From the NCBI RefSeq assembly GCF_040954645.1, contig NC_092809.1:136575914-136639913 (forward strand): DNA of 64,000 nucleotides, given 5' to 3'. Position numbers and translations under genes: made by a program. This document shows, piece by piece, positions 1 to 64,000 of this stretch. The notes beneath the pieces were generated by a model. It was given only the letters and a program-made list of their open reading frames with translations, searched no databases and was not told where the DNA came from. Numbering within the stretch: the first letter of the stretch is position 1; the number at the start of each line of letters is the position of its first letter. The DNA comes from Diabrotica undecimpunctata (Eukaryota > Arthropoda > Insecta > Coleoptera > Chrysomelidae).

Positions 1-625
1 TAGGTTATAGTAATGTGTATATTTTTTATTTTACTAAATTTCATTATAACTCATCTAAAATACCATATTGAATTGCAAAACAGATTTTTCTTTATTGTAA
101 TCTATTTTGTTTTTATTTCAGTAAAACTGCTGGGAAATGAGTGACAGTGAAACAGAATACGCACATCTACTACTATTTACCTATTCACAGTATTTCCTCT
201 GCAGAAAATTTTTAAATTTCAAAGGATTTGCATACAAAAAGAGTGCTTATATTATTAGTATATGTATGAAAACAAAAATAAATATTTCGCCTGAATCCCT
301 AGGAAAAGTAAAGGTTTTATGCTACTGAAAATATATTTTTTATCCAATTATAATAAAAACAAAACATTAAAAAAAAAATTAGATCATTTTTTGACCATAG
401 TTTCAAAATAATGTGTACGTTAAGCTGTAATAATGGGTTCGAGCGGTCTTGAATACGTCACACTCCTGGGCCAGCTGTCAAATGTCATGCGCAATATCAT
501 ACCTTGTGTATTCATTGTACCATGATTTATTATCACAGTTTGTTCGTGGTAATTATCTTTCAGTTTATTATTTGCTAAAATTTCATTGACTATTAACGTA
601 ATAATAATATTGATGAAATTTTAGA
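1..625. other. AT-rich left flank with a possible small exon and poly(A)-like tail
   Basis: A pyrimidine-rich tract ending in TTTTTATTTCAG at 109-120 looks like a splice acceptor and is followed by a 63-codon frame (137-328) starting MSDSETEYAHLLLFTYSQYF. I recognise no domain in it. An AATAAA-like signal and an A-run lie just downstream (about 345-380). It could be a terminal exon or a retrocopy end, but nothing confirms transcription. At 410-500 an ACGTTA...ACGTCACACTC stretch has a loose inverted counterpart near 5290-5340. That may be the degenerate termini of the P-like element between them. Confidence 0.2.
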
Positions 626-1640
626 ATGCCAGGCACAGGTTGTAGTGTGGCATGTGGCAGGTTGTAGTCCGCCGATTCTGATCCACAAATAGCATTTTTC
701 ACGTTTCCCAAAAATACAAAATTAGAAAAAATATGGGTTATGCGTTATTGCAGAAAAGATAAAATAAATATAAAAACTGCTAGAGTATGTAGTAATCATT
801 TCATTTAAAAACAAACAGAATGTGGACCTGCAGCAAGAAGAGATAAAAGAGTAGCAATGAAAACACAAACAGCTCTCATTAAAGACTTATTAGAGGTGCA
901 TTCACATAAAAGGGAAAAAACTAATCTTGTAACCATTGATTTGTCTTATGTATCCTTTACAAGTAAAGAATCGGAGGTAGATATTTTAAAACGAAAATAC
1001 GAGGACTTGCTTGAAGAAAACAAAAAACGAAAAGAGAAATTAGAAGAAAATGAACAAGATTTGTGTACTACCAGAACGAGGATTGTAGAATTAATTAAAA
1101 AGGCATTGATAGTGAGCAAAAGATTTTGAAACACTTTGGTACACATGTTTAGTAAAAACGAAATTGAAATTATTGTGAAAAAAAAGCTTTCACAATAAGA
1201 TATTTTAGTAAATAGATATCTAAGAAATACTCTTAAATATCCATTACCTGGAATATGAATTTTACAAAAATGGGCTGCACACATTAATCTTAGATTTGGT
1301 CTCCTACAAGATGTACTTCAGGTAATGTATATTGCTGGAAAATCAAAAACTGAACTACAAAGAGTACTTTTGTCTTGTCATATGATAAAATAAAAGTCTG
1401 AGCCCAGTATGAATAACCAAAAAGAAGATGAAGTGGTTGGCCCTCATAAGTACATGCAAGTAGCGATAAATGGAAGCAACCAGTCTACATTGGCTTTGAT
1501 ACAAGTATGACTGACAATATTTTGTCTACCATAATTACTGAGTTGCACAATGTAAAATTTAATGTAGTTGCATGGATGCCTGATTGCGGGTGAGGCAATC
1601 AAGGACACAGTTTACATATCGATAGCCTAATGCTGACAGA
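626..1640 (+). pseudogene. P-element (THAP9-like) transposase, N-terminal part, broken
   Basis: The frame opening at 626 (MPGTGCSVACGR) encodes a THAP-type zinc finger: an early Cys pair, then FFTFPKNTKLEKIWV, then a Cys-x2-His ending in ARVCSNHF. It is broken by stops at 665-667 and about 806. The same frame continues as a Lys/Glu-rich coiled coil (857-1129), as in P-element transposases between THAP and catalytic domain. In shifting frames 1150-1640 reads KYPLPG, LRFGLLQDVLQVMY, IGFDTSMTDNILSTII and VVAWMPDCG, matching the P-element RNase-H segment (FD..MT..IL, then the second catalytic Asp before CG). The reading breaks off at about 1620 and resumes at 4052 after an insertion. Multiple stops and frameshifts make it non-functional. 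Family assignment rests on the THAP plus catalytic motif order. Confidence 0.8.
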
Positions 1641-1650
1641 TCGTAACCCA
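1620..1650 (-). repeat. 31-nt inverted copy of P-element coding sequence
   Basis: The reverse complement of 1620-1650 matches 4052-4082 at 28 of 31 positions. The 4052 copy is in frame in the P-like transposase (LGYDLSALGYR), so the copy here is a misplaced inverted piece exactly where the P-like reading is interrupted. The two copies flank the inserted DDD-family element in opposite orientation. Confidence 0.75.
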
Positions 1651-4051
1651 CAAAAAATTGAAAATTCATATTTTTGTGTCAAAGGCAACCAACCGTGCAT
1701 CCCTATATGCTGTTAAATTCTCGTAACCTAAATAAAATAGTAAGGTGGCCATTCCCGCGATTTCTAAGTCCTAACCCGCTCGCGTTGTTTGTTTACTTCC
1801 AACTCATCTTATCCCACAGTGTAGCTTGAATGGCAAAGCGTGTTGGTAGTAATTCGTTTGACGTTTTGGGATAAAATAAGACAAAACAGTCAAGAATGAT
1901 AGGAAGGGAATATACTGGTTATAGAAGGCTACAAAATATTGTGAAACATGATATTCTACGCCCTGAACGTAAAATGAAGCCAGCCTGTGTCTCGAAGTTT
2001 TGCGCTACCGCGCCGACTCGCTTTTGCCAAACAATATCAGAAAACTTAAGAAAAGAAATATTTTTAAAATTTTGGGAAATGTCCTGGGAACAAAAAAGGA
2101 TGTTCTTCGCTCATATGGTTACATACAAGGAGAAAAAAAGATGGTATGTAGATGGACCTTCCAGGCGAAGTGGTACCTACGAATACTTTCTGACAGTAAA
2201 AGGCGATAAATTACAAGTCTGCAAATTGATGTTTCTTAACACACTAGGAGTAGGAGAAAAGATGGTACAGAACTGGGTAAGTGCGGCACGAAAAGATGGA
2301 TTTCTAGAAAGTTGTGACATGATGCAAACAAGGATCAAAGAAACAAGAGAGTCTACACCAAAAGCAAAACAGGACATTTTGCGAGTACAGAATTTACGAG
2401 AGTTTCTTAATAGGCTGCCTAAAATAGAGAGCCACTATTGCCGCAAGTCTACTGGAAAGTTATACCTGGAACATAATTTCAAATCAAAAACTGAAGTATA
2501 TAATGTTTATAAAGAACAATGTAAAGACAGGGAGGTACCATTATCAAATTAAAAATTCTCTACAGAATTTGACGAAATGAATTTAGCCTTGTTTAAACCA
2601 CGCAAGGACCAATGTGATATATGTTTATCTTACAAGATGAAACAGGTTACAGATGAACAATACGCATCCCACATTAGAGCAAAAGACCTAGCACGCGTCG
2701 AAAAAGAATCCGATAAAACCAGAGCCATCCATAAAGAAATTTACTGTTTTGTCGTTGATGTGCAGGCAGTCAAATTGTGTCCAGTGTTACAGGCTAGTTC
2801 TTTGTACTATAAAACAAAGCTACAAGTACATAACTTTACAGTATATAACTTGGAAAACCATCGCAGCATATATTTCGTTTGGAATGAGACTGAGGCAGAC
2901 TTTGATTCATCTGTATTCACTACGTGTTTAATAAAACATCTAGAACAATATTTGACCTTTGAAAAGAAAAATGTTATAATATTCTCGGACGGCTGTGGTT
3001 ATCAGAATAGAAATGTCGTCCTTGCGAATGGTTTATCGGTTTTAGCTTCCACGTATGAAGTCGAGATTGAGCAAAAATTTCTAGAAAGAGGCCACACTCA
3101 GATGGAGTGTGACTATACCCACAGTCTAATTGAACGAAGACTAAAAAATCGGCAAATATTCCTACCCTCAGACTATATTTCGGTAATATCAGAAGCCAGG
3201 AAGAATCCTGCACCTTTGGAAGTATCCTATCTCACCCACACTTTTTTTCTAAACTACAATGACTTTAAAAACTTTCGCTACAGCTCAATTCGTCCAGGTA
3301 AATCAAAAGGAGATTTGAAGGTAACAGATCTTAGAGGCTTAAAATACCTACCAAATGGGGATATATTATACAAAATGGCCCATGATCAAAAATATGAACT
3401 CCTTCCTCAGAGAAAGAACACCGTCAATCACGATTTGGTTTACGATCAACTTTATTCGAATAGATTAAAAATAACCATAAAGAAATGGAAGGAAATTCAA
3501 GATCTAAAGTCTGTAATACCTGTAGATGTACAGTACTTCTATGATACGCTGCCTCACGAAGACTTAATCACCAAAGACAATAACAAAAATCAAAAAAAGA
3601 AAGCCAAGATTTAAATTTATTATTTAGTTATTTTATTTTAATTATTCCTAAAAATGTTAACTGTAACGTTGTTTAAATGGTATTCGCTTAGTTTGCTACA
3701 TTTTATTTAAAGTAAACACACATTTGTATCTGTTTTTATTTGAAATTAATAAAAATAAAAAATAAGGTTTATGATTTAAAATGACGTAAACCACACTTTT
3801 ATGAGAACACCTTGAGTTATAATAACTTACTACATTTTCTAAGAGTTCGATATATTCGTAAGCCGTCATGACCTTGGTTACAATATGTCGTATCCCTTAG
3901 TACCCTGATCAAAATTAAACAAATTTATATTTTTACAATAAACTCACTTAGTAGCCATTACATAATTATTTATTTAAGAAAACATTACACAAGCAATCTT
4001 TTATAATTATGCTATACAGTTTTTTGTGCCTCTTGTAAAATTTTCTAAAAT
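1651..4051 (+). mobile_element. Insertion carrying a DDD-family transposase-like gene, within the P-like element
   Basis: The P-element reading stops near 1620 and resumes at 4052, so the roughly 2.4 kb between is extra. It contains a GC-richer leader (about 1740-1890), one long plus-strand gene (1896-3614) and an AT-rich tail (3615-4050). By eye I found no convincing terminal inverted repeats or target duplication, so the exact borders are unknown. The 31-nt inverted repeat at its edges points to a rearrangement, not a clean transposition footprint. Confidence 0.55.
1896..3614 (+). pseudogene. DDD-type transposase-like protein (DUF7869-like insect family), copy 1; one in-frame stop
   Basis: One reading frame of 572 codons runs from ATG 1896 to TAA 3614, broken only by TAA at 2550-2552; codon 228 (ATG 2577) lies in the same frame. 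The N-terminal part holds the motif TYEYFLTVKGDKLQVC (about residue 91 on) and a helical, possibly DNA-binding segment. A CxxC knuckle (DQCDICLSYK, C240/C243) follows. Then come three Asp motifs: CFVVDVQAVKLC (D288), IIFSDGCGYQNRN (D365) and RGHTQMECDY (D406). Spacing D288-76-D365-40-D406 is identical to the copy at 58517-60221. The Lys-rich C-terminus ends NKNQKKKAKI. I know this family from anonymous insect proteins resembling DUF7869; RNase-H-like catalysis is inference. Upstream Met residues at 1896 or about 1974 could start it. An internal retrotransposon or host ORF is less likely given the motifs. Confidence 0.75.
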
Positions 4052-4600
4052 TGGGTTACGACCTATCAGCATTAGGGTATCGATATCCAGTCACAGAAGC
4101 AAATTTCTACATGTTTGCTGATGCTCCCCATCTCCTAAAATTAACAAGAAACTGGTTAATCGACACAGGATTTGAACTTAAAGATGGAAGTGTATTGAAA
4201 AAAGATTTGTTAAAAGAACTAATTGAAGTTGCAACAACAGAAATAAGTTCCATATATAAGCTGACTTCAGATCATTTAGAGGTACAAAAAATACGGAGAC
4301 AAAACGTTGCACTTGCTACAGAATTACTATCCCATACAACTGCAACATCCTTAAAACATTATTTTCAAGATGCAGACAGAGATAAAAAATCGCAGCACAA
4401 AAACTTGGAGAGTTTATAGAGCTTATTAATACAAGATTTATCATTTGGTGGACTCATAAATGTATCATCGGAATGGGTAGACCAAGTAATGACGATGGAA
4501 AAATATTTCCAAAATTTTCATGGTGAAAACCTAAATCAGAGTAGGAAAATTATACATCGAACTGCAGAGTATGTTTCCTTTCCAGTCATTGTTCAAATAC
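4052..4600 (+). pseudogene. P-element (THAP9-like) transposase, middle part (GTP-binding insertion domain)
   Basis: The frame from 4051 reads LGYDLSALGYR, then FADAPHLLKLTRNWLID, YKLTSDHLEVQ and ALATELLSHTTATSLKHYF. In P-element transposases the segment [SF]-D-x-[CP]-HLLKL-x-RN and the following LT..H..... block sit directly after the second catalytic Asp region, so this is the continuation of the fragment ending at about 1640. After a frameshift near 4385, AAQKLGEFIELINTRF continues the match. The rest (DDE glutamate and C-terminus) is not recognisable. The break between the halves is explained by the intervening element. Confidence 0.75.
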
Positions 4601-5524
4601 ACTCCTTTGTCTCGTAAAAACATACTGCAGACAAAGGGTATTCATGCGGATTAAGTATTTTAATAAATGCTTTAATAGCCAGGTTATTAGTGCCAAAAGC
4701 AAACAAGATGAAGACATTAATGAACAATATTATCAATATTAAAAAAATGAAAAAAATAATTTTGTAGTGTATATTTATATCTATTGGAAATACGATAAAC
4801 TATATAGTTACGTTTTTTACCAAGTAAAATTTGTTACCTATTATTTAAATTCTTACATTAAATTATACAAGTAATTCTAACTCGGATAATCCTAGCTGAC
4901 CTCTAAGGGCCGGTAATTCATTCAACAGTTAATCCAGTATTGATACAGTATATGCGACAAATTTTCAGCGTAAAAGGGAGATTGAAGTCCTAGATTTACA
5001 TAAATCTAGAACTTTATTCTGATTAATTTAAAAGTATCAAACTACCTACATATCAACAGTTTTCCATAATTAGGTATTATAATCCACTAAACATCTTTAT
5101 TTCATAACTATCTTTAGTATTTTCCATACATTAAAGACAGAAAAACGCCGATTAACAATGTTACGATTCAAATTACTGTACTCTCGTGACGTAATGTCGG
5201 GCTTAATGTTGATTGGTTAGTCGAAGTAGGCAACCGTTTCAAGTCTAGGAACTGTGGGTATGTGCATTGTGCAGGCGCATCGCACTCACAGAGTGTGACG
5301 TCACTTGCGAAGCAGAATTTTAAACTGACTAACGTAGATATTAATTATTGTGAATATAAGTTAATAATACGAGTTTAAACTCATGTCTAATGTATAAAAA
5401 TGGTATTTGTGTTTACTGAAAGTAATGAATTTGTTAAATATTTCTTGTATGCTATGAATTTACAAGAAAAACATAAAATATAATGCATTAAGAGGATATA
5501 CTGAAATAGTCTAGATCTGTTTTG
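4601..5524. other. AT-rich spacer, no gene seen
   Basis: No frame with recognisable motifs. The segment 5160-5330 is less AT-rich and contains ACGTCACACTC-like sequence in inverted orientation relative to 450-470, possibly the far end of the P-like element. Confidence 0.3.
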
Positions 5525-7875
5525 GATTGGAAATTTTCCATAGGAAACTATTTTTTGCTGGAATCCCTTCAGGATGTGCCCAATATCGATAATCACGATA
5601 TGCGCTAGTCGCAAACCCTGTGCTAGAGAAAACATTACAACAAGTTAAAAGTTTCGTTATTCAATTTCACACAATATTTTGTTAGCTAGAAATTGAAAAT
5701 TTAATGTTTATTGTTGAAAAAATAGCAATAATTGGAAAAAAAAGTACAAAAAAATGAAGTTAATCCTTTAAATGTTTTTGACTTTCTAAACTTGACTTAC
5801 AAGCTCCATATTCTGCCTAGAAAAACCTTTTAATATGTTTAAAACGTGTGCTAAATTTTGTTAAGATCTGTCGGATAGGTTTTGCATAATAATTTTGCAA
5901 CCCAGCCTACTCGAAAAAAATCGCAAATTTTCAAATTTATAGTAGGCCCTAAATAAGGCCCTGAGATAGTTGCAAATTTTTTTACACATAAAGGAAGGCT
6001 CAAACTTTCAAACGCTTTTTGTAAAATTCAAATCGGTTTACTAGGAGAGCCTAGAAATTTTTTTAAAGTTTTAAACATTTTTTATATATATTAGACAATA
6101 ATTATAAACAAATTGAATAACTTTACGACCTTTAAACATATCAATTTCAAAATTTATACACTTAAAGAACATTAAAAGACGCTTCTTTAAAAAAAAAGAT
6201 ATATTCGGGCCACTCAAAGTGCGATTTTACATTGAATAAAACTCGCTACTTGTGCTTTAAAAAAGGTTGCAAAAATAAAAAATTTTAATTGTCCATGCTG
6301 CCACCAACACAATCTGCAGCTGAACGAGATATGGCTATGGAGTCGATGGATTCCTTAGATTTTCTAGAGGCACAAAATAAAGCTACAGATGAAGGAGAAG
6401 GAACATTAAATTTACAGATCGAGGATGAAGATATTGAAATAGAAATGAAGGTTTTGAGGAAAAAATAAGACCTGAAGATTCTTGTCCTTCCAAAAAAAAA
6501 ATATAGTCAAAATAAAGTTTATTTATGAAAAAAAAATTTTTTTTTCGTTCGCCTTTATTTTAACAATTTAAATTATTTATTAACAATTTATAAATACATA
6601 TTTGTTTACTAAAAGTAACAATTTACTTCAATGTATAAATTGCAAGCTCAAAAAATATGCATGAAGAAAAAATGCAATTATGTACTTGTTTAACATACAA
6701 TTGTTTATTGCAAATTTCCCAATTTGCAATTAAAAATGGTATTTTAAAATATGATATTTGAAATCCTTGTCGTCCGAGACATTGATTCATAAAAAAGAAC
6801 AAAATTGGTTAACAAGAAGCCGAGATATGGCAATTTTTAGCGCGCGATATGTTTTTGAAATCGCCGATTCACATTTCGAGTGAATGTCCCCCACCACCAC
6901 CTCTCATGCATTCCGAGCGACATTTTACGCGAAAACGGTTTTTTATTTGTCTTTTTTATAGATGTTGCTGTGAAGCGCATTACCTAAAACTTTTTATATA
7001 AAAAGTACTTGAGGGTATTTGTTTAAAAACGAGCCCTCTATCACTTATGGTTACACGGCAAATGTATGCCAACTTTGACCTTCAATATCTCGGCAACCAG
7101 TAAGCCGAATGTATCTTTTTTTTTAAGTAGCGTCTTTTAATGTTCTTTAAGTGTATAAATTTTGAAATTGATATGTTTAAAGCTCGTAAAGTTATTCAAT
7201 TTGTTTATAAGCCTAAAAAATGTTTAAAACTTTAAAAAATGTTCTAGGCTCTCCTAGTGAACCGATTTGAATTTTATAAAAAGCGTTTGAAAGCTTGAGC
7301 CTTCCTTTATATGTAAAAAAAATTACAACTATCTGAGAGCCTTATTTAGGGCGTACTATAAATTTGAAAATTTGCGATTTTTTTCCAGTAGGCTGGATTA
7401 CAAAATTATTATGCAAAACCTATCCGACCGACCTTAACAAAATTTAGCACACGTTTTAAACATATTAAAAAGTTTTTCTAGGCGGAATATGGAGCTTGTA
7501 AGTCAAGTTTAAAAACTCAAAAACATTTAAAGGATTAACCTCTTTTTTTGTAATTTTTTTTTTTTCAATTATTGCTATTTTTTCAACATTAAACAAAAAA
7601 TTTTCAATTTCTAGCTAACGAAATATTGTGTAAAATTGAATAACAAAACTTTAAACTTCTTATAATTTTTTCTCTAGGATCAATATTTTCCGAATTATAA
7701 ACGAATATAGGAGCAAAAAATGAGAAATTTTCAATTGTTTTCAGATTTTGTTAAATAAAAAATTTAGCACAGGGTTTGCGACTGGCGCATATCGTGATTA
7801 TCGATATTGAGCACATCCTGAAGGGATTCCAGCAAAAAAATAGCTTCCTATAGAAAATGTCCATCATGGTCTGAA
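5525..7875. mobile_element. Fold-back (long-TIR) element, arms about 0.7 kb
   Basis: 5525-6208 and 7105-7875 are reverse complements with scattered mismatches. For example, CTTGACTTACAAGCTCCATA at about 5791 answers TATGGAGCTTGTAAGTCAAG near 7490, and ATATCGATAATCACGATATG near 5582 answers its complement near 7790. The left arm lacks about 85 bp present in the right arm between 7650 and 7745. The unpaired centre (6209-7104) has a short acidic frame (6295-6468) and an otherwise AT-rich loop. The arm length fits long-TIR DNA transposons or Foldback-like elements. No target duplication was clear. Confidence 0.8.
6241..6515 (+). pseudogene. Tail of an unidentified transposon protein inside the fold-back
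   Basis: A short frame at 6295-6468 begins MLPPTQSAAERDMAMESMDS and is rich in Glu/Asp. Shifting frame at about 6450 extends it as FEEKIRPEDSCPSKKK before a stop. Just upstream, LCFKKGCKNKKF resembles a degraded cysteine-rich stretch. LPPT followed by a Cys-rich or acidic tail is reminiscent of the protein end in the long-TIR element at 51895-53530. Too short and damaged to assign. Confidence 0.3.
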
Positions 7876-8974
7876 TTTCTACAGATCCCGCCTAGTCTAA
7901 AATGAATAATCTGATAAAGAAATATAGATAAGAGGCAATCGGACATAAACCTTAATAAAAAAACAGTAATATATTTATTAAAATTTCAATAAACAGTTAG
8001 TTATAATATAAAATTTTAACAAATAGAAATTTGAATAAAAGTCAAAAATAAAAACACAAATATAATAAAAATTTTATTGTTGACTATTAAATTAAAGATT
8101 GTTTTTATGTGATTTTACAATAATTTCTTTTGCCTAAAACTACAAAATAATATGAAAACAAATCGAAAATAAAAAAATTAAAATTAAATTAGTTTATTTT
8201 CTAACATTAGTAAATTTTGCTAGTTTTCTATCTGCTTTTCTTTGACTATTTTTTTAAACTTATAGTACGATTCAAATCTCGTAGCCGAATATATGTTCGA
8301 GTTCTGCTAAGACATTCAATTACCTCAAATGGTATAATGTTATTTTGTAATTGAAAAAGGGTGCTTTTAGCTAATTTTGTGAAAATATTTTTATCTTTGC
8401 TCAAACTGCTTCCATGCATTGTATGGAATTCTGAGTCCAGCACATTTCCCCATTTCTTTGTCTCTATCTTTGCGTATTTCTTATTTAATTTTAGAGTCTG
8501 ATTTAGCATAGTTGTTTATGATACGTAAACGACATTAAAATCCTGCCCTGAATGTGATCGATAGATCGTAGAATACATATCTAAGACGTATATATGGGTT
8601 ATTATTAGGTTTCCTTTTCATTGATATGCGAACTTATAATTAGTTATTGAATATTTAGTATTTGGTACAAAAATAGATAATATCAGCATACTCCAATCTA
8701 TTCATTATTCATGACAATGGAATGCAGTTATTAAAATTACATAAACTGTCGCTATTTTAACAATAGAGAATTTATGTATTGTCAACCTGTAAAAAATCAA
8801 GTAGACAGTTTCAGATGATAAAGTAGATATTTTATTAAATAAACCTTACAAAGATTAAGAATAGGTAAGTATTGTATATGCAAAAACAAAATTATACCTA
8901 AATCTAAACCATTAAGGAATAGTGAATATGCATGCATTAAAATCATTTGACCTTTCATAATAAGAAATCCAAAT
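7876..8974. other. AT-rich region with one possible transposase C-terminal fragment
   Basis: The minus-strand frame 8246-8509 encodes 87 residues including EFHTMHGSSLSKD and VIECLSRTRTYIRLRDLNR. The latter reminds me of the conserved RTxxRxRxLN-type ending of some THAP/P-like and related insect transposon proteins, but the match is from memory and weak. Nothing else in this stretch is recognisable. Confidence 0.25.
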
Positions 8975-9019
8975 AATATCATTCATATTGCTGTTGATGG
9001 AAGGGATATTGTGCAGAGT

Positions 9020-9032
9020 ACATCGTATAAGT
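9020..9032 (+). repeat. 13-bp target-site duplication, left copy (ACATCGTATAAGT)
   Basis: Identical to 10138-10150. The two copies bracket the LINE-A insertion, whose 3' end is a GATGATGATG run. Confidence 0.9.
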
Positions 9033-10137
9033 GTCGTATAAGTGTCAACGACAGTGTCAAGAGAACAGTGCTATACCAATCAATGCATGAGTTTGGTATA
9101 CCAGAGAAACTTATCCGACTAACGAGAATGACAATGTCCAACTTAGAAGCCACTGTTAGAATACAGGGAGAGAATTCTAGATTCTTTGAGATAAAGGATG
9201 GACTCAGACAAGGGGATGCTCGGGCTTGCCTCCTATTTAATATTGCCTTAGAAAAGGCAGTCCGAGATACACGAATTAAGGATGGCGGTACTATTTACAA
9301 TAGATCGATACAAGTCTTAGCATATGCTGATGACATTGACATAATAGGGCGTAGCAAGCGAGATGTTGAGCAATATCTCCTAGAATTGGAAACAGCGGCG
9401 AGACAGGTCGGTCTAGTCATCAACGAAGACAAAACCAAGTACATGTTAGTTACAAAGGATCCGATAGCAAATGAGGAACGAGAAACAGTCTTTGGAAGTC
9501 ATACCTTTGGACGTGTTGAAAACTTCACATACCTTGGGTCGCTATTGACTGCTACCAATAAAACAAGCGAAGAAATCAAAAGACGAATAAATCTTACAAA
9601 TAGGGCATACTATGGACTCCAAGAGCATTTCCACTCAAGAAACATTCAAAGAAGAACTAAAATTATTATATACAAAACATTGCTGAAGCCGGTCCTCACA
9701 TATGGAGCAGAAACATGGACTCTGACGCAGAAAGATGAAAGACTTTTGGATATATTTGAGCGTAAAATACTCCGCAAAATATTTGGACCTATAAACAACC
9801 AAGGGCAGTGGCGCAGAAGATATAATTTTGAATTGTGTCAGCTCTTTGATGAGCCAGATGTCATAACGTTCATTAAAACACAGCGACTTAGATGGGCTGG
9901 ACACATAATACGAATGCCAAAAAATACGATTGCTAAAAAACTAACCACAGGAACACCTGTAGGAAGAAGAAGCAAAGGCCGACCGCGAATTAGGTGGTTA
10001 GATGGAGTTGAAACCGACTTACGGATATTAAAAATCAGAAGATGGCAACATGTTGCCAGAAACCGAACAGAACGGCGACGAATCTTAGAGCAGGCCAAGA
10101 TCCACAGAGGATTGTCGAGCCAAAGATGATGATGATG
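9033..10137 (+). pseudogene. 5'-truncated RTE-like LINE (family A): RT palm to C-terminus, frame open
   Basis: The open frame (to TGA at 10127-10129) starts within palm motif A (DSVKRTVLYQSMHEFGIPEK). It continues with motif B (DGLRQGDARACLLFNIALEK), motif C (LAYADDIDIIG), the thumb (FTYLGSLLTATNKTSEEIK) and a C-terminal region typical of these LINEs (TYGAETWTLTQKDERLLDIF, LRWAGHIIRMP, GRPRIRWLDG). The 3' end is a GATGATGATG repeat and the insertion is flanked by a 13-bp duplication. The EN domain and upstream RT are missing by 5' truncation, as expected from aborted target-primed reverse transcription. The Met at 9011 is in the target, not the LINE. The uninterrupted 360-codon frame suggests a young copy. 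Confidence 0.88.
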
Positions 10138-10150
10138 ACATCGTATAAGT
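10138..10150 (+). repeat. 13-bp target-site duplication, right copy
   Basis: Pairs exactly with 9020-9032 and follows the LINE-A GATGATGATG tail. Confidence 0.9.
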
Positions 10151-10564
10151 ACCTATTACATTCGGTTGGGCAAAGATAACCAGACATGTGAGCTCCCACA
10201 CAATCTTTGACCAATGTGTGTTACCTGTACTCACTTATGGAGCGGAAACATTACCACTCACAAAAAAAGTAGTTAATAAGATTCACGTGACTCAGATGGC
10301 TATGGAACGCAAGATGTTAGGTGTCTCTCTGAGAACGTCGTAGAACAAAAACAACCGACGCTATCGAAAAAATCGCGTCATTAAAATGGAATTGGACAGG
10401 ACACGTCACCAGATTATCAGATAACCGATGGACAAAACGTATTATAGAGTGAAGACCAAGGCAAGAAACAATACGGAGCAGAGGACGCCCACCAACTAGA
10501 GAGAGTGACGACCTGAAGCGTAATAACTGGATGCAAGCCCCACAAGATAGAGCAAGACACAATT

Positions 10565-10998
10565 AATTCATGTTTGGTCTCAACAGAACTGCAGAAATTA
10601 TCTAGAAGTTTGATGCATTGTGTATTTGGATGCAGTTTTATTCTACCGTTTCGAATATTTAACAAATGTTTGGAAAATATTTGCGCCAATAGATCATTTT
10701 GCACTTGCAGTCTTATCTTAATGTCAATCGAACTGTTTCGACATTTCGCCATAAAAGGGATTTTGTTAAAGATTCATTAATCTCATCCGGATATGTAAAG
10801 AGAGGAATAACCGGTAATGACTGTCGGAAGTCACCAGACAGTAGTAATACAGCATCACTGAATAGTTTGTCGTTGCCGTTTAAATCTTGCATACTTCTAT
10901 GTAATGCTTCGAGTGAATCTTTAGGAGCCAAAGTACATTTATCCCAGATAATAACTGAACTGAATTTGGTTTGCTATGAACGTCTAACGGCAGCTTGA
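10565..10998 (-). pseudogene. Helitron-type PIF1-like helicase fragment
   Basis: On the minus strand 10713-10931 reads APKDSLEALHRSMQDLNGND then LLLSGDFRQSLPVIPLF and LLWRNVETVRLTLR. This matches helicase motifs around the Walker-B-like IWDE-TMAPK and GDFRQ-LPVI segments of Helitron/PIF1 helicases. The upstream extension reads SSVIIWDKCTLAPKDS. After a one-base shift, SIDIKIRLQVQNDLLAQIFS and NGRIKL continue the motif. No Rep domain, CTRR end or hairpin is seen, so only a helicase fragment remains. Confidence 0.75.
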
Positions 10999-11099
10999 GT
11001 ACTGCTCAAGTGCTATTCGCCCACCATCTGAATCAATTTTCTGAATCAACAACTGTAAGTTGCCTACATTTGGCGTAACTCAACAATTGTAAATTATCA

Positions 11100-11545
11100 T
11101 AAATTACGATTCTATCTCTCTAATTAGCCTTCTTCGGTCCATCTTTGAAAATAGGCCTCCCCAATCCTTTTCCATTCTTCTCTGTCTGTGATAGTCATCC
11201 ACCTAGAGCCCACGTGCTTCTTGATATCATCTGCCCATCTCATTTGGGGCCTTTATCTGCTTCGTTTATATTCCCACGGTCTCCAACTTATAAGAATTTT
11301 GTTCCATTGGTCTTCTTTTTGTCTTATATTGTGTCCTGCAAATCTCCATTTCAATTTTGCAACTTCTTGTCTAACATCCCTCACTTTTGTTTTCTCTCTT
11401 ATCCACTCGTTTCTTTTTTTATCCATTAATCTTATGTGCAACCTTTTTCTTTCCATTGGTCTTTGGGTTTTTATGATTTGATTTTGTCCATGTTTGTAAA
11501 TGTCCACGTTTGGGAACAATAAGTGAGAACAGGGAGTACGCATTG
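11100..11545 (-). pseudogene. RTE-like LINE C-terminal fragment
   Basis: The minus strand reads IIKTQRPMERKRLHIRLMDK, IREKTKVRDVRQEVAKLKWR, FAGHNIRQKEDQW and SWRPW, then in another frame an RRRMEKDWG-like end. This order (ER-L-I-L-D, LKWxxAGH, WRP) corresponds to the C-terminal region of the family B LINE at 60990-62186 but is a different subfamily. Decayed by frameshifts. Confidence 0.65.
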
Positions 11546-11616
11546 ATTGTATACTTTGGTCTTAAGATGCTGTGGATATCTTTTGTTTTTAAGAATGTAG
11601 CTTAGAAGACATCGCA

Positions 11617-11653
11617 ATGAGGATCAGACAAGATGAAATAGAAAAAGTTCAGG

Positions 11654-11714
<61 letters not shown>

Positions 11715-11815
11715 GGGTCAGACTATAAAACTTAACAAAGAAAACCAAACAGCAAAGATAAAAAGACGAGTTAGACTGGCATGGGCGGCATTTGGCAAAC
11801 TAAGCTACATTCAAA
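11617..11815 (+). pseudogene. RTE-like LINE (family B) thumb fragment interrupted by (TA)n
   Basis: The frame reads RQDEIEKVQDY, then repeated Ile-Tyr from a dinucleotide run, then YLGQTIKLNKENQTAKIKRR and VRLAWAAFGKLSY. The counterpart at 60990-62186 has MAYKYLGHEIRIGKDNQT followed by RLTWAAFGKL. The (TA)n array sits exactly at the YKYLG codons. Confidence 0.7.
11656..11712. repeat. (TA)n microsatellite in a LINE thumb
   Basis: 57 bp of pure alternating T and A replacing what would be a TATAAATAT codon stretch. No target duplication is seen, so in-place slippage is the simplest explanation. Confidence 0.95.
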
Positions 11816-12165
11816 TTACGATTATATTATAAAATATAAATAAATATAATATTAAGGTAAAAATTAATACGAAAAATTTTATGAAATTAGTATACTCAAT
11901 TAGATTTTAACATTTTTTAACATTCTCAGTAGATTTTAAAATTTAAGTTTATTTAGAATTCTTTCATTCAACTTATGCTTATTAAAATGTATTGGATTAT
12001 TGCACAAACTTGTAAATAAACAATGTTGAACATTTTAAAATTATTTTTAATTTTAATCATACATAATTCTGTTAAAAATAAAAATATTTTTCTTTCGAGT
12101 AAAAATAACATTTTTTAAAACACTTCATATACAACTAATAAAAGTTGATACTTATCTGGTGGTAT

Positions 12166-12600
12166 ATGGTATAGATCAGTATATTACAACTGTTTGTAAG
12201 GGAAAATAGAACTGCTTTTACTATGTTTCTTACAATTTCATCATATTTTCTCGAATATATGCGAAACGAAAAAAGTAATAGACATGACGTTTGTTAAACG
12301 TCACTTTATGTTTAAATTAACTACCACTGTAGTAGAGGTAGAGTCTTAATAAAACATTTTGTATAAAGGTATAATGTAACTTTTTGTACGGGAAAATAAA
12401 ACCATTGTTTCTATTCTATCTACTCTCCTTATAATTTCATTATATTTTCTCACCTATTAGACCTTCATAGGACTTCAAATAGGTATGTCAAAACCAAAAT
12501 AAGCCAAATCGATTCAGTCGTCCTCGATTTATCATAAAAAAGTTATAAAAACATAAAATGACCTTTGTTAAACGTCATTTCAGGATATTTTATATGTAGT
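12166..12600. repeat. Imperfect tandem repeat unit, two copies
   Basis: Two units share GGGAAAATA(A/G)AAC, a TACAATTTCATCATATTTTCTC-like segment, and GTTTGTTAAACGTCA near their ends (first about 12185-12310, second about 12370-12590). The unit contains the inverted core GACGTTTGTTAAACGTC. Probably a non-autonomous repeat of unknown type. Confidence 0.45.
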
Positions 12601-12704
12601 TTTATATGTGAATACACATTCACAAAACTTTATTGCAATCGGTTCAGTGGTTTTTGAATATTAGCTTGGAAAAACATCGTGACACGAGATTTTTATATAT
12701 AAAG

Positions 12705-12706
<2 letters not shown>

Positions 12707-12739
<33 letters not shown>
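12707..12739. repeat. (TA)n microsatellite
   Basis: Alternating AT run following GTGACACGAGATTTTTATATA, possibly the tail of a short retroelement. Confidence 0.9.
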
Positions 12740-12742
<3 letters not shown>

Positions 12743-13800
12743 TAAGTGTTTCCTTGCGTTTGTTTTTTCATTTCATTTTAACCTAGAAACATTATTATTC
12801 ATACTCACACTTTTACACAAACAAACGAATATGCATTTTTATTCGACGTCTCTTCGGTAATGAATGATATATCAGGCGATTGCCTCTGATATACTGCTTT
12901 TCGATATGAGTTATGGGCCTCTCGTGGCCCGTACGACGACTTGCCAAAGATCGCCCATCAAATATTCAAAGACATGTATATGTATGGCCGCCCCGCCGGT
13001 AGCTCTCAGTCCCAAACGGGAGCAAATCTTTTGGCACCCCGTATATATACATATATATACGTGTCGATTTGTGGATATATTTTTGTGTCTCGGCTGTGCT
13101 TTTGCCATGGGAATGAGGTTAGAATCATTGTGAATTATTTAAATTTGTCGAATTTTTTCTTTTTTGTTCAAAGTAAGTACTGTCAAAGAAGAAAAAATAG
13201 AACATCTTTTAAAAAACTTTATTTTCGGATATATTTGAGGGCATATACTAGACTCAAGCAAACAATTGTTTTACAAATAAAACAATTGTTAATTATGATA
13301 ATAATTATTAAAATTTGTTAATAAACTGGAACGAACTGTTTATTTTTCAAGTTACCTCTTTCAGGTTACAAAACAAATGTTAAAACTGTTCTACGAATTA
13401 AACATATTGCAAAATTTTGCAAAAATATAATACATTTGCCACACAATTGTTGTCAAAGTTAGGCCACACGTAATGTAGGATGTGTATAACAGGTTGCGTT
13501 CAGTCACAATAAAGTGACATATTAACTATATTTGAATCATCAATATTTTTATAATGTGATTTATTGTTTGAAAATTTTATTCGGGCAATAGTTATAGCAC
13601 TGCAAAATCTTTATTTAGCGTAAGATATTCTTATAAACCAATTCCAGGTTATACAACAATTCAATGAATTGTAAAAAAAAATGAAAATACTGGAATCGTG
13701 ATTACTAATTGTAACTGTATATTTTTATTATTTAAAGAACAAATAAAAAATAATTTATGATAATTTCTAAACATAAAACGTTAACAAATGTTCAAACAAT
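12740..13800. other. AT-rich stretch with a GC-richer segment, nothing identified
   Basis: 12900-13110 has higher GC (GGCCCGTACGACGACTTGCC; CGCCCCGCCGGTAGC) and overlapping short frames on both strands without recognisable motifs. The rest is AT-rich with no feature I can support. Confidence 0.3.
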
Positions 13801-13829
13801 CCCCCCATTATATACTAAGCAGTATCCCA

Positions 13830-13975
13830 ATCGATTGTAAAATTCCCATCTAACAATTATCGAAACACGTGGCGATATTAGGCAGAATAAATTTTGGATT
13901 TTAGATGCCCCCAGCTAAAATATTCGTTTGGAGCTAGATCTCCCGATCTTGAAGGCCACTGAATGTTACAATTAG
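13830..13975 (-). pseudogene. mariner-type transposase C-terminal fragment
   Basis: The minus strand reads CNIQWPSRSGDLAPNEYF followed by SWGHLKSKIYSA. In mariner transposases the third catalytic residue lies in WPxRSPDLxPxDFFLWG-xLKxxVY. Here SPD has become SGD and the D of DyF is E. Only about 45 codons survive. Confidence 0.65.
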
Positions 13976-14205
13976 GTCCAATCTAAGGTCCAAGTCATGC
14001 TGAGTTTATTTTTGATAAACTATCATCGCATTGCCTTTGACAATTGAGACATTCATTAATGTACAAACCCAAAAACTTGGAAGAATTAGAATATGTTGAT
14101 GATTCGACATCTAACACACGTTTTTGTCTAGTTTGGTCAATAACTAAGATCACACAAGAGTTCGTTACACTTATTTTCAAGTGATATAAATGATTTATCT
14201 GATAT

Positions 14206-14711
14206 GTCTTCTTCTTCTTCTAATGGCGCTATAACCCTTTGTGAGTCTTGGCCTGCTTAACAATGTTCTTCCATTCTGGCCTGTCGGATACTTTTCTTCG
14301 CCACTGCCTGATGTTCATGGTTTTAAGATCCCTCTCTACGTCGTCTATCCATCTTTTACGGAGCCTTCCTCTTGTTCTGTTTCCTTGGGGCTTCCATCTC
14401 TGGACTACTTTTACAGCGTGATTATCTGGCATTCTTTCTAGGTGACCAAGCCAGTTTAGTCTTTGTGACTTTACAAATCTAACAATATCTGCGCTCTGCA
14501 TTAGTTCATCCAGCTCGTGGTTCATTTTAATTCTCCACGAACCATCGCTGCATTGGGTTGGTCCAAATATCTTCCTTAGTATTTTGCGCTCAAATATTCT
14601 CAGTTGATTTTTATCAGTGGTTGAGAGGGTCCACGTTTCACATCCATATGTGACCACTGGTCTAATTACTGTTTTGTAGATTCTAAGCTTAAATTCACGA
14701 TTCAGTAACTG
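14206..14711 (-). pseudogene. 5'-truncated RTE-like LINE (family A'), C-terminal 160 codons intact
   Basis: Starts at LLNREFKLRIYKTVIRPVV and runs TYGCETWTLSTTDKNQ, IFERKILRKIFGPTQCSD, SQRLNWLGHLERMPDN and IRQWRRKVSDRPEW, stopping at KTHKGL at 14229. The 3' end is (GAA)n. It interrupts the Jockey-like LINE between LYADYTSILIS and ISDKSFIS; a short ATATCA is present on both sides, consistent with a small target duplication. A near-identical sibling lies at 36260-37430, indicating a recently active family. Confidence 0.85.
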
Positions 14712-14948
14712 AATATATGATATAAGTATTGAAGTGTAATCTGCATAAAGTGTTAACTGTACAGCGGAATTTATCGAAATAATGTGATTTAAGTTAATAA
14801 GAAATAATATTGGTCCAGTCAGAGAACCTTGAGGTACACACATAGAAATGTAAATGTAATCAGATTTGTAAGTATTTACTGTGATACATTTGTTAAGAAG
14901 ACACACTGATGATGTTCTAATATGTAGGACCCTATCCATTTTAGTGGC

Positions 14949-15425
14949 TGATGATGGCTGAAAAAATGGCTAAGCTATTCAAATCTCATGATTTATCAGT
15001 ACCCAAAAAATTAGATTACTATAATGTTATATCTTTCCTGTACTGTTGTCTGGAGTTGAGTCGTGGACTCAGTCGTAGAATCTTGAAGATACCTTATACA
15101 GACCACCTTACTAATGAGGACGATTTATCAAAAATACAAAAAGAAAAAGAGCTGTTAACCACAATAAAATAACGAAAATCAAATACCTCGGTCACATCGT
15201 GAGGAACAGCGAAATATATTTGCAATTGGGTTGCTGCAATTAATTTTACAGGGAAAAGGGGAAGGAAATCGATGACTAGAAAGACGAATGACTTACCGGC
15301 TAAAAAATCTACGTACGTGGTTTAACACGATAACTACAAATCTTTTTAGAGCAGCAGTATGTACAATACAGATTACTATGATGTCGCCTACATCCGAAAC
15401 GCTAGGCACTAGAAGAAGAAGATAT
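14949..15425 (+). pseudogene. LINE (family C) C-terminal fragment
   Basis: Plus-strand pieces: MMAEKMAKLFKSHDLSVP, LELSRGLSRRILKIPYTDHL, TNEDDLSKIQKEKELLTTIK and, after frameshifts, KYLGHIVRNSEIYLQL, then FRAAV near the end and a GAAGAAGAAG tail at 15411-15422. Compare the better copy at 54146-55640 (RRMLRIPWVQRVTNVEVLRR, QYLGHVLRGERYELLQ, IFRAAVSKT). It lies opposite in strand within the Jockey-like LINE. Confidence 0.7.
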
Positions 15426-16077
15426 TGTATTCCAATGTTTTCTAATTTATGAATGAGTAAGTTATGAACGACAAAAAAGTCAAATTCCTTACTGAGATCA
15501 CAAAAAATTCTAACAGGGTATTCATCCTCATCAATAAAGTGTTCCAATAAATAAGAGTTTAATCTGTTGAGATAACAGTATTCAAATATTTTCGTAAACA
15601 CTGAAGGAATAGTTATTGGGCAATAATTTCTAATATCCTTTGGATTACCTGTCTTATGCACAGTAACCACTTTTCCCATCTTTAGCTAATCCATGAAAAT
15701 ACCACTGCAAAAAGATAAATTTATTGATGTTATGAATGGAATTACTCTTTTTAACAAAAATTGAGGTATTTCATGAAACCAACACGATTTTGAAAATTTC
15801 AATTCTTCTATCAATAATTCCTCAGATCATTGGGAGTATAAGGGTATAATTGTAAAAAAAATTCATGTTCATTATAAAGCCGGTTCCTTAAATTACTATG
15901 TAATGACTGGGAATTTTTGAATGTACCTTAATTGGAGCATCCTTAAAGAAAATATTGAATAATAATAGGGCATTCCGTTATTACACAATTTCCATCTGTC
16001 TTTAGGCATATAATTTTTCGTCTATTATTATTATCATTTCTCGCTAGTGCTTTGATTTCAAGACAGGATTTTCCCAT

Positions 16078-16263
16078 TTATTTCCCTTTGTTCAGTATTA
16101 TTATTTTCCAAGTTTCCTTAGGTCTGCCTTCCTTCCGTCGGCATCGAGGATTCCAATCCAGCACTGTCCTGGCAATGTCATCTGGGGGTCTATGAAGTAT
16201 GTGATCCAGCCATCTCCATTTTCTTTGCCTTAAGGTAAAACTACCTACTAACGGCCTATACAA
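16078..16263 (-). pseudogene. LINE C-terminal fragment
   Basis: 61 codons: FTLRQRKWRWLDHILHRPPD then VLDWNPRCRRKEGRPKETWK. The pattern RKWRWxxHxLR-P-DD followed by LDWNP-G-R--GRPK-TW is the end of many non-LTR retrotransposon proteins. No other part is recognisable nearby. Confidence 0.7.
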
Positions 16264-17165
16264 ATTCGTGATGTAAATCGGTCTTATTAAAAAAATTTAA
16301 ATTCTTTTGTAAATATGCTTAAGTTGGTTAAACATAATATTGCGGCGCTTGTGTATCCTAGCGAGAAATTTATTAGGCCATTTTTTTATGTATATGGTGA
16401 AGTGACATTTTCTAGCTGTTGTTTTAATCAATTCGATGTAATCAAGCTACGCAATCAGTTGGAGGGCGGTCGTCAATCCTTAGTGTTTCAGGTAAGCATT
16501 GAGAAATTCATTGGTTACAATATTTGCTTTCAAATTATTACAGAAAATATTTTTTCACCTACATGCACTATTTTGTTCATTAGAAATGGTTAATATTTGT
16601 ATTTTATATAAAACACTTTAGTTTTTGGGCCAAAACAAAGTAGAATTTACAAAAATAGTTTAGGTCGGTATTAGGGCACAATTTAAGTAGCTAATCTTAT
16701 TACGGCCCAATGGGCCGTAATTACGAATTTAAGCTTGTTTTTTTTTTCAATTCAACTTTTAGTTCTTTAATATCAAAATTTATTAATAAAAGTAATATAT
16801 TCTTTTAAAAAAATATTTCCAAAAACGTACTATCAAATTCCGTTCCATACTTTTTCTTCTGTAAAAGCAAAAGAGGAAGTTTACAACTATGAAAGTCAGG
16901 TAGTTATTTCTAGTGGAAGAATATTGAAAAAAAATCCCGAATTTGTTCCCAAGAAAATTTTTTTTTTGTAACTTACTTAAGTTAAAATATATAGTCTGAC
17001 AATTTATTAATTACAAAAAAAAAATTAAAATAATTTTATTTTATTCTAGGCGATATTAGATTTTATTATATTTCGCATGTGATCTAATTTAGGCCTAACC
17101 CAAATTTAGCCTGACACGGTATCTACAAAAAAGACTCAATTATTCACATTTGATATTTTTTCTAG
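16264..17165. other. AT-rich spacer with a 23-nt perfect palindrome
   Basis: No supported gene. A perfect inverted repeat at 16699-16721 has half-site ATTACGGCCCA around a central A. The frame 16315-16593 shows no recognisable motif. Confidence 0.3.
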
Positions 17166-18005
17166 AATCATGGTCAGAACTTAAAAGCCTAAGCCTATGC
17201 AAGAAAATATTCACATATGAAAAGTGGCATGTCTGCCTATAAAGCATCCAAAATGATATACCAAAAAGTACATTGAAAGACGTGAATATAAACTACGTCA
17301 TGATTTCTGAACCTATTTTGAAAATCAATCTCCTATAAATGCTGCTGAACCCTATTTTGTCACTTCTCCAAAATTTTCAACGTCACTTAAAAATGCATTT
17401 TATTTCCCCAAAAAAATAGCTCAAACGTCCAAAAGAAAGGCTACAAAAAATTAACACCTGTAGTAACGATTGTTGATGATTTAATGTAGTACGAGAAGAG
17501 GTTGGAAGTTGAAAAAAATAAAAAGGAAGCAAGGAAAAAATAAAAGCTTGAAGAAAAAGAAAGAAAGCACCTAACATCACGAAGAAAAATGTACAATCTA
17601 ATGGCAAGAAAACAGAAAAAATTAAAATTTCGAAAGCTGTCAAACTAAACCTAAACCTTGAGAATGAGGAAAAACAAAAAGGTAAGATGGATGGAGCAAA
17701 TGAAAAAGAAAATGAAATTTTTAACAAAAATGTTGGTTCTGGCAGAAAAACAGGTGAAAGAACTAGAAAGCCGAAAACTAACAATTCTAGGGCTTTAGAG
17801 GTGGGCGATTACGAGCTAGGTCACTACGTCATTGTAGTTTATGAGGGGAAACATTTTCCAGGAGTAGTAAAAGAAATACCAGAAGATAAATTCAAAATTA
17901 AAGCTATGAAAAAAATTGGATATCATTGGCGATGGCCAGAGACAGATTAGTATTTGGTATGATCGAGAGGAAATTGTTTGTTTAATTGCAGCACCGCCTT
18001 AGTAC
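17166..18005 (+). pseudogene. C-terminal tail of a Tigger/jerky-like or related insect transposase
   Basis: 17687-17950 encodes KPKTNNSRALEVGDYELGHY, VIVVYEGKHFPGVVKEIPED and KKIGYHWRWPETD, followed in another frame by WYDREEIVCLIAAPP. A small domain of the form GD-VxVxYEGxxFPGxV...WxWPE..D..xY...I is a common C-terminal module of insect cut-and-paste transposases. Upstream (17280-17690) shifting frames are Lys/Glu-rich and include PKKPLKRPKE-like sequence, as in Tigger tails. No catalytic domain is present. Family attribution is tentative. Confidence 0.45.
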
Positions 18006-18514
18006 TTTAATAAAAGGGGCCTTTTACTGTACCTGAGATAAATAATTTGTAGATCTTTCATAGCTCTATGCTCTCATGCAATAAATGTAAAAAAAATACT
18101 GTTACTAAGTAACTTATAAAAGTATTTTTGTATATGTATATCTTTTTATTTTATTTAGTTTTTCTATGGCTCTTTTATATAAAAATTACGTCTAAAGTGA
18201 AATATTCCTTAACTGGGCCGTTTTAGGTCGGTTTACCTTATTTGCTTTATAATATTTCCTTCGATAGATTGGTTCCATAAATTAAAAAATGAAAAAACCG
18301 CTTATATTGAATAGTTTTTAAGATAATATCTACATATTTTAACCTTCTTAAATTTAACAATAAGTTATTATTTCGTTTTTCATTGCTTTAGTTCACACTT
18401 TTCACACTATTAACTCCCCCATCTTCCATAGGCTCGCTCAATAACCTTTTCCGTTGAAAGCTTTGCAACTATTAGCAACCAATTCTTTTTTTAATTTTTT
18501 GATAAAATATAATG

Positions 18515-18522
18515 GTTTAAAC
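18515..18522. repeat. 8-bp hAT target-site duplication, left (GTTTAAAC)
   Basis: Identical to 21144-21151, directly abutting the CAGTGTTTCCCAAA terminus. Confidence 0.92.
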
Positions 18523-21143
18523 CAGTGTTTCCCAAAGTGGGGGTCGCGACCCCCTGGGGTGTCGCCATGAGGTACTAGGGGGTCGCCGAACATTTCCAAA
18601 ATAAGACAAAAGCACCACTTTGTTAGATCATGTATTTTTATTTTAACAACGCCGTAAATAGAAATTAACAATTAATTATCAGACGAAATATAAAACTAAA
18701 TATTAAAGTCCTTAAAAATAAAAGAGTAAAACAAAGTCAAATATTATAATCTTAATGAGAGCTATGCGCCTGTTTCTGTGAAACTAATCTTTCAAATCTA
18801 GGCTGTGTATTTGAGACACACACAATTATTTCATTTTCAAGTAGGAGACGATTTATAACTCTTGTTTTAATGGCAGTCATAGACGAGAAACTTAACTCAC
18901 ACAAATATGATGTTACAAATGGAACCAAACATTTTACAGCTTCACTCGCCAACTGGGGGTATTCCTGCATCTTTTCGGTCCAAAATTGGTCCGAGTTCTG
19001 GGAAAAAAATTGGAGCTTCAACATTCCATCACTTGATATTTCAATAAGTTTTTCTTTCATGTTTATTGGTATTTCAACATGCTGAAAGGAAGCGGCTAAA
19101 AACGGATTTAGTATCCATCTGCAACTGTTGTAACTGTTTTGAATTTCTTTGGGGAAATAATCACAGAGCTGTTGTTTTAAATTGAGCAAAATAACATGCA
19201 TGTCAGCAAAAACTTGTTCAAAATTTGTAGCACTGTAATTTGATACATTTTCCATAATTTCCTGAAGGCACTGGAATGAATCGAGTTGTTTTTTGCCAAG
19301 TGAGGTCGACCATAAATCGATTTTTCTTAGAAACGCCTTAATTTTATCTGTGGCTGTAATTATATTAATGTCGCGACCTTGTAAATTACTGTTTAAAATA
19401 TTTAATTGCTCGAAAATATCAGCAAGGAAACCTAGTTTCAAAAGCCAAATAGGATCGGAAAATTGATTTTTATATGGGGACTTCTTATCTTTCAAATACA
19501 TTAAAAGCTCTGCTCTTAAGTGAAATACTCTTTTTAAGACGTTGCCCCTTGAAAGCCACCTTACTTCGGTGTGATAGAGAAGATTTTCAAATAAAGCACC
19601 CATGTCTTCGCAAATTTTTCTAAAAATACGGGTCTACAAAGCTTTTCCTTTAATGGAATTTACAACTTTAATGATGGTTTTCATAACACAGTGCATTTCA
19701 GGAGGTAAAGCTTTGGACGCAAGAGCTTCTCGATGTAAAAAACAATGTCTCCATTTGGCATTATTTCTTGTAATTTGACGACAAGAGCAGATTTATGTCC
19801 TGTCATAGCTTTAACGCCATCTGTGCATATAGCAATACATTTACCCCAGTCAATATCATATTTACTTGTACGGTTCACAAAAGTGTCGAGTAAACATTTT
19901 CCAGTGGTATTGGTCTCCAATGGGGAACAAAATAAAATATCTTCTTGAATGCCATTATTTGTATCATATCTTACAAACCTAATGAATTGGGCACAGTTAG
20001 ATATATCTGTGGATTGGTCCATTTGAAGAGAGAAGTCCGTGCATTTATTAAGATTTTCCACAACTTGCGCTTGAATATCTTCTGCCATATCATTAATTCT
20101 TCTTTGGATAGTATTATTTGACAGAGGTATTGTATTTAATTTTGCAGCCTCTCTTTCCCCACACATTATATGTACCATTTCAACAGCTGCTGGAAAAATC
20201 AGATTTTCAGCAATTGTGTGCGGATTACTAGTTTTGGCAACACGATAAGCAACTTTATAACTCGCTAATAATGCTTTTTCATTAGTAGTGGTTGCCAAGG
20301 GAAAACTGTCTTGCTGTTTGTGAAGGACGTTCAGCTTTCTTTCAAAGAATTCTACGGGCTTGTCTTTTTTATCTGGTTGTTTGCTATTTAAATGTCGAAG
20401 TAACTTTGATGGCTTCATGCTTTCTTTTGGCAAGACTTGTCCACAAATAACACATTGTGGTTTATTGGAAATAACGGTAAAACCATATTTAAGATATTCA
20501 TCAATGTAGAATCTGTTTTTCTATTTATTGCTGCTACTGCCACTTTCAGACGTAGATGGTTCTGCACTTCTTTTTAAAAACTTATCCATAATTTATAATT
20601 TATCGTAGACGTAAATACGTAAACGGGAATACGTAAGTCGTAAAATATTTACTCATTACTCAACACCGCGTTCGCCACCATAGGCTGTTTGGATTCGAAC
20701 TGAGGTTTCGTTGCGCATCGCCACTTATATAAAGCCAAAACGAGGTTACGAGAACGTTCCAGAGTGCCATCTAGTAGCGAGCGCTTTCGCGATTATCATG
20801 GAAGAGTTTTGCGATGTAGACACAGGCTAATATGTCGCGGCGTACAATGTGCAGTCGACTTCTTATTATTTATTTTTATTGTAAATGCTATTCTGGCAGA
20901 AGTACCTACTACTAATTACTAGTGGGACAGATCGCAATCATTAAAATAATTGTATTAAAATTAAATAATTGTTTTTGATTTAAACTTAAACAGTAAAGTA
21001 AAATTAAATTTGAGAAACCATCAGATAATTGTAAATTAGGCACGCTATTTCTGTCAAATAATATTGAATAAATGAGTGGGGGGGAAATTGGAGGGTCGCG
21101 AACAAATTTTTTAGCAAAAAGGGGATAAGTTTGGGAAACTCTG
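18523..21143 (-). mobile_element. Complete hAT element (ZBED5/SCAND3-like), 2,621 bp
   Basis: The left terminus CAGTGTTTCCCAAAGTGGGG and the right terminus (complement of 21130-21143) CAGAGTTTCCCAAA form short TIRs with one mismatch in 14. Both ends are flanked by GTTTAAAC, an 8-bp duplication as expected for hAT. Sub-terminal GGTCGCGACC-type sequence occurs at both ends. The interior encodes one minus-strand BED/hAT transposase (18752-20589). Complete ends plus a broken ORF mean a once-autonomous copy, now dead unless supplied in trans. Confidence 0.92.
18752..20589 (-). pseudogene. hAT transposase (ZBED5/SCAND3-like), broken by two stops and a frameshift
   Basis: ATG at 20587-20589 (MDKFLKRSAEPSTSESG). 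The BED zinc finger spans PQCVICGQVLPKESM to LLRHLNSKQPD, with a stop just before it (about 20522). The catalytic core has DFSLQMDQSTDISNCAQ (first Asp) and IAICTDGVKAMTGHKSAL (second Asp). After a frameshift near 19740 and a stop near 19635, the frame 19603-18752 holds LLYHTEVRWLSRGNVLKR (conserved in this subfamily) and a C-terminal dimerisation segment TSYLCELSFSSMTAIKTR that includes the catalytic Glu. The gene fills the element between its TIRs. Length (about 610 codons) is typical of the family. Confidence 0.9.
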
Positions 21144-21151
21144 GTTTAAAC
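21144..21151. repeat. 8-bp hAT target-site duplication, right (GTTTAAAC)
   Basis: Exact match to 18515-18522. Confidence 0.92.
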
Positions 21152-22490
21152 TTACATTTTTTACTTAAACTTGTTCGACAGCAGTTACAGCGACTATCTT
21201 GATAACTTCTCATTTCCCTGGTCTTTATTTATATTATTTATATGGGAGAAAAACTACTATGATTAGATAGATTTATGGACAAACAACCAGAAGCATTCGT
21301 ATACGTAAAGTAGTAAGATAGAACCTGGTATGATCCCTAATGCGGTTTAGTTTCTATTGCGAACATAGAAGCTGAAAATTATATGATTCTTTATAATAGT
21401 TGAATATCCTTTGGAGATAAACCTTCCACAATTATCTTTATTTAAGTTTTCGTCTTTAGACATTAATTGCTGATAGATCTAGACTTCACATGCATATTTT
21501 TAGTTTAATTGTGTTACACTCCTCACTCATCTATCTAAATTTCTTATTTCCAAAACATATATTCATTCTCTTGTAATTAATCCTACTATTTGATGTAGCA
21601 ATAATAATAATAAATAAGGAATAACACAATCATTAACTTGATCACCTTCTCCTGCAGTTCCCCTCACTTACAATGTTCATGTTCATTTACTCACAGGGGA
21701 CTCCTGAATATATCTAGTCTATAACTCCTATATGCAGTCTATAACTAACTCTACTAAAATAGTGTTAAATCATTTTAGAGTAAATCTACAGGCCTTATGA
21801 CAACATTTGAATAGTTACAGATTCCAAGTAGGTCCAATAATTGTTCATTGAGTAATTCCATCCTAGTTATATACGCAACACTAATTTCATTTAACTAAAA
21901 CAAACATATTACAGAACCTATACATACATCTATAGTAGCATATCGCATCGGTTTCAGCTTTAAATCAGCCACATCTGTGATTAGCAAACAGAAACAGTGA
22001 GCTAACTCGCCTAATGACAAATATCGCCGTAGGGGGCGCACTCTTAATCAAAGTGTGTACTCTCTCGCCGTCTCTATTGCTCTATGGTTCTCTCTTGCTC
22101 TCGCTCTCTGAGCGCTTGCCTTGGGCTACATTGATACGCTGCCGTTACGTTAGCGGTTTATTAAAAAAATCTCATTAAAAAAGTTTATGAACAGAATAAT
22201 TTCTAGGCATTGACGTTACCAATTTGGATTTTCGAAGGATATGAAATTACTATTACCTAGTTTTTAAATTTATTAAACACTTATAACTATATGTTTCACT
22301 CGAAACACGGTATAGTAATCAAAGAATTTTCATGTAACATTCCATTTAATAATAATCATTTTTAATACCAACAATACCGCATAAAGTTTTAAATGCTACT
22401 ACTAATTTTAAAGAATAAAAAAATGCTGCTTGTGATCAAATATGAGAAAATTTAAATAATACTTTTATACGGGATTACGCCGTAATTGGT
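21152..22490. other. Spacer without recognised gene
   Basis: AT-rich with a short GC-richer, CTCTC-rich segment at 22020-22150 that could be promoter-like. I see no coding motif. Confidence 0.3.
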
Positions 22491-22494
22491 TGTA

Positions 22495-23260
22495 ATAAAG
22501 ATTACATTTTTCAGTGCTTTTTGATGTTTCGATTTCCACTTCGGAAATCGTTTTCAAAAAAGATTATTTCAAAAAATAGTGAGGTATCATTATACCGAAA
22601 GTTGTTTAGAGGTTATGTAAGTCACCCGTCAAACTTGATGTATTGTATTATATGTAATATATTTGTGTATATTATTATAAAATATTATTATAAATATTGT
22701 GTATTATATTTGTTTATGTATTATATTTATGTTAATCTATTTTGTTCTGTATTTGTATTATGTATAATTTTGGATTGTTTGTCTCCGAGTTTCTATTAAT
22801 TCGTTAATGTTAGTATATTCTTGTTGCTGACTTCTTTAAGCATGGGTAATCAAAGCCTGTTATATCCTGCTAATGGTTTGCTACACATTTTTCTTAATTA
22901 AGTAGGATGAGAGCTGCTTCTTTAATTTTTCTCTTTTTCATGTATGTTTCTTTCATGATTATTGATGCATCTTTCCATTATACTCTGTGCTCATTGTCCT
23001 AAGCATGTTTGCATATCTGTGATTTGTCGAAGTACCTGTTTTTGATGTATATTATGCTCATTTATCTTAACACTTAGTGGTCTTGTGGTTTGTCCCACAT
23101 AAAAATTGTTGTCATCCCTCTTTTGTGTTGTTAGGTTTGGTTTTGGATAGAATATATCTCAGTGTATTGGTTGTTTTGGATTGCTTGTGGTGTTTTGTTG
23201 TTCCTTCTTCAATCTCGGGAAATTCCTTATTTATAGATGACAATGGATAATAATTTTTTT
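22495..23260 (-). pseudogene. Penelope-like element: GIY-YIG endonuclease end and 3' repeat
   Basis: In shifting minus-strand frames 23250-22860 reads TTQKRDDNNFYVGQTTRPLS and VKINEHN, then an H-rich segment, ETYMKKRKIKEAALI and PMLKEVSNKN. FYVGQTxRPLxxRxxEH is the GIY-YIG nuclease signature as found at the C-terminus of Penelope-like reverse transcriptases (Y-x-G-Q-T, R, then E in the helix). Downstream (22560-22495) the complement of 22515-22560 is the conserved sequence ACGATTTCCGAAGTGGAAAT seen in the palindromic repeats elsewhere in the window, linking those repeats to this element class. The RT domain itself is not recognised here. Confidence 0.7.
22515..22562 (-). repeat. Penelope LTR-type hairpin (hammerhead-like relic)
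   Basis: The minus strand contains CGATTTCC-GAAGT-GGAAATCG, a perfect 8-bp stem with 5-nt loop, directly followed by AAAC so that GAAAC sits at the stem base. In hammerhead ribozymes helix II is followed by GAAAC. The 5' CUGANGA box is absent here. Confidence 0.55.
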
Positions 23261-23411
23261 GTTAAAACATTTATTAACAAATTTTTTCTTCATGAAATGC
23301 ATTTTCATTAGAGCAGGCTTTTTGGGCTCCAACTTATTGTAACGAAATAGCCCATCTCCGATTTACGTTTTACAGTACATTGGTACGTTTTACAGTTCTT
23401 AGAAGTATGGA

Positions 23412-23516
23412 TCTAGAATATTCGATCGTTGGCATTCTCGATGAGCTTTCCACGTGAAGGATAGAGGTGGACTACTCCAGAATATTCTAGTACATAATAA
23501 CTTGTATGTATAAAAG
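23412..23516 (+). promoter_or_regulatory. Promoter-like cluster: two GAATATTC heat-shock-type elements and a TATA box
   Basis: CTAGAATATTCGA (23412-23424) and CCAGAATATTCTAG (23477-23490) each contain AGAATATTC, the inverted GAAnnTTC unit bound by heat-shock factor. TATAAAAG follows at 23509-23516. The order HSE-HSE-TATA resembles inducible insect promoters. No convincing ORF starts downstream, so function is unproven. Confidence 0.35.
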
Positions 23517-23806
23517 TAACGAGAATATTAAGTTTTAAGATTATTAAGTTTTTAATTCGTTGCTTCCAATAATGGGTTTGTATTTGTTCTGAGTTTACTC
23601 GGGAGTGCTTTATTTATAGGGATATTTATATTTTATATTTATATTTTTGGGAAGATGACGTTAGTATAAGTATGGCTAAATTTTTAGTATATTGATCTTT
23701 TAATAAAGAAATTAAATCTTGTTGCTCCTCCGTGCGTTTTTCTAAATAGAATGATGATTTACTTACTTCAGTTCACCTTTCATTTTACTTAGTTCCTTGT
23801 TTGTCT

Positions 23807-24022
23807 TCACTGATCACACGCAGTATCGTCTAGGTTATGTTCAACATTAAATGATTTAAGATCTTTTTGCACTGTTAGTGTTGATCTATTAACGTACTCT
23901 GATAACTGAGGATTATAACCGGACGGTGGTAACTTAAAATTCACTATTGTGTCAATTAGTTCCTGCTTTTGTAGCTTATTTAGTTCCGCTGTTAAAACAG
24001 CGCCTTGACTATCGGACGCCAT
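23807..24022 (-). CDS. Small frame, possible LINE ORF1-type N-terminus
   Basis: From an internal Met the frame reads MASDSQGAVLTAELNKLQKQ then ELIDTIVNFKLPPSGYN and STLTVQKDLKSF. The leucine-rich EL..LxKxELIDxIxxxKLP pattern resembles N-termini of ORF1-like or gag-like proteins in insect retroelements, but there is no diagnostic zinc knuckle or RRM. It may be a fragment or a fortuitous frame. Confidence 0.25.
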   Translation of the reverse strand: MASDSQGAVLTAELNKLQKQELIDTIVNFKLPPSGYNPQLSEYVNRSTLTVQKDLKSFNVEHNLDDTACDQ

Positions 24023-24239
24023 CTTGGAAATTCGATGATTATAACTATATGCACCAATATAAAAGATCACAAAAGTATTCGAAAAATAGTTTTAAAGAAT
24101 ACTCTTTTTAATTATATTTACTTGGCTACATTTATTTCAGGATTTATGAACTCCATCCTATTAAAAATTTTTGAAGGTATTAGAATTATCTGTACCAAAC
24201 AGCATTTTTACCTTTGTGGAACTGTAAACTGTAAAAATT

Positions 24240-25065
24240 AAGATAGCTGCACCGACGAAATCTTCATAGAACGAGCAGCCAGAAAAAGTTGCATTTAGTC
24301 CCCAACATTGTTCAATATTTACTCGGATCATTTATATAAAAAAAAGGTAGTTGAGACACACCTATATGGAATAAAAATCAATGGGGAATTACTTCATGTA
24401 ATTATATATGCGGACAATACAATAATTCTGTCAGAAATCATTGAAGGTCTACAAATTGTGCTTGATCTTATTCACGTAGTAGGAGAGAGAATTAAAATAA
24501 ACTCAAACAAAACTTTTCTTAAATTACATCCAGATGCAGAGCTTCAATTAAATGAAGTCCAAGTTGGAAAAGTTTACAACATTACATATTTAGAAAACGT
24601 CATAACGGACCAACTAGATCCAGATATAGAAATATAACAATATAACTCAGTGTAGCAATGACTAAAACCACTTTGCTGAAAAAGAAAATCAGAAGTGTGG
24701 ATTCATAGACGGATGTTGAAGATACCTTGTATGGCAAAGAAAACTAACGAGACTAAGAAGGGTCAACAAAGATAGAGATTTACTAAAGACTGTTAAACAT
24801 CATAAAATATCTTATGTGGGATATATATTGAGGGGAAATCGATATAAAATACTCCAACAAATTATTAAACGGAGAATAGAAGGTCGAATAAGTATAGGAA
24901 GAATACAGTTTTTTTGGAAAAAAAACATACGTGAACGGACTCAGATACCAAATGCAGCACCATTATTCGATGTGGCATGAGAATTATTGTGGCACAATTA
25001 TTCCGAGAATCCTTCGCAATAGTGAGCTCCTACGTCCGACAATTCTAATATGGCACGTGAAGAAG
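24240..25065 (+). pseudogene. LINE (family C) RT to C-terminus, degraded
   Basis: Reads SPTLFNIYSDHLYKKK (motif B end), YGIKINGELLHVIIYADNTI (motif C with YADD changed to YADN), GERIKINSNKT and VYNITYLENVITDQLDPDIE. Further on, in other frames, come KISYVGYILRGNRYKILQQI, RRIEGRISIGRIQFFWKKNI and a short tail. This follows the order of the better copy at 54146-55640. The altered catalytic motif and frameshifts make it inactive. Confidence 0.75.
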
Positions 25066-25332
25066 ATCAGCGTCTCAGATGCTTCATTTTTATGCTCACG
25101 ATGTAATTGTCGGAGTCGGCATCTGGTTCTCTGTATGTTCTTATATTCTTTATACGAGTTTGCTGTTGTTTTTTAATTAAAACATGTTCTATATGATTTT
25201 TATTCTTTCTATCTGGCGATTTCCATGTTACCTAGTGTGTTTCTTTCCTTTTGAAGTATATGCTCATTTTAGTAATACTTTTCTCTTGCGAAATTTATAA
25301 GAAACTATTATTTTACCCTTACCTTCTCATTA

Positions 25333-25344
25333 ACAATGTAATAC
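25333..25344. repeat. 12-bp target-site duplication, left (ACAATGTAATAC)
   Basis: Identical to 25427-25438; flanks a very short LINE 3' end. Confidence 0.85.
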
Positions 25345-25426
25345 TTCTTCTTCTTCTACGGCACTACAGCCCAAAATGAGCCTTGGCCTCCTTTATTTTT
25401 TGCCTCCACCCTTGTCTGTCTGTGTG
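25345..25426 (-). mobile_element. 82-bp dead-on-arrival RTE-like LINE 3' end
   Basis: The minus strand ends in GTGCCGTAGAAGAAGAAGAAG, like the (GAA)n-tailed family A' 3' ends (compare ATGGCGCTATAACCC near 14222). It is bracketed by an exact 12-bp duplication, so this is a complete insertion event truncated after about 80 nt of reverse transcription. Confidence 0.8.
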
Positions 25427-25617
25427 ACAATGTAATACTGCATATCCTTAAATAAATCCAAGTAATAAAGACAAAATATATTGAAATAAATCATAGCACA
25501 GATTTGAATGTGGAAGTTTTTAAAAAACTGATCTAGACGTCAAAATTTCAAATGAATTATTTCCAAGTTTGCAATTAAATTAATTAAAAAGTGAAATATC
25601 CTAAATAAGTAGATTTT

Positions 25618-25907
25618 CGTTGTTCGAGCGCTAATCAAAACTTGATTGTAATCAAATATTTAATTACAAGTAAATACGTCACAGCAGCTGTCAAAATTAT
25701 TAAAAATTGCTTATTATTATTGATTTGTAAATAAAAACATGAAATTAGTATCAGAAAGAGTTTAATTATGTTTTATTTTAAATAAAAAGGCAAAATAATA
25801 AAATTTAATAAAATAAATCAGTCAACATAACCTCAAAATGTGACGTATTTGATTTTAATTAAATATTTGATTACTTAAGATTGATTAGCGTTCGAACAAC
25901 CGGCCCT
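25618..25907. mobile_element. MITE with about 60-bp TIRs
   Basis: The left end CGTTGTTCGAGCGCTAATCA and the complement of the right end GGTTGTTCGAACGCTAATCA match, and the pairing continues through ATCAAATATTTAATTA to AAATACGTCACA. The right end has extra GGGCC, so the left terminus may be trimmed. No coding sequence; about 290 bp. Superfamily not determined. Confidence 0.75.
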
Positions 25908-26503
25908 CATAATAATATCAATGCATCAATGATGATAGGGAATATTCTGTAGATACATTTAATTAAGTTTATTATAATTTTTATAATTTATATCACCCTC
26001 TAGAATACTCTTAATTTGACCGGAGAGCACATTATCGAGGAGCAAATGCAAGAGAAGTAAGAAAAGCACAGAAAAGCTGTAACTACCTTATTTATCTCAA
26101 CTAAGGGTGACAGTTAACAAATAGGTCGCAATGAGGTTACCGACTAACAGTTTACTTACACTTCCTAACGTCTGATCCCGTTAGTTGGAAACCAGATCTT
26201 ATTAACAAGATAGATTTGGTCATTACGACACCCGCAGAACGGCATTCGTCTCTTTCTAGCGCCCTAATAATAATAATGGGCTTGTTTAGGTGGTTTATCC
26301 ACTGGCACATTTGTTATTTGCCAGAGAGCGTTTCCTTCTAAATCGTATTCGTTTACTACAGTGTCAAACTGTATCCTATAAAAAAACACATATAAAGTAA
26401 CAACTTTTATTTAAATAAATCCTTTATAAAAGGTATATATATTCTAAAAATGCCCTTTCGGTTTACATCACAGAACGTTTCTAGACTAATAAGTCCATTA
26501 TCA
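25908..26503. other. Spacer, nothing identified
   Basis: Less AT-rich between 26020 and 26280, without recognisable coding motif. Confidence 0.3.
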
Positions 26504-26838
26504 GTACAGTTACCAGGTTTACGTGAGTAATATATATTTGTTGATAAATTTAAATGATGTATTTTTAAACAAATTTACATCATGACAACGCATGACTCCA
26601 GGGGTTGCTACCCAAGAGAAGATGACACCTTAAGATGACACCAAGATATGACTGTAGGTGACACCTTCTTTTGGGTTGGCAACCCAAAGTTGGGAGTCGC
26701 GTTGCCACGATGTAAATCTGTTTAAAATTACATTTTAATTTATTAACAAATATATATTAATTAATAAAGTTACCATCATTTATAGTGTTTTTACCCACAT
26801 ATTTAGTGGCCTCACATATGTATACTTGGTAACTGCAC
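26504..26838. mobile_element. MITE / fold-back element, about 335 bp
   Basis: GTACAGTTACCAGGTTTACG at the left answers GTGCAGTTACCAAGTATAC (complement) at the right. Inside, AATATATATTTGTTGATAAA and AAACAAATTTACATCATGAC answer their complements at 26693-26765. The right arm has an extra stretch of about 60 nt. It is almost entirely paired with a short loop near 26640. Confidence 0.7.
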
Positions 26839-26889
26839 TATTCTACATATAGCTTAGAGCTATATTGGAATGGTGCAAAAAGGTAAAAA

Positions 26890-28520
26890 AATGAAAAAAA
26901 CAAATTCAAAGAGAAAAAATCGATATGATATAGAAAATCTAAGCGAAGTGAAAATAAAAAGAAAGTTATTAACGAAATAAATAATTCCTAATATCCCAGA
27001 AAGACGAAAAAACTAGAAATAGAGCAAGTGTGGCAAACTAGAAGAGAGGCTATAACTATGGCAAATGATAAAATTATTCCGCAAAATAGCCAAATAAAAG
27101 CAGGGAATAATTTATTTGATTAAGAATTTCTTAAAATAGCCGAGGAAAAGGAAAGACTGAAACAATTATTTGCATTAATAAATAATAATGATGGTATGAA
27201 CCAGAGTTAATATTGAGGAGGATATGTAGACGAAAGAAAAGAGAATATAACGAAAAAATAATACAGAAAATAGAGGAAAGATTTCAGAAAAAAAAACGGT
27301 CGTTTTACCTAGAAGTTAAAAACTGAAAGGGGATACCAGCATTACAATTTGTGCATGAAAAAAGAAGATGAAACATTCACGAGTGAAAACGGATCAGTGT
27401 TGGTATATGTAAGATACATTTTAGTGGATGGGCAAAATACAGATGAAAATGAAAATTTTCTTATAGATCATGATGGCATATTAATAGGACTGTCTAGTGA
27501 AGAAGAAATTAAGATTATAATCAATGGGCTCAAAAATAACAAAAAAACGGGAAAACCGAAATAGCTGCAGAAATGTTAGAGAATTGAGGAAAGAACTACA
27601 AAAAAGGATGTATAGGCTTATTAAGAGGATATGGGAAAAGGAAAATATACCAGAATATTGGACCAAAGCTTTATTATGGCCCATATATAAAAAGGTAGAT
27701 TTATTGACATGTGAAAATTTTAGAGGTGTTCCTCTTGAAAACTTGTAACAAGGTAGTGGCAGGATGCTAAGAGAGAGACTCAACAGATTTTCTGAAGATA
27801 AACTAGGTGATTATCAGTCCGGTTTTGGATAAGATCAGTGACAGATCAGTTTTTTACAATAAAAGAAATCCAGACTACCTTTATAAATATAGGGTAACCC
27901 TTCGTGCGTTGTTTATAGATTTTAAACAATCGTATGATAGGATAAGACGAAATAATAAAATGTATAAATCACTGAGCTCCTTGGGCATACCCGCAAAACT
28001 GGTTAGGTTAGTAAGAATGACTTTGATTAACACACGAAATCATGTAGTATAGAAAGGATTCTCATCGGATGAATTTGACGTAAACAGGGATCTTAGGCAT
28101 GGAGGTCCGTTATCCACGGTGCTTTTTAATTTGATATTGGAAACAATAATCAGAAATAGCCGGGTTAAAACGACCAGAACCAGCTTCAACAATGAACCTC
28201 AATGCGGTGAAAAGAATTAAAAAATGTTATAAAAATATTAAAAAAGAAGGGTTAAAAATATTTTGACCTAGAAATAAACCAGGAAAAGTCAAAGTACATG
28301 ATACTCGGAAATACAGAGCAAAAAGTAGAGGGAAAATTTACTTTTATATTCTGATGAATCAAGGGAATATAATTTCGAGAGAATAATTCACTTTACGTAT
28401 CTGGATGTTATTATAGAAGAGAAAGGTCGGGAAGAATGGGAACTGAATGCCAGATTGACAAAGGGAAATAAATAGATGGAAAGCATATGACCACTGAGAA
28501 AACCCAAATATATATGAGAA
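26890..28520 (+). pseudogene. RTE-like LINE with linker and RT, decayed
   Basis: Pieces in several frames: RIWEKENIPEYWTKALLWPI and YKKVDLLTCENFRGVPL (RT fingers), GDYQSGFG, ALFIDFKQSYDRIRR (motif A), SSLGIPAKLVRLVRMTL, LRHGGPLSTVLFNLILETII (motif B), INQEKSKYMILGN and the beginning of a thumb (ERIIHFTYLDVIIEE). The YADD segment falls in a gap near 28180-28200. Upstream (26890-27470) is a Lys/Glu-rich linker without recognised EN. Many stops. Confidence 0.75.
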
Positions 28521-29345
28521 AAATAGGTAATAATTCTCTTTTTAATCCTATACATCACTTCTCTTTCTTTCTTCATTCTTCGTACAGTCTAGTTGGTTAT
28601 CTTGTCCGTCCATGATATCCTTAGGATTCTTCTGTATAGTCACATCTCGAGAGCTTCAGGTTTTTTCTCAATCGCTTCAGTGAGTGTCCAGGATTCAACT
28701 CATTAGTACAATATCGAGAAGATATAACATCGTAGGAGCCTTACTTTTATCTTCAGATTAAGGTTGTGGCTTTTAAACAATTTGACCATGTTGTTGAATG
28801 CACTCCTAGCCTGGTTCCGGTATAAATTTTGTATTATACGCCGGTCTTTATCATCTATTTGGTCTTTTGTTAGAACATCCATCAATTTTCGGTGTTGAAC
28901 TGTGTCAAATGCTTTTTGGTAGTCCACAAAGCAGGTATAGATATCGCAAGTCATATCTCTGCATCTTTGGAATAATACCTGTAGACTAAACAATGCATCT
29001 CTCGTACTTAAGCCTTTCATGAATCCAAACTGTGTGTCTTGTATTCTCTCTTCGCATAGCTTGTATATTCTGCGATGTATAATTTTAAGAAAAAGTTTTA
29101 GTGTATGGCTCATTAGACTTATTAGTCTATATTCTCCGCACTTTTTCGCTCCCTGTTTCTTTGGTAACGTAATAAATTCTGAAATTAGCCTTATCTAAAA
29201 TTATCTTTTAAAATATTGTCTGTGTCATAGATATAAGTGTAGATTTTACACAGTATTCTTAAAGATTCATCATCAAGAAGTTTAAGAAATTCAGACTGTT
29301 CTCCGTCTGGTCCTGGAGCTTTCCTTTTTTTATGGTCACTAATAC
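28520..29345 (-). pseudogene. LINE (family C) RT with central deletion
   Basis: From right to left on the minus strand: HKKRKAPGPDGEQSEFLKLL (RT entry motif), then SHTLKLFLKIIHRRIYKLCE, DTQFGFMKGLSTRDALF and IYTCFVDYQKAFDTVQHRK (motif A). Then IIQNLYRNQARSAF jumps directly to the C-terminal NMVKLFKSHNLNLKIKVRLL and RCYIFSILY. Motifs B and C are deleted between these. The sequence is closest in layout to 54146-55640. Confidence 0.8.
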
Positions 29346-29600
29346 GGATAAATTGGAAAGAAAAATCAAAAACATGGTGGAAGACGGGGTTCGATACAAA
29401 CAGGGAGCTAGAGAAATTGTATAACGAAGCAAGCATCAGTCGCTTCATAAAGGCAAAGAGAGTCAGATGGATGGGGTATGTGATGAGAATGGAAAGGAAG
29501 AGGATGCCAGAGATGATTCTAAAATGTAGCCTAATCACGAAAAGAAGTAAAGGACGACCCAGACAAAGATTCTTTTTTTGATCCACTCTACTACTGGAGG
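29340..29600 (+). pseudogene. LINE C-terminal fragment, opposite strand
   Basis: Reads FDTNRELEKLYNEASISRFI, KAKRVRWMGYVMRMERKRMP and RSKGRPRQRF. The triplet N-EL-LY, VRWxGxVxRM and GRPRxR is typical of non-LTR element C-termini. It abuts the minus-strand family C fragment head-to-head. Confidence 0.65.
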
Positions 29601-30620
29601 TTTGCGACCACTAAATCAAAAATTCTATCCTTTCTAACATTATTAATATAATTACTGTTAAAGGGCAATGTAGAAATGACGCAGCTTTGTCGGACACCTC
29701 TTTAAATGCGGAAATTGTTAGTGGTATTATCGGAATATTTTATACATCAGATATACTTTTGGCTGGTGATTCATTTCTGAATTAGGGTGTGAGTTGTCAA
29801 AAGAGTAACTTTTGTTTTGAATTCCTTTTAAAATATAAATTTAAAGTCAATTTATTTACACTTTCTATAGAAACGAATTTAAATCGATACGAGTATGCTC
29901 TTCAAGAATATTTTAGGTAAGTCGTTAAGCCATTGAGTCTAAATACATCGCATTTGTGGGATTAAGTTTTATTTGGTATATTTGTGAATTCCAATTTAGA
30001 CAAATCCTTTGATATTACACGTTATTAAAAAAATGTGTCAGTAGTTTTATATTGCTATCGTCCAGCAGTTTTAGAAAATCTATTTCTATTTGTTCCAAGT
30101 CACAGGCTTTTCTGTTCTTTAAGCTTTGTTTAAACATAGCATGTTAAACTTCTATATCCAGGATTAGAATCCACCTTATGATTTTTCTTTACATTCCTCC
30201 CATAGTTTCATCTGTTCGAGTTTTTCTGGAATTATTCTCCCATTGTTGGTTTAACCCTATATCCATATCTGGATAAATTTTTGCACTCTTAATACTTGAC
30301 TTATTAATCAAAACAATCTTACAACTATTTTCTAGTGATCTTGGGGTGTGTTCCAGGTATAGATTCTTCTGGGAGGCGGTTTAAATCCAGTGTGTCATAT
30401 TACATATTCTTCTTTTCGGCAAAATGGTATTAATAGATCGCCTGTATACTTATGCCTGCTAAATCTGTATCTTCCAATAATATGGATTACTTTTTCTTTG
30501 CAAATTTTTACATTAAAGTCGACTAGTATAAGATTGACATGGTTTTTCTTAAGAAGCTTTTGGTTTATAAATTATATTTTGGCGAGGTCTGATTTAGGCA
30601 GCAATATTTTCTAGGTGTTT
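29600..30620 (-). pseudogene. LINE with endonuclease and RT remnants
   Basis: Minus-strand order: NHVNLILVDFNVKI (AP-endonuclease D-N segment), YTGDLLIPFCRKEEYVI, FKPPPRRIYTWNTPQDH (EN core), SLKNRKACDLEQIEIDFLKL (RT entry) and GVRQSCVISTLPFN (motif B). The order EN-RT is that of APE-type LINEs. Damage is heavy. It lies just left of the palindromic insertion at 30682. Confidence 0.65.
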
Positions 30621-30671
30621 TTGATACGTGAGGGTAAGATTAAGTGTATTGCCTAAGTATTTTGGATACTT

Positions 30672-30681
30672 GTTATGTCTA
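30672..30681. repeat. 10-bp target-site duplication, left (GTTATGTCTA)
   Basis: Matches 30901-30910 (GTTATGGCTA) at 9 of 10 positions. Confidence 0.7.
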
Positions 30682-30900
30682 AAGCTATTTTCATGTGGCA
30701 TTTTAAATTAATTACTATTTAAATGGGAATAAGCCACAATAAAAGGTTAAAATACGTTTATTGACGTTTCAATTTCCACTTCGGAAATCGTTCTAAATTC
30801 AATGTTTGTATTTTGAGAACGATTTCCGAAGTGGAAATTGAAACGTCAATAAACGTATTTTAACCTTTAATTGTGGTTTATTCCCATTTAAATAGTAATT
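30682..30900. mobile_element. Palindromic Penelope-LTR-type insertion, copy 1
   Basis: Starts with AAGCTATTTTCATGTGGCAT, then two inverted arms (about 30710-30798 and 30812-30900) containing GACGTTTCAATTTCCACTTC on the left and its complement on the right. Each arm includes the CGATTTCC-GAAGT-GGAAAT hairpin followed by GAAAC. Flanked by a 10-bp imperfect duplication. The same structure with the same leader occurs at 60333-60586. Confidence 0.8.
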
Positions 30901-30929
30901 GTTATGGCTAAGATTGGTATTTCTTCTTA

Positions 30930-31195
30930 CATACAACTCTATTTCTAGAGTTGTATGTTTATATTTTCATTTGTTATTTTGTTCTTCTGTATTGAGAGAT
31001 GCTTGTCTCTGATTACCAGCGCCATGTCATCCACGTAGCATTTTTTTTTTGACTCTGTGTCTAAGAGATCGGATATATAAAGGTTAAACAGGAGAGGAGT
31101 CAGAACTTAGTTTTGTGGAAGCCCATTATTGATGAGTTTTGGTTTGCTTATCTCTCCGTTGAGAGTTGCTTGGAGATTTCTGTTACTCAACATGT
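30930..31195 (-). pseudogene. Non-LTR reverse transcriptase fragment (YVDD)
   Basis: The minus strand reads NLQATLNGEISKPKLINNGL, PQN-VLTPLLFNLYISDLLD and KKKCYVDDMALVIRDKHLS. GLPQGSVLxPLLFNLYISDLPD followed by F-YADDMAL is RT motifs B and C of Jockey-like or related LINEs; YADD is YVDD here. Confidence 0.7.
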
Positions 31196-31199
31196 TTAC

Positions 31200-32960
31200 T
31201 CTTTTTACTTATGTTCATATTCTTTCTTTTTAAGAATGGTTCATTTGTTTAAGCACGTAGGAAAACATGAGACTTCTCTTCTTTAAGAACGTAGGAAAAC
31301 ATTTCTTATGTGTTTTCTGAGTTTCCCCTACACCAATTCAATATAACATAGTGGGGTTATTAATACTTCTTTTGGTATTTTTACATAATTTTAATTTTTG
31401 CTATTTTGATATTACTGACGAGTTGTAGTTTGCTGTTAGTAGGTTTCTTCAGTAGGTATTTTAAACATTATATAGGAATAAAACCTGTGATCAGTATGTT
31501 GAGGTGTTCATATTACCAACGGGTTCCATCTTAAAATCCTTTTTATATACTTGATGTAATCAGTATTCTCGCAGACGCGAACGATGCACCGAAGGATACT
31601 TAAATGAAATTATTAAAAAGTTGATTTCAGTAGTGTGAAAAATAAATAATTCTCCTTAAATTTAAATGATTTACGACGCCATTATTTTAATTCACCGAAC
31701 AAAACAGGCTGTAAAACTTAAACATTAATTTTCACTCGACTCTCGCTAGAAATAATAAACTCCAGCTATTTCGAGAAAATGGGCACTTGAAGTCGTTGGA
31801 AAGGCGCTGGAAAAAGGCGGGAAAACTCCTGCTATCTCTCAGACCGAAAAACAATTACATATCAATTCCGTTTCTCCTCGGAACAATAAAAGAATGGGGC
31901 AATTCTTCCGCCGCAAGGAGCCATAAAAAACCGTGAATATATTTTGTGTAATTGCGCCCCCATAAGTCGACTTTATTATTCGTAGTTCGGGATGTTGCCG
32001 CTGCGGCGCTTTCTCTGGCGTGTTAGTGCACCCCAGAGAGTGTGGGGCGCACGTGAGTTTCAAAGCAATGGCAACTTCTCGACTATGGAGGTACGTAAGT
32101 AACAAAAAATGAACAACTAAACGGTCGCAGAGACGTAGAGTTTCTCCTTGGAGATGGGAGTAATCCTTCTTTCAAAGTTCGTGCTAAGTTTTAAACAAGG
32201 ATAAAGGGTCGACAACGGTTAAAATATACTGCAGAATTATTTTATATGTACCCTGGAACAATATTGATTTTTACATTACTACGAATCTACCTTATTTATA
32301 ATTATAGAATATAAATCTATGTAATGTACATTGTAAGATAAAGTATACCAAAATAAATAAAGTCAAATAAATAGAAAATAGAAAAATAAATAATGCCTTT
32401 GTTTCGAACAAGATTTAACCTAATCACAAGATATACCATGCGGTCCATATGTATGGAATAAATTCATTTTTAGCGTTATTATGTACTATCTGAAAAAAAA
32501 CCTGAAACTGGTCGATTTTTATTCTTAAATTGACAATTTACAGTATGAAAATATTATTCCCCTCAAGCACCCCCTTTGAATTATTAGCACCCCCTCGAAA
32601 ATTTTAAATAGCAAAGGTGGTCGTGTGGCACCTTGTTAGGGATTTTAGTCGTCTGTTCAGCAATATAAAGTTTTTTGAGTTTGTGTAATTATAACTGAGA
32701 AAATTGATTTTTACAATTAAATTAAATGTTCAACTTGACTACCATTATCCACTTCTTGATAATAACCGAGGCGATTTTATTGGTTATTTTGTTGGTTTCT
32801 ATCATTATCCTAACTTTTAAATCAGCAATATTCGGGGTCTATTAAAATATACTTTAGAAATAATCAGGTATTTTCGTATCTCTTCTGCTCAACATTAGGG
32901 AAAAAACTTTGAATATAATAAAATATTAGTCAAAAAGCCAAATAAACAATTGATATGAAT
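31200..32960. other. Mostly non-repetitive-looking region with a GC-richer island (31790-32150)
   Basis: 31790-32150 stands out: GCGCCCCCATAAGTCGAC, GTTGCCGCTGCGGCGCTTTC and a donor-like GAGGTACGTAAGTAAC after CTCGACTATG. It contains several TTTATGG/TTTATTATT-type homeodomain-like sites. No transposon motif is seen. It could be a host 5' exon or a conserved regulatory element. 32440-32960 looks like the leader of the mariner element that follows. Confidence 0.35.
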
Positions 32961-32967
32961 CTAGTAG

Positions 32968-33960
32968 GTGTCATTTAGGTATTTAAAGTTACTAAAAGGC
33001 GTCTCTATTATATTTGTGCGCTTATTAAATTTAATTATCGCTCATTCGTCTGAGACTCAAAGAATAGACATTTTAATTATGATTGGTTTTGGTAATAAAA
33101 CAAGAACTCAAAAGGAGATTTGTGAAATATTTAATAATAAATACCCTGGTCAACAAGTTTCACAGTCACAGTTAGAAAAATTGAAAAGAAGTTTCGTTAT
33201 ACTGGACATGTAAAAAATATTGAAAAACCAGGTAGAAATGTTAAATTTACTGATGAAAATGTTAGAGGTACTTCTAGAGATTAAGGAAAATCCGCATAAG
33301 ACAACTCGAAAACTGGAAGTCGTCAATGATGTAAGTAAATCATCTATTTTGAAAGTTTTGCATAAAGAAGAATACCACCCTTACAAAGTTCAGTTGGTTC
33401 AGGAGTTAAATGAAGATGATCCCGATAGAAGGCAAGAATTCTGTGAAATGATGATGGACAGAATGAACGCACATTTGCAGTTCATAAACCAAATTGTTTT
33501 TTTTTTCTGATGAAGCGACGTTTCATTTAAATGGAACGGTTAACATACTCAGAGAAAATCCTCACTTGGTGTGTGAGACTCACGCAATATCCTAAAAAAA
33601 TTAACATTTGGGCTGGTATCATTAACAATAAAATTATTGGTCCTTATCTTTTTGAGGGCACAGTTGATGGTGAGGTTTATCTACATTTTTGATTAACTTT
33701 TTAGTGCCTACATTACGAAGATTTTTTCCTGATGTCAATCATACAAATGAGATAGATCAATCTATTTACTACCAACAAGACAGAGCTCTTCCGTATTTTG
33801 CACGTATAGTTAAACATTATTTAAACGAGGTTTTTCCCAATAGGTGGATTGGAAGACGTGGTACGATCGAATGGCCGGCTAGATTCCAGATTTGACTCCT
33901 CTCTATTACTTCTTATGAGGTTATTTAAAATCTAAAGAATATTCTAATAGACGTTATAGC
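32968..33960 (+). pseudogene. Tc1/mariner-superfamily transposase, DD41D type, decayed
   Basis: N-terminal HTH: RIDILIMIGFGNKTRTQKEI and IFNNKYPGQQVSQSQLEKL. The central part in other frames has ENPHKTTRKLEVVNDVSKSS, HPYKVQLVQELNEDDPDRRQ and EFCEMMMDRMNA. The catalytic domain has FSDEATFHLNG (first Asp, about 33510), WAGIINNKIIGPYLFEGTVD, YYQQDRALPYFA (second Asp, GAPPH lost) and NRWIGRRGTIEWPAR followed by IPDLTPLYYFL. In related elements the third Asp is in LTPLDYF, 41 residues after the second; here it reads Tyr. Several frameshifts. No termini identified by eye. Confidence 0.8.
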
Positions 33961-34489
33961 AGGATGTATGTACGGTTCCACCGAAAAAATACAACTATTG
34001 ATTATGACTTCCTTTGGTAAAGAAGATCCGAGGAATGTTATACATACAAGTTGTCAATCTATTAGTTTAGTTTCATTTGACCAATTACCTGGTTAAATGT
34101 AAAATTTTGTGGTAACTGGTCATTCTGTTGAAGCACACGACTAATAATATTAGTCCTACACTTTTTGGAATAATTTGGTTATTTAGTAAATTTAAATACT
34201 TGTCACAATGTCAAGTTTCTGTCTATGAAAAATTGGTCTATAAGCCTATTTTGGACAATTTTCATCCAAACGTTCAATGATACTGTTCAGGATGTTGTTC
34301 TAACACAATCACCATAACCAATCATTAATCATTTTTAGGGCCAGAAAGCCAGAAAAACAAACACATTTGATCTTGCGGAGGTTTAAATATCACAACGTCT
34401 CTCCAATTTGTTATTTTCAAAAATATTAACATTTGGACATACAGCACATGGCGATAATATTTAGATACCAGTAGTCCAATTCCTCCGCG

Positions 34490-35020
34490 AGATTAAATTA
34501 GGAGGAGACATTCAAACGACAGAGTTAAACAGAAGAATAGGACTAACATGGGCAGATTACGGAAAACTGAGGAAAGTCTTTAAATCTGATATTCTTATAT
34601 GCTTAAAAAGGATGGTCTTTGATTAGTGTGTACTTCCAGTTCAAAACATTGACCCTTATCAGAAAATATTCAGTGAAATATAAATAGCACAGAAATCAAT
34701 GAATAGGTCAATGATGAAAATATCCCCCAGAAGTAGAGTTTGGAATCAAATTGTTAGGAGAAAAACTGTTGTTACGGACGCAGTTGAAATAATTACAACG
34801 CTGAAATAGAAGTGTTGCCGGAATCAGAGATGAAAGATGGACCAAGGAAATTTTAAAATGGAGACCTAGACACGATGCTTATCTAGACCTAGACAGATGG
34901 TCGGACGACATCAAGCGTATCCAGCACTATTGGATTCAAGGTGCTAAAGATCAAATGGAATTATTTACTGGAGAACTATGTTTAACAGTGAATTCGAAGC
35001 GGCTAATGATGATGATGAGT
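34490..35020 (+). pseudogene. RTE-like LINE (family B) C-terminal part with 3' end
   Basis: Reads GGDIQTTELNRRIGLTWADY, GKLRKVFKSDILICLKRMVF, CVLPVQN, then in other frames GIRDERWTKEILKWRPRHDA, DDIKRIQHYWIQGAKDQ, and ends at a GATGATGATGAG run (about 35008-35019). It corresponds to the distal half of the LINE at 60990-62186. Confidence 0.75.
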
Positions 35021-35029
35021 ATTTCAAGG

Positions 35030-35135
35030 TAAACCAGAGACAAGAAGAAGTTTAGGGCGATCACAAATTCGATGGAAGGATACAGTCAAAAAATTACTAT
35101 ACACTAACTTCGCCGGTTAAGATGTACAGTTTGGA
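35030..35135 (+). pseudogene. Short LINE tail fragment
   Basis: GKPETRRSLGRSQIRWKDTV followed by KKLLYTNFAG resembles the G-R-xGRPxxRWxD end of LINE C-termini. It sits between the family B tail and the Penelope-type inverted repeat. Confidence 0.45.
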
Positions 35136-35145
35136 AGGAAGACAA

Positions 35146-35960
35146 CAAACATTAATAAATTAAACAAATTTTGTTTTTTGTTACTTGGTGAAAAATTCTT
35201 GTAATTTAATTTTATCTGAATCATTTATATTGATAATTCAGACATAATACATTATACATTTTAAAGTAGACAATTTTAAAATGATATTGCCAGTATTGCT
35301 GGTTGCGTTCCTGTGTCGCAAATTTCTCGGCAGAATGCAGTAGGATCTGGTTAACCATAGTAAAAGAGGAAGATAATAAAAGAAAAATACCACTATTACT
35401 AAGTCAATAACATATCGAGAATACATAATTTACGTTTTTTTTAAATAACATACATATAAAATATGAATTTAGTGTTTATTGAGAGTAAACTGAATGTAAG
35501 ACGAAATACTTACCATGTCGGGATAGTATTATGAGGTTTTGTTCCTGGTTTTTTCCTCTTAATTTACTATGGAAGCAATAACAGGAGAATTTTACTGTCA
35601 TCATGGCATGTGGCTATCTTTTTAAAGACGAATCACATGCTATGATTTCTTCTGACATATATTCTCAAGTTAAAGTTGATTTCATTTAATCGAATGAACT
35701 ATCTTACAATAAATTCGTCCCAGGAACGCCACTCAACAATATTGGCAAAATCATTTTAAAGTCGTCTACTTTAAAATGTATAATGTATTATGTCTGAATT
35801 GTCAATATAAATGATTCAGATAAAATTAAATTATTAGAAGAATTTTTCACCAAGTAACAAAAAACAAAATTTATTTAATTTATTAATGTTTGTATTTTGA
35901 TAACGATTTCCGAAGTGGAAATTGAAACGTCAATAAACTTATTTTAAACTTCAATTGTGG
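35146..35960. mobile_element. Penelope-type terminal region with inverted repeat and hairpin
   Basis: 35146-35314 and 35719-35893 are inverted copies (ACAAACATTAATAAATTAAA at the left; ATAATACATTATACATTTTA within). Right after the right arm, 35897-35940 has ACGATTTCCGAAGTGGAAAT then TGAAACGTCAATAAAC, the hairpin shared with the palindromic insertions. The 400-nt centre (CATGTCGGGATAGTATTATG; TGTCATCATGGCATGTG) is unlike the other repeats and may be leader sequence of the element. Confidence 0.6.
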
Positions 35961-36259
35961 CTTATTCCCATAGTAATTACTTTAAGATGCCATAAAAAAA
36001 ATTGCTTCAGAATAATATTTGCATTTTTTCTTTTCGGTCGTCACTAAAATTGGGGAAGCTAGTTTTTGAATATGTATATGTATCAATCTTACATAGATCG
36101 TGAAAAATCTGTCAAAATATCGATTTTATCTTCTTTAAATAATTTTAATAGTTCCATTGGTATCTTCCTTGTAGCCTTTCTGCCTTCTGTTTGTTTTATG
36201 GAATAAATAACTCCTAATAACTCCTTTTGTTTTTTCGTAAAATAGTTTTGGTATCCTTT

Positions 36260-37430
36260 TCTTCTTTTAATGGCGCTACAACCCTTTGTGAGTTTTGGCC
36301 TGCTTAACAATGTTCTTCCATTCTGCCCTATCAAATACTTTCCTTCGCCACTGCCTGATGTTCATGGTTTTAAGATCCCTCTCTACGCCGTCTGTCCATC
36401 TTTTACGGGGCCTTCCTCTTGTTCTGTTTCCTTGGGGCTTCCATCTCTGGACTACTTTTACAGCTCGATTATCTGGTATTCTTTCTAGGTGACCAAGCCA
36501 GTTTAGTCCTTGTGACTTTACAAATCTAACAATATCTGCGCTCTGCATTAGTTCATCCAGCTCGTGGTTCATTTTAATTCTCCACGAACCATCGCTGCAT
36601 TGGGTTGGTCCAAATATCTTCCTTAGTATTTTGCGCTCAAATATTCTCAGTTGATTTTCATCAGTAGTTGAGAGGGTCCACGTTTTACATCCATATGTGA
36701 CCACTGGTCTAATTACCGTTTTGTAGATTCTAAGCTTAGACTCACGATTCAGTAACTTACTTTTCATTAAGTCTTTGTATCCATAAAGCACTTATTACCG
36801 CTAAGAATCCGTGCTTGTATTTCTTGACTGATGTTGTTGATTTCATTTATTATTGAGCCTAGGTAGGGAGAAGTAGAGGCGTATTTGTAGGTATGGTTGC
36901 CTACCTTCAGATTCTCATGTTGATTCGATTTTGTGCACTCTATATATTTTGTTTTGCTTTCATTTATATATAGACCAAACGTAGCAGCTTCTCGTTTCAG
37001 TTCTATAACTTTTTCGCTTAACCCTTTTTGTTACGGCTTATTATGGCAACATCATCCGCATATGCGCATATTTGCATTGATCTTGTATTAATACAGCCGT
37101 TTATATCAGTTTTCTAACAACAGTTTCTAAAGTTAGATTAAAAAGTATTGTGGATAAGGCATCACTTTGTCTAACTTCATTTTCAATATCTAAGGCTTGC
37201 GTCATATCTCCATCTATTCTCACCATAGCTTTGGAACCCTCCAGAGTCATTATAGATAGTTGCTGTAACATCTTTTGTCGATCTACTCCATCAAACGTCT
37301 GTTTGAAATCGATATACAAGTTGTAAATAGGTATGTTATATTTAACACATTTTTCATGTATGGCTGTATATAATTCCTGATAATATATTGTAGACGACAT
37401 TTAAAACTTTTATGCCTCTATAACTTTTTG
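36260..37430 (-). pseudogene. RTE-like LINE (family A'), RT palm to C-terminus
   Basis: Right to left: YNLYIDFKQTFDGVDRQKML (motif A), EVRQSDALSTILFNLTLETV (motif B), then in another frame CAYADDVAIISRNKKG (motif C, intact), ELKREAATFGLYINESKTKY, YLGSIINEINNIS, and the open frame 36791-36276 with LLNRESKLRIYKTVIRPVV, IFGPTQCSDGSWRIKMNHEL, LNWLGHLERIPD and KTHKGL. The C-terminal part is near-identical to 14206-14711, and this copy shows what lies upstream of that one. Confidence 0.85.
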
Positions 37431-37529
37431 GTATATTTAGGTAATATTTAAATCTTTTTAACCGTTGGTTTGATTTAGTTATATTGAAGTTGTTTACATT
37501 TTCAGTATCGTGGTTCGCGTTTTGTGATT

Positions 37530-37810
37530 TACCGAAACCAAAAGAAGGAAAATCAAATACTTGAGTTACCTTTTAAGAGGAAAAATACAATCCTAATATT
37601 AATTCACACAATACATTCAGAATTAGAAAAAGCAGTATTTCCGAAGTATAATTTCATAGATGCAAAATTAGAGAAAATGTGTTGCCCGAACTACAACTGA
37701 ATTCTTTAGATCAGCTATAAATAAGATCAACATAAGGTAAAGAAGCGTGAAAATCAGAAACCTACGATAGAAGCAGCATAACGAGACAAAGTAGATATAG
37801 GTATCTAGTC
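37530..37810 (+). pseudogene. LINE (family C) 3' fragment
   Basis: Reads KRRKIKYLSYLLRGKIQ and, downstream in other frames, ENVLPELQLNSLDQL or FFRSAINKINIR. The KYLGHxLRG then FRAAxxKI order matches the end of the 54146-55640 LINE. Confidence 0.5.
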
Positions 37811-40197
37811 TAAATAAAACAACTAGAGATCGACCACTATTTACAAATGGTGATATTTGATAAGAAACTTTCGGAAATTATATATCGATTTTTTTACTTT
37901 TATTAGGACGTTAGTCTTACCTTTTGTTTAACAAAAACTAACATATCAATCCTACTAATATTTTAAACTAATTCCAATTTTGACTTAGGCCGTTCCTGCA
38001 ATTCGCTGAAAAATGTTGAAAGCCAATGAGGTATAATATTGAAAGTTTTTACACGCCATCTATGTTGGAATAGATGAACTGCTTGGATTTTAGAGGCATT
38101 ATTCTGTTAAATAAAAAGCTGTAAAATTATAAAAATACTTATTATGTAAATTTAAAGCTCCTATTACATTTTTTCCAAAGTTTAACCAAAGAATATAGAC
38201 GCTTATAGAAGAATTTTTCACTGTTATTTTTGAGCATAGCAAAAGATGTGACATAGATAAAGAAAAGTGGGACGAGTGGAACGCACGTGTTGCACGTGGT
38301 ACCACTAAGGAGCGGTTTGCTTCTAAAATATGAAAGAGTGGGGCAATAAATGCAACTTTAGATATTTTTATATGTAGATGCCGCGTGGTCGTAGAATAGG
38401 ATTAAATTTTTGCGTTTTATAAAATTGTTTAAAGAAAATAATATTATTTTAATTTTTAATAAATTAATCTTTTTAGAAAAATTATTATAATTCAAATTTT
38501 TACTTGAAATATGTACAAATCTTAAGTATAAATCAGTTTAAGACTATATTGTAATAATTTCACCAATATTCATTCATTGTGAAAATTATGTTTTAGATAC
38601 TATTAGTTGTTATTTTGAAACAAGATTAAATAGTACCCATACAGCGTAAAAACTTTCACATATAGGTACTATTCATTAAAATGTACTGTTAAAGTTTATT
38701 TTGTTATTTCAAAAATAAATCAGGAATGCTTTTTGTTGTTATTGAAAAATTATGGATGAAATGGAAGTTTTGGCGAAATGGAAAATTTCATAATTTAGTA
38801 AAAAGTTTCATTGAATACTTTTTTTTTAAATTGAAATTTTTTAAAATTGTTTCGTTAATTTCTGGGCAGAAAAACAGTATAATAAAAAGTTATGTGACGG
38901 TTTTTCGTTGTGTTGGAACAAACCAATTTTTAATTCAAAGTTATACAATTAAAAAAATAAATACTTTGAATATTGTAAATATCATACATTTTTAAGTTTT
39001 AAAATTAAAAATTTAACAATTTAATATATTGAAAATAAAGATTTTATTGTGAAAAAACAAAAAAAAAGACAGTTTGCAAATCAATGGCATCGAAATTTGT
39101 TTAGGCGTAGATGCAAAGTTACCCGTTCGTACTCCTTTCCCACTTCCCCCTAACTACATATTTCATTATGAAATTTTCAAGATAGTTTTAAGCCGACGGT
39201 CACGGCACCACGCTGTGAGTTTATGCAGCCACCCTCTTAAACCGTAACCGAATCGCCCATTTGAACTGGTCTTCTATAAGCGTCTATCTTCTTTGGTTTA
39301 ACGTGTATTGTTCTTATAAATAATATTTAAAAATGTCAAAACAAATACTAAGAAAGTACTTGCTTGAGTTAAAAAATCACTTCGTTTTTAATGGTTAAAA
39401 AAAAATAAGGGATATTAGATTATTTCAACGAGTTTGTTAGTAAATAATCCTTATATCATAAATATTTTAATAAAGATATCAATTTGTCTTTAAATTTTTT
39501 TGATACGTAATTTAATTTTTCTATGAAATTTATTTCGTATTGACTTGGAAGTTGTTTTTATGTAAACCATATATATTTGAAATGTTTCATTAGAATATCC
39601 TAAAAAAATATTTTTACTTTTAAATCTAAAATTGTATTTTCATTTTTTTTAAATTTAAATTAATAAAATACAACACATCAAAATATTGACTTCATAGGTT
39701 TGAGTTTACTTCAAAAACTTTGTTATACGAAAATATGATTTTCAAAATTGACAAAGAAAAAATTATTTCAGATAAAAAGTTTTTCTTTAAATAAATATCA
39801 TTCCAATCAATTATTGTTAGATGTGAACAACCCTTTAACTGCCCATCCCACCCGTTGTCAGTGTCAACAGTAAATTCTGTCAGTGTCAACGTCTATCTAT
39901 TTTGAGTAGTATGCGTGATCTTGCGTTAGTTTCATGAACTGCAATATTTACTTGTTTCTATTTTTCAATTCTTATCTTTAGTATTTTTTGAGATTACGAT
40001 AAGAAGTTATTGATGAGCAATAGGAACAAATTTGTGCATTTTTCGTAAAGCATGTCTGTGGTTTTGTAAATACTACGTTTATTATTGGTGCTGTAATAGG
40101 AAGGAATATCCATCGGTTCTACTTTGAACATATCAGCAATTTATTTTAAATAATAACACATTTTATAGAGGATGATCTGAATAGACTGACTATTAAT
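37811..40197. other. AT-rich upstream region of the RhoGAP exon, largely free of recognised transposons
   Basis: No coding motif. 39020-39300 has a poly(A)-like run followed by GC-richer sequence. 39850-39900 contains a short direct repeat (TGTCAGTGTCAAC at about 39855 and 39878). The 5' UTR and promoter of the downstream exon should lie in 39850-40197; I could not pick a transcription start. Confidence 0.35.
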
Positions 40198-40250
40198 ATG
40201 AAGAAACAGTTCTTTCGTGTAAAGCAGTTGGCTGACCAAACCTTTCTCAA
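40198..40250 (+). CDS. RhoGAP92B: First coding exon of a RhoGAP92B/RICH1 (ARHGAP17) ortholog
   Basis: ATG at 40198 begins MKKQFFRVKQLADQTFL plus two bases of the next codon, then GTAAGTG, a strong donor at 40251, so a phase-2 junction. BAR-RhoGAP proteins of this family (Drosophila RhoGAP92B/Rich; human ARHGAP17 starting MKKQFNRMKQLANQ) begin with this N-terminal BAR helix, followed by a conserved AEKTE. An in-frame stop at 40147-40149 makes this Met the first in frame. These proteins act at membranes and the cytoskeleton as GAPs for Rho-family GTPases, including at insect synapses. Here only the first exon is present; I did not find exon 2, so it is probably far downstream. A two-codon upstream ORF (ATGATCTGA at 40172-40180) overlaps the leader. 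The exon is 53 nt and would be missed by ORF-length filters. Confidence 0.85.
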
Positions 40251-43246
40251 GTAAGTGTTTTAATTTTATTGTTTTCTGATTTATATATAGTTGTGAACAT
40301 ATCTACTGGAATCCTATCTTATCAATTGTATCCAAGTGCAACAAATCTAGGCAGGTACGGGTATCTCAATAAGATGCAGATTTTGAATAGGTATAATAGA
40401 TAAATATGTAAATACATACTAATAACTATATACTTATTCAATAGGTAGCTACAAAATGTTTAATTGTGACTAATGTGAATTTTTCCCTATCATCTAATAT
40501 TGATGATTTGCTTTTTTACAAACAGAAAGGGCTGATTTATGTGTCAAAGTTTTAATGTCCAGTTCATTTCCCATAATATGTGAGGTTGTCTATAATGGCC
40601 TATTCCAAACAAAATATTTTAGGCTATAGAATGCCTATAAATAAACAGTAATTTTAACCATTTTAATACATTAACTTGAGAGTTATAAGAATCACTGGTT
40701 TAAAACACCCCCTAAAGCAAACTTCTATCAATTTTGGGATAAGTGAAAATACTAACCACACAAAATTAAAAAAACAATGTACTTAATTAAAAAATATTTG
40801 TGTAGTGTGTGATTTTATGGTCTTCCCAAGATAGCATCTCATTATAACGAAATCAAAACCAATCATTACATTATTTTTTAGTTCAAGGTTATATTTTTCA
40901 TATATTCATTACCTCAATACCTTCTTGTCATGTTTTGTATCCTTAACTCTGAGCGTAAATTGTCTAAAGCCTGGCTTTATAGCCTGAATATGGCTTTCAT
41001 ACATTAACAGGACTTTTAATTTGATCACATTTTCAAGACTTTTTTATTTTCTTGTTAATCTTAATCTTTGAAACACAAAACATGTAAAGTTATATTGGTT
41101 TCCTAGCTATACCTACTTCCCGATTTAAAAGTGGGATTAATTAGCAGATATAATTAAATATATTACTTTTCTGATATATTTGTAATCATTTGATAACTCA
41201 TAATGGTTGAATGGTTGACTGTAATGTCTAGTCTACAGAAAAGAAATACATACATAATATCATGTTCATGTTTGATCCCAGCATGAATGGTGTTAATTTT
41301 GTCACTTATTTGACACTGTCATCTCTTTTCTTAAGAATTTGAGGCATTTTGGTCTCAAAAACATATTTTCTCAATTATGACTTTGAATGTTGATTTTTGC
41401 TCACAAGTATTTCGTAACTTAATTCTAAGTATTTCATATCTAATCTACCAGTTCCTCTTATGCTAGTCAGGTATTATGTATTAACAAATTACATCTTTAT
41501 CTTCCTTCAGCTACAGATTTTTGTAATATTTATAAAGGTCATCTAAATGTACACTACTAATTTTCTCAGGTACATGTGTTGAGGTATATATTTTAAAAAC
41601 TGGTCATATAATAAAATTTGTACAATGAAACCTACATAAAGTAGAATAGCATAGTAGGAAACTAATTTTGCTGTGTTGACAAGATTTCACATTACCCAAA
41701 CTTTATCACAAACAGTTTGTTCATACAGAGGATTAAATGTTAAGACAGAGTCTAGGTTAAAGTACTGCATCACTAATTATAGTAAACATTTCTTTCTAAA
41801 AATGATTGTATCAACAATAGAATAAGTAAAATCTGTCATAAGGACATAAGTGCAATGAACATGGGTAAAATTGGGTGACATAGTAGTAAATCCAATTTGA
41901 CAGTGTAGAGAGGTTTATACATTACCCAATTTCGATTTTTTATTTCAATATGAAAGGCAATTACTAAAATTCTCTTCATACTTAGTGGTTTTCCAGAATT
42001 ATCTCATGTTTTCTTTTTGTTTGTCTTGTATTTGTATTTCGTTTTGAATAAACAAAATTTGTCATAATAATGGCATAAAATCATTTAAAATGCACTGCGT
42101 CTATTATACAGGGTGTTCAATTTTGAATTGTCCTTATAATAACTGGAGAAATCTTAGTACAAAATTCGAAGATTTAACATAAACACTTAAATAAAATATT
42201 CCTCCTTACCGAGATAAGAGTGTTTTATTACAAATATTCTAAAATGATGTTAGCCCACTGTTTTAGCACCTTAAAATATTTTTTGTTCAATCTTTACAAA
42301 CAGTTTACACATGTTAGGATACTTTAACTAGTGTTATAAGATAGTTTTCCGCTTTTACCAGAGGTGTGCTGTAGGGATATATACGTCCCTTTTTCCACTC
42401 ACAATCTTTGGCACTATCTTAATCATTTAAGCATGTTTTTTTGATTCTTCGCCACGTTTTATGTAAATTTTATCCTTGTGTCTTAATGTGATAGAGTAAG
42501 TAGTTTTCAAATTCTTTGCACTTAAATGTAATGTTTAAAATACATAATATGTGTGTATTTAATATTTTAACCAAGTTTCTGATAAATTTTGTTAATTCTA
42601 ATCATAAATTTTCATGAATCTTTAACAGTTATAATATTTTTCAACTCTTGGAACAACAAAATCGGTAGGGCTCATTTAAGATTAAGTAGGCTGATGTCAT
42701 TTATTTGTGTTACAATTGCCAAACCAATAATTGTAATTGAAAAGCGGAAGATTACTTCTATTGTGGTAGAGTTTTTTGTGAAAATGTCACGTCATAATAA
42801 TTTTTCAAATGCGGGATATGGTGAGCCCCCATTTCTTGCTGGTCTGCGCATCCATAGGTCAATATGATACACAGGAGTATTCTAACTTAAGTGACAGATC
42901 CATTTGGATTTTAAACTATTACCTTGGGGATTAAACCATTACTCCTAAGTGAAAAAACTTCATCCACTTATCCATAAAGTATCCATACCAATAAAGATGA
43001 ATGAATTGACTCACTAATGCTTGTGTATTTTTGATCTTCCACAAACTGCACAACAGTTTCTTATTCTGTTTTCTAATATTTTTCAAAATTATCTTATGTT
43101 TCCTGCACATACTTTTGTCTGCAAGGAATAACATTAAGCATATTATACTTGCCATCTAAAATTCTAGTTTTTATAAAAAGCTTTTTCCAAACAAGTCTTT
43201 TACAACAACTTCCTTTTGCTTATCTTCATGGCATTGATAAGCAAAT
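40251..43246 (+). other. Start of the putative RhoGAP92B intron 1
   Basis: Begins with GTAAGTGTTTTAATTTTATTG. About 3 kb of AT-rich sequence follow with little recognisable transposon content. An ACAGGGTGTTCAATTT motif at about 42110 resembles the start of a known class of insect repeats but no partner end was found. The frame 42589-42867 has no recognised domain. Confidence 0.45.
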
Positions 43247-43248
43247 TA

Positions 43249-43957
43249 CAGTATACTCTCTCTATAACGAACACGGTTATTACGAGGTTTCGCTTATAAC
43301 GAGATACATTAGATGTCCCGTGAAATTTCTATTGAACTATAACCGTCTATAGCGAGGCAAATTTGGTTATAACGAGAGAAAATAAGATCCAAAAACGTGT
43401 TTTTTACGTTTTTAGTCCGGTCGTGGCTATAAATAAATACCTTTTCAAACAGCCCCTCAATAAACTTAACTGCAGCCCGCAATAAACTTCTTTACAATTA
43501 ATAAATACAACTGTTTCACATCTTTAGAAAATATATGATAGAATGATACTGGACCATTTAAAGCAGTTAAAAATAACAGAGTTCTTAAAATTGCAGAAGC
43601 AATAGTTTATGTTATCCTTGAAAATACGATTTATACATTATGTAGTTGGAAAAAAATATAAGTACAGCTTTTTTGTTTTAACATATATCATTGATAATAA
43701 AAGTAAACAACTCTTTTATGTTTTAATATATTTCATTGACAATAAAAGTAAATAACTTTTTTTCAAAAACGCCATTCAAACAATATTTATTAGCATCTTA
43801 TATTGCTCCGAATGGCTTCACTATAGGAAGTTAATGGTTTAGAAAACTACAGATTCATATGTATGCACAGTATTATGATTGTCTGATATAACGAGATCGG
43901 CTTATAACGAGGTAATTAGTCTGTCATTTCAGTTCTCGTTATAGAGGGAGTCTACTG
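43249..43957. mobile_element. Non-autonomous Tigger (pogo-group) element, 709 bp
   Basis: The left end is CAGTATACTCTCTCTATAAC; the complement of the right end is CAGTAGACTCCCTCTATAAC. Both are followed by repeated TATAACGAG motifs (for example 43282-43293, 43900-43920). CAGT..ACTCCCTCTATAACGA is the Tigger-type terminus. TA dinucleotides at 43247-43248 and 43958-43959 fit a TA target duplication. No ORF is present. Confidence 0.85.
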
Positions 43958-43969
43958 TATTTATATTTT

Positions 43970-44110
43970 TTCCCACTTTCAGGATTTTGATATATCTCAT
44001 AACCTGGTCCTCTCAGTGCTCTATAGGCCTTCCCCTTGGTCTTGGATCCTCTGTATGTGTCCCAGCCATCTCAGACTCTGCGCCATGCCATTGGCAATAT
44101 CTTACATCAA
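43970..44110 (-). pseudogene. LINE C-terminal fragment
   Basis: The minus strand reads IANGMAQSLRWLGHIQRIQD, with RPRGRPIEH in a neighbouring frame. LRWLGHxxRM then RGRP is the usual C-terminal LINE pattern. It starts right next to the Tigger MITE. Confidence 0.45.
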
Positions 44111-45110
44111 ATATGTTAACTGCCAAACAAGTAATTCAGTTCTACCAATCCATTTTCTAAATTGAAATTAATAATGGGCACACTAATTTTTGATCCATAG
44201 TGCTTTAATACAGATAAACTTTTATCAATAAACATACACTTTTACCTTATTTTCTGATTTAATAATAATATTTTGTGTCAAAAGTAAAATTATTCTTGTA
44301 AATTGAAGTACTAATTATTATAAATATTTATACACTTCTTTTATCTCTTAAAAATGGTATATATATAATGAGTAAATGTAATCATTAGGACTAAGTTGTA
44401 TTAGATTTACCCAGCTAATTAGGTCATGTTTATTAATATGTAATAGTAAAAATGTTTTCAGATGCATATATCAATCATACATTTATTTTTTTCCCTTCTC
44501 TTATCACTTTTACGGATAAGATTTGTGAATATGTATAAGTACATTATTGTGTACAGTTTTTTTGCACTTTATGTGTATTGTTATTGCAACTTAAGTCATT
44601 TTCTGGTTCATCTATTAAGTCAGTTTATACTACTGTGTTCTATTCTATGTTGTTTCTTGTAGAGTGCATGTATGGATTATATTGTCATATACTTCTTGTA
44701 GTGTTTCTTGATCTTTATTATTAAATCATTTTGTTGCATGTACTTAGTGACACACAGATTTTTTTTTATCTTGTAGTCTTGTTTTATTGCTTGTGTTCTC
44801 ATAGATAAATGCCAAGACATATTTCTGGTATGTGTGAGCTTGTTTTATTTTTTTTTTTATTTTTCGGATTGGAAGCTAATCTGGCCCAAGAATTTTCCTC
44901 CTTTTACAATTGTTTATATCTAAAATAACATTGCGTGTCCAGCAGGTAATGTATAAACTGCAACATACCTTGGGAATATGTTCACTCAGCTTGGGAATAT
45001 CTCGACATTGAGTCATTGTCAGAAACACATTACCAAACATTTAAGTAAATCTTTGTTTTAGTTGATGCAGTTTTATTTTATAAAACTTTATTTTGTGTTA
45101 TTTTGTAAAT
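44111..45110. other. AT-rich spacer, nothing identified
   Basis: No coding motif or clear repeat. Frame 44462-44662 is hydrophobic by AT bias only. Confidence 0.3.
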
Positions 45111-45264
45111 AAACGGATAATGAAGACTTCTAGACAGAATAATAAAGGAAACATAACACACATGCAGCAAGAAATTAATAATTGGCCACAATAAGAAAAG
45201 AGAGTGAAATGAACACATTAACAAAATTGAAGTTGGAAGCAGAAGAATTGCTCGAGATAAATCT
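45111..45264 (+). pseudogene. LINE C-terminal fragment, left of an insertion
   Basis: Reads EHINKIEVGSRRIARDKSQ near 45210-45265, ending at TGCTCGAGATAAATCT. The reading continues after the 3.2-kb block at 48431 (ARDKSSIGHRW). The combined RIARDKSSIGHR resembles a LINE C-terminal segment. Confidence 0.4.
45249..45264. repeat. 16-bp direct repeat, left (TGCTCGAGATAAATCT)
   Basis: Identical to 48431-48446. Most simply a target-site duplication around the block 45265-48430. Confidence 0.65.
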
Positions 45265-45689
45265 CAGGAGTGTTTCTTTTTGTTTTCATAAACTGTTTTA
45301 AACATGCTTTAAACTTTTTAAAACTTACATTAAACAAGCGTTTTTTTCATTTTCTTTATTAACATATTAAATAAACATAAGAAAAAATCTTAAATATATT
45401 ATACAAACTTTTTAACATACATATGATTTATTTATTAATAATAGGAACACAACAAAAATTAAAAACTTTTGGTATAAGTACAAGATTTAATAAATTTATT
45501 TATTTATTTATTAATATACAGGATTTACAGAAAATATATATATGATAACATGCAGTATAAAATCAATATCTGTAATTGCTTATAAAGTGGGTGAAATTAA
45601 AATCCTAATTATAAATAAAACAAAATATTAATGATATATGAAACAAGATGAATTAAAATAAACAAAAATGTACCTATAACTTGTCAATC

Positions 45690-47150
45690 TCTTTTTATCT
45701 GATTTTTCAATGAAGCTAAGGAGACACCAAATATTTCTAAATTGTTCCTATTCATAATTTTCAGTGTTCGCTCAATGGGTGAGTGCATACCATAATTTGT
45801 ATGGTGAAATGGTATATTAAACAGATCAACATATCTAAGACTTCTAGAGGGAACATAAAAACTAATAGTTTCGTGAAGTTCAGGACAACAAATTTAACCA
45901 TTTATTAATTTAAACACAAATACTAAATCAGAGTGTTCTGGTTGGGTTTTTAATAAATTCATGTTCGGCGTTTTTAAAATATCTGTATAATCATAATTTA
46001 TAATGCATATATTTAATTTAAATGCACAATGTCTTAACAATTTGTTCTGCAATCTCTCCAATGTAGTAGAATGAACTTAGTATTGTGGAGACCATACAAT
46101 AGATGCATATTCCGCTTTAGATATGACCAAAGCATAATAAACTGTTCTTAAAGCCCAAACAGATAGTCCCAGGCAGTTGCGAATGATAAAGCCTAACTGA
46201 ATGAGTTAACTGTTACTCATTTATATGTTGTACAAAATGCAACTGTTCATCAAATGTGACTACTAAGTCTTTTATTGTTTTGACATAAGACAATTTATTA
46301 CCATTAATTGTATAAGAAGTATCATATTTTTTAAAACCTCTATATAAACTTATATAGCATGGTTTATAAATAATTTTAAATAATCTGCAAACATCAGGAA
46401 ATCGCAGTTTCTAAAACATTCTGATGTTTCGTTCACAAAGATATTAAATCACAAGGGTGAACAGTGAGCTCCTTGGGGTACTCCTGATGTCACATGAATT
46501 ATATTTGAATTAAAACAACCTATTCCCACTTGTTGTGTGCGGTCTCTTAAAAAGCTGCTAAAGCCAAAGGCATTTAATTTTTCTAATAGGATGTTATGAT
46601 CTACTCTGTCAAATGTCATGGAGAAGTCAGTATAAATAGTATCCATTTGAATGTTATTTTCCAAGGCGTTTAATATTTTTTGTTCAAAGAGTACTAAATT
46701 TATTACCGTTGCTATATTCTGAAAAAATCCATGTTGATTGTGTATTAGGCGCTCTTTACAATAAAATTTTAATTGATCGTGCATAAAAGTTTTGGTATAG
46801 AGGATTGTTTACACACGCTTCGATAATTTGTTATGTCTTGTTTATTAAGTACCTGATTTAAAAATTGGGCAGATATAAGAATACTTCCATAAAGTTGGGA
46901 AAACCGATGTCTTTAATGATGACTCAAAAAGAAGATGTAAAGAATTAGTTAGTGAATAAATGACAAATTTTTAGAAAATAATCAGGAAGACCATCTGGAC
47001 TACTGCTTAACTTATTGGGTAAGGATAAAATGTTGTTAAAAATATCTTTGACTGATATTGAAAAATTAGGTATAAAAAGATTGCTGTTTTCCTTTACTTC
47101 CAAGTTATTAATATTTGATTGTGGCGAATAAACTGTTGAAAAAAATTGAC
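45690..47150 (-). pseudogene. Jockey-like LINE reverse transcriptase, decayed
   Basis: Minus strand, right to left: FSQFFSTVYSPQ and SLPNKLSSSPDGLPDYFLK (RT entry), KERLIHNQHGFFQNIATVIN, DTIYTDFSMTFDRVDHNILL (motif A), HVTSGVPQGAHCSPL (motif B), FLMFADYLKLF (motif C, FADD altered to FADY), then ALVISKAEYASIVWSPQY, LERLQNKLLRHCAF and a C-terminal SPIERTLKIMNRNN. The order YAxxVWxPxY then LExxQxxFLR marks Jockey/CR1-type elements. The 3' side runs to the left edge of the block at 45265. Confidence 0.8.
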
Positions 47151-47219
47151 TGAAACAGTTTTCAATTTCTCAAAGTCTGTTTCAGTCTCATAGTAATCTT
47201 GTAATCTAAGTCATCAATC

Positions 47220-47990
47220 TAATATCTGATCAGTCACCTCATCAGTGATGGAATTAAGTTTTTTAAAAATTAAAACCAACTTAGCACCTTTGATAATGCC
47301 TAGTCGACTACGTAATTTGGAATGCACTAAACCATATGATGAGAATAGTCTTTCTATGTTGGCCGACGATGCAATGGCTGTGTGAAGTTGTTGAGCAAGT
47401 TCAAGTTGCTGTATTTATATTTTTCATAGAATGCCACCATGCCAATGTTTTCCCCGACTGGGAGTTAAATTCTGTGACACTCTGAGATATTTCTGGATGT
47501 CTTCTTAAAAACAAGTGAAAACATTTGTCACTGGGACGGTTCTCCCTTTCTGTAGAATTCATTATTTTCTGAACTGTATCCAAAAGCTGAACTTTTGAAA
47601 CAGGAAAGATAAATGTAAAATCCATTTTAATAAGACTGATTCCTCTTCATTGATTAAAATTGTAGAAGGGTCTATAGAACAAACTAAGGGTGATTTTCCA
47701 TCCCTCTTATGCCTCAAAGTACTACGAGGAACTCCATGATTTTTTGCTGCAGTAGCTGCTGGGATTCCCTTTTTCAGGTCCTCTAGAGCTTTGGCCAATT
47801 GCTCTTTCGAATAATTATTTTTAGGTGCCATTTCTGGAATGAACAAAATACTTATAATACCAAATATTAGTGTAACCTGTAATTGCCACTTTAGAACCAG
47901 TGATCGCCACCACTGATTTTTTTTATCTTTAACATCAAAATATGACCAAATGGAATTTTTCTTCCTTCCCGTAGACGACATTTAAAAAAA
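47220..47990 (-). pseudogene. hAT remnant (BED start and dimerisation end) surrounding a psq/CENP-B-type HTH
   Basis: The start at 47981 reads MSSTGRKKNSIWSYFDV, a BED-finger opening, but the Cys pair is not found. From 47831 a different module begins: MAPKNNYSKEQLAKALEDLK, GIPAATAAKNHGVPRSTLRH, then NEEESVLLKWILHLS and, after a frameshift, VSKVQLLDTVQKIMNS and FLRRHPEISQSVTE. This is a psq HTH followed by a CENP-B-type HTH as at the N-terminus of Tigger/jerky-like transposases; a splice-acceptor-like TTCATTCCAG precedes its ATG. Then KTLAWWHSMKN and (47390-47220) AQQLHTAIASSANIERLFSS with HSKLRSRLGI form a hAT C-terminal dimerisation domain. The catalytic middle of both is missing. Confidence 0.65.
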
Positions 47991-48430
47991 AATACCAAAC
48001 ATCAGAAAACCTCAGAATACACCAAAAAAAATATTACAGTAGACGTTATTGCAATAGCCAACTAACAATGCGAATTGATAAATAGTAAATAGTCTGGGGT
48101 TCTCCAGGCCAATAGCTCCTCGTTGCAACTGGTTTTCTTATTTCGGGTATTCACCGGCACAGCCTCACGGCGCGGCAGCGGAGCGACAGTTGATCGCTTA
48201 CAGTTTAGTACAGACTACAGAGTGGATCTTTAAATAAGGTATCTATTATTTAGTAGAATAATGGATCAAACATTTTCAATTACCTAATATTATGTTTAAG
48301 AAAATATTATGATTTAGACAAAGTTTTATTTGTTTAAAACATTTAAAATTTAAAACAAAAAATATTGTTTTGTATAAAATTAAAAAATAAATGTTTTCTT
48401 TTCAACCCTGATGGAAATATGATACGAAGT
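47990..48430. other. GC-richer leader and AT-rich right end of the insertion block
   Basis: 48110-48230 is GC-rich (ACGGCGCGGCAGCGGAGCGA), like the leader of the hAT-type gene. CAGGGTTGAAAAGAAAAC (complement of 48391-48411) looks like a hAT terminus, but its partner at the other side is not convincing. Confidence 0.3.
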
Positions 48431-48530
48431 GCTCGAGATAAATCTTCAATAGGGCATCGGTGGTGAATGAACATAAAATCAAGAAGTTGGAAGAGGAAAA
48501 CAATAAAAATGTTCTACTGATGTTCACACT
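48431..48530 (+). pseudogene. LINE C-terminal fragment, right of the insertion
   Basis: After the repeated TGCTCGAGATAAATCT the reading ARDKSSIGHRW then MNIKSRSWKRKT appears to continue the fragment at 45111-45264. Confidence 0.35.
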
Positions 48531-49703
48531 GATGTTAGTTTGAACATGGTCAAATTTTGATCAGTCCTTTAAACTTTTGTATTTTCCTATTCCTTACAAT
48601 TAAGCTTCATTTTTGAATCTAAAGATAATCATTCTTAAGGCTTCTTTATACATGTTTATATTTATAATCAGATCAAAACAACATGATTGGGTGTAATTCA
48701 TCTATGATTTTTGTTTTTCTCTGTTTTTCGTTTTTGTACTAAATTGATTACATTTGATCCACTCCATGATATTACTTCTTTTTTATTGCAATATTCTCTA
48801 CGATTTCTTTGTTTTTGTAAATGAATGCTAATGTTGAGGATATATCTATTATTGTATCGCAGTCGCCATAAAGCATAAGTTATTTGGCTTTGTAAGTATA
48901 TACTTTTGTTTTATGTAAAACCACCATATTTCCATTATAGCTAAATTTTAATTGTTCAAACAATTTAGAATAATGAACTTTTACTTGCAATTGAACACAC
49001 TTTTTAGTTTAATTGGAAAGATACAAAAAATAACAACGCATAAAAATTTTGAAGTTTGCTGTTTGAAAAAATGTTTGTAATATCTCATTTTTTAAATGTT
49101 TTTATATTTATGCATATAAAGAAAACCTGTTTCCGTGTGAAAGTTTGAGTGAAAATATATACCTTGGGTTTACCCAAAATAAGTAAACATTATTTGTAGA
49201 AATCACTTTGTTATCTATATTGTATATTATTTGTACAACTGATAAGCCTTTATCGCATTAGCGTATAATAATAAAACTTTATATTTCTAAGGAAGCTATA
49301 CTAATTGGTAGATTTATGATTTATTTTTATCGCAAGATAAAGATATAATATGTTGTACTTCTCTACCTCAGGTGTATTAATGGATACTGTGATAAGAAAT
49401 TTGTGTTGGATATGTACATGAATTATTTATCTTGTTCTTTACATCCGATCTGATACGTGAAATTCATGACTGATAAAGATAAATACTCTGGAAGATATTG
49501 CAATGCTTGCTAATAATTTTTTCTTTGATATATTGGTAGTAGATTGGCCAACCAATTGGTGTCTCCTTGTTCTTTTCAGTAAGTCACTGTTTCTTACTCT
49601 ATTTCGCTACTCATATATGTTCATCGTGTCCTTATTTAAACGAGAGAGAAAGGTTTCACTGCTACACAGTCCTCTCATCTTATCCTCGATTTTCTTTCTA
49701 TCA
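48531..49703. other. AT-rich spacer, nothing identified
   Basis: No coding motif. 49560-49700 is pyrimidine-rich and continues after the LINE insertion at 50454. Confidence 0.3.
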
Positions 49704-49711
49704 ATGTCTCT

Positions 49712-49839
49712 TCGCTGCACCTACCTTGGCTCGCTAGTGAATACTACCAATAAAACAAGCGAAAAAATTAAAAGACGAATAAACCTTCATACTATGGACT
49801 CCAAATACAATTCCACTCAAGAAATATCCAAGAAAAACT

Positions 49840-49904
<65 letters not shown>

Positions 49905-50445
49905 GGGATTCTACAGTATTCACTGCCTTCCCTCGCTCAACCGTTTCCATCTCTCCCATCTCTCAAAAACTAAAATTATTATATACAAAACACTGCTGAG
50001 CCCGGTCTTCACATACGAGGCGGAAACATGGACTCTATCGCAGAAAGATGAAAGACTTCTGGTAATATTCGAGCGTAAGATACTCCGCAAAATATTTGGA
50101 GCTATAAACGATCGAGGGCAGTGACTCAAAAGATTTAATTTCAAATTATACCAAATCTTTAATGAAACAGATGTCGTAACGTTGATTAAAACACAGTGAC
50201 ATGGGCCGGACACATAATACCAATTCCTGACAACATGATTGCTAAAAAGTCAACGACAGGAACACCTATAGAAAGAAGAAGCACAGGCTGACCGCGAATT
50301 AGGTGGTTAGATGGAGTTGAGACCGACTTAGGGATACTAGAGATCAGAAGATGCCAACACCTTGCCAGAAACCGAACAGAACGACGACTAATCTTATATC
50401 AGGCCAGGATCTACAGAGGATTGTCAAAAGATGATGATGGTGATG
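49712..50445 (+). pseudogene. RTE-like LINE (family A) 3' part with nested SINE-like insertion
   Basis: Reads CTYLGSLVNTTNKTSEKIKR, then after the nested insert (other frames) TLSQKDERLLVIFERKILRK-type sequence, HSDMGRTHN and TAN-VVRWS, the same order as the LINE at 9033-10137 (YLGSLLTATNKTSEEIKRR; LDIFERKILRKIFG). The 3' end is GATGATGATGGTGATG. ATGTCTCT at 49704-49711 and 50446-50453 is a likely 8-bp target duplication. Confidence 0.8.
49848..49964 (-). mobile_element. SINE/LINE 3'-end insertion with (TA)n tail, nested in LINE-A
   Basis: On the minus strand GGAAGGCAGTGAATACTGTA, then GAATCCCTAAA and a pure (TA)n of about 50 bp. Flanked by AAAAACTAAAATTAT at 49833-49847 and 49965-49979 (15 bp exact). 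Removing it restores the LINE sequence ACTAAAATTATTATATAC also seen at 9656-9673. Confidence 0.85.
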
Positions 50446-50559
50446 ATGTCTCTCCACTTAAACTTCGCTCTACAGTTCTCTCCCAATGCTTCATTGTCTG
50501 TGACATTAACTTTATCCCTCTATCTGAAACGGGTACCGGTTGAACAACATTAGATATTC

Positions 50560-51320
50560 AGATTGTATCTTCGTTGTCCATTGTACTTGCGGACATCTTA
50601 GAAGACCTACAAGTCCTTATAATCAAAATCGCGTACCACGATCTACAATATAGAGAACAACATAATCGTAAAGAAGACAAAGCTCATGATAATTAACAAG
50701 CCAAAGATAACAGAAGATCAAATCTACGTCAACCAATCCGCAGTAGAAAAAGTGAAGGAACTATCTCGGCACCTTAATAAATTAAGAATAGATCAACAAC
50801 CAAGAGATAAGAGTGCACATCGGAAAAGATAGATCCACTTTCAACCGGATGAGGGTCTTCTTCAAAGCCACAATCTCTCTCTTGGTATAAAAGTAAGAAT
50901 GCTGTGAGGCTGCGTCTTCTCTATTCGGTTTTATGGTGTTGAATCGTGGACCTTGAACGAAGATATGTGCAGGAGATTAGAATTGTGGGGTGTGGCTGTA
51001 TCGGAGTATAATTAAGATGCCGTGCACTGACCGAACTACAAATGAAAAGGTCCTTAAAAGAATGAAGAAAAACCAAGAGGTACTGAACACCATCAAATCT
51101 CGAAAGCTACGGTACTTGGGACATATTATGCGAAATGAATCCAGATATGCTCTCCTATAAGCCATCATCTCAGTAAGAAGAACATCCTGGTTAAAGAGCT
51201 GCAGAACCTGGTTAAACACATATGTGCCGCTTTTCCGCGCTGCTGTAGACAAGATAAAAATTGCCATGATGTTAGCCAACCGTCGTCACGGATAGACATA
51301 TCAAGAAGAAGAAGAATTCA
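50560..51320 (+). pseudogene. LINE (family C) C-terminal half with 3' end
   Basis: Shifting frames give NCGVWLYRSIIKMPCTDRTT, NEKVLKRMKKNQEVLNTIKS, RKLRYLGHIMRNESRYALL, SWLKSCRTWLNTYVPLFRAA and VDKIKIAMMLANRRHG, ending in AAGAAGAAGAAG at 51304-51315. The order matches 54146-55640. Confidence 0.7.
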
Positions 51321-51894
51321 TTTCAGCTTATGGAAGAAACTTCCGTTTTTCTTCTTTGCTCTCGTAACCATATATAAGTATATTATATTCTTCCTTAAAA
51401 CTTTTTTGTTCTTTTTATTTGTTAATTTTTTTTTGTTAGATAAAATCTATCGGATATTTCGTGGAAAAAATTTTGCTAAACAGACATGCATAAAAATAGT
51501 TCAATTAATATCAAATTACGTGTTACTGTGTACCTCAAATAACTCACATTTTCAATGTTATGGATGTATGTATATATTTAAAATTATATTTGTAATTAAT
51601 GGAGGAAATACGAGAATTATATATTTTTATTTGAGTACATAGTCAGCGAAATTATTAAATAACCATTACATCATTATAATTCACATTGTGAACGTTTGTG
51701 GATCAATATTAGATATATAAACGTGTACGAGGTTTGATGAATAATCAGTTGAAATTTTTAAACGTTTAAGATTTATGGCTTCTACCTTTTCTTGGTCTAC
51801 GCCTAGATCTGAAGCTAGTAAGAGTACTGAAGATAATGGAAGAATCAGTCAGAAACAAATTCGCGCAACTTGAAAATCACCCAAACATCTTTCC
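51321..51894. other. AT-rich spacer, nothing identified
   Basis: Frame 51406-51642 is of AT-biased composition without recognisable motif. Confidence 0.3.
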
Positions 51895-53530
51895 TCCTAC
51901 ACCAAATCGTTCTATATAGTCCATATATTGTTCACTAAAAAGTTGCACCATTTTGAGCTTCGGGTTTTGGGAGGTTTGAGAGGGAGAAGTCGACCAATTA
52001 GTAGTTTTTTTACGTTTGTCGTCAATATTTCTAAAACTATGCGGTGAACAATGTTTTATACAAAAATGTTCTACATTAAATTTGAAACAAAAAAGGTCCT
52101 ATGCATAATCCTTCTAAAGCAATGCTACATAAGATTACGAGAAATTAATAAGAAATTAGTTTTGAAAATTGTAAAAGTAAACTCGAAATAAAAATGTTAA
52201 AATTTACAAACCTTAAAAAAAGTACGAAGTATTAAAATATTAAAACACCTGAACTTTCTTCCTTATTAACAAGGGTTCTAGGAGACATCGGATGGTGTGC
52301 ACTGTAAGGAGTGATGAGAGACTTTAAGAAATATTTTAATATGAAGTATGTGTAAAATTATACTGTCTACGAAAGTGCAAGCCAACGACGCTCTTCGTAG
52401 AAAACTTCTAGTCTTCAACGACCCCAAAAGTGACACCAGTACAGTAGTTGACGTCGCAAAGCATTTCCTTCTTGCGATGTTTGATGCTAGGAACCGAAAG
52501 ATCTAGATTGTTTTCGCTATCAGTGTTACTTGAAGGCTGTTGCAAAGCAGCCTATACATTCTTTGCTCAAGTTAGCAGCACTACTCCCAATGCAGGAGCT
52601 TCCAGACAGAATTCGTTCAGAACTTACCACCAGGTACAGCAGTGGCTGAATAAGAGGAAGAATCCGCTCGAATGGAGTTGGAAGAAGATTAACGGACACC
52701 TGACACCAATTAGAACAGTACTTGCTGCAGCCCCTGAGGAATTACTTTCCCCCATAGTATGTACTTGCAAAAACGAATGCATCTGTAACTGTGAGTGTAG
52801 AAAGAGTGGTCTAAATTGCTCAAGCATATGCAGCAATTGCTCAGGCCCAGGATGTGATAATAGGGACATATCCATCATAGACGAAATGTAGAAGATGAGG
52901 ATGTTGTATTTGATGAGGACTGAAACTGATAAATACGTTTACTTAAACTAATGAATAAGTTTACTTTCATTAAACTCATTGCATTATAATCATCATTAAG
53001 TACTACGCAAAAAATATTTTGAATATTTTAAATTATCTTGTTGGAATTCACTGTTGAAAAGATATTCATACGACATTTTCCATAGAAAGTTCAGAGTAAG
53101 TTTCTCCATATCACAGGTTTAATATGGCCTAGGCCTGTGGAAGCCTCTTTACCCTTAAAAAGTAGCGCCCCTTGGGAAGGTGCTGAGGTTGACGTTCCTT
53201 CATGGGCTTATTACCAACATACCAACGGCCACTGAAATAGCAAATTACATTTACACAACATAATCCTGTTAAAAAATTTTACAGAACCTTTGATTTTAGA
53301 ACAATTATGCATATGACCTTTATTGTTTTCATTTGACGTAGAACATTTTTGCATGTACCCTTCTTCACGCTAAACCGTATAGTTTTCGAAATATTTGAGA
53401 AAAACGTAAAAAACTACTAACTTACTGACTCCCCCTCCCTCTTCACACACACAACCCGACGCTTGAAATAGTGTGGAACCATTTACTGAACTATATGTGG
53501 ACCATACAGAACAATTTGGTGTTGGAGAAT
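51895..53530 (+). mobile_element. Long-TIR DNA element (about 225-bp TIRs) with a cysteine-rich gene
   Basis: 51901-52118 and the complement of 53301-53520 align throughout: ACCAAATCGTTCTATATAGT versus ACCAAATTGTTCTGTATGGT at the ends, TAGTAGTTTTTTTACGTTTG versus TAGTAGTTTTTTACGTTTTT, AAAAATGTTCTACATTAAAT versus AAAAATGTTCTACGTCAAAT. The interior contains one plus-strand protein end (52370-52891). The interior is only about 1.2 kb, so this is an internally deleted copy of a larger element. Target duplication not resolved. Confidence 0.8.
52370..52891 (+). pseudogene. C-terminal part of an insect transposon protein with cysteine-rich tail
   Basis: Reads ALRRKLLVFNDPKSDTSTVV, DVAKHFLLAMFDARN, then (frame from 52448) SRQNSFRTYHQVQQWLNKRK, NPLEWSWKKINGHLTP, APEELLSPIVCTCKN and ECICNCECRKSGLNCSSICS with NCSGPGCDNRD. 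The layout R-YxQVQxW...PLEWxW...AP-xLL-xIxCxCK..C...CxCRKxGLxCSxxCxxC is one I know as the end of many anonymous insect proteins, possibly with an XPG-like or Academ-type nuclease upstream. That upstream part is absent here. Being inside matched long TIRs indicates it belongs to the transposon. Stops and frameshifts occur before 52550. Confidence 0.6.
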
Positions 53531-54145
53531 AACTTTTACTTTGAATGTCAGGGTTTGGGTCTATATACCATACTATAATAGGAAGACATCAGACAAGCCA
53601 TGCCCGAAAGGCATCTGCAGGATGACGACTGGTGAGGTAGAAACCGGTGGAAACTACGATTCGAGAAACGACCATGATATAATCGAAGTTTTATTCATTT
53701 ATTTTGGTAAACTGGTTGCCCTTTTTCTGTAATGAGCATCCTCTTTTTATTCGTTATCCGTTCTGGATGTTGGCGATCAACATGACTTCTTATTTTACTG
53801 GTACTTATTCAGAATAGTCTGGTTGTATACGTGTTGAACCATTTCTCGGGTTTTGAAGCCAACAAATTCGTATTGAGCATAACGAACGATATTTCATTCT
53901 TAAAAAATTTGCTCTGTTTTCCATATTACTGTTAGAATTATATGGATTTGGTTAGTTGCGTAGGCATCCTCATATTTGTAGAGGTTAGTCATGAATTTAT
54001 TATTTTTAGATGCTTTGTTAAGATTTAGGTTAAGGTTTAGGTGTGTCAAATTCGGCATTATTATCAGCGTGCAGCGTCCCTTGAGGTATTCCATGTATTA
54101 TCATCACGGTGCTACAGCCTTTAAACTCCCTGAACTTCTCAATCT
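53531..54145. other. Spacer, nothing identified
   Basis: Short frames only; no motif. Confidence 0.3.
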
Positions 54146-55640
54146 CAAGCTACTGGTCCAGAGAATATCAATGTCGAAATACTAAAACTAATTGCAGATA
54201 ACGAAAGTAGAAGCCTAGCCTTAATAACAGCACTATTCAATAAGATATATGACACAGGTAAAATACCAACAGACTGGCTAAAATCAACATTCGTAGCATT
54301 ACCAAAAAAATCGAATTCTTCACAATGCGATGATTATCGAATATTAAGCCTGATGTCTCATGCCCTTAAAACTTTTCTCAGGATTATTCATACACGAATT
54401 TACAAGAAGTGCGAGTTCCAGATGAGTGACACTCAATTAGGATTTCGAAACGGATTGGGAACACGAGAGGTTCTTTTTGCTTTAAATGTGTTAACGCAAC
54501 GATGCAGAGAGATAAATGTAGATGTATATGCATGTTTTATTGACTATCGAAAAGCATTTGACTGCGTTAACCATCAAAAGATGATCGAAATTCTGAGAAC
54601 AACTGGAGTTGACGAACAAGACTTGCGAATTATCTCAGAACTATACTGGCACCAAACGGCAACAATTGAAATAGAGCACACAACATCCGAAGATATACAA
54701 ATCCGACGAGGAGTGAGACAGGGTTGCGTCTTATCACCGCTACTGTTTAATTTGTATTCGGAGTCTATATTCAGAGAAGCATTAGACGAGGTCCAAGGCG
54801 GAATTAAGATTAACGGAATCACCATAGACAACATCAGATATGCTGATGATACCGTCTTAATAGCAAGCAACGCACAAGAACTACAAAATATAATAAATGC
54901 GGTTGTTCACCACAGCGAAATGTTCGGTTTACATCTAAACGCTTCCAAAACTAAAACTTTGGTATTTTCAAAGACACCAATAAACGTACATATGTATGCA
55001 AGGGTCAAATAATAGAACAGGTAAATTCCATAAAATATTTGGGAGCAAATATCAATAGTCAGTGTAATCCAAAAAAGGAAATCCTATCAAGAATCGAACA
55101 AGCAAGGAAAGCATTAATGAACATGAAAACATTTTTTACAAGATCAGACCTTAGTCTGCAGCTTAGAATCCGAATGATCAGATGTTACGTTTTTTCTGTC
55201 TTACTGTATGGCTGTGAAAGTTGGACAATGAACTCTGAAATAGAAAAAAAAAGAATAGATCCCTTTGAGATGTATATATACAGACGAATGTTGAGAATTC
55301 CATGGGTACAAAGAGTTACTAATGTTGAGGTACTTCGTCGCCTGTGTAAACAAAAAGAATTACTAAGAATAATCAGAGAGGAAGAGAGGAAAATGCAATA
55401 CTTGGGTCATGTGTTGAGAGGTGAAAGATACGAATTACTTCAAGTTATACGGGTAGGAAAAGTACAGGGCAAAAGATCAGTAGGAAGACGCCAGAACTCG
55501 TGGCTGAAAGACCTGAGAAGATGGTTCGACCGCTCATCCGCAGAAATCTTTCGCGCAGCAGTTTCCAAAACTACAATTGCCATTTGGATAGCCAACCTTC
55601 GAAAGGAGACGGCGCCATGAGAAGAAGTATGAATATTTCC
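54146..55640 (+). pseudogene. LINE (family C) reverse transcriptase, best copy; one frameshift
   Basis: Open from 54155 to 55012: ATGPENINVEILKLI (RT entry), IYDTGKIPTDWLKS, CDDYRILSLMSHALKTFLRI, GFRNGLGTREVLFALNVLTQ, DVYACFIDYRKAFDCVNHQK (motif A), RRGVRQGCVLSPLLFNLYSE (motif B), IDNIRYADDTVLIASNAQEL (motif C, intact) and NASKTKTLVFSK. A one-base shift near 54995 moves to the frame ending at 55620: SIKYLGANINSQ, RCYVFSVLLYGCESWTMNSE, RRMLRIPWVQRVTNVEVLRR, YLGHVLRGERYELLQ, NSWLKDLRRWFDRS and IFRAAVSKT. The endonuclease is lost by 5' truncation. The layout is that of RTE-like LINEs; clade not proven. The GAGAAGAAG end fits the family. Confidence 0.88.
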
Positions 55641-56530
55641 TGTTTCACAAAATTGTTTCTCTTCTTACATTATTTTCCAGTATATTGTTTTTATAAGGTT
55701 TCTATTTATAGATTTTATTGAACTGAGTGTATGACATAAAAACTTTCTTGAATGAAATATTCGAAGTTAACTTTATGAACAATTAACTAGCGTTTTGTCC
55801 TTAACGTCGAAGATTTGTTTTACAACACTTACATCATTTAAATTTAAATATCCTTTTATTTCGCGTCATCAAATGTATACGATAATCCAATGTCAATGGA
55901 CTGTTGTGTTGGAAAATTTTATACCCCATGCATTAATTAAAAATTACTTTGGCATTATAAATAGAATCTTAGTAATCTTTCCCGTTAATATTTTATTTGT
56001 GCATAAATATACAAATTATTTGAACTGTTTAAACAAGTGATTCATGTTTAAAACAACAATAATATTCGGAGTTTTGAAATAACTATTTTGTGCCATTAAA
56101 ATTTTCTAGAGCATTAGTTTAGTGGAATAATATTTAAATTTGTCATTTTTGTCGGACCATGTCTATGAATACACAAGAACAATAATGGCTGTCATCCATA
56201 TTATATTTGCCCTTATCATTGTGCGTAGTCATTATTTTTCCATATTTATGTTTCTATCTTCGGATAAACGAGCCCCTTCACATATCAGTTGGCCTAACGA
56301 TAGATTGATAAGAAAATTAAATTTTAGACAACAAAAATAAAAGCACAGCGTAAATTTTAGAAGTTTTAATGCATCGAATATTTTTGAATTTCCTAATTAT
56401 AGAAAATATTTTATAACGTAATGAAAACTATTGATTAAACATAATAATAATAAATTTAAAAAAATTCATAGAATATGTAATATTAACAAAAAAAATGTGA
56501 AAATTTACTACTGAGTTACACCACTTTATT
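55641..56530. other. AT-rich spacer, nothing identified
   Basis: Several AT-biased frames without motifs. Confidence 0.3.
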
Positions 56531-56534
56531 TTTA

Positions 56535-57350
56535 ATGGCATCCACAATTCTTCGAGGCATAGTTTTTACCAAGTTCTGACAAAATTCTAATGTAAACGAA
56601 TCCCATATTTCTTGCAATTTTGCCTTCAATTCGTCGACGGACCGGACAGGATGTTTTCTCAAAGCCTTTTTCATTTCGCGCCACAAAGTCTCGGGGACAA
56701 GTTGGGACTGTTAGAAACCCTTTCCAGAAGGGGTATGCCATGGTCATCAATCCATTTTAAATTCTTTTTCAAAGTATGACAACCTGCGCCGTCCTGTTGG
56801 AAGAGAAAATCTTCCGCTGATGTTAAACGGTGTTCCATAATGGGTAAAAGAGATTCTTCTAAAATATTCAAATATTTGTCCATGTTTACAATAAATTCCA
56901 TCGATAAAATGTAACTTTCCCACACCTTTAGACGACATGCTGCCCCAGATCATGACATATGCAGTAAATTTGACTTTTCTCTTCAGACAGTCGGAATGGA
57001 AAGCTTCATTTTTCCTGTGAATAACGCGACTCCTACTGTCTCCAACACACACTTCAAATCTGGACTCATCACTCCATTGTATTGAATCCCATTGCGACTG
57101 AGTCAAATCTTTATGCTCTTTTGACCATCTTAGTCTATTTTTCTTTTGTTGTAATGGTAAAAGTGGCTTCTCCTTAGCCTAAAATAAAATTAATTTTATT
57201 GAAAGCAATTCGTACTCATTTTTTCAACTATAAAACTTACTTTGTAAGTACCAAATCCTAATGTGTGGGTGAGATGTTGATCTAGAAACGTGTCTTCCAA
57301 TAACGTCATTCCATAAATTTTCTCAATATTTGTAGCACTGTAGTAAGATA
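56535..57350 (-). pseudogene. Tc1-like transposase (DD34E), broken, with a candidate intron
   Basis: Right to left on the minus strand: NDVIGRHVSRSTS and LGFGTYK, a GTAAGT...TTTTAG interval (57241-57179, 63 nt), AKEKPLLPLQQKKNRLRWSK, SIQWSDESRFEVCVGDS (first Asp), KFTAYVMIWGSMSSKGVGKL, FLFQQDGAGCHTLKKNLKW (second Asp), SNSPNLSP then, after a 2-nt loss, ETLWREMKKALRKHP (Glu), and PRRIVDAIKNK. Thirty-four residues separate the second Asp from the Glu when the lost Ile codon is allowed for, as in Tc1. Frameshifts occur near 56700 and 56920. The intron reading joins TYK to AKEKPLL smoothly. Confidence 0.8.
57179..57241 (-). other. Candidate 63-nt intron in the Tc1-like gene
   Basis: Minus-strand GTAAGTTTTATAG at the donor and AATTTTATTTTAG at the acceptor, AT-rich in between. 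Removal joins LGFGTYK to AKEKPLLP in one frame, matching the usual LGx-x-Y-A-KKPLLS stretch of Tc1 proteins. Confidence 0.5.
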
Positions 57351-58184
57351 AGCAAAAACACCGTTTTAACTAATAATGTATTTGACATTAATTTAAAAAA
57401 AATATACAATTATTAGTGCAAAAATAGAAAAAAATTACAAATTTTATTGTTTCTAAATTTTAGTGATAAATATTTACTGATAAAATAATAACAATAACAC
57501 TCAAAATGTTTCGTAATGAAAAAAAATATTACCTTAATCAATGACGTCGGTATCTTCATTTGGATTGTAAATGATGACTGGGTTAACCCTTTTCTTTAGA
57601 ATGTATCACAAATGTAACATTATCATTTTAGTGCCTAGGTGAGTTCTAGGCGACTTATGACGCATTCTGTTAGTCACTTCTTGTACTAATATTATAAAAC
57701 TACCGCTAGGTGGCAATAGCTGGCTTATATCTTTATTATTACCGATTTCTGATAACTAATTTTAATTTTATAATTTTAATCATTTTTAAGGGAATTATTA
57801 ACTCATAAAGGGATATATCTCTGCTTATATTTTAACGGTATTTTATTTGAAGACACACCTTCCAACCATTTTCTTTAAGTTTCTGATATCTCAAATAACA
57901 CGAAAAAAATAACTTTTTTTAAAGGCCCACACAATGCACACTTCTCTTCGCTTGCTTTAATTCCCCACTCTTCCGCTCCAAAAGCGAGAACCTGGTCCAC
58001 AGAGCAGTTTTTTTACATTTTTCACCATACTTAAACGAAAATCGAAGATATAGAAGTTGGAAGCAGTTCTGCGCTCCTTCCATTTTTGCTATCTACTAAT
58101 ACCCACAAGTATTTAAAGTAATCGATCATCTGCTATTTATTTTCACCTATTTTTATTTCTGTTTACATCGTCTCTTGTAATTGA
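57351..58184. other. AT-rich spacer, possible further Tc1 exon remnants
   Basis: A VNPVIIYNPNEDTDVID frame near 57595-57540 (minus) ends at AAG-GTAATA, another donor-like site, but I cannot tie it to the transposase. Otherwise nothing identified. Confidence 0.2.
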
Positions 58185-58186
58185 GG

Positions 58187-58430
58187 CCATTTGCGGAAAA
58201 AGGGCCCTTATGAAAAATGGCGCTTTTGAGAAAAAAGCAATTGAAAATTTAACAAGTATTTTGAAAACAAAAATTAAAACTTTGAAGCTTATTGAAAGCT
58301 AAAATAAAAGTATTGTATTTAAACTAAAGTTACAATAAGATGTTTCAAAGATATAGACATATTTTTATGTAAATATAATTTTTTTTACATTAGCTTGTCA
58401 TGGGCCCTTTTTCCACAGATCATTTGCGAA
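58187..58430. repeat. Short inverted repeat around GGAAAAAGGGCCC
   Basis: CATTTGCGGAAAAAGGGCCC at 58191-58210 pairs with GGGCCCTTTTTCCACAGATC near 58402-58421. It lies just downstream of the DDD-family gene copy 2 and may be a separate small fold-back or the end region of that element. Confidence 0.5.
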
Positions 58431-58516
58431 AGTATGAAATAAGTTTAAAAAAATTTTTATTTGGAAAATGACGTAAAAAATTAACATTAAAACAAGTTAT
58501 TATTATACAAAGAAAG

Positions 58517-60221
58517 TTATACAGAAACTTCTTCTAGTATCCAGCATATCCATTGTTCATCTTCTTGGGACAAAAACGAAAATAGATCTCTCACGTCTTT
58601 TTCCTTCGCCGGCTTTATTCCAACCACTGGGACAGTTTGAAGAGCAATGCTTGTGTTTATGTTTCTTCCTTTCCAAATTGTGAATGGTATGTAATTTTCC
58701 ATATATGTTTGAGAACAAGCCAATGTTCCGTCTTTTTTGTATTTCATTTGTACATACTGTTGAATGCTGAAAACAAGTCCCTTTGTTTTTGGCTTATTTA
58801 GAAAGACTCATTCCAAACTTTCAGTCCAAGTTTTGATTAGCGTTCTGTCCATGACAAAATTAAAAGGAGATGGATTTTTCCGACAATGCACTATTGTTTC
58901 CAAATATGGCTTTGCCGTCCCTATGTATTCCTTCTTTTTTAAAGATGACTTTACCATCCCAAAATTGCGATCGCACTGGTTAAAGGAATGGCCACGAGCC
59001 GGAAATATATGTCGAATATTGACGTTAAACTTGTGTGCTAGTCACATTCCAAATTTTACCATTGAAATGTTCTTATTTTGTCCTCCGCACGCATCCAACA
59101 AAAATACGATTTCAGTGACATCGCCATTAATTTTTTTGCAGAAGCAGGCATAGACGAATGAAATAACAGAATCGGCGCCTTTTTTTCCTTGTCTTTCCAT
59201 AAATGTATACATAAAAGACGACCCATCATTGTGAATATGTATATTAAAGAGATAACACCAAAGTAGACGTATATAAAACTGCATTGTTACATTGAGTTTC
59301 GTAACTGGTAGATTTTGTCCATAGTCAAATTCTATCAGATTCCTTCTTATTGCTATATGTCGCTTTACTTTCATATTGTGAAGGCGATAGGAAATTGCAC
59401 AGGCATCGTTAGGATTAATAGATAGTTTTTGTTTACATTTTGTGCAGAAATCATATACGTCTGTTTTGGGATTGTTGAAACTGTATGAACGCAGTGACTT
59501 AAAATACTGAAAGTATGTCTTATATTTCATCTTTAGATTTGTGCATGTCTTTTCTTTATAGTATTGTACAAAAAACTCATACAGCTTTTTAATATTTACT
59601 TCGGGATTCTCAAAATATTTTAGTTCGGATTTGTGTTGGGAATAATGACTTTTCTTAAACGGAATAGTTTCCAAATGCTCTTTAAACAAGTCATGAATGT
59701 TGGGAGCCAATTTGTGGGGTCTGTTGGCATGTGTCCCTCGCTTTTCTGTAAATGAATCCCTCTCAATTACCTTCTTTTGTACTACACGAATGCTCTTCAC
59801 AGATACTTGAAAAAGTTTTTGGATCATGGTCTGACATGTTTTTATTCTGTCGCCCTTTTGAGACACGAAATATTCCCATGTATACGCTCGTAAAACTTTT
59901 GGATTATTCTTGAGTCGTTTACGGTCTACATTAAGTTTTTTCATACACTGAGCCAACAAAGAGTCCTGTTGAGACTTTGCTTGTAAATAAAAGTGTTGAA
60001 ATAAGAAATAAATGTTTTTGATCATCGACACTTAAACGGGTAAAACATTTGTCTAGGCAGCATTTTATGATTAACTGAAATGATTTAGCTGCAACATCGC
60101 GACCTGTCGAGGTGACGTATATTTTACCTGATTGCTTTTTAACTTTTCTTTTTTCTGGCGTCACATGAATCTTCTTATATCTTGTCAGTTTTTGTCTAAC
60201 TACCTCTTCATCAGAATCCAT
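58517..60221 (-). pseudogene. DDD-type transposase-like protein (DUF7869-like insect family), copy 2
   Basis: Starts at 60221 (MDSDEEVVRQKLTRYKKIHV). A one-base shift near 60010 links CFTRLSVDDQKHLF to FQHFYLQAKSQQDS, after which one frame runs to 58517 with stops at 59042-59044 and 58808-58810. Motifs: YTWEYFVSQKGDRIKTCQTM, CxxC in DVYDFCTKCKQKL, IEFDYGQNLP (Asp at 59324-59326), VFLLDACGGQNKNIS (Asp at 59093-59095) and ARGHSFNQCDRNFGMVK (Asp at 58970-58972). Spacing D-76-D-40-D equals copy 1 exactly. The C-terminal MKYKKDGTLACSQTYMENYI aligns with GLKYLPNGDILYKMAHDQKY of copy 1. Total span 1,705 bp versus 1,719 bp. Catalytic role is inferred from spacing and fold expectations. Confidence 0.78.
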
Positions 60222-60319
60222 TTTTAAAGCATAATAAACACACTTACGTTAACGACAAGCAAACGAACAACGGACGCGAACACAACTTTGTTAAAATGGT
60301 AGTTTTTATCGAGTGACAC

Positions 60320-60332
60320 AGGTTTGAGACAT
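60320..60332. repeat. 13-bp target-site duplication, left (AGGTTTGAGACAT)
   Basis: Identical to 60587-60599; brackets the palindromic insertion. Confidence 0.88.
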
Positions 60333-60586
60333 ATTGTTCTGAAGCTATTTTCTTGTGGCATTTTAAATTAATTACTATTTAACTGGGAATAAGCCACAAT
60401 TAAAGGTTAAAATACGTTTATTGACGTTTCAATTTCCACTTCGGAAATCGTTCTCAAAATACAAACATTAGTGAGATATACAAACTAATGTTTGTATTTT
60501 GAGAACGATTTCCGAAGTGGAAATTGAAACGTCAATAAACGTATTTTAACCTTTAATTGTGGCTTATTCCCAGTTAAATAGTAATT
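60333..60586. mobile_element. Palindromic Penelope-LTR-type insertion, copy 2
   Basis: A leader (ATTGTTCTG then AAGCTATTTTCTTGTGGCAT, as at 30682) is followed by two almost perfect inverted arms meeting around 60470-60490 (AAACATTAGTGAGATATACA). Arms carry AATTACTATTTAACTGGGAA, GACGTTTCAATTTCCACTTC and the CGATTTCC-GAAGT hairpin. Exact 13-bp duplication on both sides. Confidence 0.88.
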
Positions 60587-60639
60587 AGGTTTGAGACATT
60601 GTTGCCAAACTTGGCCGAAATGAACTTTACATCATGGCG

Positions 60640-60979
60640 GATCGATTTAAACGCGGAAGGAAAAATGTATTATTAATACGTATCTCGTTTATATTTATGG
60701 TCCGTCAAAATGTCTCCGTTTTCAGTTCTAATATTTTCGTTATATCGCTGTTTTTTTCCTGGAACTATAATATTGCCAACACGGGCGTTAAAATCACCCA
60801 TAATGATTATATATTCATCATTTGGGGTCTCGTTTATTACAGTCTGAAGGTGTTTGTAGAAGTTTTCCCTTGTGGTGGTATCTATGTTGTTGTCTGGTGC
60901 ATAGGTATATTGCTATCACATTCAGAGTTTTGACATCCAGTTTAATTTTTACACTCACTATCCTTTCAGAGGTATATTT
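60640..60979 (-). pseudogene. Older RTE-like LINE endonuclease, distal half
   Basis: The minus strand reads ECKYTSERIVSVKIKLDVKT, LNVIAIY, then after a frameshift YAPDNNIDTTTRENFYKHLQ and DEYIIIMGDFNARVGN. The YAPDxx...GDFNARVG block is the AP-endonuclease D-N motif of RTE/BovB-type elements. The proximal half of the same EN lies at 62197-62520, separated by a younger LINE. Confidence 0.75.
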
Positions 60980-60989
60980 ACATTCTTGT
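60980..60989. repeat. 10-bp target-site duplication, left (ACATTCTTGT)
   Basis: Identical to 62187-62196 around the LINE-B insertion. Confidence 0.85.
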
Positions 60990-62186
60990 CATCATCATCA
61001 TTCAATCTTCGCTTATCCACTGCTGGACATAGATCTCCCTCATAATTTTCCATCTATTTCGATCTTGTGCCTCTTGCATCCAATTCCTATGACAACGTTT
61101 TAGATCGTCAGTCCAACGTGTTGGTGGACGACCTCTACTTCGGTAGGCATCATCTCTTGGTCTCCATTCCAGTATCCGCTTTGTCCATCTATTGTCTGTC
61201 ATTCGAGCCACGTGACCTGCCCAGTTCCATTTTAGTGTTGCTACTCTCTCTACTGCATCAGCTACTCCTGTTCTTTGTCGTAGCTGGCGATTTGGGATCT
61301 TGTCTCGTAGTGAAACGCCCAACATAGCACGCTCCATCGCCCTTTGACACACACGGATCTTTTGAACTGTTCTCCTTGTCATGGTCAACGTTTCGGCACC
61401 GTAAGTTAACACTGGCAAAACACACTGATTAAACGTTTTTCTTTTAAGGCATATTGGTATATCAGACGATTTGAAAATATGGTTCAGCTTGCCGAAGGCT
61501 GCCCAAGTCAGTCTTATACGACGGAGAAGCTCAACGGTTTGGTTATCTTTTCCTATGCGAATCTCATGACCTAGGTATTTATAGGCCATTACCTGGTCTA
61601 TGGATCTTGTTCCTACGCATATATCTTCGCTGACTACAAGATTTGTCATCATCTGGGTTTTAGATATATTTATTTTCAATCCCCCTTCTAGCGAGGAAAG
61701 GTAGAGCTGATTTAAAAGTTCTTTGGCCTCATCTATCCTATCAGCTATTAGTACAATATCATCTGCAAACCTTAGATGGCTAAGCTTTTCTCCGTTTATG
61801 TTTATGCCCTTGTCGGTCAGTTTTGCCCTTTTACATATATATTCCAAAAGCGTAGTGAACAGTTTCGGCGATATGGTGTCCCCCTGGCGTACTCCACGTT
61901 GTATCGGGAATTTCTGGGTTTGACGATCACCCACTCTAACACTGGCTGTTGCGTTTTGGTATATATGTTTAATTATATTTATATACCGATAGTCAATTCG
62001 GCATTCTGTCAAGGCTTCCAACATTTTTTGTTGATTTACGGTGTCGAATGCCTTTTCATAGTCGACAAATATTAAAGCTAGTGGTTTATTATATTCAGTG
62101 CATTTTTCTATAAGATTTTTTATTACCAGTAGGTGATCGTTTGTTCCATAGCCTTTTCTAAAACCCGCCTGTTCTATGGGCTGATA
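60990..62186 (-). pseudogene. 5'-truncated RTE-like LINE (family B), frame open for 340 codons
   Basis: Starts (minus) at YQPIEQAGFRKGYGTNDHLL, then LALIFVDYEKAFDTVNQQKM (motif A), IQRGVRQGDTISPKLFTTLL (motif B), LSHLRFADDIVLIADRIDEA (motif C, FADD), KINISKTQMM, YKYLGHEIRIGKDNQTVELL, RLTWAAFGKLNHIFKSSDIP, CVLPVLTYGAETLTMTRR, MERAMLGVSLRDKIPN, LKWNWAGHVARMTDNRW and GRPPTRWTDDLKR, stop at 61002. The 3' end is GATGATGATGAC. Inserted into an older LINE endonuclease with a 10-bp duplication. The frame is uninterrupted across palm and C-terminus, so this is a young copy lacking only its 5' EN. Confidence 0.9.
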
Positions 62187-62196
62187 ACATTCTTGT
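62187..62196. repeat. 10-bp target-site duplication, right (ACATTCTTGT)
   Basis: Exact match to 60980-60989. Confidence 0.85.
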
Positions 62197-62620
62197 ACTT
62201 GGTGTAAACATTTTTTGTGTACTAACAGGGCGACTCCTTCTTTTGCTCTGGTTTCTTTCGCAACACCACTTTAAATCATCAGATAGTCATCTAGCATAAT
62301 TTGACCCTTTCCTTTTTTCTTCGTCTTTTGTAGTGCACATATGTCTATATTTTTTTCTACAAGCTCTTTTGTAATTTCCTGCTCTCTTGTCTTTAGAGAC
62401 TTTACGTTCCAAATACCGATGCAAAGTATATTTCTCGTTTTCCGTAAATTCGTTGTCCTCTTTCTCGCGTTAGGCTTCGTAATGAAATCATTCCTGTTCT
62501 GAGGCATAAATAATCCTGTTTCTATGAGCTGTATGGTTTTAAAGTCTACCAGTAGTGTGCTAACCTGGCTGTAGACTCCCTCCTCCTTTATCCGGACAGT
62601 TCTGTCGAGCTACTCGATCC
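62197..62620 (-). pseudogene. Older RTE-like LINE endonuclease, proximal half and leader
   Basis: The minus strand reads TRNILCIGIWNVKSLKTREQ, KELVEKNIDICALQKTKKKG, KGQIMLDDYLMI then a stop, SGVAKETRAKEGVALLVHKK and CLHQVQEC, which joins ECKYTSERIV at 60979 when the younger LINE is removed. GTWNVxSL..., DIxALQET and the YSG..GVxxLV block are the N-terminal EN motifs of RTE/BovB-type LINEs. 62530-62620 looks like 5' UTR. Confidence 0.8.
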
Positions 62621-63593
62621 ACCCAACAAAACTGCAGGCGGAGTTGCAGTATGCATGATCTCTTGCATAAATCCAAACTTCCTCTCTGTTTTAGTACACA
62701 TTTTTCTTTCATCTGGCATTTGTCTCACTGATTCTTTGTTAAACTCGCCATTGAATAAGTTATAAAGTATATCTTCCAACACATTTTTACAATAATGTCC
62801 GTAATACTTACTTAACACGTTAAGTAACTGTAACCCATATAATGTAAGTAATAAATCTCATACCATCTCAGTTTATGGTATTTTTATTGTCCGATATAAT
62901 CAACAACATATCTTAAAATTACATTTATTCTTTTGTGTTTCAATGGTACAAAAAACCTGAGGCAATTCCCAGCCCTAGTACGTAATACTGAATGAAATAA
63001 ATTTTAATCGATGTTATATCTTAAACAATGGCGTGTGCAATTTTACAACAGATTTATAGTAGGTGCAGTTAATAAATTGTTTAGTTCGGATTAACACTTT
63101 TCGGTTTCATTCGTACAGTAAGATATTCGCATAGTTGGCGAGGATGTATTTACTTTTAGTTAACGCATTAAACAAAATAAAACTCATATCAGGAACAATT
63201 GACTGTTAACAGGTTGACTTTTAGCCTCTTTTTCCTTGCATTGCCAAAGAGTCATTTGAATACCACATATGATACTCAGTCCAGAAGATAAGTTCAAATA
63301 TTGAGCGCCAAATATGGTACTCAGTATAACTTACAAAACTGCATGCAGTGTACCTAAGCAGTCACTCGGCTTGTACATTTTATATGGAGAAATTAAAAGT
63401 TTTGGCCTCAGAAAACCGTTCCATGATTTTAGCCCGTAGCTAGATGGTATTATAATTTTTTTTATAAAAGTCGTTTATCAAAGTGTAATAAAAACGTTTT
63501 TTAGCTTAAATATTTATTTAGCAAGTAGCGTAACTCTAAAAAACGGTACAAAAAAATATTCGAAAACTTAACATAAATGATAATAAAGAAAAA
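62621..63593. other. Spacer between LINE leader and piggyBac end
   Basis: AT-rich with no motif identified. A piggyBac 3' terminus ending in TTAA should lie here but I could not pin it. Confidence 0.3.
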
Positions 63594-64000
63594 TTACTGT
63601 AGTTTGGCAGCATGAACCTTAAAAAAGCAATATTTCGCGCAAGCAAAACACTTTGTCCAAACACGTGAAGTATCCTTTTGTGCTGCTTATCTTCTATGCT
63701 TGGTAACAATATCCCTATAGCATTGACTGCAGCGGTTTCTTTTTAGACATTTTACTAAATTGTGTAAATTATTAGCAGGCATTGCACAATCGGGTTTAAT
63801 AAGCATATCTTTGATAATTTCCTCTCTAATTTGTGTTATTTTTATTGATTTATTTGTCACTTTAGAATAAAGTGACAAGACATTTACAACGGCAACATTT
63901 AGTAAAATATCAAAGGCAAATTTTCGGTACCATTTCAATGACCTTGAAAATGAATTAAATGAATTCATTTGATCCGATACATCTATGAAGGATTTTCCTC
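63594..64000 (-). pseudogene. piggyBac-family transposase, C-terminal part (runs off the window)
   Basis: The minus strand from the edge reads GKSFIDVSDQMNSFNSFSR (the acidic D-x-SDQM motif of the catalytic domain), SLKWYRKFAFDILLNVAVVN and IREEIIKDMLIKP. The Cys-rich C-terminal finger begins NRCSQCYRDI, is cut by TAA at 63687-63689, and continues in the same frame as VWTKCFACAKYCFFKVH to TAA at 63594. R-C-xxCY...V-T-C..C....C...H is the piggyBac C-terminal zinc-binding module. The rest of the gene lies beyond 64000. Confidence 0.82.

Follow-up and report, generated by a model that had tools for sequence, protein, structure and literature searches.

A DUF7869 Protein of Diabrotica undecimpunctata Is Very Probably the DDD Transposase of a DNA Transposon with 31-bp Terminal Repeats and a Duplicated 4-bp Target

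Organization of the Locus

The window analysed here is a stretch of 64,000 nucleotides from the beetle Diabrotica undecimpunctata (contig NC_092809.1). Close to its start, a DNA transposon copy with a frame of the DUF7869 type is inserted into a P-element-like gene, and a copy of a second family with such a frame is located at its far end. The following features were identified (positions in the window, strand, and description).

668 to 1590, plus strand: left half of the P-element-like host gene, with a THAP domain and a weak RNase H start
1616 to 1619, no strand: left target site duplication, ATAT (ATAT present once in 4 of the 6 paralogues that are uninterrupted)
1620 to 4082, plus strand: complete transposon copy from repeat to repeat, 2,463 bp
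1620 to 1650, plus strand: left terminal inverted repeat, 31 bp, starting CGATAGCCTAATGCTG
1861 to 1878, plus strand: junction of an internal 5' deletion (about 317 bp missing), common to 8 further copies
1896 to 3614, plus strand: N-terminally truncated transposase frame of 572 codons, broken by one stop
2613 to 3215, plus strand: CxxC knuckle and predicted RNase-H-like catalytic core, residues 240-440
2757 to 2759, plus strand: D288, first residue of the triad (121 of 121 sequences)
2814 to 3206, plus strand: match to Pfam DUF7869 (PF25273), E 2.9e-7, above the gathering score
2988 to 2990, plus strand: D365, second residue of the triad (120 of 121 sequences)
3111 to 3113, plus strand: D406, third residue of the triad (121 of 121 sequences)
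4052 to 4082, minus strand: right terminal inverted repeat, 31 bp
4083 to 4086, no strand: right target site duplication, ATAT (same paralogue count as on the left)
4087 to 4419, plus strand: right half of the P-element-like host gene, TNP-like_GBD (PF21788), E 2.7e-9
58179 to 60653, minus strand: copy of the second family, its right repeat ending at 58183 and followed by AATT (58179-58182), its left end lost

The transposase frame is interrupted by a single in-frame TAA at 2550-2552. It contains a CxxC knuckle (C240/C243) and three aspartates, D288, D365 in the motif SDGCGYQNRN and D406 in the motif GHTQMECD, with 76 residues lying between D288 and D365 and 40 residues between D365 and D406. 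The frame with its one stop, the knuckle and the three aspartates, all described in an earlier note made from the letters alone, were confirmed. Among the relatives aligned to the window frame, the triad is almost invariant. The second half of the frame was matched by the Pfam model DUF7869, to which no function is assigned, with 30.7 bits compared to a cut-off of 26; the match spans residues 307-437, with D288 lying outside. When six relatives were scanned against this model, five were matched at E 0.1 or better and four passed the score.

The same note had called the frame nearly intact, which has to be revised, since the window copy not only carries the stop but is also missing about 317 bp on its 5' side. 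In longer copies, the missing part codes for an acidic N-terminal extension of about 90 residues, which reads on into the transposase frame. Among six related proteins printed, four of 757-896 residues likewise have a long N-terminal extension. With its stop and its 5' deletion the window copy is dead, and it is a defective, amplified deletion derivative of a DNA transposon.

Termini and Target Site Duplication

Within the window, an inverted repeat of 35 nt with 91% complementarity was identified, pairing 1616-1650 with 4052-4086, which the earlier note had missed. For the Diabrotica undecimpunctata assembly, 41 genome matches were obtained, corresponding to 40 loci (L002-L041); as 40 of 218 candidates were scored, the family has more copies than these 40. 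With up to 5 edits accepted, 38 of the 40 copies show a match to the repeat at each end. In 36 of these 38, the copy length is 2.30-2.86 kb, the other two measuring 3.48 and 3.67 kb, with a doubtful left end in the 3.67-kb copy.

For target site duplications, every length from 2 to 10 bp was scored at each of ten offsets, with shuffled pairs as control. An exact 4-bp duplication directly outside CGATAG was found in 34/38 copies, compared to 13.9 for shuffled pairs. The 2-bp reading contained in it reached 35 compared to 23.3, and no further reading rose well above the control. The four copies without an exact 4-bp duplication (L015, L021, L022 and L035) have a left repeat whose outer part is altered or absent. 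Since the 4-bp reading wins across the 40 copies, the window element was delimited as 1620-4082 with 31-bp repeats. The search for terminal repeats and target duplications over several insertions, which the earlier note had proposed, was thus successful for both.

The 34 duplications comprise ATAT (21), TTAT (4), AAAT (2), GTAT (2), and, once each, ATAG, ATTT, TTGT, ACAA and ACAT, so that 13 differ from ATAT. The copies L010 and L014 share the same flanks and probably represent one insertion assembled twice, which leaves 33 independent duplication sites.

In the window copy, each of the two repeats is bordered by the sequence TATCGATA, and the insertion lies inside a P-like gene, as would be expected for a P- or hAT-like element with TATCGATA as an 8-bp duplication. 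At its best, however, the 8-bp reading was obtained in 19/38 copies with 16.4 for shuffled pairs, far from the excess of the 4-bp reading, and it is refuted by copies with TTAT, AAAT, GTAT, ATTT, ACAA or TTGT on both sides. The palindrome TATCGATA results from the CGAT start of the element together with its preference for ATAT targets. An assignment to the P- or hAT-like elements is therefore extremely unlikely. As a general observation, an element end together with a preferred target can form a palindrome mimicking an 8-bp duplication.

The Host Gene and the Empty Site

The transposon with its 4-bp duplication is nested in a decayed P-element-like THAP gene. The THAP domain of this host gene was located at 668-805 (E 1.1e-7), and the start of an RNase H domain at 1450-1590 is a weak match (E 0.0036), its 18.0 bits falling short of the cut-off of 24.6. 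On the other side of the insertion, PF21788, a GTP-binding insertion domain, was matched with the Pfam query 4039-4419. When both flanks were joined around one ATAT and used as a query, 46 matches were obtained, and 29 of them extend over 100 bases or more to either side of the join. Six host paralogues were fetched, and all six are uninterrupted at the insertion site, with one ATAT in L058-L061 and ACAT in L062 and L063. In the window, the host gene further carries a deletion of its own, located a few bases upstream from the join, which is present in none of the six paralogues.

Ten long host-gene relatives with 76-79% identity were found together on contig C11, most of them with equal or nearly equal score. 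This is a possible local amplification.

Copy Number, Age and Spread of Deleted Forms

The core of the terminal repeat, searched with up to one mismatch, gave 230 matches in the 1.74-Gb assembly (117 forward and 113 reverse) compared to 0 for the reversed control, which corresponds to on the order of 100 elements in the genome. For the 38 copies, a mean identity of 97.0% was determined (range 94.7-98.7; 703 pairs), with a median divergence of 1.6% from the column majority. The minor alleles comprise 885 singletons and 234 shared alleles, a pattern expected when a burst has given way to decay. Taking an insect rate of about 3e-9 per site per generation, the age of the family would amount to some millions of generations.

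Upstream of the frame, two anchors were located in 28 of the 38 copies. The distance between them is 15 bp in the window copy, 327-403 bp in 13 copies, 189-224 bp in five copies and 1,221 bp in one copy. The deletion junction of the window copy is present in 9/38 copies (L002, L004, L011, L013, L017, L020, L024, L026 and L031), with one substitution in L017 and extra adjoining bases in L024, and these nine stand at different sites. Because deletion junctions are shared at different sites, the shortened forms moved after they had arisen, presumably with a transposase supplied in trans. By eye, a second junction common to L033, L035, L037 and L038 and a third common to L019 and L021 were seen, in both cases at different sites.

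A stop-to-stop open frame of at least 550 codons is retained in 4/38 copies (L013, L014, L022 and L010). The codons of the triad are kept in 38/38 copies for D288 and in 36/38 each for D365 and D406. The long open frames of related proteins would be consistent with domestication of a transposase as a host gene. In place of the single-copy host gene that the earlier note had considered as the contrary case, 40 copies at different places were identified, 34/38 of them lying between repeats with duplicated targets, and 34/38 are devoid of a 550-codon open frame. Domestication thus has next to no probability.

Predicted Fold and Proposed Mechanism

The structure predicted for the window protein is that of an RNase-H-like DDD transposase. 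This is the comparison with RNase-H-fold transposases which the earlier note had suggested, and its reading of the DUF7869-like protein is supported by the predicted fold together with the conserved triad. By Foldseek alone, nothing was obtained below E 0.001, the best match being Mos1 with 4.0e-3. Considering the anatomy of the element, its duplicated target, the empty-site paralogues, the multiple insertions, the predicted fold and the conserved triad, the window frame very likely encodes a DDD transposase in a DNA transposon of the cut-and-paste type.

For residues 1-175 (window 1896-2420), a domain with four conserved cysteines was predicted confidently. Comparison of these residues to the PDB gave no convincing match, and from the model they might represent a new DNA-binding fold.

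In the mechanism proposed, the family would encode one transposase, composed of the acidic N-terminal extension, the N-terminal domain, a CxxC/H knuckle and the RNase-H-like core. The cysteine- and helix-rich residues 1-175 would probably serve to bind the terminal repeats of 31 bp. In an active enzyme, D288, D365 and D406 of the core would hold the metal ions for catalysis, and the core would cut and join the DNA at the CGATA... ends. Excision would be followed by insertion into AT-rich 4-bp targets, mostly ATAT, by which the target would become duplicated. Shortened derivatives, among them the lineage of the window copy, spread as well, presumably mobilised by a transposase acting in trans.

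A 4-bp duplication is evidence of staggered joining and not of excision, which is in line with insertion by copying. Nothing in this analysis indicates copying, however, and among eukaryotic DDD/E transposons with short terminal repeats, those examined in assays are known to excise. Replicative transposition is therefore considered quite improbable compared to cut-and-paste.

A Second DUF7869 Family in the Window

The frame of the second-family copy (58517-60221, minus strand) has a frameshift near its start and contains stops. Its triad shows the same spacing of 76 and 40 residues, as the earlier note had stated, and the low identity to the first frame reported there amounts to 24% in a pairwise alignment. 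In a profile-profile comparison with alignments of 121 and 40 sequences, the two families were shown to be homologous end to end (probability 100, E 1.2e-62, 555 columns), with both triads in register. The equal spacing is thus due to homology and not to chance.

The second family is more diverged, with 86-93% identity in matches of at least 1,000 bases, the window copy being left out. Its ends were identified as GAGGCCATCCCCGG. At 21 of 23 readable ends AATT adjoins the repeats. This AATT may either be a strictly chosen target or still belong to the repeat, and for this reason the duplication of this family is inseparable from the repeat. In the 5' part of the second-family copy, a foldback was observed at 60369-60587, formed by a perfect inverted repeat of 104 nt with 11 nt between its arms.

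Five further frames in the window are by their look presumably decayed mobile elements (18752-20520 and 56747-57178, minus strand; 8951-10129 and 54134-55620, plus strand; 61002-62270, minus strand), which we take to comprise a hAT-like transposase, a mariner-like piece and several LINE reverse transcriptases.

DUF7869 as a Transposase Domain

From these results, DUF7869 (PF25273) is very probably the catalytic domain of a transposase, here provided with ends and a target. The kind of element is already known; among the papers covered by a literature search by name, none was found that connects DUF7869 to a defined transposon anatomy. Searches of protein clusters gave 501, 72 and 387 partly overlapping matches, corresponding to hundreds of clusters, and the DUF7869-type matches with a species name are mostly from insects, with a few from molluscs.

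In a wider proposal, a superfamily of animal DNA transposons not described so far would have DUF7869 as its catalytic half and would comprise three or more sequence groups, including hundreds of uncharacterised arthropod and mollusc proteins, in which a novel zinc-and-helix N-terminal fold reads the ends and palindromic AT-rich 4-bp targets are strongly preferred. As a whole this is doubtful. For proteins recorded publicly as "DUF7869 domain-containing protein", a testable function is gained, with ends, target and catalytic residues, and gene annotators could treat such proteins as transposases and set them aside. The family is also a candidate system for studying by what means AT-rich targets of 4 bp are measured by a DDD enzyme.

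Comparison to Known Transposon Systems

Kolobok elements duplicate TTAA, as do piggyBac elements according to a published abstract; since 0/34 duplications are TTAA, an identity with either was rejected. For Tc1/mariner elements, the duplication is given as TA in an extract of PMC10741241. The duplications identified here have 4 bp, such as ATTT, ACAA and TTGT, by which this identity was also rejected. The same difference, TA compared to AT-rich 4 bp, separates the window family from Mos1 mariner and the transposase domain of Metnase (SETMAR), and both proteins are absent from the matches of the PDB sequence searches.

For P and hAT elements, a target duplication of 8 bp is described in an extract of PMC3706591, and an identity with these was rejected on the shuffled-pair counts of the 8-bp reading given above. 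P-element/THAP9-like proteins, to which the host gene of the window insertion belongs, share an RNase-H-like domain by its Pfam name. They are unlike the window element in their duplication of about 8 bp, according to the same extract, and in their other domains.

Sola elements were described, in an extract of PMC10741241, as having a DDD transposase, a 4-bp duplication, a size of mostly 2-9 kb and repeats of 11-1124 bp. For Sola2 elements of two amoebae, an extract of PMC3627910 gives AT-rich 4-bp duplications of the form AWWT, naming ATAT, AAAT and ATTT. The window family resembles these in its DDD transposase with an RNase-H-like core predicted by the model, in its 4-bp duplication (34/38 copies) and in its AT-rich targets, 24/34 of which fit AWWT (ATAT 21, AAAT 2, ATTT 1). 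Ten of 34 differ from AWWT, namely TTAT (4), GTAT (2), ATAG, TTGT, ACAA and ACAT. The length of 2.30-3.67 kb and the repeats of 31 bp lie inside the Sola ranges quoted. This likeness might have arisen by convergence, in a DDD transposon of an undescribed superfamily, a reading which competes with the Sola2 filing only. As the testable published Sola features are all found in the window family, convergence appears rather unlikely. Given a DDD transposon, the most likely superfamily is Sola, and the family is probably to be placed, on the published features, in its group Sola2.
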